This document shows, one piece after another, positions 1-64,000 of a stretch of 64,000 bases of DNA. Position 1 is the stretch's first letter, and every line of letters starts with the position of its first letter. The translations under genes and the position numbers were made by a program. The notes under the pieces were generated by a model. That model made no database searches and was not told where the DNA came from. It worked only from the letters and a program-made list of their open reading frames with translations. The stretch is from Sialis fuliginosa (lineage: Eukaryota; Arthropoda; Insecta; Megaloptera; Sialidae). The stretch is from NCBI GenBank assembly GCA_961205875.1, contig OY540814.1, positions 868,001-932,000 on the forward strand, given 5' to 3'.

Positions 1-390
1 GGTACCCTGTATCTTCTAATTCCTAGAATTTACGGTCCCATAACTTAGAACTTATAGGAGTCCTACTGTACTTACAATTTTTGATTTTCAACTGCAATGA
101 CTTCTTTTTGCTCTACATTTCTTACATTTTTTGGTTTTACAACTGCAATGACGTTTTTTCCACACATTTTATGATTTTATTTATTTATTATACATTTTTT
201 CAATTATTTGCACTACACAAATTAGCTTTTACAACTGTAGAAACAAGCTACAACTACACACTAAAATAACCCCCGCCTCCCTGACAGAAAAAAAAGAAGG
301 TCGTTAGATAGTAATTAATCATTGGTAAATAGAAATGTAAAAGTACTTTAATTTATGCCAAACATGTTTCACGGACCCTAGTTTAAAAAC
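1..390. other. AT-rich unannotated DNA
   Basis: No repeat shared with the rest of the window and no convincing gene. An ORF at 81-269 is dominated by Phe, Tyr and Ile from AT-rich codons and shows no domain, so it is treated as chance. Confidence 0.5.
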
Positions 391-744
391 TGCTGCCTAA
401 TTTAAAAAAAATATTTTATGATGATCTTACGTGTGTCCTATTTCCAAAAGAATACTTATTTTTGCAGAAGATTTAATCGCTAAAATTGAAACTCATTTTG
501 AATTTGACACCAAAACGCCAGCAGGTGTCATGGCGCATTTGTGACGTCATGCCTATGTAAACACTCCTTGTCAACAATAATAAATCCTTGTTCCATCGCT
601 AACGTTTCTCGGTTTTAGATTTGGTAACACAAAACTGAACAAATTGATAATTTAAAACCATAAAATAATTTATAAACAATGCATATATTAATGAAACATA
701 ATGTATGTTTACTTAGCCGTGACGTCATTCACTCTGACTGGTGT
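391..744 (+). repeat. Dispersed repeat family M, copy 1
   Basis: About 354 bp that recurs in inverted orientation at 15011-15362. Both copies keep two palindromic TGACGTCA octamers (542-549 and 720-727 here), which match the classical CRE/ATF-type site. No terminal inverted repeats were seen. The class (SINE-like, MITE or other) is unresolved. It is followed directly by the terminal 30 bp of family A. Confidence 0.6.
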
Positions 745-776
745 TTCTCATATCCTCGATATTGCGAGAAAGCAAA
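745..776 (+). repeat. Terminal fragment of family A
   Basis: A roughly 30-bp match to the family A terminus: TCGATATTGCGAGAAAGCAA here against TCGATATTGCGAGGAAGCAA in full copies. Only the tip is present. Confidence 0.5.
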
Positions 777-1190
777 ACATATGTAAAAACGTAAATATAG
801 TTACAATCACGCACAGTTAATTACTCCTTGATTATATTTACCTTTTGATAAATAAAACAAATACTTGGAAAAACTAACAAGCAAGTAAAATACAATTTAT
901 CTAAACATCTGCTTGTACAAAAACAAATCTGCAGTAATTTAAATATCAAGCTTTATAAATTTACATACCCCTTCTATTTAAATTTAATTAACTTCAATAA
1001 TAAAATTCATGAATTTTAATACGGAATTAATGCTAAGGAAATTTAAAACGATTATACAAAAATAACCTCATTATGTCAAATCTATAAATAAACCGATGAC
1101 ACAACCATGGTAGGGGGTAACCCCTCCCCCTCTTGATTTTGTCAATATACATTATTTAATTTAACATAACATGGGTGCGCCACTGAACCG
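777..1190. other. AT-rich unannotated DNA
   Basis: Nothing recognised apart from a short C-rich patch near 1114-1132. Confidence 0.4.
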
Positions 1191-1605
1191 ATGACTTTTT
1201 AGGCACGTACAAATAATAAATGTCCCTTAGGTTCAATTGAACTACAAATGTACCAAGTCTTATCAAATTTAGTGAGATAATACTCGCAACGTTCACTTTT
1301 TAGACGAAATTTCGAATATTTACAAAACCCCTAATCCGATTAGCACCAAAATCAATAGGTCTGGAGTACTCACTGAGACAAACATTTTCCCCAAAAATAA
1401 TTCAGATCAGTGCATTTTTACAGTAGTTATCGTGAACGAAAGAAAATTTTACATCCAGACACACAGACACACGCACAGCCGCCATGCGGAAATTAACTTT
1501 TGTTTAAGTTTTGAAGTTAGTACATTCAGAATCTGTCATTATCTCGGATACGATTTTTCGATGGTATTACAATACTTCCATTTCTTTCAGAACATGGAAT
1601 TAAAA
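1191..1605 (+). repeat. Family C repeat, 3'-part copy
   Basis: Begins at the shared GGCACGTACAAATAATAAAT block and runs to the GAACATGGAA terminus. It matches 12650-12810, 14120-14542, 49560-49795 and 57235-57632. The ORF at 1432-1665 lies inside the repeat, reads through a CACACAGACACACGCACAG simple-sequence stretch and recurs broken in other copies, so it is not regarded as a gene. Confidence 0.7.
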
Positions 1606-2159
1606 AACAAATACCTACTTCACATTGAAATTGTGAAGGTAAGGTTTATATTCAGCGAATTTTGAAAATATCTCGAAATCTGGGCAGTAAATTCGAATTA
1701 TATCACCTATGCAGGTATCCAGGAAAAAATTATATCAATCTGGGTGATTGTAAATGGTATGATATACATTTATGTTAATTAGATATAAAATAAAAATTCT
1801 TTAGGTGCCCTATTAGAGATATAATATATAGGGTTATCCATCTATTGATTTCTTCCCCTCTTAAGTAAATATGAGAATTTAGACGAAACGAAACTAATTT
1901 AAACCTAATTTCGTCTAGTCTACAAACAGCCATAAAATTTGTTTGTTTATATAATTTTCTTGATAATGGTAATTTACATAATTTTAAAACTAGTTATGCA
2001 ATTATAAACAACAACAAAATATGACTTTCATTTAAAAGGGTAGGTAGCAAAAATGGGGATTATTTAGATAAATTTTTAACTGGAAAACTGTAAGACCCAG
2101 GTCCAAATTTATTGTTAGCAGAATAAATTTGAAGGTAACATTATTACACACCAAAATAA
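1606..2159. other. AT-rich unannotated DNA
   Basis: Spacer between a family C copy and a large palindrome. No coding or repeat signature was recognised. Confidence 0.4.
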
Positions 2160-3895
2160 TGATAAGAAAGACCACAGGGTCAATCCATATGAACTGGTCC
2201 AGCACTGGTTGCTCGATCATTCTAAAAAAAATTGATTTTTTGTGTGTAATTACCCTAACATGTTGGTAGTTCGAAACGACCATTATTTTAATTTTATTGT
2301 TTTTTGTTTTCGCGTGATGGCCATATTTGTTCTACAGGTTGCAGCATTTTTTGTACTTTAAAGGGTTCGCGGAAACTAAAATATCTCAGCTTCTATCAAA
2401 CCTTTCAACACGGGACTAAAAGCAAATCATTCAGAATAAAACGGGCTACAAGATTACTTCTAGACATTTTCACTTAAATGTTATCCTAAAGGGTGAAATT
2501 TCAGCCTTAATTCTTAGTTCTATTTTTGAAAAAATCCCATTTTCAAGGGGATGTTTTTGCAAGAAGGGGATAAGTTAACAAGTCAAATTATTTTTTACAA
2601 ATAGGTGGGTACTAGTTGTATTCACACACCAAAGTTCAACTCTGAGACTTGCCCCCCTTTATTTTAAAAAATTCTCAAAATTTGAAAATTCGAGAAAATG
2701 GCACATTTCAAAGTTAAATAACTCTGGTGGGGGACCAGATAAAAATCTGAAATTTTAGCCCATAATAGTACTACATAATAGTATTATGTACCAAAAATTT
2801 TGAGATTGAGATTTGACTACAAGCGGTGGTATTGCAACCACAAAAATGCATGTTTCAATGAGCGTATACATGTTGTGATTTTGTTTCAATAATAATTAAA
2901 ACATGTTATATCTTTGTTATGAGTTACTTTAAGTTATTATATGTGTTATACATTTTTAAAGCTGACCTAATTTTCTATCTAAAAATAAAATATATATAGG
3001 GTGTCACCTTTGAAAAACAAAAATTGACATCATTTCCGGTTCAACCGGAAGTGACAGAAAATGAAAAATGAGATTTTAAAAACATTCAGAAAAAATACAA
3101 TTTTTTTCTTCATTCAAGCATTCTTCTATTTCCAAGAAGAAAAATGATGGTAATAGATATTATATTAATGTTGACACTGTATTAACATATGAACTCCTAT
3201 TGAATATTGTGGTTGCAATACCACTGCCTGTAGTTAAATCTCAATCTCAAAATTTTTGGTACATAATACCATTATGTAGTACTATTATGGGCCAAAATTT
3301 CAGATTTTTATCTGGTCCCCCACCAGAGTTATTTAGCTTTGAAAAGTGCCATTTTCTCAAATTTTCAAATTTTGAGAATTTTTTGAAATAAAGGGGAGCA
3401 AGTCTCAGAGTTGAACTTTGGTGTGTGAATACAACTAGTACCTACCTATTTGTAAAAAATAATTTGACTTGTTAACTTTTCCCCTTCTTGCAAAAACATC
3501 CCCTTGAAAATGGGATTTTTTCAAAAATAGAACTAAGAATTAAGGCTGAAATTTCACCCTTTAGGATTACATTTATGTGAAAATGTCTAGAAGTAATCTT
3601 GTAGCCAGTTTTATTCTGAATAATTTGCTTTTAGTCCCGTGTTCAAAAGTTTGATAGAAGCTGAGATATTTTAGTTTCCGCAAACCCTTTAAAGTACAAA
3701 AATTGCTGCGACCTGTAGAACAAATATGGCCGTCACGCGAAAACAAAAAACAATAAAATTAAAATAATGGTCGTTTCGAACTACCAACATGTTAGGGTAA
3801 TTACACACAAAAAATCATTTTTTTTTAGTATGGCCAAGCAACCATTTAATTTAATTTTGGACCATTTCATATGGATTGACCCCACATATTATAGG
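2160..3895. mobile_element. 1.7-kb palindromic (foldback) element
   Basis: Two arms of about 690 bp (2160-2846 and 3206-3895) are reverse complements with scattered substitutions and small indels. They flank a spacer of about 360 bp. The inner junctions are TTGCAACCACAA (left) and TTGTGGTTGCAA (right). The outer parts share GGGTCAATCCATATGAA / TTCATATGGATTGACCCC. The same N-terminal peptide (MVVSNYQHVRVITHKKS) is readable outward from both arms, which is a consequence of the symmetry. No transposase and no clear target duplication were seen. A foldback DNA element or an inverted duplication are both possible. Confidence 0.75.
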
Positions 3896-4277
3896 TACCT
3901 ACTTTTGGGGAGAAATATCATTTTCATAAAAATTTTCAAAAAAATAAACATATTTTTTTACTTTGATGAGCAATAACTCTGAACTGGAAACACGGCTAGC
4001 AATAACGCTAATACTGAAAAATACGTTAGTTAATTACCTATGAAACTGACTCATTGTGGTTACTCTAGTTACGTTACTTTGGAAGTTATGAGATAAACTT
4101 TGTTTGTAAGTACTACTCTGAAGGAAGTTGTTAAACACCCTGTAGCTCAGAGGGTGTTGAAGATAGACCGCACCTTCCCGTACAATTTTTTACTCACAAT
4201 GAGCCAAGGAATCAGCTCTTAAAATATATGTATCTCAAACCGGACCGCCCTGTATATGAATAACACACACTTAAAAA
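3896..4277. other. AT-rich unannotated DNA
   Basis: Contains the phrase CACCCTGTAGCTCAGAGGGTG at 4136-4156, a short imperfect inverted repeat. Nothing else recognised. Confidence 0.35.
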
Positions 4278-5075
4278 AAAAACTTCTGCCAAGTAAATGC
4301 ACAGTGCTTCCTCGTGCTAAATTCACCAAAGGTAGTTAATTATTCAACAAGTTAAATTAAAACCGAGTATTTATATAAATTGCCAGGAATTGATTAACCA
4401 TTTTTTTATACAATTTTACTAAAAAATATTAGTTCTTTTTTCTTAAAACGCACCTGAATATTTTTTCACATATTTTTAATTTTTTGATAATTTCAATCTA
4501 AATCTAAATTTATGCAAACGTCAAAATGACATTTAAAACGCCAAAATGACATTTAGCATGTCATAGAAAATATCAATTTAAAAAAACAAAATGACGAATT
4601 TTTAAAGCAAAATGAGATACATATTTTTAATATAAATTTTACAACAAACGTTGTAGACCCATATTATAGGAAATTTAATGCTCTACAAAAAATATTTTAT
4701 ACAATTTTCACGTAACATGTGTCGTTCTTGAGATATCTTGAAAAAATTAATATTTTGGGGTGTCACCCCTCCCCCTTACATACGATTTTGATTATTTTGA
4801 AATAGGACCGTCCTCAAGCCAGACCCAACCATCCGACCAAGTTTCAACAATATCGGTTCAATGGTTCATGAGTTATGCGTATGACAAGGATTGAGGAGAC
4901 AGACGGACGGACGGACACACGGACAGACAGACAGACAGACACGGAACGAAAATTGTTTGCATTGACGTGAAACGGATAAATCAATTTAAAATTTAGAAAT
5001 CGGAGAACATTTATTTTGTCCCAATCTGAAACGATCACAAAGCTTCTCGTATCTTCGATATTGCGAGGAAGCAAA
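4278..5075 (+). repeat. Family A repeat, near full-length copy
   Basis: Starts at CTGCCAAGTAAATGCACAGTG and ends at TCGATATTGCGAGGAAGCAA. It carries subterminal inverted motifs TGCTTCCTCG / CGAGGAAGCA, a GTCAAAATGACATTTAAAAC minisatellite, a run of GGACGGACGGAC then CAGACAGACAGACA, and the block CACCCCTCCCCCTTAC. No protein-coding capacity was seen. Class unresolved (MITE-like from the inverted ends). Confidence 0.75.
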
Positions 5076-5591
5076 AGAAACCACCCGTTACATTATCTTT
5101 AAAAACTCCCCGGGCAATAAGACATCAATCATAATAGCCAATGTATTATATTTTATGAAAGTCAGTGTTATAATTTTTAAACCCAAATCATTATTCATAA
5201 AAGCGAACATTATTTATTTGTATGTCGTCAATTGGCTCAAAGCCAACCATAATACTCACTATTTATACTTACAACTGCAAACAAATTGATCTCGTCCATT
5301 ATATAAATCATATTTATTCATTAATGTTGAAGTTTTGATACCTTTGATATAGAACTATTTTAATAACCGTATAGATTTATCCCGAAAACCCGTTAAATTG
5401 CTTTGTAAATAACTCTGTTTTCTCTGTAATACGACGTTAACGTTAATGTACAAACTTAATTTATCATAAATTCAAAATTCACTTTATGTTTATTCGTGTA
5501 ATACATATTATGTATATGGATTTATTTTATTTCTTTTTTTTGAACATTTAAAACTATAAAACTATACATTTTATCCTATGTATAATATAAA
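5076..5591. other. AT-rich unannotated DNA
   Basis: No feature recognised between the family A and family G copies. Confidence 0.4.
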
Positions 5592-6415
5592 TATCTGCCT
5601 TGGGAATCACGGGACTTTCTTATACGTAACCCTAACAGTGAATAGTATACGTGATTTTTATTTTATTAAAACATTTCTGACAAACTAATAAGATAGAATA
5701 AAATGAATAATATAGATAATATTATTCTCTACATTATATTACAAATGAATTTTTTGAACGTAATAAATGAAAACGGATGTTTACTCTTGTAAATTTTTGA
5801 ATTTTCAAATAATTTTTGAAATAAGAAATGTCGAGTATGTTATTATCTATAATTTATTACATTTTATGATTTAGCCAGAAAGAATTTGTTTATATAATTA
5901 TTTAGGCTCACCCACACTGTTCACTCTCAGTATTACGTATAAGAAAGTCCCATGGTACCTTCTATGTTATGAACCATTTGAATTATAATAAATAAATAAA
6001 AATTCTTCAAAAATTCGTTTTTTTCAAAAAAATGAATAGAACATAAATTATAGATATTGATATTACCTACAATTTTTAACTTGACCATTTTTCTCTCTAT
6101 CGTACTGTTTCAAAGTAATTCGAAAAATTCATAAATTGACGTAGGTAAACATCCGTATCCGGTTGAAAGATCGTTTTCAAAAATAGGACGTTTTCTTCCC
6201 ACACAAAAATTAATCTTAAATAAAAAATTTCATCCTTCTACGATTTATCGTATTTGACTAACAGCACTTACAGACCGACAGACAGACACACAAACATCAT
6301 GGATTAAGGGAATGTCAAAATGAATAATTCCATCAAAATCCGGATTTTGAAAAAAATCGGCTTCACTATACTTTATATTTCATATACATATAGTATAAGA
6401 AAGTAAAAATAATGC
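5592..6415 (-). repeat. Family G repeat, minus copy
   Basis: Inverted copy of 19272-20015. Both are bounded by ACTTTCTTATAC / GTATAAGAAAGT, a 12-bp terminal inverted repeat whose GGGACTTTCTTATACGTA form also recurs inside the element. It includes a CAGACAGACACAC tract and the block AACCGGATACGGATGTTTAC (reverse strand here). No ORF. Probably a non-autonomous DNA element. Confidence 0.7.
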
Positions 6416-7294
6416 TTATAGTTTCAGAAAATTGAGAGATGGTATGTTTTAAAATAAACACCTGTATATTACGCAATAGTTTTTAGTAACACAAAACAAT
6501 TGATCCAGAATACGATTAATAAAACACATTTAATGAATACGATAGCCAAATAATTATCACAAAACGGAAGTATTGACCTAGAAAACAAAAATTTTAAATA
6601 AAGCAAAAAAAAAGTTCACGGACATTAATCTTATTTAACTTTATTTAATTTTAATTTTATCTCTGTACGATTTTTTGTGTAAAAGTGTAATTAATTCTCC
6701 TTTATGTGAACTTTTTTCAAGACAGTGAGGATGCTCCAAACATATCCGTTAATCACTCCGTTATAGCAAAAAAACTAATTAGCTTTTTATTATACAAACG
6801 CTGCATAAAATGTTGTTTTGTCTTCAACATAAAAATCCACCCGAAAATAAACAAAAACATTTTTAACTAATTTTTATAAATCTATATATTAATATGTTAA
6901 CATCGAAAATTGTCGTACGTTTGTTTAGTATTTATTATAAAAGGAGTAAAACCTCTATAATTCAAGATAAAGAGTAGAAGCCATGCCTATCAAAATGGCT
7001 GGTCGAAAAAGTTTTATAGCCATTCAAAGTTTACCATTTTTTACCGCTTTTACTCTATATGTCGAAATGTCCGAAAAATATTTTTTCTTTGGACCTAAAA
7101 ACGTGAAATTTAAGTGATGTTTTTATTTTATGACGGTAGCACCCAATAAGAAATAATTTTTCGAAATTCAACCTTTATAGCGCACTGCCAAGCGGCAAAA
7201 ACTGTTTTAAAAAAAAAAATTTGTTGTAAAAGCTTTTACGCTAAATAATACAAAATGAAGTTAGTTTCCAATTTTTAAATTATTCATTTTGAAT
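6416..7294. other. AT-rich unannotated DNA
   Basis: No repeat from elsewhere in the window and no coding signal recognised. Confidence 0.4.
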
Positions 7295-7394
7295 TACAAC
7301 CTGCCAAATTTCATCAAGATCGGTTAAGCGGTTTAGCCGTGAAAAGGTTACAAACAGACAGACAGACAAACACACTTTCGCATTTATAATATTA
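7295..7394 (+). repeat. 3' end of the GCATTTATAATATTA-tailed repeat
   Basis: Contains the widespread insect phrase around AAGCGGTTTAGCCGTGAAAA, then CAGACAGACAGACA and ACTTTCGCATTTATAATATT. It abuts the start of a second copy directly, so two copies lie in tandem. Confidence 0.6.
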
Positions 7395-8038
7395 ACTAGC
7401 TGCTACCCGCGGCTTTGCTCACGTGGATTTCGAAACCCCTCATCCCGATGATATTTTTTCCGCTGGATCGAATGAAAATAATTACAACCATTCATATGTA
7501 AAAGAATGTGAAATATAATTTTTTTCTATATTTTGGTTTTCATTCATTATGAAAAATCGTAAATATCTCGACTGCTATGCGAAATAGGGGGTTGTTTTTC
7601 CTTCTAAAACCCCACCCCTGTGGTATTTTTCCCACCGGATCGAATGAAACCAATTGCAACCCTTCATATGCGACAGGGGGTGAAATATTAAATTTTTCTT
7701 ATTATTGGTTTTCATTCATTATACAAAATCGTAAATTTCTCGGCACCTATGCGAGTTAGAGGGTTGTTTTTTCCCCTACCCTCCCCCTCTATTGGTATTT
7801 TTCCCACCAGATTGAATAAAGCCAATTAAAACCCTTCATATGTAACGGGGGGGTAAAATATTAATTACCACCTCCTTGCAATTCTTTAGGGGTTGAATTT
7901 TCGAGATACGAAGTAGCCTATGTCCGTCTTCGGGATGCAAGCTATCTCACTGCCAAATTTCATCATTAGCGGTGAAAATGTAACAAACAGACAGAGAGAC
8001 AGACAGACACACTTTCGCATTTATAATATTAGTATGGA
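7395..8038 (+). repeat. ACTAGCTGCTACCCGCGG...GCATTTATAATATTAGTA repeat
   Basis: Starts ACTAGCTGCTACCCGCGGCT and ends ACTTTCGCATTTATAATATT plus AGTATGGA. The interior contains about 2.5 diverged repeats of a unit of roughly 170-190 bp (at about 7440, 7605 and 7780), each with CCCAC(C)GGATCGAATGAA-like and CCCTTCATATG blocks. An inverted tandem pair is present at 55748-56700. The class is unresolved. The tail resembles those of many insect repeats. The ORF at 7577-7759 is a chance frame. Confidence 0.65.
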
Positions 8039-8619
8039 CTAGTATGGATATAGGTATGAACTACTAAACTACATTAATTTTGCATTCGTGATCAGTAAAT
8101 GATTTAGTTATTTAAACTCGCCAATAGATTTCTATATAATATACTATACAAAATTAGTTTTAATATGCATAATTTAAACTACAAAAAACTTATTAAAACG
8201 CTAAGCAAGATTTAGTGTACGTTATCACGTAAAGTAATTTGAATAAGCAGTCGTATGGTTTATGAATGGCGTTACATAGTAATTAAAATACATGGCTAGT
8301 CGAGCTCGGACTAGGAATTCTAAAGCTTATTAGAAACATTCATTGGTTACATAATTAAGAATCTTTTTTCTTTTCTTTTTCAGATCACCAGAAGGGTTGG
8401 AATTATGTCAAGAAGGACGCACCCTTATTTTTCACCCCCCCCCCCCCCCACTTTACCAGCCTGTAATTTTTTCATTTTTCAAAAAATTTTTTTTTTTTTG
8501 TATTGTTAAAATATCAAAAAATATCTAATAAAAAAATGGCTAGTAAAAATATTCTGTTTTTTTTATCGAATTTTAAAAAACACCCAAAATTTGTACCCCT
8601 AGACTAGAATACCTCCGTA
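8039..8619. other. Mostly unannotated; splice-acceptor-like tract and poly-C
   Basis: At 8351-8384 a long pyrimidine tract ends in TTTTTCAG, the form of a strong 3' splice site. It is followed by about 55 bp of more balanced composition and then a run of C at about 8438-8451. One frame after the AG reads HQKGWNYVKKDAPLFF, but it runs into the homopolymer. No gene can be assigned. Confidence 0.3.
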
Positions 8620-9298
8620 AGGATGTATGGCAGGTATCTAATTTCAACGAGAAATAGTTGAAATTTGGAGAAGTTACTCCTTAATAAATGTTAAGTACCC
8701 ATACAAAATTTTAAAAGGTAGTTTGAAAGTTATTATTTTTTTAAATTAACATGGGCTCTTATGGCAGAATGGTGTATTTACGGTTAGTCCAATAAAACAC
8801 ATGGTTCAAGCATCGAGAAAAATTTGAAATTTTCATAACACGTCACTTACATATTTAACAACAAGTTTCATAAAAAAAAATTATACACATACAGAACTAA
8901 ATTGTGAGTGAAAAAAAATTATTGCTAAAAAATAATGAAAAAAAAATGGCGTACTGAAATGTAATGATTTGTTTTTATTACATATTTTTTCATATACATA
9001 TGTAAGCATATGAAGTACTCATTTTGTTTTTATATCTGACAGATGAATTCAGAATAAAAATTTTTCGTATTATCAACACAAATATTAATTTTTTGGCTAA
9101 AATTCTAAAATAACAATCAATAATGGGAAATAAGGTTTTAAACAAATGTATTAATATAGTTTATAGTATATAAACCAATTTGACTTTCTTATAAGCATTT
9201 AAAGTGAATAATTCATAATTAGATTTTGATCGTTCATTGCCTCTAGATTTACATTATTTTTGACTCAGACTGTACACTGTACATGTGCCATACATCCT
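8620..9298 (+). mobile_element. TA-flanked MITE, family D copy 1
   Basis: Terminal inverted repeats AGGATGTATGGCA (8620-8632) and TGCCATACATCCT (9286-9298), each flanked by TA (8618-8619 and 9299-9300). This is the arrangement of Tc1/mariner/pogo-type insertions. 679 bp, no transposase. A second copy in opposite orientation lies at 46960-47518. Confidence 0.8.
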
Positions 9299-9640
9299 TA
9301 TTAAAAACCGAGTTTTTCAAAGATTCATTATTGATGTTTTACAACATTATAATTAAATTTATAATATACTAAAATACAATTTTGTAGGTACGTAAATGTT
9401 TATATATTTAATCAAAAATTAAATTGTGGAAAAAGTAATTTTCCAAAAAGCTCATAAACTCGAATGGACATTTCTAGGAATATCTTCTGAAGAAGGATAA
9501 TCCCAAATTCAATTCGTATTTACACTTCAGTTGACAAAGCCTTGATCGGATTTAAGACTAATAAAAAATAAAATAAAGATAAACAACAATACAAAATATC
9601 GACGGGTATATAAGCTACACTATCATATGTATATGTGTAC
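9299..9640. other. AT-rich unannotated DNA
   Basis: No feature recognised. Confidence 0.35.
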
Positions 9641-9790
9641 TAACTAGGCCCGCGCGGCTTCGCCCGCTTAAAACTATGGAATTATTGTTTAATTATACCA
9701 ATTATACAACTTTCTTTAATTAGGTACGTTGTAAGACAGTTAAATGTACGAGTATACAGATTAATAAAATGTTGATGTTCAAATAATTTT
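9641..9790 (+). repeat. Family R repeat fragment (GGCCCGCGCGGCTTCGCCCGC head)
   Basis: Starts CTAGGCCCGCGCGGCTTCGC and continues with CGGAATTATT-like sequence related to 50448-50763 (minus) and to 63954-64000. Only the head is present. Confidence 0.45.
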
Positions 9791-9817
9791 TTTTATTTCA
9801 CCAATAACTTGGGAAAA

Positions 9818-10618
9818 AAAACATCTGCCAAGTAAATGCACAGTGCTTCCTCGTGCTAAATTCACTAAAACCGATAGTGTTCAGATAAATTGCCTGGCAT
9901 TGGTTAACCATTTAATTTTTATACAAATTTTAATAAAAAATCTTAGTTCGAAATTTTTCTTAAAACGCACCTGAATATTTTTTCATATATTTTTAATTTT
10001 TTGATAATTTCAATCTAAATCTAAATTTATGCAAATGTCAAAATGACATTTAAAACGTCAAAATGACATTTAAAACGTCAAAATGACATTTCATATATCC
10101 AATCAAATATCAATTTAGAAAAACAAAACACGAATTTTTAAAATAAATTGAGATATATCTTTGTAAGGGAATATTTTACAACAAACGTAGTAGACCCATA
10201 TTATAGGAAATTTAATGCTCTACAAAAAATATTCTATAAAATTTTCTCGTAACATGTGTCGTTCTTGAGATATCTTGAAAAAAGAAATATTTTGGGGTAT
10301 CACCCCTCCCCCTTACACACGATTTTGAAATGGGACCGTCCTCAAACCAAACCCAACCATCCGACCAAGTTTCAATAATATCGGTTCAGTGGTTCATGAG
10401 TTATGCGTGTGACAAGGATTCAGGGGACAGACGGACGGACAGACGGACGGACGGACGGACGGACACACGGACAGACAGACAGACACGGAACGAAAAGTGT
10501 TTTTCTTGACGTGAAACGGATAAATCAATTTAAAATTTTGAAATTGGAGAACTTTTTTTTTGTCTCAATCTGAAACGATCACATAGCTTCTCGTATCTTC
10601 GATATTGCGAGGAAGCAA
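9818..10618 (+). repeat. Family A repeat, near full-length copy
   Basis: Same ends as the 4278-5075 copy. It carries three tandem GTCAAAATGACATTTAAAAC units and an expanded GGAC tract (10433-10475), showing copy-to-copy variation in both minisatellites. Confidence 0.75.
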
Positions 10619-10928
10619 TAATTAAAACTTTTTTTATACTCTTTTCAATCGTGAATAACTGGAGTGTGACAACTTTGAGCTAGGGTAAGTTTAACACGCA
10701 TTTTAGATGAGTGGCACATAGATGGCGCACTTATGTATACATTTTCTGCGACACGAAAAAAATTCTCCCTCCCTTCCCATGCTACATAGATATTTTTCAG
10801 TAACAGGATTATATTTCTGAGATGTGTAGTTATGCTGGATAAAATATCCATCCCGTTATCTCAATAAATAAGGAAGATATGCTTAAAAACCTCAAAAAGT
10901 GGCACAAAGTTGGCGCACTTTACGGTAT
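10619..10928. other. Unresolved segment with a 22-bp direct repeat
   Basis: GTGGCACATAGATGGCGCACTT (10711-10732) and GTGGCACAAAGTTGGCGCACTT (10900-10921) are near-identical direct repeats. TAGGGTAAGTTTAACACGC at about 10681 resembles the purine-rich ends of the TA-flanked elements of this window, but no clean partner end was found. Confidence 0.3.
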
Positions 10929-11297
10929 TCCCTTACAAAAATTTATCTTAATTTATTTTTAAAAATCTTGTTTTGTTTTGTCATTTTGACGTTTTAAATG
11001 TCATTTTGACGTTTTAAATGTCATTTTGACGTTTTAAATGTCATTTTGACGTTTTCATAGATTTAGATTGTAATTGTCAAAAAATTAAAAATATACGAAA
11101 AGAATAATCAGGTACGTCTTAAGAAAAATTTCGAACTAATATTTTTTAGTAAAATTGTATAAAAATTAAATGGTTAACCAATTCTAAGCAATTTATCTGA
11201 GCATCGCTTTTTATTTAAATTGTTCATAATAATTAATTATCTTTGGTAAATTTAACACGAGGAAGCACTGTGTATTTACTTAGCAATGTTTTTTTAT
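10929..11297 (-). repeat. Family A repeat, 5' part, minus strand
   Basis: Reverse complement of the first 370 bp of the family, with four GTCATTTTGACGTTTTAAAT-type minisatellite units (10978-11055). The GACA-rich 3' half is absent. Confidence 0.7.
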
Positions 11298-11694
11298 ACA
11301 CAATTTTGTATTTTATTTGATAGATAAATACAGCATTAATTTTATGTTATAATAAGACCAAAATACAACTAATATTGAATTTACTTCAACAGCACATCAA
11401 ATAGACATATTCTATCTATACTAACTCCAATATCAACAAGAGTTTTCATTATGTAAGCAATACGATGAATTGTTTGAGTTTGTCGTGAACACCTCTCTAG
11501 ATAATTCGCGCTAGATGCATTATCAGCGGAGAATAATAATCTGTATCCATTAGTGCGGTTGCAGCAGCCGTTCAATTATTCGCCACTTGAGCTGTCGACC
11601 GGCCAAGACGAATCGCGTCCGGTCATAATTCATATCCGTACTGGAACTGCACATTTCTTACACGGACAAAAATTCTGTTGATTTTTTAATAAAA
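11298..11694. other. Unannotated DNA
   Basis: A slightly less AT-rich patch at 11500-11640 (GCAGCAGCCGTTCAATTATT) shows no ORF continuing through it. No feature assigned. Confidence 0.35.
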
Positions 11695-12320
11695 AAAACA
11701 TCTGCCAAGTAAATGCACAGTGCTTCCTCGTGCTTAATTCACCAAAGGTAGTTAATTATTCAACAATTTAAATAAAATCCGATTGTGTTTATATAAATTG
11801 CCTGGAATTGGTTAACCATTTAATTTTTATACAATTTTACTAAAAAATATTAGTTCGAAATTTTTCTTAAAACGCACCTGAATATTTTTTCATATACATA
11901 TTTTTAATTTTTTGGAAATTTCAATCTAAATCTTTTATGCAAATGTCAAAATGACATTTAATAGGTATATCCAAGCGTCGTTCTTGAGATATCTTGAAAA
12001 CAAAAATAAATATTTTGGGGTATCACCCCTCCCCCTTACATACGATTTGATGAAATGGGACCGTCCTCAAGCCAGACCCAACCATCCGATCAAGTATAAA
12101 TAATATCGGTTCAGTGGTTCATGAGTTATGCCTGTGACAAGGATTCAGGGGACAGACGGACGGACGGACGGACGGAAAGACAGACAGACACGAAACGAAA
12201 AGTGTTTGCGTTGACGTGAAACGGATAAATCAATTTAAAATTTTGAAATCGGACATTTTTTTTGTTTCAATCTGAAACGATCACAAAACTTCTCGTATCT
12301 TCGATATTGCGAGGAAGCAA
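11695..12320 (+). repeat. Family A repeat with internal deletion
   Basis: Both ends are intact, but about 170 bp between the minisatellite and the CGTTCTTGAGATATCTTGAA block is missing relative to 9818-10618. Confidence 0.7.
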
Positions 12321-12812
12321 AAATATCCGTATGGAGAACCATACATGACTTCCATGTTCTTTCTATCTTTTTAAATATTTTATTTATATAACCTACTAAT
12401 ATGAATATACATAAATATCGTAATACATAAAAAAAACATATATATTTACGACGGTTATAGCAGTTATTGCCATTTGTATATAAATATAATCTAATGTCCT
12501 AATGTCAAAAACATAATACACATTCGTAGAACAACTAATTTGACAATTTGAATTTAGTTGCATTTGTTTCCAAGGCAGCATGAATTAGTGACGAATTAAT
12601 TAGTATTTAAAATATAAATTTTGAGGGTGGTTTCCACCCCTTCAATAGCTGTTTAGATACGTACAAATAATAAATGTCCTTTAAGTTCAATTGAACTACA
12701 AATGTACCAAGTCTTATCAAAATTAGTGAGATAATACTCGCAACGTTCACTTTTTAGACGATAAAAGTTACAAAATTTCGAATATTTCCAAAACCCCTAA
12801 TCCGATTAGCCC
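12321..12812 (+). repeat. Family C repeat
   Basis: Begins TATCCGTATGGAGAACCATA like 13861 and runs to CCAAAACCCCTAATCCGATT. The GAACATGGAAGT end is missing because the copy joins family N. The ORF at 12396-12581 on the minus strand is a chance frame. Confidence 0.7.
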
Positions 12813-12990
12813 CCCCTGAAAAATTATTTATTCAATAAATTTGTACATATTTTACTAGAGGGTGTCATTTTACATGTTCAGTAAAAATTTCAGATTTCTA
12901 GTTAATATAGTTTACAGCTATTTAGCTTTGAGTGAAAAGGACGGACTGACGGACGACAAAGTGAGAGAAACGCTTAAAAAAATTAATTTG
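12813..12990 (+). repeat. Family N repeat
   Basis: AAAAATTATTTATTCAATAA followed by TCATTTTACATGTTCAGTAA and a GGACGGACTGACGGACG tract. The same order is seen at 39897-40060. Confidence 0.55.
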
Positions 12991-13860
12991 CCTTTTTAAA
13001 AACCGACTAAAAAGCTGAAAATAAAATTCTATTAGACTCTTTTCGTACCAACATATTGCATTTTAAAAAAAGTTGATTTTGTTCATACTAGAAGAGTTTT
13101 AAAAAATGTCAAAGTTTTCTCATGAAGTAGACTCATGAGGGGGGATTGATCCCCTTATCCCCCCCTCCCTATCTACACCACTGTGTCCAGTTCAAAGACC
13201 GTCACTTTGATGACACCTCTCCCCTACAATATATGATGAACCGCTTGTACGTCGGTGGGAGCAACAAAACATCTCCAGTCAAGTAATGAACGTCGCAGTG
13301 CACTTGCACTAATTAAGTGTGAAATACTGATTCCGTTCTCGTATCACGTAACGAGTTTTAAATGTATACTTTTCATGACTGGCCATCTGGACGATTAGTA
13401 GCTCCCGCAGCAAGTACTACACCACTAGAATAAATAATGCGCGCGCCTAGTCTATTATATCAAGTTTAAATCATATTAATTTACTCGATCTTTACAATTT
13501 ATGAATCTACTTGCGCATTGGACCCGGTGTGGCCAGGGGATATAAATTTAATCTGTTATAAACCAATTAAACATTGTTAGATACCTCTCCGACGATTGTT
13601 TTTTTCCGAATAAAATTTACACAAAATATCCACTGCTCTATTAGTATAAACCGGAATAAAATCCGTTCAGTAATTACTGAGAAAATCGCGCACAGACAGA
13701 CACGCATACGACGCACCGATGAAACTCAGCAAACCAATATTTTACGGTTGAATTAGCTGGGGCAGATGTACCCTAACACTTATCAAGCCATTCCTTTGTT
13801 TGAACGGTATTTTTTTCTATCAAAAAATAATGTTTAATCAAAACACGATTAAAAAAATAA
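12991..13860. other. Unannotated DNA
   Basis: No element ends recognised. A CCCCTTATCCCCCCCTCCC patch lies near 13151, and 13190-13560 is of mixed composition. The ORF at 13574-13756 reads through a CAGACAGACACGCA tract and is not supported. Confidence 0.4.
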
Positions 13861-14546
13861 CAAATATCCGTATGGAGAACCATACATGACTTCCATGTTC
13901 TTTCTATCTTTTTAAATATAAATTATTTTGAAAATATTTTATTTATATAACCTACTATTAGGAATATACATTTCATAATACATAAAAAACATATATACTT
14001 ACGACGGTTACAGCTGTTAGTGCCATTTGTATATAAATATTAGTTTTCTAATGTCCTAATGTCAAAAACATTTGAAATTCAAATTTTAAGGGTGTTTTTC
14101 ACCCCTTCAATGACTGTTTAGGCACGTACAAATAATAAATGTCCCTCAAGTTCAATTGAACTGCAAATGTACCAAATCTAATCAAAATTAGTGAAATAAT
14201 GTTCATACTCACAATGTTCACTTTTTAGACGATAAAAGTTACAAAATTTCGAATATTTCCAAAACACCAAATCCGATTAGCACCAAAATCAATAGGTCTG
14301 GAGTACTCACTGAGACAAACATTTTCCTCAAAAATAATTCAGATCGGTGCATTTTTACAGTAGTTATCGTGAACGAAAGAAAATTCTACATCCGCACAGA
14401 CACACAGACACACGCACAGCCGCCATGCGGATATTAACTTTTCTTAAAGTTTTGAAGTTAGTACATTCAGAATCTGTCATTATCTCGGACACGATTTTTC
14501 GACGGTATTACAATACTTCCATTTCCTTCGGAACATGGAAGTAAAA
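13861..14546 (+). mobile_element. Family C element, most complete copy
   Basis: Subterminal inverted repeats ACTTCCATGTTC (13889-13900) and GAACATGGAAGT (14531-14542) enclose 654 bp. The copy shares its outer 20-bp lead TATCCGTATGGAGAACCATA with 12321, so the true end may lie further out. It contains the GGCACGTACAAATAATAAAT block, a CACACAGACACACGCACAG tract and no transposase. The ORFs at 14347, 14626 and 14636 are chance frames. Confidence 0.65.
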
Positions 14547-15010
14547 ATAAGCGTCACTTCGAAGGCTGTAACTTAAACAAGAGTACATAAAATGTCATGA
14601 AATTTTGACAGTATTCTAATAAAGATTGATACTCTATGGAAAGCATACGGATTTTTGTTTATGTAACCATTTCTATGTCGGCCCAAAGACTTTTCAGCCA
14701 TGCAGTAAAAAAATTAGAATTTTCATTTATAAAACCGAACCTAACTTCCCCAAAATCAAACATGCAACGCCATCTTCTTTCTCCTTCGAATCCCTACAAC
14801 TTTTATCGAACGCATATTTTTCTTAAATTGTTTTTTTTTCGAGTTAATCGTAGGTAATAGGCATGATACCAGTAACAAAGTATCACTGAAATTATAATTT
14901 TAAATAATGAAATAGGTTAAAAAGATTCTAAAAAATGTATTTATTTTTATATTAAAAGCGAGATTAATATGATTTTTGTTAAAACAAAACCACAAAATAC
15001 AGCAATCCGC
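14547..15010. other. AT-rich unannotated DNA
   Basis: No feature recognised. Confidence 0.35.
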
Positions 15011-15362
15011 CATGTTAGATAAAACACCAGTCAGAGTGGATGACGTCACTGTGATCTGCACTGTTTATAAATTATTTTGTGGTTTTAAATATCAATTTGC
15101 TCAGTTTTGTATTATCAAAACTAAAACCGAGAAACGTTAGCGATGGAACAAGGATTTATTATAGTTGACAAGGAGTGTTTACATAGGCGTGACGTCAAAA
15201 ATGCGCCATGACATCTGCAAGCGTTTTGGTGTCAAATTCAAATTTTTTTTTAAAAGAGTCAATTTTTGTGATTAAACCTTTATTTTCAGTAGAAATAAGT
15301 ATTTTTTTGGAAATAGGAGACACGTAAGATCATCATAAAATAATTTTTAAAAATTAGGCATC
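15011..15362 (-). repeat. Dispersed repeat family M, copy 2
   Basis: Reverse complement of 391-744. Both TGACGTCA octamers are conserved (15041-15048 and 15190-15197). Confidence 0.65.
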
Positions 15363-15648
15363 ATGCCTATTGTCCCTTAGAACGTGCCATTTTGTTTCTA
15401 AAAAATATTTATTTATCAAAAACCTGTTAAAATGTAATCAGGCATAAACTACTTAATGACAGTTAAAGATAACAGAAAGAACAAGTGTAAATAAAAACAG
15501 TAATAAATTATCATAAAAATAATTAATACATTTATGACAAGTATGTAATCTTTTCACGCCTACTTTTCTTCTCATTAAAAATAAAATAATTATTCAGAAA
15601 AAGACAACAGTCTTGTGATTTTTGTTTGCTTTTACAAATGTGCATATA

Positions 15649-16447
15649 GGGGAAAGTCGGTTAATTTAGACAATTTTTTAAAATTAAGATATTTAGTTTA
15701 CCTACTAGGTTTAGATTTAGACAAATTATTTTTTTATGAAATGCAACAGCAGTTGATATATTTTGCTTTTATTAAGTATTAATCAACATAATTATTATAA
15801 ACTCGACAAAAATCAACAAAATGTGAAATCGGAGTTTTGTTTCAATTTAGCCAACCAGTACTGTAAATTGGACTTTAATAGAATATTATCTTAAATACAC
15901 CTGTAAACAAAACATAATATATATTTATGAATTACAGACTAGCAAACAATTATTTATCATAAGTATTAAAACTAAAAACTATAAGAAATCAGTTTCGTTA
16001 CATTATTTCATTTAAATTATTCAAGAAAGACAATCATCACATATGTCAGGATTATTGGTATAACATTCATGATTCGAGCTATGGCAACTACGTGCGGTCC
16101 ATTTTAACCAACAGTGTGAAAAGTGAGAAAAAAAATATAACCTATCAAAGCTGTCAATCAATCCATGACAGTTAATTGCTGATAAATTGCTGCTGGAAAC
16201 TATAAATTAAAAACGCTGTATGCTTACTTTTGTACTAACTACACCCTTAGCACGAATCACTCAAAATTACATCAAAAATCATTTATTTACATTTGCGGAA
16301 ACAAAACACTAACATTCAACATATCAAGGAAAACAATATAACCGATATGCAATAAAGTTAGGCGCCTATTTCACGGTGTTGCCATTTCAGAAATCAGAAA
16401 ACTACTTTTCGAGATATAAGGGTGGTCCAATATACCATACTTTCCCC
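15649..16447. mobile_element. TA-flanked MITE with GGGGAAAGT ends
   Basis: Starts GGGGAAAGTCGG and ends CATACTTTCCCC. The outer 9 bp are perfect inverted repeats and TA flanks both sides (15647-15648 and 16448-16449). Inside, phrases such as TTAATTTAGAC, CAATTTAGCCAACC and GGTCCATTTTAACCAAC look like internal echoes of the end. 799 bp, no transposase. The purine-rich end resembles the pogo-like element at 23120. Confidence 0.75.
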
Positions 16448-17423
16448 TATGTACATAGTGTGCATATATGTTTATGTGGCTAAATACTTTGTGTACTTGT
16501 GTTTAGTAAATTTTAATTAATCTTCTACGCTGAAAACTGTGAAAAGGTTTTACACTTCGTTGCCCGCTAGAAAAAAAAGCTTTCAGTTCAAAGAAACTGA
16601 ATAAAAAAAAATGTCGTTTCTACTGGACGTTATTAATTCTGTTTCCACGACGCTGATTGTGTCCACTTTTAACTATATTTTAGTTGTTGACTGCGGTATT
16701 TCTGATTTATTTTTGCACGTTATGTTTTAATTAATATGGTATATTTGAAGTTTTCGAATAATTTATTTCTTATACTCGTACGCACAAATATTTATATCAA
16801 GAAATATATTGAAATAATTTTTATATATTTTAACTAGTGTACTATGCCAAAGAAGTTATAATGTTATTAAATATTTCTCTTAGGTCGCTACGCTATTACA
16901 TTATCAAAGAAATATGTCAAAAAACTGTAATATAGGCAAGGTTATTAAACTATACAGGTTGGCTCGTAACTAAGCAGTTTAGTAGAGGGAATAGAGACAT
17001 AAATAGTGATGCATTCGGGAAGTTGGATTTTTTTGGATTTTCTCTTTACATGTTCGAAGATGAGTTAAAAATCAAAAATTTGGAAAAATCGGCTATGTGC
17101 GTCCTGAGAAAATTGCATAATTGTGCATTTTTGATACATTTCGAATGTATCGCTAGACTGTTTTTGTAATATCTCCGGTTCTATAGGTCGTAGGAAAAAA
17201 ATAATTAAAATACTTATAAGTTAATAGACTATAGAACTACATAGGTAGCGTTACTTTTCAAACGCATCATAACTTCAAAAATAAAAATAAATGTCGAAAT
17301 TTTTTTTTTATCACTAATAATGCAATAATTAATGTAAAAATGAAGGAATTTTTACGAAAATAAGATAAAATATATATTTTTATGTTATAAATACGTTTTC
17401 TAACTTTAAAACGCCTTGTTAGC
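16448..17423. other. AT-rich unannotated DNA
   Basis: About 1 kb with no feature recognised. Confidence 0.4.
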
Positions 17424-18708
17424 CATAGACATAGAGAATGGACAGTGCATTATGTATTAACACAATGGTGTAACATCTGTTCAAAAAGTGAGTGAGAGAG
17501 ATGCAGTGTGGTTTGGAATATATCTATCTCTTTTTCTAAAAATCTGATAGGTGGCTTACTATATTTCAGGGTAGTATTTCTGTTCGATATATTTTTATAA
17601 ATCTATCTTGTGGTTTTTGTGCAATAAGTTTTTTTATTAGAAAATTAAATAATATAAACAATAAACATACTATAATGGTTCATATTTCATCGAGGAAATT
17701 TAAAAAAAACATCTATTGATCTGATAGAAATTTGCAAAATTATGAATGGATATTGCGGGAAAATAACATTTTTGATTTTTTTGATATTAAGTTATATTAC
17801 GAAGCTACGAAAAAGGAAGAATTTAACCTCTTTATATATGACGGATTCCACGGTCGATCAGACAGAGCGCTCGCGCGGGCCTTTTTTAATATATCGCTAC
17901 TTTTCTATCTCGCTGTGTCCAGCGCCCACGGGGCTACAAAAAAAATCTGCATACGTAATTGGATAGATTTTTGTCCGCTCTTTTTAATGGTGTCCTCAAT
18001 TTTCCCGGAAAATGCATTTTTCACCGAGAAAATCGACTTCAAAGTTAAAGCGATTTATCGGAAAATATGTATCTTTCGAACCTGGCTTAAGTTATATCAG
18101 TAAGTAAATACGCCTCTGCACGAATGCAAAAATGCAAAAGACTATTAAATTTAAACATTACGTGCGTTGTAGCGCTGTTTATAGCAGCATGCGCGGCCGC
18201 AAAACCACGTTGTTCGATGTTTATTCGTTAATAACTTTTGAACCGTTAAAGTCTCCATCCTGAAATTTCGCACAGATGTTCATCATTAGATTATCTATCA
18301 ATTGATATAACTTAAGCCAGGTTCGAAAGATACATATTTTCCGATAAATCGCTTTAACTTTGAAGTCGATTTTCTTGGTGAAAAATGCATTTTCCGGGAA
18401 AAATGAGGACACCATTAGAAAGAGCAGACAAAAATCTATCCAATTACGTATGCAGATTTTTTTTGTAGCCCCGTGGGCGCTGGACACAGCGAGATAGAAA
18501 AGTAGCGATACATTAAAAAAGGCCCGCGCGAGCGCTCTGTCTGATCGAGCGTGGAATCCGTCATATATCTATGAATATTTTTAATGTTCGGGGCCAAGAA
18601 TGAAATAGTTACACTCCTGTTTAAAAAAAGGACAAGTATATTCCAAACCTGTTTCTATCTCTTTCTTTTGACACGACTCTGTTCTCGAGTCCATTTTCTA
18701 TGGCTATG
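17424..18708. mobile_element. Palindromic element with CATAGACATAGAGAATGGAC ends
   Basis: Ends CATAGACATAGAGAATGGAC (17424-17443) and, inverted at the right end, CATAGCCATAGAAAATGGAC match at 18 of 20 positions. Internally, 17818-18101 and 18302-18585 are near-identical inverted arms of about 285 bp around a 200-bp GC-richer spacer containing GCATGCGCGGCCGC. The 123-residue ORF at 17732-18103 and the minus ORF at 18221-18487 encode the same peptide from the two arms and have no recognisable domain. A truncated relative starts at 36150. Confidence 0.7.
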
Positions 18709-19271
18709 TTGTTAGCCAAAATAAAAAAAACACGTGTTTAATGTTTTTCGATGTATTACGTGTATGCAAAGTTTAAAAATATCGGCGAATTGTATTCGAA
18801 CAATTTACACTGACAAAGTAAATACAATAAAAAAAGTACCTTCTTAAACGTCAAATATAAATGTAAAAACGTACTTAAAAATACATTAATGAACAAAATG
18901 TTTTAAATATTTTAAATACCAAACTACACAGAGAAATGCAAACAAAAGGAAATGCTTTTTCTGATGTTGATACTAAAAAAACTATTATGAATAAAATAAA
19001 AAACAAACAAAACATAAAAACGCGTAACGGCTATCAGATGGCAGCACCGACAATTGTTGGCTTGTTAAATGCGACCCTTCACGACACGCGTTTCTAACAT
19101 ACAATTTTAATTTTTATTTTACTTACATATATTTTTTTACTACCTCATCACCGAAAGCAATTACTTTTTTTTATAAAACGCATTTTTATTTTTAATCCAA
19201 AGAAATAATTTGTGATATTCAAACACAGAATTATTAATTTATTATTGCTAACCAATAAACGTAAGCTATTT
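18709..19271. other. AT-rich unannotated DNA
   Basis: No feature recognised. Confidence 0.35.
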
Positions 19272-20015
19272 TTACTTTCTTATACCATGTATATGAAATA
19301 TACATTAGTATAAGTAAGTATAGTGAAGCCGATTTTTTTCGAACTCCGGATTTTGACGGAATTATCTATTTTAACCTTCCCTGAATCCATTCTGACTATT
19401 TTCGCCATGATGTCTGTGTGTCCGTCTGTCTGTCTGTCTGTCTGTAAGCGCTGTAACTCAAATACGACAAATCGTAGAAGGGTGATATTTTATATTTAAG
19501 ATTAATTTTTGGCTGGGAAGAAAACGTCCTATTTTTGAAAACGATCTTTCAACCGGATACGGATGTTTACCTACGTCGATTTTTTAATTTTTCGAATTAC
19601 TCTGAAACAGTGCGAAATAGAGAAAAATAGTCAAGTTAAAAAATGTAGGTAATATCTATATCTATAATTTATGTTCTATTCATTTTTTTGTAAAAACGAA
19701 TTTTTGAAAAAAAAAATTATTATTATTCAAATGGTTCATAACAGAGGAGAAATATCTGCCATGAGTGTCATGAGACTTTCTTATACGTATTACAGAAATT
19801 GAACAGTGTGTGTATTTGCCGTAGGTAACATGGGACTTTCTTATACGTAATACTGAGAGTGAACTGTGTAGGTGAATATGGAGAGAATAATATTACCTAT
19901 ATTATTCATTTTGTTAGAAATGTTTTAATAAACAAAGAATCACGTATACAATTCACTGTTAGGTTAGGTTAGGTTAGGTATAAGAAAGTCCCGTGGTTCC
20001 CAAGGCAGATATTTT
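19272..20015 (+). repeat. Family G repeat, plus copy
   Basis: Begins TTACTTTCTTATACCATG and ends GTATAAGAAAGTCCCGTGG. Includes (GTCT)n at 19423-19445 and three internal GGGACTTTCTTATACG-type repeats. A (TTAGG)n run (19962-19981) sits just inside the right end; the minus copy at 5592 lacks the run. Confidence 0.7.
19962..19981 (+). repeat. Internal (TTAGG)n tract
   Basis: About four tandem copies of the insect telomeric pentamer. A shorter run is at about 37352. These are interstitial microsatellites, not a chromosome end. Confidence 0.7.
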
Positions 20016-20490
20016 TTTTTATATTCTCGCATTTTAATGTTTTAATAATGAAAATTATTATTTATTAAGTAAGTTATAATGTTCCTTCTAATTTTCTTAT
20101 CTTAAAATTTAGTTTTCTATGGAAAGTTGATTTTTGAAGCAGGAAATATGACTAAAAAATATTGAATTTTAGATTTCGTTAAAAGTACGTTTTTTTGTAT
20201 AGAAGATGAGCTGAAAAGTTGAAATTTTCAAACCGCAGGTCTGTATCTCAAACTATTTTCGAGATATTGCCTCTCAAAGTTTCAGTTTTTTTCAAAATTT
20301 TGGAGAAAAATAGCCGTAACTTTTGAACGTGTGGTTGGAATTGATTTTAGTTGACGAATTTGAAATCAGAGTGTCAAAATCTATATAATGACATGTATAA
20401 TACTTCAGACAAAAAAAAATTGACCAAAAATCGACATTATTTTAATTTTTTCGATTTTTTGCGAAATTTTTTTTGTCGAGTTTTAAAGTA

Positions 20491-21044
20491 CAGGGGCCGA
20501 AACAAGTTCAGTGTTCAAAAATACTGATTTTACTAACACAGAAATCCAAAAATACTGACTTTTACTGACTATCTGAACCGAGTTAAAATATATAGGTGTT
20601 ATGTATTAAAAAAATACTTTTATAATTATTGGCCTCCACCATCCCCTTAGTACCTTTTTATTATGTTCATAACAAAAGTAACAAACATTACAGTTAATTT
20701 TTGTTAATTTTTCTCACCGAACTTGGCATTGCCAGTGCTAGGGTGAGATTATGTTGTTTATATGTTACAATGTGTATAAAATATACATATGTTACAATTA
20801 TGTCATAAAATATATTCTAAAAGTTGGTAATAAATAAACAATACAAATAATTTAACAAAATAGAACATTATTTATAATTTGAATATATTTTTCACGATAA
20901 TTGTGTCATTTTGAAAACAAATAGTGAGTTTTTTCACGATAAATAGGGCTCTGATGTGAAAACTTTGAGTGCCAAACCCAAAAAACCACCATTTTTCCAA
21001 AAAAACTTACTTTTATTGATTTTACTGACCAGTTTTGACCCTTG
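20491..21044 (+). mobile_element. Family B MITE, copy 1
   Basis: Starts CAGGGGCCGAAACAAGTTCA and ends GGTTTTGACCC-like sequence (CAGTTTTGACCCTTG). Flanked by 6-bp repeats AAAGTA / GAAGTA. About 554 bp, rich in AATACTGATTTTACTAAC phrases at both ends, no ORF. Copy 2 is at 47634-48488. Confidence 0.65.
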
Positions 21045-21117
21045 GAAGTATTTTACATGTCATTATATAGATTTTGACACAATGATTTCAAATTCGTCAA
21101 CTAAAATCAATTCCAAC

Positions 21118-22523
21118 TAGAGTTGGGCATTTTAGTTGATGACAGAGAGCGCTCCCTTTAGTTCAGTGGTCTTTAATGAACTAGTTCGTTCTTCTAGCTC
21201 TTTTAGTTCATAGAATTTTTTTCCGGACTATACGATAACAATTTATTGATTTAGATATATCGGATTGTTGGATTTTTAATCCATAATTAAATTGTTTAAT
21301 TAGTAATTTTGTACTATTATTTATTTCAACAAACTATAGAAATGCAAAGTTATAGACAAGATCGATATTTTCAAATGTATATGTATATTTGCAATAATCT
21401 TTTTTTTAAATCAAACCCTCGATATATATGAAAATTTTGAAACATTTTCAATGATACATTATTTATTGTATAGTCATTTAAGCAATATTTTTAAATTTCA
21501 TTAAAATCTGTGACATTCCTTTTTGTTGATTGTCATAAAATAATATAAAAATCACGTGTTTTTAACAGACATTGAATTCATGTGAACTAAAAAAATTCAA
21601 TATAATATATCTTTAGTAAAATAAATTCAAAATTGGTAATAAAGTATTGAAAACGTAAATTTTTTAAACATAAAAATGGTACAATTTCATTTTTAGAACA
21701 GTGTATTTGAAGTGTATCGGGAACTATTGAACTAAAAGAGCGGAGCGCATACGAACTAGTTCCTCTAGTTCTCGTATGGGAGCGCTCTTTTCAACTACAG
21801 TCGGGACTCATTTATTTTAAACCTTCTGAATCATTTGACTCGCGTTTATTTTAAGTCGAGAGGGGCTCACACCAAGTTATGTATAGATCCTTGACCAATC
21901 AGCGTTGGCGCGGGAATTGGCGTCAACACGAATACATATTCAAATGTTGTAAATTTATAATAGAATATCAAATACAAGAAATCCTTTATTTATTCTTGTC
22001 TTCGTATTTTTTGATATTTTAACAACATATACAATCAAAGAAGTACAAATTCGACATTGCAAAATCATGAAAAAGCTATCACAGACAATTTTGTCTATTC
22101 GGGAAGTGTCATTTTTACTATTCTTAAGTTGGCAATACGTTCTGTGATGTCAAACATTTGAATACGTCTTCGTGGTGACTTGAAATCCCGCGCCAACGCT
22201 GATTGGTCAAGGAGCTATAGAGACTATGTATGTAAACCTTGGTATTTAATATTTATCGTTAATAGTTAATCGTGATAGTGAAATAATTTTACTTTACTTT
22301 TAATTTCGAATATGAGCAAGGTAACGAGTGACGACGGTGATAAGTGTCTCTAATTAATTCTATAAAAATTTCAAAAATATGTTCGTTTACGCCATGACTC
22401 GAGAATGGTGGGAGGTGAAGGAGGAGAAAAAATTTACAATAAACAAAAGTCGGCATTTACGATAAACGAGAGTTACAATAAACGAGTCCCGACTGTAGTT
22501 CGTTCGTGAACTACACAAGTCTT
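21118..22523. mobile_element. hAT-like element, 8-bp target duplication
   Basis: Flanked by ATTCCAAC on both sides (21110-21117 and 22524-22531), a perfect 8-bp duplication as made by hAT transposases. Starts TAGAGTTGGGCA, a typical hAT-type beginning; the right end is more diverged. Contains GAACTAGTTC-type repeats and a further TA-flanked element (21798-22495). No transposase. Confidence 0.7.
21798..22495. mobile_element. TA-flanked MITE nested in the hAT-like element
   Basis: Ends CAGTCGGGACTC / GAGTCCCGACTG are perfect inverted repeats flanked by TA (21796-21797 and 22496-22497). A second, internal inverted repeat pairs GACCAATCAGCGTTGGCGCG (21893-21912) with its complement at about 22191-22210. 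698 bp, no transposase. Confidence 0.75.
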
Positions 22524-22585
22524 ATTCCAACTGTTCAAAAGTTACAGCTATTTTTCATACCTGCGGTTTGTTTTTGAAGTAAGCA

Positions 22586-23119
22586 AAGGTGGCAGCCCCA
22601 GTTACATATAAACTTTTCTACAATTTCATAATCTCTAAACCAACCTAAAACATAAATTATTCTAATCCCCGAAACTAACCCAACGAAAGATACTAAAACA
22701 TGTATAAATCAAAATAATACGGTCCAAAGCTTAACTCGATTGTGTACGGCAACATCTTAAATTCATTAACGTCAAGCGCCAAAGACAGCTCTTCAAATGC
22801 AAAAAGCAAACTCCTGATATTAATTTACATATGAATCGTGCGCCAAGTGTCGCCCATTTGTTGCCGTCTTGCGTGTAATATCTACCTGCCTGATTTAATT
22901 TGGAACAATGCGATATGATACATGTTGAGAATTAACTACACAAACCAACACACTGACAACTTATTATGTGTGAATTGTTTCAAATGTATTATTACATGTC
23001 TGCATATGTATGAGATGATACACAGGGTGGTCCATTTAACCACAATTTGACCATCCCATATATCTTACCAGCTTTTAGAGTTATGAGAAAATTGTCGAGA
23101 TGCAATTTATAATCCAGTA
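22586..23119. other. Unannotated DNA
   Basis: CACAGGGTGGTCCATTTAACC at 23021 resembles the end of a transposon, but no partner was found. The stretch at 22740-22930 has more even composition than its neighbours and is not seen elsewhere in the window. Confidence 0.35.
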
Positions 23120-23296
23120 GGGGAGAAGTGGGAGAGTTCATCCTCTGGGAGACTTGATCACCCATAGATATTTTGACAACAATAGTATTTGAAACCTTTA
23201 TGTTAGCAACAATACGTAGCAGTCTTATTAAGACAACGTCAGGAACTATTATATAGTGTTTTTCATAAGCTCACATTGGTACGTAACCATTAAAAA

Positions 23297-24098
23297 ACAT
23301 CTGCCAAGTAAATGCACAGTGCTTCCTCGTGCTTAATTCACTAAAACCGATTGTGTTCAGATAAATTGCCTGGCATTGGTTAACCATTTAATTTTTATAT
23401 AAATTTTACTAAAAAATCTTAGTTCGAATTTTTTCTTAAAACGCACCTGAATATTTTTTCATATATTTTTAATTTTTTGACAATTTCAATCTAAATCTAA
23501 ATTTATGCAAATGTCAAAATGACATTTAAAACGTCAAAGTGACATTTAAAACGCCAAAGTGACATTTAAAACGTCAAAATGACACTTAATATATCCAATC
23601 AAATATCAATTTAGAAAAACAAAACACGAATTTTTAAAATTAATTTAGATAAATCTTTGTAAGGGAATATTTTACAACAAACGTAGTAGACCCATATTAT
23701 AGGAAATTTAATTCTCTATAAAAAATATTCTATAAAATTTTCTCGTAACATGTGTCGTTCTTGAGATATCTTGAAAAAAGAAATATTTTGGGGTGTCACC
23801 CCTCCCCCTTACACACGATTTTGATGATTTTGAAATGGGACCGTCCTCAAACCAAACCCAACCATCCGACCAAGTTTCAATAATATCGGTTCAGTGGTTC
23901 ATGAGTTATGCGTGTGACAAGGATTCAGGGGACAGACGGACGGACGGACGGACAGACAGACAGACACGGAACGAAAAGTGTTTGTCTTGACGTGAAATGG
24001 ATAAATAAATTTAAAATTTTGAAATTGGAGAACTTTTTTTTTGTCTCAATCTGAAACGATCACATAGCTTCTCGTATCTTCGATATTGCGAGGAAGCA
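23297..24098 (+). repeat. Family A repeat nested in the pogo-like transposon
   Basis: Near full-length copy with four GTCAAAATGACATTTAAAAC-type units. Pogo-derived sequence lies on both sides, so this copy inserted after the pogo-like element. The ORF at 23793-23990 reads through the GGAC/CAGA tract and is a chance frame. Confidence 0.75.
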
Positions 24099-24402
24099 AA
24101 AATTGCGCAATCAAACATTTATTACAGTTTTAAGTGCAATATGTGTGTTAATCTATTACGACGTAAGTACGTTATATTTTTTAAATTTGTTTTAGCATGA
24201 AGTCTCCAAAAATAAGTCACTGATAGCGAATATCAAGGTTCCTTAAAGATTTTGTAATAATCTCAAAAATAAACTGCAAAGTAGATATGGGGATACTTGA
24301 TCCCCTTTAGTCGGGGAGATTTGATCCCGGGAATCAATGTAGTTAAAGTTATGAATATACATATGTATAGTTTAGTAAGTAGGTACTATTTGTCTACAGG
24401 GC

Positions 24403-24606
24403 ATGCCGCGGAATTATAAAAGGAAGTGTGGAGCTAAAGTGAGACCAGCAATAGATAGCGAGAAGCTAGAAGAAGCAGTTATATCTGTAATAAAAGATAA
24501 TACATCTTTTAAGGGTACCGCTAAAAGATTTGGTTTGAATGTAATGACTTTAAAAAGATATGTTAGGTCAAGCTTGTCCAACCCGCGGCCCTCGAGCATA
24601 ATTTAA
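24403..24606 (+). pseudogene. N-terminal Psq-HTH fragment of a pogo-like transposase
   Basis: The 67-residue frame starts MPRNYKRKCGAKVRPAID and continues through LEEAVISVIKDNTSFKGTA and KRFGLNVMTLKRYV. This fits the helix-turn-helix of the Psq/CENP-B-like DNA-binding domain (roughly residues 15-55): alternating Ala/Val/Leu core positions, a TAKRFGL turn and a TLKRY recognition helix. In pogo-superfamily transposases this domain sits at the N terminus and binds the transposon ends. The last residues (after YVR, from 24569) come from an inserted hAT-like element. Beyond its target duplication the original frame resumes at 25775 as VRSQKANADTISYK and ends at 25868-25870. No DDE catalytic domain is present. 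The ATG at 24403 is chosen because the PRNYKRK start is usual for these proteins. A domesticated host gene is unlikely given the flanking inverted repeats. Confidence 0.75.
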
Positions 24607-25773
24607 AAAAAATTATGCCAATAAATGTACATAGAAAATAATATCTACGACTAAAAAAAAAAAAAAAAGGTTTTCTCAATCGAATTCTCTATTTTATATT
24701 ATATTTATAATAAAATTAGGAATTGAAATTAACGCGACAAGAAAAAAAAAAAAAAAAGGTCCTCAGTTTTATATTATAACTAGAGATGAAACGGATATCC
24801 GGTAACTATTCGGTATCCGGCCTATCCGGCCTTATTTTGTTATCCGGCTGAAAACCGGATAGTAACGAATTATCCGGCCGGATACCGGATAATTAAATAC
24901 TACAATTTTTTATTTAAAAACTGCAAAAAAAAAAAATATTTGTGACGCAAATAATACAAAATTGACTTGTAGTCTAGTAATTTTAGATATGAATTTATTC
25001 AATCTGCGAAAAAATAGCAGTTAGCTGATTTTTTGTATACACCTTCGTTACGGTGTAAAGTATGACTATATATTCGCATACGGTATGACGCACTCTATGA
25101 GATTTGACTATTAGCATATGACTATTTGCACGTGAAAAAATTACAGGACAAAAATTAAAGACTAGACAATTCTCTATAAGGTGTGCAATCCGGATATATT
25201 AAAAAATCATTTTTAATCAATTTTAATCACATTTAGTAGAACTACACACATAGCGATTTATGAAAAATTACCATTCCTGTCCAATTTTGTGTTCAAAATC
25301 TCTACCTAAGCTTTTGCAAAGTTATATAATGGTTCTACTAAAATAAATAAGCTTTGGACATATTGAGTAGAAAAGAGAGATAATTGTGTTAAATTGACCT
25401 GTATATAACAATAGCCCTACGTCAAAAATTAAAAATTGGAAAAAAATTATTTAATTATAAAATGCACCCTGTTTAAAGTTTTATGTGTACTTATGTTATA
25501 GGTATGACTAAACACTAAAATTATAAATGTTTATAGGCTACAAACATGTTTTTCATATATTTTTTGCTAAAAAAACGTATATTTGGCCGCCGGATATTCG
25601 GCCGCCGGATATCCGGCCATCCGGCCTTACAGCTCGCCGGATATTCGGTATTCGATATCCGGCCAAAACACTATCCGTTTCATCTCTAATTATAACCTGC
25701 GGCCCTTAGTAAACCAAATTGAATAAAATTTTTGCTATGCGGCCCGGAAGGTTCAAAAGGTTGGACACCTATG
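24569..25773. mobile_element. hAT-like MITE inserted in the transposase frame
   Basis: Flanked by a perfect 8-bp duplication TGTTAGGT (24561-24568 and 25774-25781). Ends are CAAGCTTGTCCAACC and GGTTGGACACCTATG, with CCCGCGGCCC / GCGGCCCGGAAG just inside, as in many hAT elements. Removing the second nested element leaves about 289 bp. Confidence 0.85.
24781..25688. mobile_element. Second hAT-like element nested in the first
   Basis: Starts TAGAGATGAAACGGATA and ends ATCCGTTTCATCTCTA, with a perfect 8-bp duplication ATTATAAC (24773-24780 and 25689-25696). Subterminal clusters of CCGGATATCCGG-like repeats lie at both ends (24795-24890 and 25580-25665); such repeats serve as transposase-binding sites in known hAT elements. 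908 bp. The ORF at 25527-25709 is a chance frame through the repeats. Confidence 0.85.
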
Positions 25774-26111
25774 TGTTAGGTCACAGAAAGCAAATGCAGA
25801 TACTATTTCATACAAAATAAATAATTGTAGGATATTTGTTCACCCAAGAATTGTCTCCCAAACTCTGTGATCAAGTCTCCCATAACCGGGGAGACTTGAT
25901 TACTTTTCCCTGGTCTGTGTTTTTCTTGAAAATTTTAGATCCAGTAAAAGATATATAAAAAAGTTCACGAGAATTTAAAGAACAAGTAAATACACGAAAT
26001 ATTTAACATAAGACGATTTTTTTTCACAAACTATTAAATAAGTTATAGGCTCAAACATAAAATAGGGATCAAGTCACCCACTTCTCCCATACATTTAGAC
26101 AAAAAATAGAT

Positions 26112-26779
26112 GTGTCTGGGGAAAAATTCGCAATGAACTGAATTTTTGTATACACCTTCATTTCTATTTTCAATTTTTAATCTTTCGCTATCTATACAAT
26201 AAAAAAAATGTTTTTGACTCAATTCTGCTAACGGTGGTAATAACATGTGTACTGAAGGTATATACACAGCAAATTTGAAGTCAATCAGTTCAGTAGATCT
26301 TGTGATATTATGGCAGCCATTTTCAGTTTTCAGTTTCGAGAAAAACGCGTTCAAAGTTTATTCAATGCTACGCATCATCTTCAAATCACTGTAACTCCGT
26401 CAATTTTTGGAATTGAGGTATAGGGTTTTGAACACATATTTTTGAAACCCTGTTTATTGATAAAATGCAAAAAAAATTTGATATTTTCACATTTTTAGAC
26501 TAGAATACCCTCTTAATAAGCGAAAACGATTACTTGTACGAAAAAAGTTGTAAGGTCTTTATTATAGGTAATTTTCTAAACTTTATATTTGATAATAACT
26601 ATTTTAGTCATAGAACCAATACTAACAGAGATATTTACTTAAAACTAATTGTAAGCACCTTTTGTGGGCTGTAAAAAAGTATGCTCGCATGGGATTGTTG
26701 CGAACTTTTGGTACTTTATTTATAAAGACAAAATAAAGGTGTATACAAAAATTCAGCTCATTGCGAATTTTTCCCCAGT
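26112..26779. repeat. Inverted repeat pair around an AT-rich core
   Basis: CTGGGGAAAAATTCGCAATG (26117-26136), followed by AATTTTTGTATACACCTTCA, is mirrored at about 26730-26779 (AAGGTGTATACAAAAATTCA ... GCGAATTTTTCCCCAG). Arms are about 48 bp. Minus-strand ORFs at 26043-26354 and 26622-26945 overlap the arms and have no recognisable domain. Confidence 0.55.
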
Positions 26780-27242
26780 GAAAATCTAATGTTCCTGGAC
26801 TATTAGTCCTCGACCCCGGCTTTAAATTTTGAAATAAAAAATACTCCTCTGAAACTTCTTGAGTGGATTCATTTTGGCGTAACCTACAATTTTTTATCTT
26901 CGAAAATTCTGAGAATTGAAGCGTTTTTGATGTTGTGTGCGTCAAACATGTTTAGGGCGTAGGTCAGGGTAAAAGACCCTTGATTTTTGTAGGCCAGTAT
27001 AACCATAACATTTTACTATTATTTATCTAGTAATTGTGCAAAAATCAACCGGTTATTTATAAATTACATAAGACCATGAATTTGACATGTTGAGAGTGTA
27101 GGTCTCGCTAAATGCCCCAATATTTTTGTAGGTCAATATATTTCCCGATTTTTGCATTATAAAATCTTGTAATTCAAATAAAAAAAGAAAGGGTTATTCG
27201 TAAATTTCCTATAACTATCGTTAAATTCACATGTTTGACGCA

Positions 27243-27409
27243 TGAGTTGAGTGACGGACACACAGACAGACAGACACGGAACGAAAAGTGTTTGTCTTGA
27301 CGTGAAACGGAAAGATCAATTTAAAATTTTGAAATCGGAGAACATTTTTTTTGTCTCAATCTGAAACGATCACAAAGCTTCTCGTATCTTCGATATTGCG
27401 AGGCAGCAA
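27243..27409 (+). repeat. Family A, 3' fragment
   Basis: From the GGACACACAGACAGACAGAC tract to TCGATATTGCGAGGCAGCAA. It lies tail-to-tail with the following minus copy, separated by about 30 bp. Confidence 0.65.
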
Positions 27410-27439
27410 TAGTTTATGAAAAATTTTGAAATAAGACTT

Positions 27440-27862
27440 TTGCTTCCTCGCAATATCGAAGATACGAGAAGCTATGTGATCGTTTCAGATTGAGACAAAA
27501 AAAATGTTCTCCGATTTCAAAATTTTAAATTGATTTATCGGTTTCACGTCAACACAAACACTTTCGTCCCATGTCTGTTCGTCCGTCCGTCTGTCCCCTG
27601 AATCCTTATCACACGCGTAACTCATGAACCATTGAATCGATATTATTGAAACTTGGTTGGATGGTTGGCTTGAGGACGGTCCCATTTCAAAATCATCAAA
27701 ATCGTATGTAAGAAGGAGTGGTGACACCCCAAAATATTTAACCAATTCCAGGCAATTTATATAAACACTATCGGTTTTTATTTAAATTGTTGAATAATTA
27801 ACTACCTTTGGTGAATTTAGTACGAGGAAGCACTGTGTATTTACTTGGCAGATGTTTTTTTA
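27440..27862 (-). repeat. Family A, minus copy with internal deletion
   Basis: Both ends present (TGCTTCCTCGCAATATCGAA at the left, CACTGTGTATTTACTTGGCA at the right), with the middle including the GTCAAAATGAC minisatellite lost. The ORF at 27485-27745 is a chance frame. Confidence 0.7.
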
Positions 27863-28267
27863 TAAATTGTAGTAAGAATGCCCAACACGCATTTGGCCAT
27901 TTTATTATATTAACATATCACAGATGATTACATATTTATGATAAGTGATAACATAAAAAGTGGCTATGATTATTAGTCAGTCCTTTCCAAATTACCGTAC
28001 TTGTGACAGTTGACACGTGAGTCGCGTAACCGACGCATTGTGTCGGCACGCGTACGCACTTGCTCCAGGCCGACAGACAGCAACACATGTATCTATTTTA
28101 TTTTTATTCTCATGTCATGTGGGCGGAAAACAGACATCGTTAAAGAAAATACTGTAGGCGGTATGTGATAACACACGAAAAACAATTCCTTATGACAAAA
28201 TTATAATAAAAATAAACATTATTTTTCCTCCTTAACATAAAAGTAAAATGTAGATTCTTTCAAATAC
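27863..28267. other. Unannotated DNA with a GCCCAACACGCATTTGGCC motif
   Basis: GCCCAACACGCATTTGGCCATTTTA-type sequence at 27886 recurs at 37239 next to a TA-flanked element. The stretch at 28000-28110 is GC-richer (GTGTCGGCACGCGTACGCAC) with no ORF. Confidence 0.35.
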
Positions 28268-28412
28268 ACAGAGTGGGGCATTTAAAGTGTTACAGTTGAT
28301 TATCTCAGAACCATCGCATATTTGAAAAAAATGTTTCAATCAAAAAATGTTTGGTTGTAAGGGGGTAATCGAATATTAATATTTATTTGTTATTTTAAAT
28401 AGGCCTTCAAGG
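28268..28412 (+). repeat. Family L fragment
   Basis: CAGAGTGGGGCATTTAAAGT through CTCAGAACCATCGCATAT. This matches the right end of the palindromic element at 60890-61640 in reverse. Confidence 0.6.
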
Positions 28413-28827
28413 ATTTGGATTTCGCCTATGCTCGTTCAATACTACAATGCTATATAGGTCGCTTTTTTGGCTCCGCACTTTTTTTTGTGTAACTGTGTTA
28501 TTTAACACAGGAGTGTATGAATTAAATTAATAACAAAAAATACAAGATACAAATTTAAGGACCCGGTTACCCCAAGTACCCCTGGGCTAAATAATTGTTG
28601 ATTGATACTGAAAATCGACAACTATTATTAATACTAAACCTATTATGAAATTTCATAACTGTATCACAATGGGTTCTACAGATATTAAATAAAAACATTT
28701 TTTAAAGTCTGTAGCTCCCTCAAGAAAAATGTTCATACGAAGTTTTTTGATTAAAATAACATCCTCAATCTACTGTTACATTTTTTACATTTATTGTAAA
28801 ACACCCTATATAACCCTAGACAGAAGT

Positions 28828-29383
28828 AAGATAAAGGCACCAGTTATGGCCGCTATAAGAGCAAATTTTCGGTTTTTTTGGATTAATGGGCTTGTTTTTT
28901 GTAATTCTCATGAACTCATGTTACTAATAAAACAAGTACCTGTTTATTTAATCAATTTAATTACCAAAGTCCGCAAATATAGTTTGTTTTTTAAATTATA
29001 GCTTTTTATTTTGTTTATGTTTTTTCTCCAATAATGGATAAAGTAAAACCAGTAATAAGCACGCAGTTATGGACACTTGCTAATGATTACAAAATGATAA
29101 GTACTACGACATAAAAGATATAAAAGAAAGAATCGTCAAATTTGAAACAATGTAAAGCAGTTGCTATGATAATATAATAATTAATAAATAAATTATACTA
29201 ATAATTAGTTTAAATGTTCATCATTTTGACACCTATTGGTCGATTGTCATCAAATCACGCTGTAAGACAGTTAAATGTATATACATAGATTAATATTCAG
29301 AAATGGTAGTAATCAAATATCAACACATATTTCTAATTCAGTACATTTAATTAAAAATTTGCCATTACTGGGGTCCATGCCAA
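28828..29383 (+). repeat. Family K repeat, plus copy
   Basis: About 550 bp that recurs inverted at 41067-41572. Ends CACCAGTTATGG and CCATTACTGGGG are imperfect inverted repeats, and internal CCAGTAATAAGCACGCAGTT echoes them. Probably a TIR element. The ORF at 28729-29001 is not supported. Confidence 0.6.
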
Positions 29384-30271
29384 GACTGGTGCCACTATAC
29401 CTTATGTGATTTTTTTTAAAACACAAATTCCTCATTAATATATTGATCATGTTATTCAAATTTAAATATTCATAGATACCGACATTAAAAGTTTTAAGCT
29501 CCTAAAATATTCTTAATCGAATAATCGTAGATATATCGTAATTTATGAAACAGCTGCAAGATATGTAAATGAAAATAATAACTTTTATAAATTTAATAAA
29601 GCAACATTTAGAAACATAAAATAATAAACTATTTATATAAAACATTAAATTAAAAATTTTAATATAAATTAAATTCATATAGCCTTTATAAGTAACAGTA
29701 AAATTTCTATAACGTTATGAATTTTTATAAGGTTATATACTGAAAACATAAAATTTTAAAACCCCTTTTAATCTTAACGGCCTATTTAACTTGGAGTTGT
29801 CAAACTTTAAAATTATAAACATAAAATTTAATATAACATTTTTTAGTATTATTGTAAAAATAAACACTAATAAAATATATTTACTGAATTATAACTTTTT
29901 TCGATGCAGAAAAACTAGAACATACTATTTTTACTTTTTTATGCATAAATGAAATGTACTGTATAATAAAGTATAGTGATCATGAAAAAATTCCAACTCG
30001 AGATTTTAACGGAATTACACGTATTGAGGTGATGCGATACTTTTCAAAACAAAATTATAGGTACACATTGGACAGTGTAACATCTCCTGTGCAAAGGATG
30101 ATCCTGTTCATTGAGTATAAAAAAATATTTGAAAAGTATCACGTTTTTAAATACTTATTTAGAATAGCATACTACGATCGACTCACTGTAAAAATGTAAA
30201 AATCTTACTTATTCTGAAATAAATGTAAGTTTTTTTAACAAAAATAGTCAATTCATGTAGGTTTTATGGTA
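29384..30271. other. AT-rich unannotated DNA
   Basis: Includes an 81-residue ORF (29954-30199) without recognisable domain or context. Function unknown; probably chance. Confidence 0.35.
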
Positions 30272-30636
30272 GAGGTAAAGGTGGTATTATGGGCACCTGA
30301 GGGCAATATGGGCACCCTTAATATCTGAAGAAGAAGAAAATGTATTATTATACTGATTTTAAAACCATTATACATAATTAATTACATGATATTAGTCATA
30401 CTGTATATTGTGGACATACTAAGATTGTATTACAGTAATTTTTTAGTGATTTGAGGTTAAAGTTAATTGTTGGTGGTCTTTTGTTTTCCAATATGGCGAG
30501 GGTGGTATTTTTTTGTGCTGGTATTATGGACCCCTACTGACCTTTGTGAAGTTAGCCCCCCAATACGTCCGAAAAAATTCGAAACGAATGCCATTGATTG
30601 CTCGGCGTTTGCTCGTGATTGCCATTTAAAAATTTT

Positions 30637-31015
30637 CGTTTGCCCCTTTTTAGTTTAGAAGTTAGGAATTTTTCAAATTTGGGGGGGCCAACTTCCGCCC
30701 CCAATATGAAAATTTCGGATTTTTTTCAATAAAAACTTGTAGCATTTCGTTTGCCCTTTATTGCCCTATACTCAGTTTAGCAATTAAAAATTTATCAAAT
30801 CTGGGGGGGCCAACTTCCGCCCCCAATATGAAAATTTCAGATTTTTTTCAATGAAAACTTGTAGCATTTCGTTTGCCCTTTAATGCCCTATGCTCAGTTT
30901 AGCAATTAAAAATTTATCAAATCTAGGGGGAGGCCAACTTTCGCCCCCAACTTGAAAATTTCGGATTTTTTTCAATAAAAACTTGTAGCATTTGTTTGCC
31001 CTTTAATGCCCAATG
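30637..31015 (-). repeat. Left minisatellite array, about 120-bp unit
   Basis: Three to four units in reverse orientation. Each contains TTTCGTTTGCCCTTTA, TCAGTTTAGCAATTAAAAAT and GGCCAACTTCCGCCCCCAAT. Confidence 0.8.
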
Positions 31016-31239
31016 CTCTGTTTCGTTATTCGTCCTTCAGTTTCAGAGTTTTATAATCGGCAATCTCTTTGAATAATTATTATAATAATTCTTCATTATA
31101 TCGGGTGTTACTCGTACATTTAAAATTGTGACAAGCAAATACATATATGGAAAACTAAATTTCTAGAAGCAAAATACACATAAGTACTTTATACATATAT
31201 AAAATACTCATGTGTATTTTGCTAAAATACAAAACATTG

Positions 31240-32860
31240 GACATTAAAGGGCAAACAAAATGCTACAAGTTTTTATTGAAAAAAAATCCGAAATTTTCAT
31301 ATTGGGGGCGGAAATTGGCCCCCCCAGATTAGATAAATTTTTAATTGCTAAACTGAGCATAGGGCATTAAAGGGCAAACGAAACACTAGAAGTTTTGTAC
31401 TGAAAAAAATCTGAAATTTTCAAGTTGGGAGGAGAAAGTTGGCCCCCCATGATTTGATAAATTTTTAATTGCTAAACTAAGCATAGGGCATTAAAGGGCA
31501 AACGAAATGCTACATGTTTTTATTGAAAAAAATCAAGATTTTCATATTGGGGGCGGAAGTTGGCCCCCCCAGATTTGATAAATTTTTAATTGCTAAACTG
31601 AGCATAGGGCATTAAAGGGCAAACGAAATGCTACAAGTTTTTATAAAAAAAAATCCGAACTTTTCATATTGGGGGCGTAAGTTGACCTCCCCCCCTCCAA
31701 ATTTGATAAATTTTTAATTGCTGAACTGAGCATAGGGTATTGAAGGGCAAACGAAATGCTACAAGTTTTTATTGAAAAAAATCTGAAATTTTCATATTGG
31801 GGGCGGAAGTTAGCCCCCCCAGATTTGATAAATTTTTAATTGCTAAACTGAGTATAGGGCAATAAAGGGCAAACGAAATGCTACAAGTTTTTATTTAAAA
31901 AAATCCGAAATTTTTATATTGGGGGCGGAAGTTGCCCCCCCCCCAGATTTGATAAATTTTTAATTGCTAAACTGAGTATAGGGCAATAAAGGACAAACGA
32001 AATGCTACAAGTTTTTATTGAAAAAAATCTAAAATTTTTATGTTGGGGGCGGAAGTTGGCTCCCCCAGATTTGATAATTTTTTAATTGCTAAACCGAGTA
32101 TTGGGCAATAAAGGGCAAACAAAATGCTACAAGTTTTTATTGAAAAAAATCTGAAATTTTCATATTGGGGGCGGAAGTTGGCCCCTCCAGATTTGATAAA
32201 TTTTTAATTGCTAAACTGAGCATAGGGCAATAAAGGACAAACGAAATGCTACAAGTTTTTATTGAAAAAAATCCAAAATTTTCATGTTGGGGGCGGAAAT
32301 TGGCTCCCCCAGATTTGATAAATTTTTAATTGCTAAACCGAGTATTGGGCAATAAAGGGCAAACGAAATGCTACAAGTTTTTATTGAAAAAAATCCGAAA
32401 TTTTCATATTGGGGGCGGTAGTTGACCTCCCCCTCTCCAGATTTGATAAATTTTTAATTGCTGAACTGAGCGTAGGATATTAAAGGGCAAACGAAATGCT
32501 ACAAGTTTTTATTGAAAAAAATCTGAAATTTTCATATTGGGGGCGGAAGTTGGCCCCTCCAGATTTGATAAATTTTTAATTGCTAAACTGAGTATAGGGC
32601 AATAAAGGGCAAACGAAATGCTACAAGTTTTTATTAAAAAAAATCCGAAATTTTCATATTGGGGGTGGAAGTTTCCCCCCCCAGATTTGATAAATTTTTA
32701 ATTGCTAAACTGAGTATAGGTCAATAAAGGGCAAACGAAATGCTACAAGTTTTTATTGAAAAAAATCCGAAATTTTCATGTTGGGGGGCGGAAGTTGGCC
32801 CCCCCAAATTTGAAAAATTCCTAACTTCTAAACTAAAAAGGGGCAAACGAAAATTTTTAA
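31240..32860 (+). repeat. Right minisatellite array, about 13 units of ~122 bp
   Basis: Fourteen occurrences of a GGGCAAACGAAATGCTACAA-type phrase, spaced about 114-130 bp, from about 31246 to 32842. Units also share TTTTCATATTGGGGGCGGAA and GATAAATTTTTAATTGCTAA. Variation is mainly substitutions and C-run length. The last unit becomes the outer inverted arm. The ORF at 32740-32934 is a chance frame. Confidence 0.85.
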
Positions 32861-33335
32861 ATGGCAATCACGAGCAAACGCCGAGCAATCAATGGCATTC
32901 GTTTCGAATTTTTTCGGACGTATTGGGGGGCTAACTTCACAGAGGTCCCCTACTGTAAGGTGCCAATATTACAATCACTAAAATTCAATATTTTGTTTTA
33001 TTGCAGATGCCACGTAAACAACTAACCCCACCCAGGAAAAATCCATTTTTTGTAATTTTTCACAATAAAACTTTGTTTTGTACCATAAAATTAGATTTAT
33101 TTCGGTATTTACCATGGTGCCCATATTACCAGCACAACTCTGAATTTTCTCGAAGAGTACTTAGTTTAATTTTTTTTTAACTCATTAAGTAGTAGGCCTA
33201 TGACATAAATAACAACATAATGTGTTAACCAAATGTCACAGTATACTTTCTTTCAATTTTCAGATTGATTGAAGAGTTATTGTACTTTTTATTGTAAAAA
33301 AACAAAATGGGTGCGCATAATACCACCTTTACCTA

Positions 33336-34144
33336 TAGGTTTTTCGAAAAGGTATAAAATAGAGCAGTTTTTAAAACCATCTGAACATCTGTAAGTGTAC
33401 TAGATTTTATAAAATAATTATTTAAAGAAATAATTTTATCAAAGTTTTATAATAAGTTTGTAAATGTTAAACTGCAGCCATTTTTTATTTTTGCTATTCA
33501 TAAATTTTATTTTGATCTGATAGTGTAGCATAAACATTTAAGTAATATAAAAATCATGTTTAAAAAATATAGGCTCTTTAACTTTTGAACTTTTGCGATT
33601 AACATATATAAATCTGGATTTTTTCAAAAATTTACTAAAATGGCCGATATAAAAAAACTGTTGCACTTTGTATATAGGTATTCCAAATGACTCATTCTAC
33701 CTTCCTTCAAAATATTCGTATACCTTGATTAACCCAATCGTGCCCAGCGTTATATGTAACAGAACGCTTTTGTTAAGATTTTGTGTTTGATGTAAGATTA
33801 TTTTAATTCGAATGGGTTTGAAATCATACTTATTTTCGAGTATTGGACTGAATACATCAACAATGCAATTACCAACGTTCTGGAGTTTTAGTATACATAG
33901 ATAGGTATGAATTGATGACAGAAAAATTAGCAATATCGGTAACAAAAAAAAACCTCGGGAACGATTGAGTTAATACTAAAATAATCATTATATTGTGAAC
34001 CATAATCAAAATGGGCAACCCTGTAGGTATTACGAAGAAAACAAAAATAATTTCGTCCATGTCACTGTATCGGTAAACTATAAATAAATGTACTAAAAAT
34101 ATTCAACAATAGACAATTGAAATAACTACATGTATCTAGCATAG
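33336..34144. other. AT-rich unannotated DNA
   Basis: Two overlapping minus-strand ORFs (33697-33945 and 33869-34060) are hydrophobic and AT-driven, with no domain. Nothing else recognised. Confidence 0.35.
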
Positions 34145-35656
34145 AGTACGTTTACACAGCGCTTTTATTCCGGTTTAACTATAACCGATGTAATAAAACC
34201 GGGTGTAAAACTCCGTGTAAACGGCACTTTACACCCGACATAACTAATCGGGTTTAGTTATGTTATATCTCTTGGTCTACGGGAATAGCATAAGTAAACC
34301 GGAATAGAGCAGGAGTAAAAATGCGTGTAAACTGCATGGACATAGTTTAGTTATACCTAAAAAAATATAAAGTATCTACGGAGTATAGGGATTTCATCGT
34401 AATGCACTTCGCATTAACATTTGAAAAAGCGTCGTCAGTTAAAACATGGTTAAAACAGCTGAGACGAAGAGATGGAAATCAAAAGAAACGTGATTTGTGG
34501 GACATAAAAGAGACAAAATATTTTTGAGATTTCTTGTTGGTACACCATCGAACTTATAGCGTATTTCAAATCGGAATTATAATTCCAGCTGACGTCACTT
34601 ATTCTCGTATGTGTAAACAGCACCACTTGAAACGGTTTTATTACATCGGTTATACACTGCAAAAAGCAAGTGTGTTATTTTGACACACCTAAGTGTGTCG
34701 TTTTCATGTAGTCATATTTAATCCCTTTTTTGGTGTGTTCTTTTATAAACACACTTTAAGGTGTGTAGTTTTAATACGTTTTTTGAACACGCTTTGTAAT
34801 GTGTTAGTGAATTAACACATTACAAAGCGTGTTATTGTAATAAATCTGTAAACCACATTTTATTAAGAAATTATTATTGAACAAATATAAATACAATGAT
34901 TTTAAATAATATACACTACATAATAATTTTTTTCTTCTTCGATTAATCAGCCACATAAAGCATATCTAAATTCATTGTAACAATTTTATCCTCTGGCACG
35001 ATATTATTATCACTTTTAGTTGATGATATCAAAACAATATGGACATTGGACATCACTTTTATCCGAAATTTCATCTACAATTCCACGTCACATATTTTAT
35101 TATTTCTATCCGGGTCTTCTTTTTATAAAATAATTAATTTTCCCTATAGCATCATCTTCAGAATGCTGTCAGTTGTAGTTGCGTTTATTAATCCTTGACG
35201 TATCAATTCTACACCCGATATATCTTTTTGTGGTGAATATTTAATGCACTTACACATTTCACCTATCAGACAATAAACTTTCTTTTCTATATTAATTTAA
35301 TATACAAATATCAAGCTCAATTCACTCAAAATGACGAAAGATTATGACGCGACATGATGAATGTCAAATCGTTCTATACTCTATATGGCAAAAGAGTGAG
35401 AGCGAATATGGTATCATGACTATAGAGGGAGAAAGATCGAATGTATATAGGCTATATTCACCTATATTATATTCTAACACACCAACAAGTGTGTTTATTT
35501 TCAAAGTGTGTAGTTCTCCAAAAAGTGTGTTAGTAGATATTAAACGTGACATTTCAACACACTCAAGTGTGTAAATAATATTTTTGATTATGATTTACAA
35601 ATTATTTTTTACACACCATTAGTTAAACCGGAATAAAAGCGATGTGTAAACGTACT
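34145..35656. mobile_element. 1.5-kb TIR element with an inner insertion
   Basis: Ends start AGTACGTTTACACAGCGCTT and, inverted at the right, AGTACGTTTACACATCGCTT. The match continues through TTATTCCGGTTTAACTA, about 36 bp in all. CATAG flanks both sides (34140-34144 and 35657-35661). A second inverted pair (CCGATGTAATAAAACC near 34187 with GGTTTTATTACATCGG near 34635) lies inside. The sequence between 34658 and about 35612 interrupts the right arm. Superfamily not assigned. Confidence 0.7.
34659..35612. mobile_element. Inner insert with AAGTGTGT repeat clusters
   Basis: Begins CACTGCAAAAAGCAAGTGTG and carries clusters of direct and inverted AAGTGTGT / ACACACTT words at 34668-34860 and 35480-35575. 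It interrupts GGTTATA ... TTAGTTAAACC, which is continuous (GGTTATAGTTAAACC, read inverted) in the left arm of the host element. The boundary at the right is uncertain. The plus/minus ORF pair at 35344-35574 has no known domain. Confidence 0.5.
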
Positions 35657-35659
35657 CAT

Positions 35660-36080
35660 AGTTGTTCCAAATAGAAGATGTTTGTTTTACGTAGGTAACC
35701 AACAAGAACGCAAAGCAATACAAATGGATGATGGCAGCGCGAGCGTTGAGAGACGGCCGATGAGTCTTTGCAAAGCTCTAAAAATAAATTGATAATTAAT
35801 TCAAGACAAGAGAAACAAGTGCCGCCGCCGCTGTTGTTGTTGCAGACATTAGCAACGCCGAGTAATGGCCTGGCTGGCGGAGTCCTCGACACACTGAAAG
35901 CGAAACATTTATTCAGAGATGGCGTAGAAATATCACTGCGGTTTTGCAAACACCGCCGCCAGTTGGCGCTGCTGTTGCACGACGTCTGTGCGAACATTAT
36001 GCCGATGCACCTGCCGCTCTTAGGTTTAATAAACAACCTGTCTTTTTTGATAAAAGTCAAATCAATTCTGTATGTATAAA
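35660..36080. other. GC-richer single-copy island, candidate host sequence
   Basis: Composition is clearly more balanced than the flanks, with CCGCCGCCGCTGTTGTTGTTGC at 35822-35843 and no match elsewhere in the window. Long frames exist on both strands: 103 residues on plus (35768-36079) and 154 on minus (35656-36120). Neither shows a domain I recognise. The plus frame reads TLATPSNGLAGGVLDTLKAK and LLHDVCANIMPMHLPLLG. An AATTAATTATCAATTTA segment (reverse strand, about 35785-35802) is rich in TAAT homeodomain-type words. It could be an exon, an exapted regulatory element or a fragment of an unrecognised gene. Confidence 0.35.
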
Positions 36081-36086
36081 TGACAA

Positions 36087-36149
36087 TTTCAGTGTTCAAA
36101 AATACTGATTTTACTAACACAGAAATCTAAAAATACTGACTATCTCAAC
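36087..36149 (+). repeat. Family B end fragment
   Basis: TTCAGTGTTCAAAAATACTG followed by AACACAGAAATCTAAAAATA, as in 20512-20570 and 47650-47705. Confidence 0.6.
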
Positions 36150-36310
36150 CATAGACATAGATAATGGACAGTGCATTCTGTATTAACTCAATGGTGTAAC
36201 ATCTGTTCAAAAAGCGAGAGAGAAATGCAGTGTAGTTTGGAATATATCTACCTCTTTTTCTAAGAATCTGTTTGATAGCTTACTATAGTTCTAGTATTTC
36301 TGTCAGATAT
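36150..36310 (+). repeat. Fragment of the CATAGACATAGA-ended palindromic element
   Basis: Collinear with 17424-17590 (CATAGACATAGATAATGGAC, CAATGGTGTAACATCTGTTC, TTTGGAATATATCTA). The right part is absent. Confidence 0.65.
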
Positions 36311-36462
36311 ATATACGATTTTTTGACTTGAATAACGTTTCTGTGTATCAAAAAAATTAAAGATGTTTCAATCCGTGAGTCTGAGTTTTATTTAACCCCA
36401 CTGTCACGTATTCACGTCAATCCCTCGACTGTGCATCCCAACACACTCACACCCATTTTTTA

Positions 36463-37228
36463 GGTTTCCGTAGAAAACTAGGAAACCTTATAGTTTCGCC
36501 ATGTCCGTACGTCCTAAAAAAATTAGACCGATTAAGATGAAATTTGGTATACGGACGAAGACTGAAAACTCAAAAACAGGAATGATAAGATTTTTGAAAA
36601 AAAAATTCAAGACTGAAAAGTATATTAAATTTTTTTTCACTTTATCTATTAAGTAGGGTGTCTTTAGATAGGTCTCCTAAAATGTAATAAGAAATGTTAT
36701 ATGACATTTTTATTTTAACCCTTCAGTCACGATATATTTGCATTTAAATGTCGCTATCAAAGCGTCCCCTCCCCCTAATTTCTAAACTATAAATTTAAAA
36801 AATCTGAAAAAAATTCTGAAAGTAGCTTTTAATTAGTACTTCCGCTGAAAATTATAACGAACACTATCAAAATTATTTTGCAACCCCCTCCCATAGACTG
36901 AAAAGTGAGCTAACAATTTTTTTCACTTACCCCATTGAGTGGGGTAACTTTAAATAGGTCTCCCAAAATGCAACAAGAAATGTTATATGACCTTTTGATT
37001 TTAACCCTTCAGTCACGATATATTTGCATTTAAATGTCGTTATTAGAGCACCCCCTCCCCCTTCTACTTTCTAATCTATCGATGCAAAAAATCTAAAAAA
37101 AAATCCTGGATATAGCTTTTAGTTAGTACCTACTTTCAATGAAAATTATAACGAATACTGTAGCTAGAATAGTTTATAAAAAAAATTGAAATAACTCTTG
37201 TTTATAAATCGTAATGACTACGGAAACC
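36463..37228. mobile_element. TA-flanked MITE with internal 290-bp tandem duplication
   Basis: Perfect 11-bp ends GGTTTCCGTAG / CTACGGAAACC flanked by TA (36461-36462 and 37229-37230). The left subterminal reads CCTTATAGTTTCGCCATGTC, a phrase common in insect repeats. Two tandem units (about 36640-36930 and 36931-37190) share TTAACCCTTCAGTCACGATA and TATTTGCATTTAAATGTCG. No ORF. Confidence 0.7.
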
Positions 37229-37677
37229 TATCATGTGCGTGCCCAACACGCACTTGGCCGTTTTATTTAAGTTATACTTCTTTAGGCGCGTTCAGGGTTA
37301 AATTTTCGTAATGCAACGAAATACAAGAGTACAATCGACGAAACAGGATGAAGTTAGGTTAGGTTAGGTGTGGATACATCCTAAACACATATTCACTCGT
37401 GTAGATAATACATATTTCTGTTATGATAGTCGGTATAAAGCAGGTTTTTTTAAGTTATTAGTTAGAAAATGTATTTAGCGTTCATATTACTAAAAATATA
37501 GTAATGCTTATCCTATAAAAAAAAATCAAGTTTATATTTACTTTAATTACAAACATAAATTTGCCGTCCCTGTTTTAAACACGGGCAGTTATCCAAGAGC
37601 AAATGGGAAATAAAGAGCAAATAAATTACAATAAATCCAGGAACAATGTCAACTTCGAGTGTGTAAGCTCGACTACC
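37229..37677. other. Unannotated DNA with CCAACACGCACTTGGCC
   Basis: GTGCGTGCCCAACACGCACTTGG at 37234 is a repeat phrase also at 27886. A short (TTAGG)n tract lies at about 37352. Nothing coding recognised. Confidence 0.4.
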
Positions 37678-39128
37678 CAGTGCCGGATTCAGTCACCGCG
37701 GGACCTGTAGAAAATGTTTTAAAGAGGCTATTGGCAGTAGCGTCGCTACGAGGAGGGGGTGACTCAGGGCGGAAATCAATAGTGTCCCTCTCCCCCCGAA
37801 AAATGTCAATATTATTTATTTTTTGTGCATTAGGCGAGTGTCACCCCCTGTGAATTTTTTACGACAGAAAAACTATTAGTGGGCTCTATTTTTTTTAAAT
37901 AAATTATACGGTTACCACCCCCTATAGACTTGACAATGACCAAAAAACAGTCAATTAATTCAATGTATTAGACATTTTACCCCTTGGAAGCTTTAAATAA
38001 CAAAAAAAAGAGGTAAATAGGCTCTATTATTTATGATTTTTTTTTGACCACACATTAAAATAATTAGTAACAACCGTTTTTCCACATGAAAGATATGTAT
38101 TTACAGAAAATATTATAATTTTTTTATGGCGAAATATTAAAAAAAAATAAGTGGGATACAGCAAATTTGGGAGGAGTCCAAAAAAAAGTGTTTTGCCGTG
38201 ATCACTGCTGCTCGTCACTAGATCATCCGAAATAAAAAAACAAAACAAAAGGGATCATTAGCTAATGACATAATGCTCCGGATGAACGAAGGGGTTTGAA
38301 AAATTTTGAATTTTCACAAAATGGCGGATATTGAAAATCAAAGTTCTTTATTCGACACGTATATAAAGTTAGCGGGGACCTTATAGCGGTTCCAAAAAAA
38401 AATACGTGGAAATTTTGTAGCTAATTTGTGCCGCCAATCCTGATTTTGTTGCTCTATTCGTTTTCGAGAAAATCCGGATTAGCTAACTTAATAGCTTCAA
38501 ACAGTTGTTCCGCGATATTTCAGTGAAAAATAAAGCTATCGAATTCAAACTGGTGTCATAATTTGTTGCTAATTTCACTCGCATTTTCGGCTATAAAAAA
38601 AATAATCGTCCAAAAAAATCCTTCATCCATCCGGAGGATAATTATGTGTAGAATAAGTGAGAAAAATTTCAAACCGATCAGCAAAGCCGTTCTCAAGTTA
38701 CAGTGATCACCGACTTCGAAAACATGGTTTCGAGAAAAACGCGTTTAAAGTTTTGGGTACGATTTGCCTGCAGATAAAAAAATTATTTTGGAACTTACAC
38801 TGAATCGTCTATTCCAGGACATTTGTCTGAAATTTTCAGAGAATACTTTTGAAATATTCTACTTTGAGAAAATGCAAAAAAATGTTTGTTTTTTTCAAAA
38901 TTCTAATTGGGTCTGCCCCCTTAATGAGAGCAAATTTAAAAAATCAAAAATCGGAGCTTTAAAAATCGCTTTTTTGATTAAATCAAATCGAGATTGGAAA
39001 CCCTAAAATTAAATTACTAATTACTTTAGATTTGGACACTCCGTATCAACCAGGTAAATCCAATAAGAGATATTTTTCTGAAAAACCGCGGGTCCCTTAG
39101 CATTTCCTATGTGGTTAATCCGGCACTG
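37678..39128. mobile_element. hAT-like element, 1.45 kb, perfect 8-bp duplication
   Basis: Ends CAGTGCCGGATT and, inverted at the right, CAGTGCCGGATT match perfectly over 12 bp. GGGACC / GGTCCC lies about 20 bp further in. CGACTACC flanks both sides (37670-37677 and 39129-39136). A GTAGCGTCGCTACGAGGAGG phrase at about 37738 looks like the end of another small element. ORFs at 37659 and 38764 have no domain. Confidence 0.85.
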
Positions 39129-39896
39129 CGACTACCGGATTTCGAAACAATGACAGATTATAATAACATTATTAAAAGTATTTGCCTCTGTGCAGCCGTT
39201 ATCAAATATACCGCAGTAATTTTAAATAAAAAAAAACAAATTACAAACTTTACCGACACACAAATGTGTATAATTAAATCAAATGAAAATAATTTAGGTA
39301 AGACATACACAAGTCTATGCCATAAGGGTTTCGAAGTAATACGTGGACTGTTTGGAGCCACTTACAGGCACCATTTTCGACTAAGAAAAAATAAATAAAA
39401 ATATAGTCATATTCTACTAATTAAGATGTACATTTCGACACCCCACATGCCTAGACATAAAAATTAAAATTACATTTTTTTAAATTATATTATTGACTTT
39501 AGTATTTGTCGTTGGTAGTTCGACTAAATCCTTGTTACCAATTTTTTTTTCAGATTTTTTGAGCCAGTAGTTACAAAGTTAGGGGTGGTGGGGACAATAT
39601 TAAACAGTGCTTTTAGCCCCCGACAGGCGCCATTTTTGAGTTAGAAAAAAAATAAAAAATATGGTCATATTCTACCTTTTGATATGTACATTTTGACATA
39701 CCACACGTCTTGGTATACAATTTTTTTGTTTTTTTTTTGGATTTGCTTTAAAGCCCCCTGCAGGCACCATTTTTGATTTAGAAAAAAAATAGAATAAGGG
39801 TCAAATTCCGCTTGTTTGGTTATGCATTTTAATGTGCCACATGCCTTAGTATAAAAAAAATATTTTTTCACCTAGCTTTAGCTCCTTAGTGCCCTC
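39129..39896. other. Unannotated DNA; uncharacterised ORF at 39111-39398
   Basis: A 95-residue frame starts inside the hAT end and runs on (KKKQITNFTDTQMCIIKSNE, GKTYTSLCHKGFEVIRG). No family recognised; because its start lies in the transposon it is not called as a gene. Diverged GGCGCCATTTTTGA-like phrases recur at 39368, 39627 and 39760 with spacing of about 130-260 bp. Confidence 0.3.
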
Positions 39897-40060
39897 CTTA
39901 AAAAATTATTTATTCAATATATTTGTACATCTTTTACTATAGGGTATCATTTTACATGTTCAGTAAAAATTTCAAGTTTCTGGCTTATATAGTTAACGTG
40001 CTATTTAGTGAAAAGGACGAACGGACGGACGGACGGATGACAATGTGAGATTAATGGAAG
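39897..40060 (+). repeat. Family N repeat
   Basis: Collinear with 12813-12990: AAAAATTATTTATTCAATAT, ATCATTTTACATGTTCAGTA and a GGACGGACGGACGGA tract. Confidence 0.55.
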
Positions 40061-40130
40061 GATTATAAATTCTTTCTGAAAGAAACCGAAGAGTACTGGA
40101 AAGCTTTAGAAGGAATTTCTAATCTTTCCA

Positions 40131-40572
40131 TTTTGCTTCCTCGCAATATCGAAGATACGAGATTTCAAGATATCTCAAGAACAACGTGAAAATTTTATAG
40201 AATATTTGTTGTAGAGCATTAAATTTCCTATAATATGGGTCTACAACGTTTGTTGTAAAATATTCCATTACAAAGATTTATCTCAAGTTATTTTAAAAAT
40301 TTGTTTTTCTAAATTGATATTTACTTGACCATATTAAATGTCATTTTGACGTTTGTATAAATTTAGATTTAGATTCAAATTGTCAAAAAATTAAAAATAT
40401 ACGAAAAAATAATCAGGTGCGTCATAAGAAAAATTTCGAACTAACATTTTTTAGTAAAATTTGTATAAAAATAAAATGGTTAACCAATGCCAGGCAATTT
40501 ATCTTAACACTATCGGTTTTGATGAATTTAGCACGAGGAAGCACTGTGCATTTACTTGGCTGATGTTTTTTC
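40131..40572 (-). repeat. Family A, minus copy with internal deletion
   Basis: Starts TTGCTTCCTCGCAATATCGA, then jumps to TTTCAAGATATCTCAAGAAC, having lost the GACA-rich part. It ends at GTGCATTTACTTGGCTGATG. Confidence 0.7.
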
Positions 40573-41066
40573 CATATTAAAACCTAATTTTACTGTGCTA
40601 ATTGTGAATTAAAATAATATACGACAACTTTTCGTGTCACTTTCATCGAAATAACAATTAATTACATTCAGTTTACAGAAACTGTAAAAAAATTGTAATA
40701 AAAAATCGAACATAATAATTACGAAATGATTTGTAAGGGAAACGCTAAGAAAGTGTTTTCGGGGTCTGTCACCTGCAGTTCCTGTGTCACGCAACGCCTT
40801 TGTGACTCACAACAATTTCCTGGTTTTCAAAGAAAACCACCAACACATTACACGCCCATTTACACATAAATGCATTTGTCGATACGTTTTATTTCAATTC
40901 GGGATGTAAATAAATTGTAAAATAGATTCAAATAAAATCTCGTTATTTTGATTTTCAAAATATAACTCCTGACAATTACAGGCTCGATAATTAAAAAAAA
41001 GTTATTTCAAAGAAGGTAGATACGTTTAAAAGTACATAATTATAAAATCTCCATGCATCAGTTTTG
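40573..41066. other. Unannotated DNA
   Basis: No feature recognised. The 61-residue minus ORF at 40609-40794 is unsupported. Confidence 0.35.
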
Positions 41067-41572
41067 GATATGACCCCAGTAATGGCTATTTTTTAATTAA
41101 ATGTACTGAATTAGAAATATTTGTTGATATTTGATTACTACCATTTCTGAATATTAATCTATATACATTTAACTGTCTTACAGCGTGATTTGATGACATG
41201 AGGCCAATAGATGTCAAAATGGTGGATATTTAAACTAATTATTAGTATACTTTATTTATTAATTATTATACATATTATCACAGCAACTGCTTTACATTGT
41301 TTCAAATTTGACGATTATTTCTTTTATATATTTTGTATCGTAGTACTTATCATTAGCAAGTGTCCATCACTGCGTGCTCATTACTGGTTTTACTTTATCC
41401 ATTAATGGAGAAAAAACATAAACAAAATAAAAGGTTATAATTTAAAAAACAAACTATATTTGCGGACTTTGGTAATTAAATTGATTAAATAAAGAGTTAC
41501 TGGTTTTATTAGTAACATGAGTTCGTGAGAATTACAAAAAAGAAGACAGTCAATGGTGCCAGTACCTTTATT
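41067..41572 (-). repeat. Family K repeat, minus copy
   Basis: Reverse complement of 28828-29383, including TTTGCGGACTTTGGTAATTA and GTAATGGC ends. The ORF at 41211-41405 is a chance frame. Confidence 0.6.
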
Positions 41573-41673
41573 TAGAATAATAATAAAGTAAATTCGGAAT
41601 TTTCATATTTTTTAAAATGAGTAACTAATAAAATTACAATTCTATAAACTTTTTTCCTAAACTTGACAAAAAA

Positions 41674-41717
41674 CTGGGTTTAAAACCCGGTGCTCTGACC
41701 AGCGAGGGGCCAAATGG
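41674..41717 (-). other. tRNA-like 5' half (degenerate)
   Basis: Minus strand reads CTCGCTGGTCAGAGCACCGG then GTTTTAAACCCAG. This resembles a D arm (GCTGGTCAGAGCA, A-box-like) and an anticodon arm with loop TTTTAAA. There is no T arm. Likely a tRNA or tRNA-derived SINE fragment. Confidence 0.3.
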
Positions 41718-41731
41718 TTATACTATATAAT

Positions 41732-42148
41732 TAGAGATTGGAAAAATAGTTTTTCAACTATTGCGTATAAAATCAAACAATTAACAAAAACATAAAATAA
41801 AATAACATAAAAATAAACTAAAACAGAACATAAAACAGCTGTCTAAATGAACGAACAATTCGATAGACAAAATTAAAATTAAAAAAAAAAAAAAAACTAT
41901 TGCGTAAAAATGCACTTATTGTAATTTTTATTACATGTCTCCATCGTTTTCAAAAAACTGGTTTGATTGAACAGAATTTGAAATCAACTATTTGCAACTA
42001 CCTTTCCAACTATTTAAAACTATTTGCGACACTTTTTACTGCTTCGTTTGCACTAGTTATTATTAAATTGTAAAAAAAACTATTTTCCTAAAAAAAATTC
42101 AACTAGTAACTATTTCATTGAAAATAACAACTATTTTTCCAATCTCTA
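41732..42148. mobile_element. hAT-like MITE, TAGAGATTGGAAAAATAGTT ends
   Basis: Ends TAGAGATTGGAAAAATAGTT / AACTATTTTTCCAATCTCTA (allowing one internal difference). Flanks TATATAAT and TATAAAAT agree at 7 of 8 positions, as expected for an aged 8-bp duplication. A related, longer copy lies at 63159-63916. Confidence 0.75.
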
Positions 42149-42159
42149 TATAAAATATA

Positions 42160-42260
42160 GTATCTGTTACTCGCGACTTCGTCCACGTGGTAATACAGAT
42201 TTCTGTTATGATGATAATCGATAAAACAGATTTTTATGTCTACGCCAAAAAAATGTAACC
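42160..42260 (+). repeat. Fragment with CGCGACTTCGTCCACGTGG head
   Basis: GTTACTCGCGACTTCGTCCA is the head phrase shared by many insect repeats and is related to 7395, 9641 and 63954 here. Confidence 0.4.
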
Positions 42261-42620
42261 TAAAATGACACACCCCATTTTTTTTCTAATAAGTTTTTTG
42301 GGGTACAAAGTAACCTATGTCCAAGATATCTACTTACCAAATTTCATAAAGATCGAAATGTACCCCCACCCCTAAAAAAATCTAGTTTCGTCACAACACG
42401 TCGTTCTACCTGAATCATGAATCGAACCCGACCCATAAATAAATTCAGGTTCAAATTCCTACTTCTGTTAAAATTCTAAAAATAACATTACTATCTGAAA
42501 AGTAATAATAGTGTTCTCAACAAGCTTTAATATTTTTTGTAATAAAGGAAGTAGTTGTACAACAATTTCATTTAATCAACTCTGTTAACTTTTTTTTAAT
42601 GAAAAAAATATATACATATA

Positions 42621-43178
42621 CCGGGTGTTCCAGACAACCCGTCCACTATGTTTTACGCCCAAACTATTGAATAAAAAATTATAATTTTTAAATATAATTT
42701 TAAATTTTAAATTAAGTACTAATTGATATATCATTTCATTTAAAAATTTTGAACTATCCCTCATTGAACTTTTGTATTTTTGATATGTCGCGTATGACAC
42801 TTTAAATTATCCAAATCTCAAATTATCATACATCATTAAAAAGTTCATTATTTCTACTTTCTAAAAAATAAATTTCATTAATATTTAACGAAACTAGAGC
42901 ACTTTTAATAAAACCCTAAAATTTGGGAACAAGACGCCATATTATCTAAACAATTGAATGTACTTATGAAAAAAAAATTTTAACAAAAGTTTCATACTTT
43001 TTTATGATCTTTAAAACTATCTACTTTTGGATATACCGTTCCATTTGATTTTTGCTGATATGTACCCTTCAAACTATTCCCCAAGAAGGGGTTTTAGGAG
43101 ATTGAAAATATTTTCCTGAAATTCTTCTTCAATAGTTTGGGCGTAAAACATAGTAGACGGGTGGTCTGGAACATCCGG
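42621..43178. mobile_element. TA-flanked MITE with ~53-bp inverted repeats
   Basis: CCGGGTGTTCCAGACAACCC (left) and CCGGATGTTCCAGACCACCC (right, inverted) continue as paired arms through TATGTTTTACGCCCAAACTA (about 53 bp with three differences). TA flanks at 42619-42620 and 43179-43180. 558 bp. The minus ORF at 42585-42800 is a chance frame. Confidence 0.8.
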
Positions 43179-43489
43179 TATATATGTAGCACTATATAGT
43201 ATGTGGTAATCCGACAAAAAGATAAATAAAAAAGTTCTTAAACCGATATAGCGATTTAAACTCTAGCAGAACTCACATTTGTAAGTTCCTCCGTGTAAGA
43301 TTGTTGTATACTTCAGTACATTAGGATAAATTCAATGTGCATGATTCTATTGTTAATCTTTGTCACTACCGCAGTTATAGCGTGACTAACCCCCTACTCC
43401 TTTTTCTACTCAATTTGAACCAGTGGCACTGCATTAAAGGGTAACATACCTCCAGAATTAAAAAAAAAAAACATTTTTATTTTTATTGT

Positions 43490-43560
43490 CGACTACGGAA
43501 TTAGTGTTTAGGATTTTTGAAAAATATAGTTGAATTAAGTACAAACACGATTAGTTTACT
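43490..43560 (+). repeat. Family R fragment
   Basis: GACTACGGAATTAGTGTTTA and GTTGAATTAAGTACAAACAC match the reverse complement of 50650-50745. Confidence 0.5.
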
Positions 43561-43611
43561 TTTTTAAACGTACGCTTTTTCATTGACATTTCACTGTGTA
43601 AATTAGTACTT

Positions 43612-43662
43612 TTGCGCTCGCCGTGCGTAAATTGTTACTTTTACGCACGGCGTGCGCAAAAT
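43612..43662. repeat. GC-rich hairpin
   Basis: TTGCGCTCGCCGTGCGTAAA pairs with TTTACGCACGGCGTGCGCAA around a short loop, with one three-base mismatch block. It stands out in AT-rich DNA. Confidence 0.6.
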
Positions 43663-44048
43663 TTAATGAAAAAAATTATTAATAAAATTAAATAAATTAT
43701 AAACAATACCTTTTTTTGACACAATTCATGGTATTATGTGTAATTTTCATATATCAATTTAGATTTTGCAGATAGTAAATTTAAAATTACAGAATTTGCA
43801 GCTTCTGATATCTCTGGTGGTGCACACTTATGTTCTTTCTCAGTATCGCAACTTATCCATCTTTATATTATAGAATAACAAATTAAGAAACACATTTTAA
43901 TGAAAATAGAACTGTTGTCCAAAGCTTACTAAAGTTGAATTTAAATATTAATATAGCAAAATACAAAGTATATAAATTAATTATTATATTATATTATTGT
44001 TAATATTATAAAATAAATAGGTTTGTAGAAAAAATATTGTGTGCACCT

Positions 44049-44160
44049 CGGGTGTAAAATGCGTTTTTCGCACTCGTGTGATTGTTAGTCTCGGCTGGCG
44101 TCTCGACTAACAAACATTCCCACTCATGCCAAAAACTGCTGTTTTACACCCTTGTTACAC
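44049..44160. repeat. Imperfect inverted repeat with GGGTGTAAAA ends
   Basis: GGGTGTAAAATGCG ... GATTGTTAGTC / GACTAACAAAC ... TTTTACACCC fold into one long stem. No target duplication was identified. Confidence 0.45.
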
Positions 44161-45090
44161 AAATAACTATTTTACTGTAAATTGATTATCACTAAAACAC
44201 ATCACGTATATATACATATTTATTAATTTTAATAGATTTTTATCTATTTCTTTCGTTGTTTAAAGTCAAGAACAAAAAATAATTTCAATTGACAGTAATA
44301 ACAAGTAAGGTATTTATTAAAAAAAAGCTACGTAAACTCTTAACGACTTGGGTTTATACAAAAACCAACTTGAAAACCCCGGTTTCCGAATTTTACAAAT
44401 TTTGGCCAAAACCGGTTTTTAAAAACACTTTAATTTTGAAAAATTTCATCGTGATTATTGTTACCAACCATTTTTTATTAGAAAAAGTTTTACCCCCCCC
44501 CCCCCCACCCCGCACACTTCCCTGAGTAAAATGTAAAATCAGCGCCTATGTATCATATATGCATTTCATAAAAATACCCGTACAAGAAAGTAAAAAAGCG
44601 GCTCTGCATGGTGGTGGTATTTGTACCGCTAAACCATATCACCCCCTCCCACATTAGTTGGAAATGGCAAGGTATGTATATCTACACGACAAAATCGTAT
44701 AGACAGTGCCAGGCACCATTTGCATAATTCGTCGTTAAATTACTCACGGGATTTTTTATTGTTCACACTTTCCATCACGTGATGTTTCATATATTATAAA
44801 CGCGCAATATTATCATTTCCCTACCTTCAGTTTATTCGAAATTAGCTAATTGCATTTGTTTGTTCGGTATAAAACCGTATTGCGACTTTTTTGGGAGAGT
44901 AATCACTTAAGGGTGATATAGACGGACATGTACAAATATTTACGTTATAAACTTCGTAATAGAAGTTATAAATGATACAAATTATAGCTAGAGTCGTTAA
45001 CTTACATATATGAAGCTAATTTTCCCTCCCCAATGACTATTTTGTTAAATTTATTACTTTTTTTACCTATTTGTTAAAACTGTACACATA
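44161..45090. other. Unannotated DNA
   Basis: Contains a poly-C tract at about 44494-44507. The ORF at 44289-44525 ends in Pro codons from it and is unsupported. Confidence 0.35.
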
Positions 45091-45151
45091 AGCGTCTGTT
45101 GGCCAAGCGGTAATGATAAAAGACCCGCGCGTTCGATTCCCAGTTTGTGCT
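45091..45151 (+). other. tRNA-derived sequence (pseudo-tRNA or SINE head)
   Basis: TGGCCAAGCGG (45100-45110) fits an A box, GTTCGATTCC (45131-45140) a B box, and AGCGTCT ... GTGCT can partly pair as an acceptor stem. The span is about 61 nt and lacks a proper anticodon arm, so it is not a functional tRNA. Confidence 0.45.
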
Positions 45152-45155
45152 CTCA

Positions 45156-45790
45156 AATTTTTATTTTTAATTGCACACAGTGACGTTATTTAAATATATA
45201 GTTCTTCTTTACAATAATTTATGAATTTATTTTCAATGTTTATTTTTCAAAATGTTTGTTCAAACTATAGACATAAGCATAGTATAAATGCAGTATAAAA
45301 AATATTTTGGATCATATCTTCTAAACTATTACCCGTCTACGCCCAAAACTGGGTATAGATGTTTTCAGGAAACCTCCCTCTACAAATTATTTCAATATGA
45401 AGAAAATCGGAAAGAACAGGTTCGAGGGTTCCCCTTCTAAATTCCATTACAAAAACTCTGATCTGTAAGAGGAAACTAATTAAAAATTACTTTCTATTCA
45501 TGAATATTAAATAAACTCGGTACTAGTTTATTTTTTCACCTAAATTTGAATATTAATTAAAGTTAAATATTGAATGATGATTTTTTATCTGCTTTACAGA
45601 AATTTAAGATCGTTCTATTAAGTTTTTATACTAACGTTATTAAGTTTTTTTTTCTGTTAGAATGTTTTACTGATATGAAAAAAACCTTATACTTTGTAAA
45701 CTACTCCAGACCATTTTTTGTTTAACGTAAGTAATCTACGCTATTAACGTTTGCATCTTTTTTCATATTTCTTATATCTTATTATTTGAT
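45156..45790. other. AT-rich unannotated DNA
   Basis: No feature recognised. The last part may belong to the LINE that starts no later than about 45795. Confidence 0.35.
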
Positions 45791-45821
45791 AACTAAGAAT
45801 TGAAATACAAAAGACATACTA

Positions 45822-46515
45822 CGAGGGTTGCTATTTATATTTCTCGCCTAATAATGAAAAAACGAATATTGATGATCGAAATTGGTTTTATTGTTTTTCA
45901 AAATATTCTCCATGAAGATCAATACACTTTTGCATGCGTTTAAACCAATTTTCGAAGCACTTTTTTCACTCCGATATGAGCGGGATCCAACATGAACAAA
46001 TCTTTTTTACGGCCAAATGATCATGCAATATCTTATTGATTCTTGTCATACTAATGCCCATGAATGACTCAATCTCACGGTATGTCACATAACGATCTTG
46101 CTTTATCAGTTCACGCACAGCATCGATGTTTTCTGGCACAACAACCGATTTTGGACGACCTTCACGGAATTCGTCCTGGAGCGAACATCGGCCACGATTG
46201 AATTCGTTATTCCAGTTTTTTACAGTGCTGTAGGATGGTGCTTTATCACCGTATAAAGAATTAAGTTCATCGATACACTCTTGTCTTGATAATCTACGTT
46301 TATGAAAAATAAACGCACGAAAATGTTGACGAGTTAATTCAATTATTTGCCCGAGATGAGTTTTTCAAGTAACTGTTAACAACACAAATCGCGCTCAATT
46401 TACAAAATGTTCTGAAGAAGGTTATATTCAATAATGTCTAGTTTCCAATGAAAACGACAGATGGCACCTGGCAAAACAATCTTGCCAAGGCCAGAAATAT
46501 AAATAGCAACCCTCG
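45822..46515 (-). mobile_element. mariner transposon with internal deletion
   Basis: Perfect terminal inverted repeats CGAGGGTTGCTATTTATATT (extending to about 24-26 bp) are flanked by TA (45820-45821 and 46516-46517). 694 bp against about 1.3 kb for intact mariners. It is inserted in the reverse-transcriptase region of a LINE and oriented opposite to it. Confidence 0.9.
45888..46352 (-). pseudogene. mariner transposase remnant (N- and C-terminal parts)
   Basis: The minus strand from about 46352 to 45966 reads QHFRAFIFHKRRLSRQECID, ELNSLYGDKAPSYSTVKNW, EFREGRPKSVVVPENIDAVR and VTYREIESFMGIS, ending KKICSCWIP. These are the two helix-turn-helix DNA-binding motifs of a mariner transposase. A stop follows (45966-45968), then CFENWFKRMQKCIDLHGEYF and EKQ with the normal terminal stop (45888-45890). 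The DD34D catalytic domain lying between them in intact proteins is deleted. The upstream start is not evident. The remnant could still bind transposon ends if expressed, but nothing here shows that it is. Confidence 0.9.
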
Positions 46516-46959
46516 TATTACGGGTACAGCTCTGAACTGGATATCGTCTTACCTGAGTAATAGATATCAAAAAGTGTGCATAAATTATCACTATTCTAAC
46601 CAATTAATAATTAATAAAAGAGTACCACAAGGATCGATTCTCGGTTCATTATTATTTTTGAATACCTGAAAACCTTCGTTTTGTCTTCAGATCAAAATTG
46701 TGACCTCAATATTGCACGCAAGCAACTAACTCTACCCCAAGGCAACTCCCTTTCCTTCAAGTAATCCTAGTCAGGTGTGGGGTAGAATCTAATAAATAAA
46801 TAGAAATTACTAGCTGTATTGACAAATTGCCAATAAATAAATAAATAAAAAAACTAACTCTAACGATAACCTTCAATGGGCGGTAGCTTATAACTTTGAC
46901 ATATCCGTCAAAAACGACTTGAAAAAAATATTACATGAATAAAATGACCTCAAAGTTTA

Positions 46960-47518
46960 AGGATGTATGGCACGTACAGTCTGAGTCAAAAATAATGTAA
47001 ATTTAGATGCAATGAACGATCAAAATCAAATTATGAATTATTCACTTTAAATGCTTATAAGAAAGTCAAATTGGTTTATACACTATATAAACTATAAAAA
47101 GTACTTTTTTTTAGTACTTCATATGCTTACATATATGAAAAAATATGTAATAAAAACAAATCATTACATTTCAGTACGCCATTTTTTTTTCAATATTTTT
47201 CAGCAGTAATTATTTTTTCTCACAATTTAGTTCTGTATGTGTATAATTTTTTTTATGAAACTTGTTGCTAAATATGTAAGTGACGTGTTGTGAAAATTTC
47301 AGATTTTTCCCGATGCTTAAACCATGTGTTTTATTGGACTATAACCGTCAATACACCATTCTACCATAAGAGCCCATGTTAATTTAAAAAAATAATAACT
47401 TTCAAACTATGTTGTAAAATCTTTTGAAATTTTGTGTGGGTACTTAAGATTTATAAAGGAGTAACTTTCTCAAATGTCAACTATTTCTCGTTGAAATTAG
47501 ATACCTGCCATACATCCT
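46960..47518 (-). mobile_element. TA-flanked MITE, family D copy 2
   Basis: AGGATGTATGGCA / TGCCATACATCCT ends with TA at 46958-46959 and 47519-47520. Inverted relative to 8620-9298 and about 120 bp shorter. Confidence 0.8.
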
Positions 47519-47633
47519 TAAATAAATTCTAATTATTTTTTCCGTCTAAAAAAATTAACAATAAAGCTTAAAATTCAGCTTCATCATGTGGTTTCCCCAT
47601 TTAATTTAACAATTATTACTAAAAACGAAAACT

Positions 47634-48488
47634 CAGGGGTCGAAACAAGTTCAGTGTTTAAAAATACTGATTTTACTGACACAGAAATCTAAAAATACTG
47701 ACTTTTACTGACTATCTGAACCGAGTTAAAACATATTGGTAGTTTTCCAATTACCGCACAAGAGCGCATAATGCGACATTGTGCGCAGCATCGAGTGTTC
47801 CATCGTCGGCAACGCCTCGCACAGACGAGCACTAAGAAAAGCTCTGCTTGCTGGTGTAATGCGCAAGTGATGCCAATAAGTTAACATAAAATTTATAGAT
47901 GTCGTCTTTGAAAACTAATCTGTTTCAACTAAACCTCTGCTAATGCGACATTATGCGGCACTGAGTCGCACTGTGCTCCCGTAATTGGAAAACTACCATT
48001 ATAGGTGTTATGTATTAAAAAAATACTTTTATAATTATTGGCCTCCACCATCCCCTTAGTACCTTTTTATTATGTTCATAACAAAAGTAACAAACATTAC
48101 AGTTAATTTTTCTTACCGAACTTGGCATAGCCAGTGCTAGGGTGAGATTATGTTGTTTATATGTTCATTATGTTAACATAGTATATATACATACATTACA
48201 ATTATGTCATAAAATATCTTCTAAAAATTGGTAATAAATAAATAATACAAATAAGTAAACAAAATAGATAATTATTTCTAATTTAAATATATGTTTCACG
48301 GTAATTAAGTTGTTTTGAAGTCAAATAGTGAGTTTTTTCACGATAAATAGGGCTCCAGTGTGAAAAATTTGAGCTCCAAACCCAAAAAACTGACAAAACT
48401 GACAATTTTTCCAAAAAACTGACTTTCACTAACCGGGTTACAAAAAAAACTAACTTTTACTGATTTTACTGACCGGTTTTGACCCCTG
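47634..48488 (+). mobile_element. Family B MITE, copy 2, carrying a nested insertion
   Basis: Starts CAGGGGTCGAAACAAGTTCA and ends CCGGTTTTGACCCCTG. AAAACT flanks both sides (47628-47633 and 48489-48494), a 6-bp duplication. Interrupted at 47738-47997 relative to copy 1 at 20491. Confidence 0.8.
47738..47997. mobile_element. 260-bp MITE nested in family B
   Basis: Perfect 17-bp ends GGTAGTTTTCCAATTAC / GTAATTGGAAAACTACC, with ATT on both sides (47735-47737 and 47998-48000). Family B copy 1 has the continuous sequence (TTAAAATATATAGGTG), so it acts as the empty site. Richer in CG than its surroundings. A 3-bp target fits PIF/Harbinger, but the family is not certain. Confidence 0.85.
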
Positions 48489-49009
48489 AAAACTATATAA
48501 TAACAAACAAAAAATTACCCCCCCCCACCCGAATTTTCTTCTGCGTTCGCCGCTGACACACACACATTATATTTGTGCTGCAAATGCAATAAAATCGCTG
48601 AGACATCCATTGCAGAAATGCGATAATTTCCGTTCACGTAACTATAAACCAAACATACATATTATAGTCAACCTTCCCCTCCCTGGTTACTCAGATTATT
48701 CGCAATCCGTGATCAAGTCGATACAATTATCTTTGTCCCTTTTTCAGATAAACGATCTGTGTCTGCATGCACATATTTTTATTGTGTTTAAAGTAAAAAG
48801 GAATTTTGTTGAGTCTCGATAATTCGATCATTATCTATCATCAAATTTGCCGTGTCATCGTTTACAGTTAAGTTGCACGTTTTTATAAGGATATCATCTC
48901 CTTTATTAGATCTAGACTTATGAGCAATTCTAAAAATACATTCCCTTATGCCGCAAAATAAGAATATTCATCTTTTAAAATATTTTGTAAAATATCGGTA
49001 TTTTTAAAT
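48489..49009. other. Unannotated DNA
   Basis: A poly-C run at about 48520 and no feature recognised; the ORF at 48610-48822 is unsupported. Confidence 0.35.
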
Positions 49010-49800
49010 AATTTTTAATTTATGAAAAATTTCAATGGGATTTGTCAGAAATAAAACTCACTTTGTATTATAAATATTACATTTCTAATGTCCTTATGTA
49101 AAAAACATAATACACGTTCGTAAAACAACTAATTTGACAATTTGAAAGGTTTACAATTATTTTTGGTTAAAATAATAGTAATAAAGGTTGTAAAAAATTT
49201 AATTATCTGTTAAAAATGCGAAAGACGGGGTTGATTGAACATTCTGTTCATTAGATACAGAGTGTTTACAAAATCCTTGTAAAACAAAACTTTAGGCCCT
49301 TGGTTGAGGGTGTTTCGGAGCAAACATTGCTAGGGAGTTTTCAGGAAATACACATCTGGTCGTGTTCTAATCACTGTTTAAATATGACACCTCATACATT
49401 TTTCCAAATTTGACAGCAGTAAAAAATTCTAAGTTGCCTGGACTAGAATAACTAATTTGACAATTTAAATTTAGTTTCCTAGGCAACATGAATTAGTGAT
49501 GTACGAGTATTAATTAGTATTTAAAATTTTGAGGGTGATTTTCATCCCTTCAATAGCTATTAAGGCACGTACAAATAATAAATTTCTCTTAGGTTCAACT
49601 GAACTACAAGTGTACCAAGTCTTATCAAAATAAGTGAGATAATACTCGCAACGTTCAATTTTTAGACGATAAAAGTTACAAAATTTCGAATATTTCCAAA
49701 CCCCCTAATCCGATTAGCACCAAAATCAATAGGTCTCACTGAGACAAACATTTTCCCCAAAAATAATTCAGATCGGTGCCTTTTTACAGTAGTTATCGAA
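49010..49800 (+). repeat. Family C copy in two blocks
   Basis: 49010-49146 matches the family start and 49446-49800 the remainder. The intervening 300 bp are foreign. AACTAATTTGACAATTT is present at both edges, so about 17-20 bp are duplicated. Confidence 0.55.
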
Positions 49801-49825
49801 AGAAAACAAGACAAACCGCTCAATA

Positions 49826-49995
49826 TAGAGCTGGGCGCGGGCCGTGAATTTTCCTGGTCACGTCGGGTCACGACCGTGACCCACGTGACCGTGAGCGATT
49901 GTCAAATCTTGAAGCATGAGCGTGAATACTTTTTTTTGAAACCGTGAGTGAGCGTGCGTGATCGTGAGCAAAAATTACTCATGCGCTCAGCTCTA
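49826..49995. mobile_element. 170-bp MITE, TAGAGCTGGGCGC ends
   Basis: Starts TAGAGCTGGGCGCGGGCC and ends GCGCTCAGCTCTA (inverted TAGAGCTGAGCGC). Interior is rich in CACGTGACCGTGAGC-type words. hAT-like ends, but the expected 8-bp duplication is not visible. Confidence 0.6.
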
Positions 49996-50073
49996 CTACA
50001 CACGCTATATCAAAATGTCCAGAAAAATGTACTTTGTATTTTTTTAAAACAACTTTTGACACAACCTGTATAA

Positions 50074-50372
50074 TGTCCGGTATCATAAAGGACCTAGCAA
50101 AATTTGCTAGCTAGCAATTACTTTCAAATGGGGTATTAATTCTGTACTAGTATCTATGGATTACCTATGGAATTTAGAGCAGTGACACTTCAACTAATTG
50201 TAACACAGTTGGCATCTTTCACCGTACAAAATAATTTTCATAACATCACCACTGTTTTAATACCGTTGGTATTTACCTACAACGCGTCAAAGTCATCAAC
50301 AAAAAGTTAGATACCTCATTTGAGAGTGCTTGCTAACTAGCAAATTTGCTAGGTCCTTTATGATACCGGACA
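50074..50372. mobile_element. MITE with ~40-bp inverted repeats (TGTCCGGTATCATAAAGG)
   Basis: TGTCCGGTATCATAAAGGAC at the left and its complement at 50353-50372. Pairing continues through CTAGCAAA-TTTGCTAG for about 40 bp. Target duplication not resolved. Confidence 0.75.
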
Positions 50373-50447
50373 TCAATGTAACTATTTTCAAAAACTGCTT
50401 GTCTATCCTGACAACTTTTGCAGTAAAATTTTTCTTCCATTTGTTAA

Positions 50448-50763
50448 CCTTAATATATATAAAGCTCAACGTCTCTCTGTCTGTCCGTTAGTTACCTTAT
50501 CACTCGAGAACCACTTATCCGATTTACGTGGTTTCTTTTTTAATTCATAGGTACATTCTCTGGCCAGGTTATAACTAGGCTAAAAATGATTTGTAATTTT
50601 TGTTCTGATTTGTTTTTTTTTTAGGTACGTTAGGTTTTGATTAGTTATTATTACGATAATAATTAATCGTGTTTGTACTTAATTCAACTATGTATATTTT
50701 TCAAAAATCCTAAACAATAATTCCGTAGTCCAAGCGGGCGAAACCGCGCGGGGCCCAGCTAGT
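50448..50763 (-). repeat. Family R repeat, full copy
   Basis: On the minus strand it starts CTAGCTGGGCCCCGCGCGGT and ends after GACAGACAGAGAGACGTTGA. The start is shared with 63954-64000 and 9641. Class unresolved. Confidence 0.6.
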
Positions 50764-51272
50764 AATAAATAAAATATTGAACTTTGACACAGTCTTGGGA
50801 CAGCCTGTATAACAAACGAATTTTCCCAGACGCACGTACAAATTTAAATCCAGCATGAAATGAAATGAAAAAGCAGATAACAATAGAATCTTTTCGTCAA
50901 TATCGACAATTGCGACTTACGACGCTAACTAGGGCTCCAATGTACGCGCCTCCACCACACCAAACACACAGCAAACGAGAGAGTGGCTGTTACGAGCCAC
51001 TAGTAATGATACGAATCTCGTACAACAGGTGGCGGCATTTATCTGTGTCTCCCGGAATACAATTCTATATACATATAAAACTTTTGGACTTTTCCTCGCA
51101 ATTGACTCCATCGGAGTGTTTATTTTTTATCATCCACGTTAACAAGCGTACTCTCTTCGCTACGTAAACTACACAAACTTTTCTTGAGCAATGTGTATTT
51201 GAACTAATTTAAAACGTTGATTTTATAAACCAAGTGGGAGAATCCGGATTTGCTATAGCATGATTTATTTAT
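50764..51272. other. Unannotated DNA of mixed composition
   Basis: ORFs overlap on both strands at 50865-51167. No domain recognised. CACCACACCAAACACACAGC lies at 50952. Confidence 0.35.
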
Positions 51273-52094
51273 TTTGCTTCCTCGCAATATCGAAGATACG
51301 AGAAGCTTTGTGATGGTTATTTTTTTCGTTTCGGTTTTCGTTCCGGTTCGAGCAAAAAAATGTATTTCGGTTCGGTTCCGGTTTTCGTTCCGCAAAAAAT
51401 AACGGTTTTTCCGGTTTTCGGTTCAGCTCCGAGTGATTAATTAAAAAAAAAATTATTTGTATCAAAAAAAAATGTTCTACCATAATTGAGAATATTTTAT
51501 GGTACTTGTATAATAGTCCGAACGACAATTGAAGTGGGAAATAAGATCATGTTAACGCGCGTATTTTAACATGTACTGAACCGTAAAAACCGATATTTTT
51601 ATTTCGGTTCTGTTCCGGTTTTCATTCCGGCAAAAAATAACGGTTTTTCCGGTTTTCGGTTCAGTTCCGGTTCGAAGCCCTGAAAAAAAGTGTGATTTCA
51701 AAATTTAAATTGATCTTTCCGTTTCAGTAGAGCATTAAATTTCCTATGATTTTACAATGTTTGTTGTAAAATATTCCCTTACAAAGATTTATTTTAAAAA
51801 TTCGTGTTATGTTTTTCTAAATTGATATTTGCTTGGATATATTAAATGTCATTTTGACGTTTTAAAAGTCATTTTGACGTCTGCATTTTAGACTTATATT
51901 GAAATTGTCAAAAAATTTAAAAAATACGAAAAAATAATCAGGTGCATCGTAAGAAAAATTTTAAACTAATATTTTTTTTAAATTGTATAAAAATTAAATG
52001 GTAGGTAATTAATCTGAACACTTTATCGGGTTTAATTTAAATTGTTGAATAATTAACTAACTTTGATGAATGCATTTGCTTAGCAGATGTTTTT
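51273..52094 (-). repeat. Family A, minus copy interrupted by a CGGTTC-rich segment
   Basis: The end TTGCTTCCTCGCAATATCGA is separated from the body (from about 51685) by 51316-51680, which is packed with CGGTTTTCGGTTC words and ends TTCCGGTTCGAAGCCCTG. The inverse of that end, CAGGGCTTCGAACC, is of hAT type. The opposite end was not identified. The minus ORFs at 51204 and 51265 are repeat translations. Confidence 0.6.
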
Positions 52095-52290
52095 TTAAAT
52101 TGATATTTACTTTGATATATTAAATGTCATTTAAACATGTTAAAATTTAGATTTAGATTAAAATTGTCATTAAATTAAAAATATACGAAAAAATAATCAG
52201 GTGCGTTTTATGAAAAATTTCGAACTAATATTTTTTAGTAAAATTGTATAAAAATTAAATGGTTAACTAATGCTAGGCAATTTATTTAAA
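52095..52290 (-). repeat. Family A, partial minus copy in tandem
   Basis: Second partial copy in the same orientation, covering the AAAATAATCAGGTGCGTTTT and AAATGGTTAACTAATGC blocks. Confidence 0.6.
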
Positions 52291-52465
52291 CACATGAAGA
52301 AGAACAGTTGGTTAGCTTGTTGACGGATCGTACTGTAAAATTAAAATGTTCTGAACTGGCTCTTGAGAAATTTTGAATATTTGTCCAAGTACCTAATTCT
52401 TTCCACAAAAGCACTTACAATTTTTGGTACAGTTTATGATTCTTTAAACTATACGGTAAGGTAAA

Positions 52466-52728
52466 CAGGGTGTCCACTGGTTTTTGGAAATAAAATTCCC
52501 TGACTACAGATTCAAAATTCCCTGACTCGGGGAGACCCCAGAACAAGAATGTGCAAAAATAAAATTTGAAGACTTTTTTTTACACTTGTTCTTACTTTCA
52601 ATTGAATAACTTTTTTTTTGTTCGTCAACTTAAATTTATACACTTTTTTCCCTGAAAAAATTAATAAATTCCCTGACTTTCCCTGACCACTTTAGGCTTC
52701 CCTGACTTTCCAGAAAGTGGACACCCTG
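52466..52728. mobile_element. 263-bp MITE, CAGGGTGTCCAC ends
   Basis: CAGGGTGTCCAC / GTGGACACCCTG perfect inverted ends flanked by GTAAA (52461-52465 and 52729-52733). The interior repeats TTCCCTGACT several times. CAGGGTGTCC starts are usual for hAT-type elements. The 5-bp direct repeat is shorter than the standard 8. Confidence 0.75.
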
Positions 52729-52733
52729 GTAAA

Positions 52734-54308
52734 ATAAACAGTGACTTATTTCAAACATTTAAATATCTTTCTTTTAGAAATCATTCTCTAAAAATTGTAT
52801 AAATTTACCCCACACTACTCTACTTTGAAAACGTCAAAAGTACAAACACGATAGTTGTAAATTAAAATACCCAATGTGAAAACAAACATAATACATTTAC
52901 CCACAATAACAACTTTTATAATGGGCTACTACAAAACATACATACAAAAACATGGAATATCTACTATATATAACGAAGTGTCCTCACTCACTCACTGATA
53001 ATCATTTTTTTGACCATTTCCACTCATCGGAGAACCTTGAAATTTGGTATATATATTCCTTGGGGGTAAAAAATAACAACTAGTGGGCCTTTTTTGAAAA
53101 AGTTTATAAATGGGGTAACAAGGGGCCCCCAATTTTTCAAAAAAAAAGTTAGAATTTTTTTATTATTTTTTTTATATTCCTTGGGCGATATAATGTAAGG
53201 TTCAAATTTCAGATTTAAAAAAAAAGAAAAAAAAAGGAAAAAAAAAGTTTTGATGTAAAAAACTATCAAAACGAAAATCGATTTTAGATTTTTTTAATTT
53301 TTTTTAAATACTTTGGTTAATTGACAACCATGAACCCGTGTCTGATTTTTGAAAAAGATATGTTAGAGGAGAAAATAAACAAAATACGTTTACATATAAT
53401 GCGCTTTAAGCATTTACTAAATTAATTGCAAATGTCGTAACTATGGATACATTATATTTTATTGATTATTTTAAAAAAATTTAAATGTCAGTGGCCATTT
53501 AAAATTTTGAAGTGAACAATAAAATATAACAAAAAAGAAATATAAAGAACATAACGAATGAAAAAATATGCACAACTCTAATGTAATATATAATTAAAAT
53601 TTTCATAAATAAATTTGACAAAAAAATTGAAGACAAACAATTACAGCATTCGGACACAATTCGACCAACATTCGGCGATAGATATGTGTTCCCGGTACAA
53701 ATAAAAATTAAGTATATAATGACATTTTTTTAATCTTAAGTCATTGAATTATCAATATTTTTACTTTCATAGGTATAGGTATTTTATTATATTTATTTGT
53801 AATCATAAATATCAGAAGAATTTATATAATTTCAAATTAACATTGTAATTTTAAATGATATTATTTTAATTGTTGTTTGAAACTGTATATCTGTCATCTT
53901 TACCCAATGTACTAACCTAAAATGTACATTTACAAAATTAAAACAAGATGTTGATTTATTGCAAATTGTTACGAAAGCTTCATTCAATTGACAAGACCTA
54001 TATTTGATTGTAATTAATTAATTAATTGTACAAAGGGTGTACGAGTATCTACAAGAGCTAATAATGTATTTATATAGACACATTGATGAATTTTTGAAAG
54101 ACACGAGCAGAAAAACCAAAAATGAAATTATTTTTAATATTCATAAAATGTTCAAATCATGTAAGTACATGATGTAATACAATACATGTACCAGAAGTCA
54201 TAAAATAATTTTTTGTCGTTGTCATATCAGAAACAAATGTCATAATATGTATTTAGTATGCAATATATTTTCATACGACAAGAGTTGAAAACGCATCGTA
54301 AACAAATA
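52734..54308. other. AT-rich unannotated DNA
   Basis: About 1.6 kb with poly-A/poly-T runs (53150-53310), no shared repeats and no coding signal. Confidence 0.4.
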
Positions 54309-54310
54309 TA

Positions 54311-54599
54311 CAGGTAATCCTCGACTTATAATTGTCTTTGTCTCTTTCTTACATGCACATATTACATAAATGAAACAAACAGTTCCGGGAATTTCCCAAA
54401 AATGTAATTTATTATTATTTATGTAGATATTTTTGGGAACCCGCAACTGTTTGTTATGTATAGAAAATGCGATTCGCTTCACATCAAGGAAAACGTCCAA
54501 AGCAAAAATATGTACATATTGTACGTGTTAACTTACAACTTATTCTATTTACGATCGATGTTTAGAAACCTATCTCGGTTGTAAGTCGAGGAATACCTG
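54311..54599. mobile_element. Tigger-like MITE
   Basis: CAGGTAATCCTCGACTTATA at the left and, inverted at the right, CAGGTATTCCTCGACTTACA, with TA on both sides (54309-54310 and 54600-54601). The CAGG(N)AT(A/T)CCTCG start with TA target is typical of Tigger/pogo elements. 289 bp. The minus ORF at 54240-54500 is a chance frame. Confidence 0.8.
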
Positions 54600-54601
54600 T
54601 A

Positions 54602-55747
54602 CTACGATATATAACGTATGTCTTATCAGTTTAAGCGTAAAAAATATCAAAGTTAATATTCAATGTTTTTAAATGCTGCGAGAAGTTCAAACATGCTTGA
54701 CTGATTTAAATTTACTTTTTTCCTTATTTTATATATTACTTACAAAATAACCAAGACGTTCCATTAAAATTTCAGGATTTGTGAAGTGTTCTGTCGTAGG
54801 AAAAGTTTAGGAAGCACTGTTCTACATCATACTTCAATATCAACCAAATTGAGTTATTGAGGGTAAAAAATATATTGAAAAAACCTCATAGAGAAACCAT
54901 ATTTAGTTTGTGCAATAAAGTTTTAACAGGTACGATTTTTCTAAAATATCTTAAAATTAATAAAATTAAAATTGATAAAAACCCAGCTCTAATGAATAAA
55001 TAAGAAAGCACTCCGTCACAGCACTATATTATTCCGTCGCGGGAAAGTACCTACCATATAGGCCAGTCAGGATCCACTCAGGGCTAGCTACGTCACTGGT
55101 TACGATACTATATTATTGTTGGTTACGATATTTCATAAAACAGATATCGGTGCTTAGAATACATTGTCTGGAGGAATACGATAGTAAAAGTTTTAACAGA
55201 TTTTTTAGCGGAAAAGAGAATTTTGTCGCTTATATATGAGATTTTTAGAATCGATAACTCAATTTCGCAAAAAGTGTATCTTACGATACTTTGCCTTGGA
55301 GGGGACGATATAGAAATAATTTAACCAGGTATGTTATAATTTAGGTATATAAAAACATAGTACCTAGCCATGGAATACGGAATTTTATAATTTACGGTTT
55401 CAATATTTTATTTTATTAATTTAGGTTACTATGATTATGTCTCTTTAAAATATTTTGTCGAACAATTAAATGATTTTTGACACATATTAACAATTAAATA
55501 TTTTGAAATGCCTATATTGATTGAAAATTTAAATATGAAGAAACATTTCACTTCTATGAAAGGTAAAATATCGAAATTAATTATTAGGTTTGGTGTAAAT
55601 TTTTCGAAACACAATTTTTCGAATCACAATTTTTCAAATCAAAATTCTTCGAATGAACAATTTTTCGAAAAATTTAAGTTTTATTGTTCAAATTTTAATT
55701 AGTTAATAAAATATTAAGTAAAGTAATATTTGGACATTTTACGATAT
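54602..55747. other. AT-rich unannotated DNA
   Basis: Includes a short AATTTTTCGAAnCAC tandem (55603-55672) that gives a SNHNFSN-type peptide in an ORF at 55508-55702. Otherwise nothing recognised. Confidence 0.35.
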
Positions 55748-56700
55748 CCATACTAATATTATAAATGCGAAAGTGTGTTTGTCTGTCTGTTTTCTGTTTG
55801 TTACCTTTTCACGGCTAAACCGCTTTACCGATTTTGATGAAATTTGGCAGTGAGATAGCTTGCATCCCGAGGACGGACATAGGCTATTTCGTATCTTAAA
55901 AATTCAACCCCTAAGAAATTGCAAGGGGGTAGAAATTTTTTAATTTTTTTTAGTAATTATTATTTTACCCCCCGATACATATGAAGGGTTGTAAGTGGTT
56001 TTATTCGATCCGGCGGGAAAAATACCACGGGGGCGTAGGTTTTAGGGGGCAAAACAACCCTCTATCTCGCATAGGAGCCGAGATATTTACGATTTTGTAT
56101 AATGAAAGAAAACTAAAAATAAGAAAAATTTAATATTTTACCCCCTGTCACATATGAAAAGTTGTAATTGATTACATTCGATCTGGCGGGCAAAAATACT
56201 ACGGAAGAGGGATTATTAGGGGGACAAAACAACCCCTTATCTTACATAGGAGTCGCGACTTATATTATAAATGCGAAAGTGTATCTCTCAGTCTGTCTAT
56301 TTGTTACCTGTTCACGACTAAACTGCTTTACCGATTTTGATGAAATTTGGCAGTGAGATGGCTTACATCCCAAGGACGGATTAAGGCTATTTCATATCTC
56401 GAAAATTCAACCCCTAAGGAATTGCAAGGGGGAGGAAAATTTTAAATTTTTTTTAGTAATTAATATTTTACCCGTTACATATGAAGGGTTGTAAGTGGTT
56501 TTATTCGATCCAGCGGGAAAAATACCACGGGGGTGGGGGTTTTAGGGCGGAAAAACCCCTCTATCTCGCATAGGAGCCGACACATTTACGATTTTGTATA
56601 ATTAAAGAAAACTAAAAATAAGATAAATTTAATATTTTACCCCCTGTCACATATGAAGGGTTTCGAAATCCACGCGAGCGAAGTCGCGGGTAGCAGCTAG
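55748..56700 (-). repeat. Tandem pair of the ACTAGCTGCTACCCGCGG repeat, minus strand
   Basis: Two copies in tandem (about 55748-56260 and 56261-56700). Each starts on the plus strand as TTATATTATAAATGCGAAAG-like sequence, and the pair ends at GCGGGTAGCAGCTAGT. Same family and same tandem arrangement as 7295-8038, in opposite orientation. The ORF at 56168-56356 is a chance frame. Confidence 0.65.
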
Positions 56701-56990
56701 TTGTTTCATATTTTGTAACAAAACCTAATTAAACAGTTGCTCTAAATTCTATCAGAAAATCACATACCAGTCACGTAACAAGTAAAACTATAGCATGTAA
56801 TCATACCCCACCCGCTGTGGTGTCGTTTTCCACTTTGACATAGCCAGGATAAGTTTGTATCTGGGGAAGTTTATTAATCATTTTAAATGTTAATGTTATG
56901 TTAGCAATTTTTCCTACGATGTTAAAATGTTGATATCTAATCGTGAATTATTATGATTTACTTTATACAAGTATCTTTCATATCTTTTTA

Positions 56991-57640
56991 AAATAATTTT
57001 TAATATATGAAAAATTTCAATGGAATTTGTCAGAAATAGAACTCACCTTTGTATTATAAATATTAGTTTTCTAATGTTCGAATGTCAAAAACATAATACA
57101 CATTCGTAGAATAACTAATTTGACAATTTGAATTTAGTTGCATTTGTTTCCAAGGCAACATGAATTATTGACGTATTAATTAGTATTTAAAATATAAATT
57201 TTGAGGGTGGTTTCCACCCCTTCAATAGCTGTTTAAGCACGTACAAATAATAAATGTCCGTTAGATTCAATTGAACTACAAATGTACCAAGTTTCATTAA
57301 AATTAGTGAAATAATACTCGCAACGTTTACTTTTTAGACGATAAAAGTTACAAAATTTCGAAACTTTCCAAACCCCTAATCCGAGTAGCACCAAAATCAA
57401 TAAAAGTACTCACTGAGGCAAACATTTTCCCAAAAAATATTTCAGATCGGTGCATTTTTACGGTAGTTATCGTGAACGAAAGAAAATCTACATCCAGACA
57501 CACACATAGCCGCCATGCGGAAATGAACTTTTCTTTACGTTTTAAAATTAGTACAATCAGAATCTGTCATTATCTCGGACACGTTTTTTCGACGGTATTA
57601 CAATACTTCCATTTCCTTCGGAACATGGAAGTAAAATTAA
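56991..57640 (+). repeat. Family C copy
   Basis: Runs from GAAAAATTTCAATGGAATTT through the GCACGTACAAATAATAAATG block to GAACATGGAAGTAAAA. The ORF at 57472-57780 starts in this repeat and is unsupported. Confidence 0.7.
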
Positions 57641-57665
57641 TCTCCAAGTGTTTGCATCATAGATA

Positions 57666-58226
57666 TATGGGCAAATCCACAGAACGTGGCCGCATTAGCT
57701 TTAAATTAAAATACTCAAATGCTTCTTCAAAATGGAGCATTGAACACACACTCTTCTATGTCGTCTCAAAATCTTCGTAACAAAGAGAAGAATAATTGGT
57801 CTCAATTTCAGGAGTGTGCTTCGGATGTTCCAAATGTTACAGCAAATAAACCAAATAAAAAACGCTGAAATTGCCGTTCGCTGGATAAAACAATCGCGCA
57901 TATGAAATGTAAGAGGTGTGCGCCTTTGAAACTCCGGGAAAAGGTTCATTGTACCAAATTCATTGGTTTGAATTTGAGAAAATTGCGGTGGTATGAATTT
58001 TTCTTTTTTTAAAAGTTCCATTCTGAAAACGTGAAAATAACCGATTTTTCAATGCAAATTGTGCAGCAGTTTTTATATGAATCAAGCAATCGACTTGTAA
58101 CTCCATGTTTACATCCACAATAAAGTATACTTTGAGTTCGTGTACTTATGGGTGGGTAATATACATTCCCACACGCGCACTATTGCCGTTCCCCCAAAGC
58201 GGCCACGTTCTGTGGATTTGCCCATA
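57666..58226. mobile_element. TA-flanked MITE with perfect 28-bp inverted repeats
   Basis: TATGGGCAAATCCACAGAAC (continuing GTGGCCGC) is repeated inverted without a mismatch at 58199-58226. TA at 57664-57665 and 58227-58228. 561 bp, no transposase; the minus ORF at 57701-58021 has no domain. Identical ends suggest a recent insertion. Confidence 0.85.
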
Positions 58227-60340
58227 TACAAATTATCATAAATTCGTAAAACATTTTGATTAGTTTTTTAATTTCGCAGTCCACCAACCGCAAAGACCGC
58301 CGCAAGGTACCGCGTTAATGTTAAATATAAAATAAAAATATCGTTTACGTTTGCCCGTCATATCCGTCACTTAGAATATTTCATAAGCGTTTTAATTGGC
58401 CAAAATGTAGTGGTGTAAATACAAGAACATCACAAGCTTGTTGAAACTGAATACCCGGCCTAGGTCTTTTTTATTAATTCTTTCCAACCATGGGCGTCCG
58501 CAGGGGGAGAGGGCAAATGGAGCATTCCGCCCATGAGATGTGACCCAACTTATTACAGCTTATACACGGAGAGAAAAAACTTAGAAAAATTACTGTGCTC
58601 TGCACTATAAACGATGTGCGAAAGTCGAAAATGGTCAATTTTATACGGCAAAATAAGAAAAATTAAAATTCTTAATATAAAATGTAAAGGACACAATATT
58701 ATTTTTTAAAATACAGCCCAGCGAAATTTATAAAACAGCACAGTAAAAAGTTCGTATCTCGACAAATTTGTATTTTTTAATTGTTTTTCTTAAAAAAAAT
58801 GCTATTTAAGTTGATGTAAAATGTTAGGCGGTCTAATATATTTTACCATTCTGACTTATAAAATTCAATGATATTTCAAAGATATCTGGCAAAAGCAGAA
58901 AGAAAGAAAAATACAGAAGATACCAATTATGTTGAAAACACAAAAACTAAAAATGTAATATCTCATTAACTGTTAATCGTGGAGATGTATATATGGTTTT
59001 ATTTTGTTTGTAAAACGATTCTCTAAAAATCATACGCATCATGTCTAGATCTCAGATTTATGGTTTTCGATATATTTTAATAGAAAGTTAGGATGTAAAG
59101 CAAATTTTACTATCAGCATAAACAAAGAAGCTTTACTTCGGGTACAGTCGGGTAGTTTCGATTATATTCCGACGGCGTATAAGGAAAGTTGACAGTTACA
59201 TATTTGGAATGTGTATTTGTTTTAAAAGTACATATTGTAATTGTGTAGTGTTTTCTATTTTAACGATCTTTTTCTATGTTATCGTGATTTTAAAGTATTA
59301 TGTATATTTTAATTTATATTCAAAAGTGTTTTTAGTGTTATGAATAATATTTAAAGCAAGAAGTGTAGCATATTTAGGATATTTAGATTCAATGATTGTT
59401 TTTATTTTATTAAATATATATTATTATTGTGCGAATTTTAAATGAACGTGGGTGATAAATGTTTTACAATAATGTTTTGCTCGGTTTTAATGTGTTATTT
59501 TTAGAAGTTTTATTTGTAAAATAAGTTTTGACAGATATAGGTTAGTTTAGATTTTAAATATTGAAAATACGTTATTTTATATTTAATTTGTCGTGATTAC
59601 TTTAAGTATAATCGATTTATTGATTTTTTAATGGATTTTCAAAGATAAAAAGAAAATTTTGTATAGTTTATATAAAATCAATAACATAAGTAGTTCTTGC
59701 ACATGTATTGATTGTCATATCTTTATGTAAATTGTTCTACAACTATATTTGTAAAATATTATTAATTGTAAAATTCAAAATAATGTATATTATATAAATA
59801 AATCGATAACTTTCTTAAAATGAAATTGCTTTTTATTGTTTTTACCTTTCTGTTTGAAAAAAAAGAAATTTTACTGAATCGGTAAGGAAGTTTTCTGATA
59901 CATCATTCCAAACTCAAATTTTACCATGCTAGGATAGCAATTATTATCGTGCCAGGAAAGCAATTTTTAAAATGTAATCACTGATAATTTTTATATGGAC
60001 GTATAAATATTTTTTACTTTTATCGTCGATTGCGCACGCATTATAAGAGAGCACAGTAATTTTTCTAAGATTTTCGGTATAAAAATTATCATGACTTTTC
60101 TCTCTGTGTATAACACATGTCATTTTTTACCAATTTTAAGTACTTTCTTATTATATTTTGTTATTAAATTCCCAACTGGAAGTTATTGTAATCGGTCCGA
60201 AAATCAAAATCAAAAATTACAACATATTTTTATGTTTCAAGATCACTATAGTATATTTACACTATTTTCAGAAAGATGTCTGTGTGAGTGTATGTACGTA
60301 CGTTGGGGTAGCAATCGAAGCGTCTTGACGTGATTATGAT
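58227..60340. other. AT-rich unannotated DNA
   Basis: About 2.1 kb without shared repeats. An AATAAATAAATCG block at 59796 resembles a polyadenylation region, but no upstream coding exon was found. The ORF at 60091-60333 is unsupported. Confidence 0.35.
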
Positions 60341-60830
60341 TTGAAAGAAAGGATTTTTCGAAATTCAACCCCTAAGGGGGTAAAAAGGGGTGTAAAGTTG
60401 TTTTCTTGGTCGGATTTACTTGAAACTTAGTATAAATATTCTACAATACAAATAATGAAAAATGTATTTCAGTATTTTTTTTTTGTTATACGTGCCTAAA
60501 CAGCCATAGAAGGGGTGAAAGGCGAAAACCACCCTCAAAATTTGAATTTTAAATACTAATAAATAAGTCTACAATTCATGTTGCCTTGGAAACAAATGCA
60601 ATTAAATTTTAATTGTCTGACTAGTTACGTTCTATAAAACAAATGCAATTTAATTCAAATTGGCAAATTAGTTATTCTAAAAATATGTGTTATATTATTG
60701 ACATTAGGATATTAGAAAACTAATATTCATAATACAAAGTTGAGTTTTATTTCTGACCAATTCCATTAAAATTTTTCATATACATATTAAAAAAATATTC
60801 ACATAAACTATACGGAAACAATAAATAATC
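60341..60830 (-). repeat. Family C copy, minus strand
   Basis: CGTGCCTAAACAGCCATAGA, then GGGTGAAAGGCGAAAACCAC and CATGTTGCCTTGGAAACAAA, are complements of the family C core. It ends at AATTTTTCATATACATATTA. Confidence 0.6.
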
Positions 60831-60889
60831 AGTATTCAAGTAGGTATTTATAATCCTACTGTGTTGGGAAGTTGATTGTGTGGACCTAA

Positions 60890-61640
60890 AGGGTCTTCAC
60901 CCCACTCCAGCTTGTTTATTTGCTATTTTAACGTGGCCTAGGATATTTGAAGGTCAACATCATTTTTTTAAATAGAAACCTATAGTTTTTATTTAGTAAT
61001 CTTATTCTAGGTGAAAAAATACGAATCTTTCATTGACAACCTAAACTTTAAAAGATATCTAACAAAATAATTTCGAGACTTTGAACATTTAAGATTTTAT
61101 TTACTTAAGACTTTATTAACTTTAGAGAAAAAGTACAAAATACAAAAAATGTTTTTTTTTTGGTCTAATGAAACCTGGAGAATTATTCTAGAAATTTTTT
61201 TAACATTTTTTTGTATTTGCCAAAATAAAAAATAAATTAAAAAGTTTTTTAAATTTTTAAAATAATTCTCCAAGCTTTATTAAACCAAAATAAATATTTT
61301 TTGTATCTTGTACTTTTTTCTAAAGTTTATGATTTCTGCGTAAAAAATTCTTGAAAGTTCTAAATCTCGAATTATTTTGTTAGATATCTTGGAAAAAAAA
61401 TTTCAATGAAAGATTCGTATTTTTTCACCTAGAATAAGATTATTAAATAAAAACTATAGTTCCCTACTTAATAAAATGATGTTGACCTTCAAATATCCAT
61501 GAAGGCCACGTTAAAATAACAAATAAATATTACTATTCGATTACCCTCTCACAACCAATTATTTTTTGATTTGAAATATTTTTTTCATATATGCGATGGT
61601 TCTGAGATAATATCTGTGACACTTTAAATACCCCACCCTG
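60890..61640. mobile_element. Palindromic family L element
   Basis: Arms about 60923-61195 and 61260-61525 are inverted copies (TATTTGAAGGTCAACATCAT / TGATGTTGACCTTCAAATAT). The right side continues to the CAGGGTGGGGTATTTAAAGT end (minus strand) that is also found at 28268. Confidence 0.65.
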
Positions 61641-62105
61641 TATAAACACTGGTTTAGCCAAACAGAATATCAGCCGAATACTGTATCAAAAAGAAACCAA
61701 TTTCATACCCCAATGTTTTAACATGAGGCAATTAAATAATTCACGTATTTAATAAATAAAATTAAATCACAGATGGTACAAAAACCACAAATACAAACTA
61801 TGACAATTCTCTTAACTTATGTCAATATAATCAGAGACCCTACGCCACTGACCTAAAGTGGCGGAAGGGGGAGGGAGGGGGGGTCGTGGGTGTGTCAGTT
61901 TAAGAGCATTATTATCAGATGACGGAGCTTTCTCGGTTATTACTACATGAAATTGAACACCAACATATAGTCAAATTACGAAATACTCGGAGATTTTTTC
62001 CCTTCATTTTCACAACATAATGAGCGTGTCTAGTGAGTGAGAGTCATGGAACCAGCCTCGCGTGAGACACTGCGTCATAAATCAGTGCTCCTCACATTTA
62101 TATTA
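61641..62105. other. Unannotated DNA
   Basis: A GGAAGGGGGAGGGAGGGGGG tract at 61863 next to CTACGCCACTG. No gene or element boundary resolved. Confidence 0.35.
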
Positions 62106-62655
62106 GGGTCAACTGGGGTAAAACTCAAACAAAACACAAATCTTTCATGTTTTTTGACACTTAACGGTACAAATTCATACTTTAATTTTGTCTACTAGAT
62201 GCGCTTATGAATAACCATATTACTGAACTGTACGATATAACACGGACTTTAAAAATCAAAAAACTGTGTTTCATTTTTAACCTCTAATTTGGGAAAAAGT
62301 GAAACAGGCCTCTAAATGGAAAATATTTATCGAAAAATTAAAAGAAAAGCTACTTTGGCAACTTTGATTTATCTTCTTTGTGGCATATCATTTAATTAAT
62401 ATCTGAGCTATACAGAAAGTTATGTGGAAAGAATTAAAATTTAATTCACATCGACTAACTGACTTTGACTAACAGGGTGTAGAAGGGGTGACACATCACT
62501 TATTAGGCGATTCATATTTTCAGGTCGCTTTAACAAACCTTCAATGATGATGTCAGTTTTTATAACTCTCCTATAAACAAATTAGTTTTTTAATTGCAAG
62601 CTTGTTTCACGTTTACCCCATTCTTTTCGTGTTTTATATTTACCCCACTCGACTC
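62106..62655. mobile_element. TA-flanked MITE, GGGTCAACTGGGGTAAAA ends
   Basis: Left GGGTCAACTGGGGTAAAA and right (inverted) GAGTCGAGTGGGGTAAAT match at 14 of 18 positions. TA on both sides (62104-62105 and 62656-62657). Internal TTTACCCCATTC echoes the end. 550 bp, no transposase. Same style of end as 15649, 23120 and 30272. Confidence 0.65.
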
Positions 62656-63158
62656 TACACGAATATTTCTACTTTCCATAGGGTAAAACTATACAATATG
62701 CCCCAGTTAACAAAACAGCCCACAGCTTTATTACACACACAAACAAAGCTACATCTGTGTAAGCAAAAAAATATTAGGTGTACCACAAAGTCAGTTTCAC
62801 TTTGTCTGGCAAACTTTAATAACATGTATTGAATGATCTCATTTATCCGGCATTTCAACAGTAGATTTCCATTCTTCCAATCCAAAATGTTAGTTTTTTT
62901 TAGCAACAATTCATTTAAAAACTCGATTTCTTATTGGTACCCCTAATTATAATTATGATTTTATATTATTATGGTTTTATATTTTACTAGTATCGCCTAT
63001 GGTCGACATTCGACCAATATTTTACCTGCCTTGACGGCAACATACACACGTGAGAGGGGAAATCATGTGTGTATGTTAACTTTATTTTACCTGTCTTAAC
63101 GGCAACATATAAACATGATTTCTTTTGCACATCTATGGCACAGTACCTTTGGAATGAC
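62656..63158. other. Unannotated DNA with a short tandem duplication
   Basis: TTTTACCTGCCTTGACGGCA (63021) and TTTTACCTGTCTTAACGGCA (63086), each followed by an ACATA(C/T)A(C/A)AC-like phrase, form a diverged tandem pair. The ORFs at 62602 and 62655 are unsupported. Confidence 0.4.
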
Positions 63159-63526
63159 TAGAGATTGGAAAAATAGCAACTATTGTAATTTTTATAACAT
63201 TTCTCCATTGATTTCAGAAAACTGGTTTGATTGAACCCAATTTTAAATCAACTATTTTACCGTTCCAACTATTTTAAAACTATTTGCCTTTTTTATCAAA
63301 CGTTAAAAATTTTGCATTGAAAAAAAATCATAAAGACAAACTTTCAAATAGTTATAATTATTAATATTGATTTTTTTGGTAATAATAAGTTATAGGCCGT
63401 TACAATTTACAATAGTTGTTGTATACCAGTATGCCTCAACCAAAAATATTATATGATTTTATAAAAAAATAAACATTACATGTATTTACTACTGGAAAAA
63501 CGGAGAAACTGTGGTTTCTTAGTCAC

Positions 63527-63662
63527 TTAAACTAAAAATATACACCTTAACCACAATAAAACAATGTCACTCGACACGTGTTTCGACTTCACAAGAAGTC
63601 CTCATCAGGTGTTGTGAAACACGTGTCAAGTGACATTTTTAAGGTGTATATTTTTAGTTTAA
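63527..63662. repeat. Nested inverted repeat (two concentric stems)
   Basis: Outer arms: TTAAACTAAAAATATACACC at 63527 and its complement ending at about 63662. Inner arms: GACACGTGTTTC (63573-63584) and GAAACACGTGTC (63616-63627), perfect, extended by GTCACT / AGTGAC. A third stem, GACTTC / GAAGTC with loop ACAA (63585-63600), sits in the centre. Confidence 0.75.
63566..63616 (-). ncRNA. Candidate minimal type I hammerhead ribozyme
   Basis: On the minus strand the order is CACAACAC, CTGATGA (63608-63602), a GACTTC-TTGT-GAAGTC stem-loop, GAAA (63584-63581), a 2-bp stem III with loop ACGT, then GTC (cleavage triplet ending at 63573) and GAGTGAC. All core residues of the hammerhead (CUGAUGA, GAAA, UH) are present in the right order. 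Minimal type I hammerheads are known from Penelope-like elements and retrozymes. Weak points: one extra G between CUGAUGA and stem II, and a stem I (CACAACAC with GAGTGAC) that pairs only in part. Confidence 0.4.
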
Positions 63663-63953
63663 AAAATATATATTTGTTGTGATTTCCTAATAATTTTGAC
63701 ATGTTTATCCCAAAAATTTCGGATTTGACACTTTTTACTACGTTGACTTCACTAATTTATCGACTAAATCGAGAAAAAAATTACTATAGAAAAAATTTTT
63801 GTATATTTCACAACTATTTTGATTAAAGATAACTATTTACCAACTATTTTACGAAAAAAAAATCAACTAAATAGTAACTATTTCATTTAAAATAACAACT
63901 ATTTTTCCAATCTCTATGAATGACATAAGTTTCATTCGCCTCCTTTTATAATA

Positions 63954-64000
63954 AACTAGCTGGGCCCACGCGGCTTCGCTCGCGTGGACTACGGAATTAT
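63954..64000 (+). repeat. Family R head, cut by the window edge
   Basis: AACTAGCTGGGCCCACGCGG then CTTCGCTCGCGTGGACTACG, matching the minus-strand start at 50763. Confidence 0.6.

Follow-up and report, generated by a model that had tools for sequence, protein, structure and literature searches.

A readable nest of five non-autonomous transposable elements in the genome of Sialis fuliginosa

The window analysed here, the whole stretch of 64,000 nucleotides, lies on contig C6 of the Sialis fuliginosa assembly (392 Mb in 20 contigs, the longest of up to 47 Mb). Between positions 23110 and 26802, it holds a stack of five non-autonomous elements. A previous sequence-only reading of the window had described four nested elements, namely a pogo-like transposon, a copy of a repeat termed family A, and two hAT-like elements. 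These four are all present, and the layers number five, since the outermost one, a foldback element (F), had been missed. The features of the nest, with coordinates checked letter by letter, are as follows.

23110 to 23119, plus strand: left end of F, TAATCCAG plus the TA entered by the pogo-like element; other copies read TAGTCCAGTA
23120 to 26089, plus strand: pogo-like non-autonomous element with terminal inverted repeat GGGGAGAAGNGGGNGACTTGATC, flanked by TA at 23118-23119 and 26090-26091
23292 to 24101, minus strand: HINE-like copy of family A within an A-run of the pogo-like element, with no clear target-site duplication
24403 to 24570, plus strand: truncated Psq helix-turn-helix (HTH) frame belonging to the pogo-like element and interrupted by hAT-1; the HTH_psq match is on an uninterrupted paralogue
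24569 to 25773, plus strand: hAT-1, a hAT-like MITE, with the 8-bp duplication TGTTAGGT at 24561-24568 and 25774-25781
24781 to 25688, plus strand: hAT-2, hAT-like, with the 8-bp duplication ATTATAAC at 24773-24780 and 25689-25696
26092 to 26802, plus strand: remainder of F in a one-arm form, ending in CTGGAC-TA

All junctions that had been described as readable, that is, the flanking TA and the two 8-bp duplications, were found at these positions. Both perfect duplications coincide with element ends common to other copies, and a given pair of flanking 8-mers would match perfectly by chance with a probability of approximately 1.5e-5 (4^-8, with equal base use). Empty paralogues exist for each of the four insertions: F without the pogo-like element, the pogo-like element without family A, the same element without hAT-1, and hAT-1 without hAT-2. 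One copy has thus entered another in four instances, pogo into F, family A into pogo, hAT-1 into pogo, and hAT-2 into hAT-1.

F belongs to a high-copy, TA-flanked foldback family (747 candidates, of which 40 were scored) whose arm pieces are 82-97% identical. As judged by eye among the 40 of 747 candidates scored, most listed places have two inverted arms, and the one-arm form recurs outside the window at five listed places (C13:1128262, C1:31473654, C7:109921, C3:1690696, and C12:12686525). In all ten other F left ends that were fetched, TAGTCCAGTACATTTAGAC runs uninterrupted across the insertion TA; these ends read TAGTCCAG-TA-CATTTAGAC, all ten having one TA at the empty site, and the window reads TAATCCAG-TA-(pogo)-TA-CATTTAGAC. 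Because the left ends are intact elsewhere and split in the window, the pogo-like element is nested inside F, and the single TA of the empty site confirms its TA duplication. The point of entry lies 6-8 bases inside the F end, a range that reflects the two possible assignments of the first TA, to F itself or to the target of F; the far end of F, CTGGAC-TA, is at 26802. In a search that skipped very common words, the 518 bases to the left of the pogo-like element yielded a sole match, 77% identical over 91 bases. This 91-base stretch (23018-23108) has its one relative on contig C5, stopping near the left F junction, and no continuation of that relative past F was found; the stretch may represent a still older, sixth element to the left of F. 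A separate observation is that hAT-2 (25030-25046) and F (26143-26159) have an exact 17-mer, TTTTTGTATACACCTTC, in common, with no other likeness noted.

Members of the pogo/Tigger group of Tc1/mariner transposons are characterized by a TA duplication, terminal inverted repeats, and a Psq-type HTH. The window element shares all three features, the last as a frame, and differs in being internally deleted: at approximately 0.95 kb without its inserts, it is too small for a full transposase. Searches with two body pieces returned six places each, the window and five others. The same six copies contain all 11 genome-wide matches to the pogo ends at two mismatches or fewer (reversed control, 0) and all seven matches to the Psq peptide. 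TA is present on both sides in the window copy and in four of the five others, L011 being without one end. Pairwise K2P distances among the six range from 0.023 to 0.036, and seven sites of shared difference were counted in columns with letters in all six copies, as a short burst would be expected to leave. When aligned to the window copy minus its inserts, all five other copies are without family A, and four carry a single TGTTAGGT, the fifth (L014) being deleted there. The search for uninterrupted pogo copies, proposed in the sequence-only reading, thus recovered five without either insert, which upholds the further claim that family A lies independently inside the pogo-like element.

The assignment of a Psq-HTH frame, also made in that reading, holds narrowly on the uninterrupted paralogue L012 (HTH_psq, 21.1 bits, E 2.5e-4, against a cut-off of 20.4), and the window fragment alone, at 18.7 bits, falls below the cut-off. 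Of the other five copies, two have an open frame, L011 and L013 have a shift or a stop in it, and the deletion in L014 interrupts it. The family keeps a predicted Psq DNA-binding frame and no catalytic domain. No autonomous pogo element with DDE_1 and the same ends was detected at 30 of the 100 listed DDE_1 matches, each examined with 1.5 kb on each side, and neither the ends nor the peptide revealed a further copy. Within these 30 places, nothing matched the Psq peptide, and three matches of 28-52 bases turned up, the best of which covers 28 AT-rich bases (E 2.6e-4). On these grounds, the pogo-like family appears to comprise six copies, with no autonomous one detected. It is quite unlikely that the family encoded a short Psq DNA-binding peptide repressing its own source, the frame of which hAT-1 would have destroyed in this copy. 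With respect to the DDE_1 matches themselves, 34 of the 100 listed lie, by eye, on C14, which accounts for 16.8 of the 392 Mb; C14 may be a repeat-rich or a sex chromosome.

The family A copy, read on the minus strand, is TTTTGCTTCCTCG...CGAGGAAGCACTGTGC...GATGTTTTTT, with T-rich ends, an internal GTCC/GTCT microsatellite, and a sub-terminal inverted repeat, TGCTTCCTCG, that is exact over 10 bp at positions 4-13 and 773-782 of 810. In one account of HINE/DINE-1 elements, families are classified by a sub-terminal inverted repeat of at least 11 (PMC4067079). Family A matches the HINEs described there in the 3-nt spacing between this repeat and the 5' end, as well as in its T-rich insertion sites, variable terminal Ts, and internal microsatellite. 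A palindrome near the 3' end, GCACTGTGC, was recognized by eye; folding of the last 60 bases gave the terminus a different and longer pairing and did not confirm a 3' stem-loop. Family A departs from that description in two respects, its exact repeat of 10 bp being one short of 11, and its distance from the 3' end being 28 nt rather than the 38-60 nt given for the mite families (PMC4067079). Taken together, these sequence features indicate that family A resembles HINEs, i.e., non-autonomous Helentrons. An autonomous Helentron with family A ends was absent at the one place read among 30 Helitron_like_N places.

Family A is abundant (2401 first-look candidates, of which 40 were scored), and the full-length ones are 98-100% identical. 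A shared target duplication is absent by eye in 10 of 10 flanked copies, although an all-A duplication could hide in the A-run; the terminal A count varies among these ten copies, and the target in all five empty pogo copies is a run of A8-A10. Because there is no clear target-site duplication, the family A insertion is demonstrated only via the empty paralogues. Other copies or fragments in the window, at 4277-5076, 9816-10618, 10926-12322, 27253-27860, 40131-40571, and 51272-52294, are approximately 73-96% identical to the nested copy across stretches longer than 40 bases, and an inverted pair occurs at 27.2-27.9 kb. Family A has probably had several waves.

Elements of the hAT superfamily generate target-site duplications of 8 bp. 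Without its insert, hAT-1 is 289 bp long. Its search gave 601 candidates elsewhere, 40 of which were scored and 29 relatives cut out, the nearest being 96.0% identical. Both end patterns, together with flanking 8-mers agreeing at 6 or more bases, were found in 16 of these 29 (perfect in 10 of the 16), and in 11 of the 16, TCTA occupies duplication positions 2-5 on at least one side, as judged by eye. The window duplication, TGTTAGGT, fits this TCTA target preference only in its central TA. Neither exact end of hAT-2 was found in any of the 29 loci; eight of them, including L029, read exactly ATTATAAC once at the insertion point, the rest having a diverged stretch there. Uninterrupted hAT-1 relatives, the second kind of paralogue proposed as a check, therefore exist.

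The inner element, hAT-2, is 908 bp long and bounded by a perfect 17-bp terminal inverted repeat, TAGAGATGAAACGGATA; 764 candidates were found elsewhere, of which 40 were scored. Perfect 8-bp duplications flank 8 of 8 copies (the window copy and seven cut out with flanks), and seven different duplications occur among the eight, L005 and L007 both having CTTTAAAT as their target. The L002 copy, on C9, matches the window hAT-2 at every one of its 908 bp and is flanked by a duplication of its own, ATATCGAC. Identity at a separate site with a separate duplication points to very recent movement of this hAT-2 sequence. Eight listed hAT-2 places have an extra ~200-220 bases between hAT-2 positions 276 and 277; the young form may have arisen from these by deletion, or the other copies may hold an insert. 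With short length, no evident coding capacity, terminal inverted repeats, and 8-bp duplications, hAT-1 and hAT-2 are comparable in form to hAT MITEs such as Mar of Drosophila (PMC3517528).

The combined evidence makes it very probable that the nest consists of five non-autonomous DNA transposon copies that became nested via ordinary transposition. Pogo entered a TA near the left end of the foldback element F, a HINE-like copy of family A entered an A-run of pogo, hAT-1 entered its Psq frame, making an 8-bp duplication, and hAT-2 entered hAT-1, making the second. In the history proposed here, these insertions would have taken place in situ, with F present first, pogo next, then hAT-1 and family A in either order, and hAT-2 later than hAT-1. 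The transposases were presumably supplied in trans by full-length relatives of the Tc1/mariner-pogo, hAT, and Helentron types. The order advanced in the sequence-only reading, pogo, then hAT-1, then hAT-2, is confirmed as containment by the empty paralogues of each insertion. Containment proves who entered whom and not that every step occurred at this site; an element already carrying its insert could have relocated whole, so nesting alone does not give the in-situ order.

Substitutions private to the window copies offer a second view of the order, with the provisos that they depend on the relatives chosen (best hits) and date the divergence from sister copies instead of the insertion. The counts are 13/575 for F (2.3%), 9/883 for pogo (1.0%), 1/782 for family A (0.13%), and 0/856 for hAT-2 (0%), the zero arising because this copy is identical to L002; the distance of the window hAT-2 to six other copies is 1.9-2.3%. 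For hAT-1, a different rule was used, comparison with L022 and three outgroups, which placed 2/246 (0.8%) on the window side and 4 on the L022 side, with 1 unresolved. In two-sided Fisher tests, neighbouring steps gave p=0.077 (F-pogo), p=1.0 (pogo-hAT-1), p=0.14 (hAT-1-A), and p=0.050 (hAT-1-hAT-2), and wider steps gave p=0.004 (pogo-hAT-2), p=0.023 (pogo-A), and p=0.0001 (F-A). The order of private substitutions agrees with the nesting, only the wider comparisons being significant and the neighbouring ones mostly not; family A and hAT-1 are not separated by this measure (p=0.14).

Partial assembly of the nest elsewhere, with a hAT-2-loaded hAT-1 moving into pogo or a loaded pogo into F, is the alternative that survives best, and it is unlikely. 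The junction duplications look alike under both histories, and hAT elements, as cut-and-paste movers, may leave no donor. However, when the whole block was searched, no match besides the window among the best 40 of 4852 candidates crossed a junction by more than ~20 bases, and the 29 hAT-1 loci are all without exact hAT-2 ends. Block movement further requires a 289-bp MITE enlarged to 1.2 kb to have stayed mobile, which is possible and less simple. The absence of loaded copies among the best-scored candidates favours insertion in situ.

An assembly artefact joining repeats would have to explain exact duplications at three insertions and why F and pogo each resume exactly on the far side of their inserts, in an assembly whose 20 contigs reach 47 Mb; it is extremely unlikely, even though the components are repeats and the nest is known from assembled sequence alone. 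In favour of a single composite family holding all inner segments, some components lie close together elsewhere: family A lies beside hAT-1-type ends on C2, and hAT-2 has pieces of family A within 1 kb on C1 and C3. The C2 place, the one that was read, holds an A copy beside a separate ~0.7-kb hAT-1-type element that has a different inner sequence, flanks of its own (GTCTAGCC/GTCTAGCT), and no hAT-2 ends, so the nest block is not repeated there; close pairs of this kind are expected of abundant families. A composite family, the outcome named in the sequence-only reading as refuting nesting, was sought, and none of the scored candidates showed it; its probability is negligible: each component is found apart from the others, bounded by its own ends and flanks (hAT-2 and family A among them, as that reading had suggested checking), and the empty pogo (5 of 5 other copies) and hAT-1 paralogues lead to its rejection for the copies examined.

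What lies in the window is a tidy yet ordinary case of transposon nesting, the product of ordinary biology. The use of nested elements for chronology is already established; in TinT, the directional insertion of one element into another gives relative order (Churakov et al., 2010; PMC3014933). The principle is the same as for the present nest, and TinT differs in using frequencies over many nests to order the activity of families, whereas a single nest orders single events (PMC3014933). The suggestion that this stacking would date four families gives way to a narrower result, the ordering of five insertion events with no family dating. New relative to the sequence-only reading are the fifth layer F, the HINE-like nature of family A with no clear target-site duplication, and the six-copy pogo family. 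The nest alters no concept of transposon biology; it provides a fully readable five-element insertion record and a worked example of defragmentation. It also illustrates how identity-based ages mislead: the nearest hAT-1 relative found (96.0% identical) is at least as distant as pogo copies are from one another, yet hAT-1 lies inside pogo.
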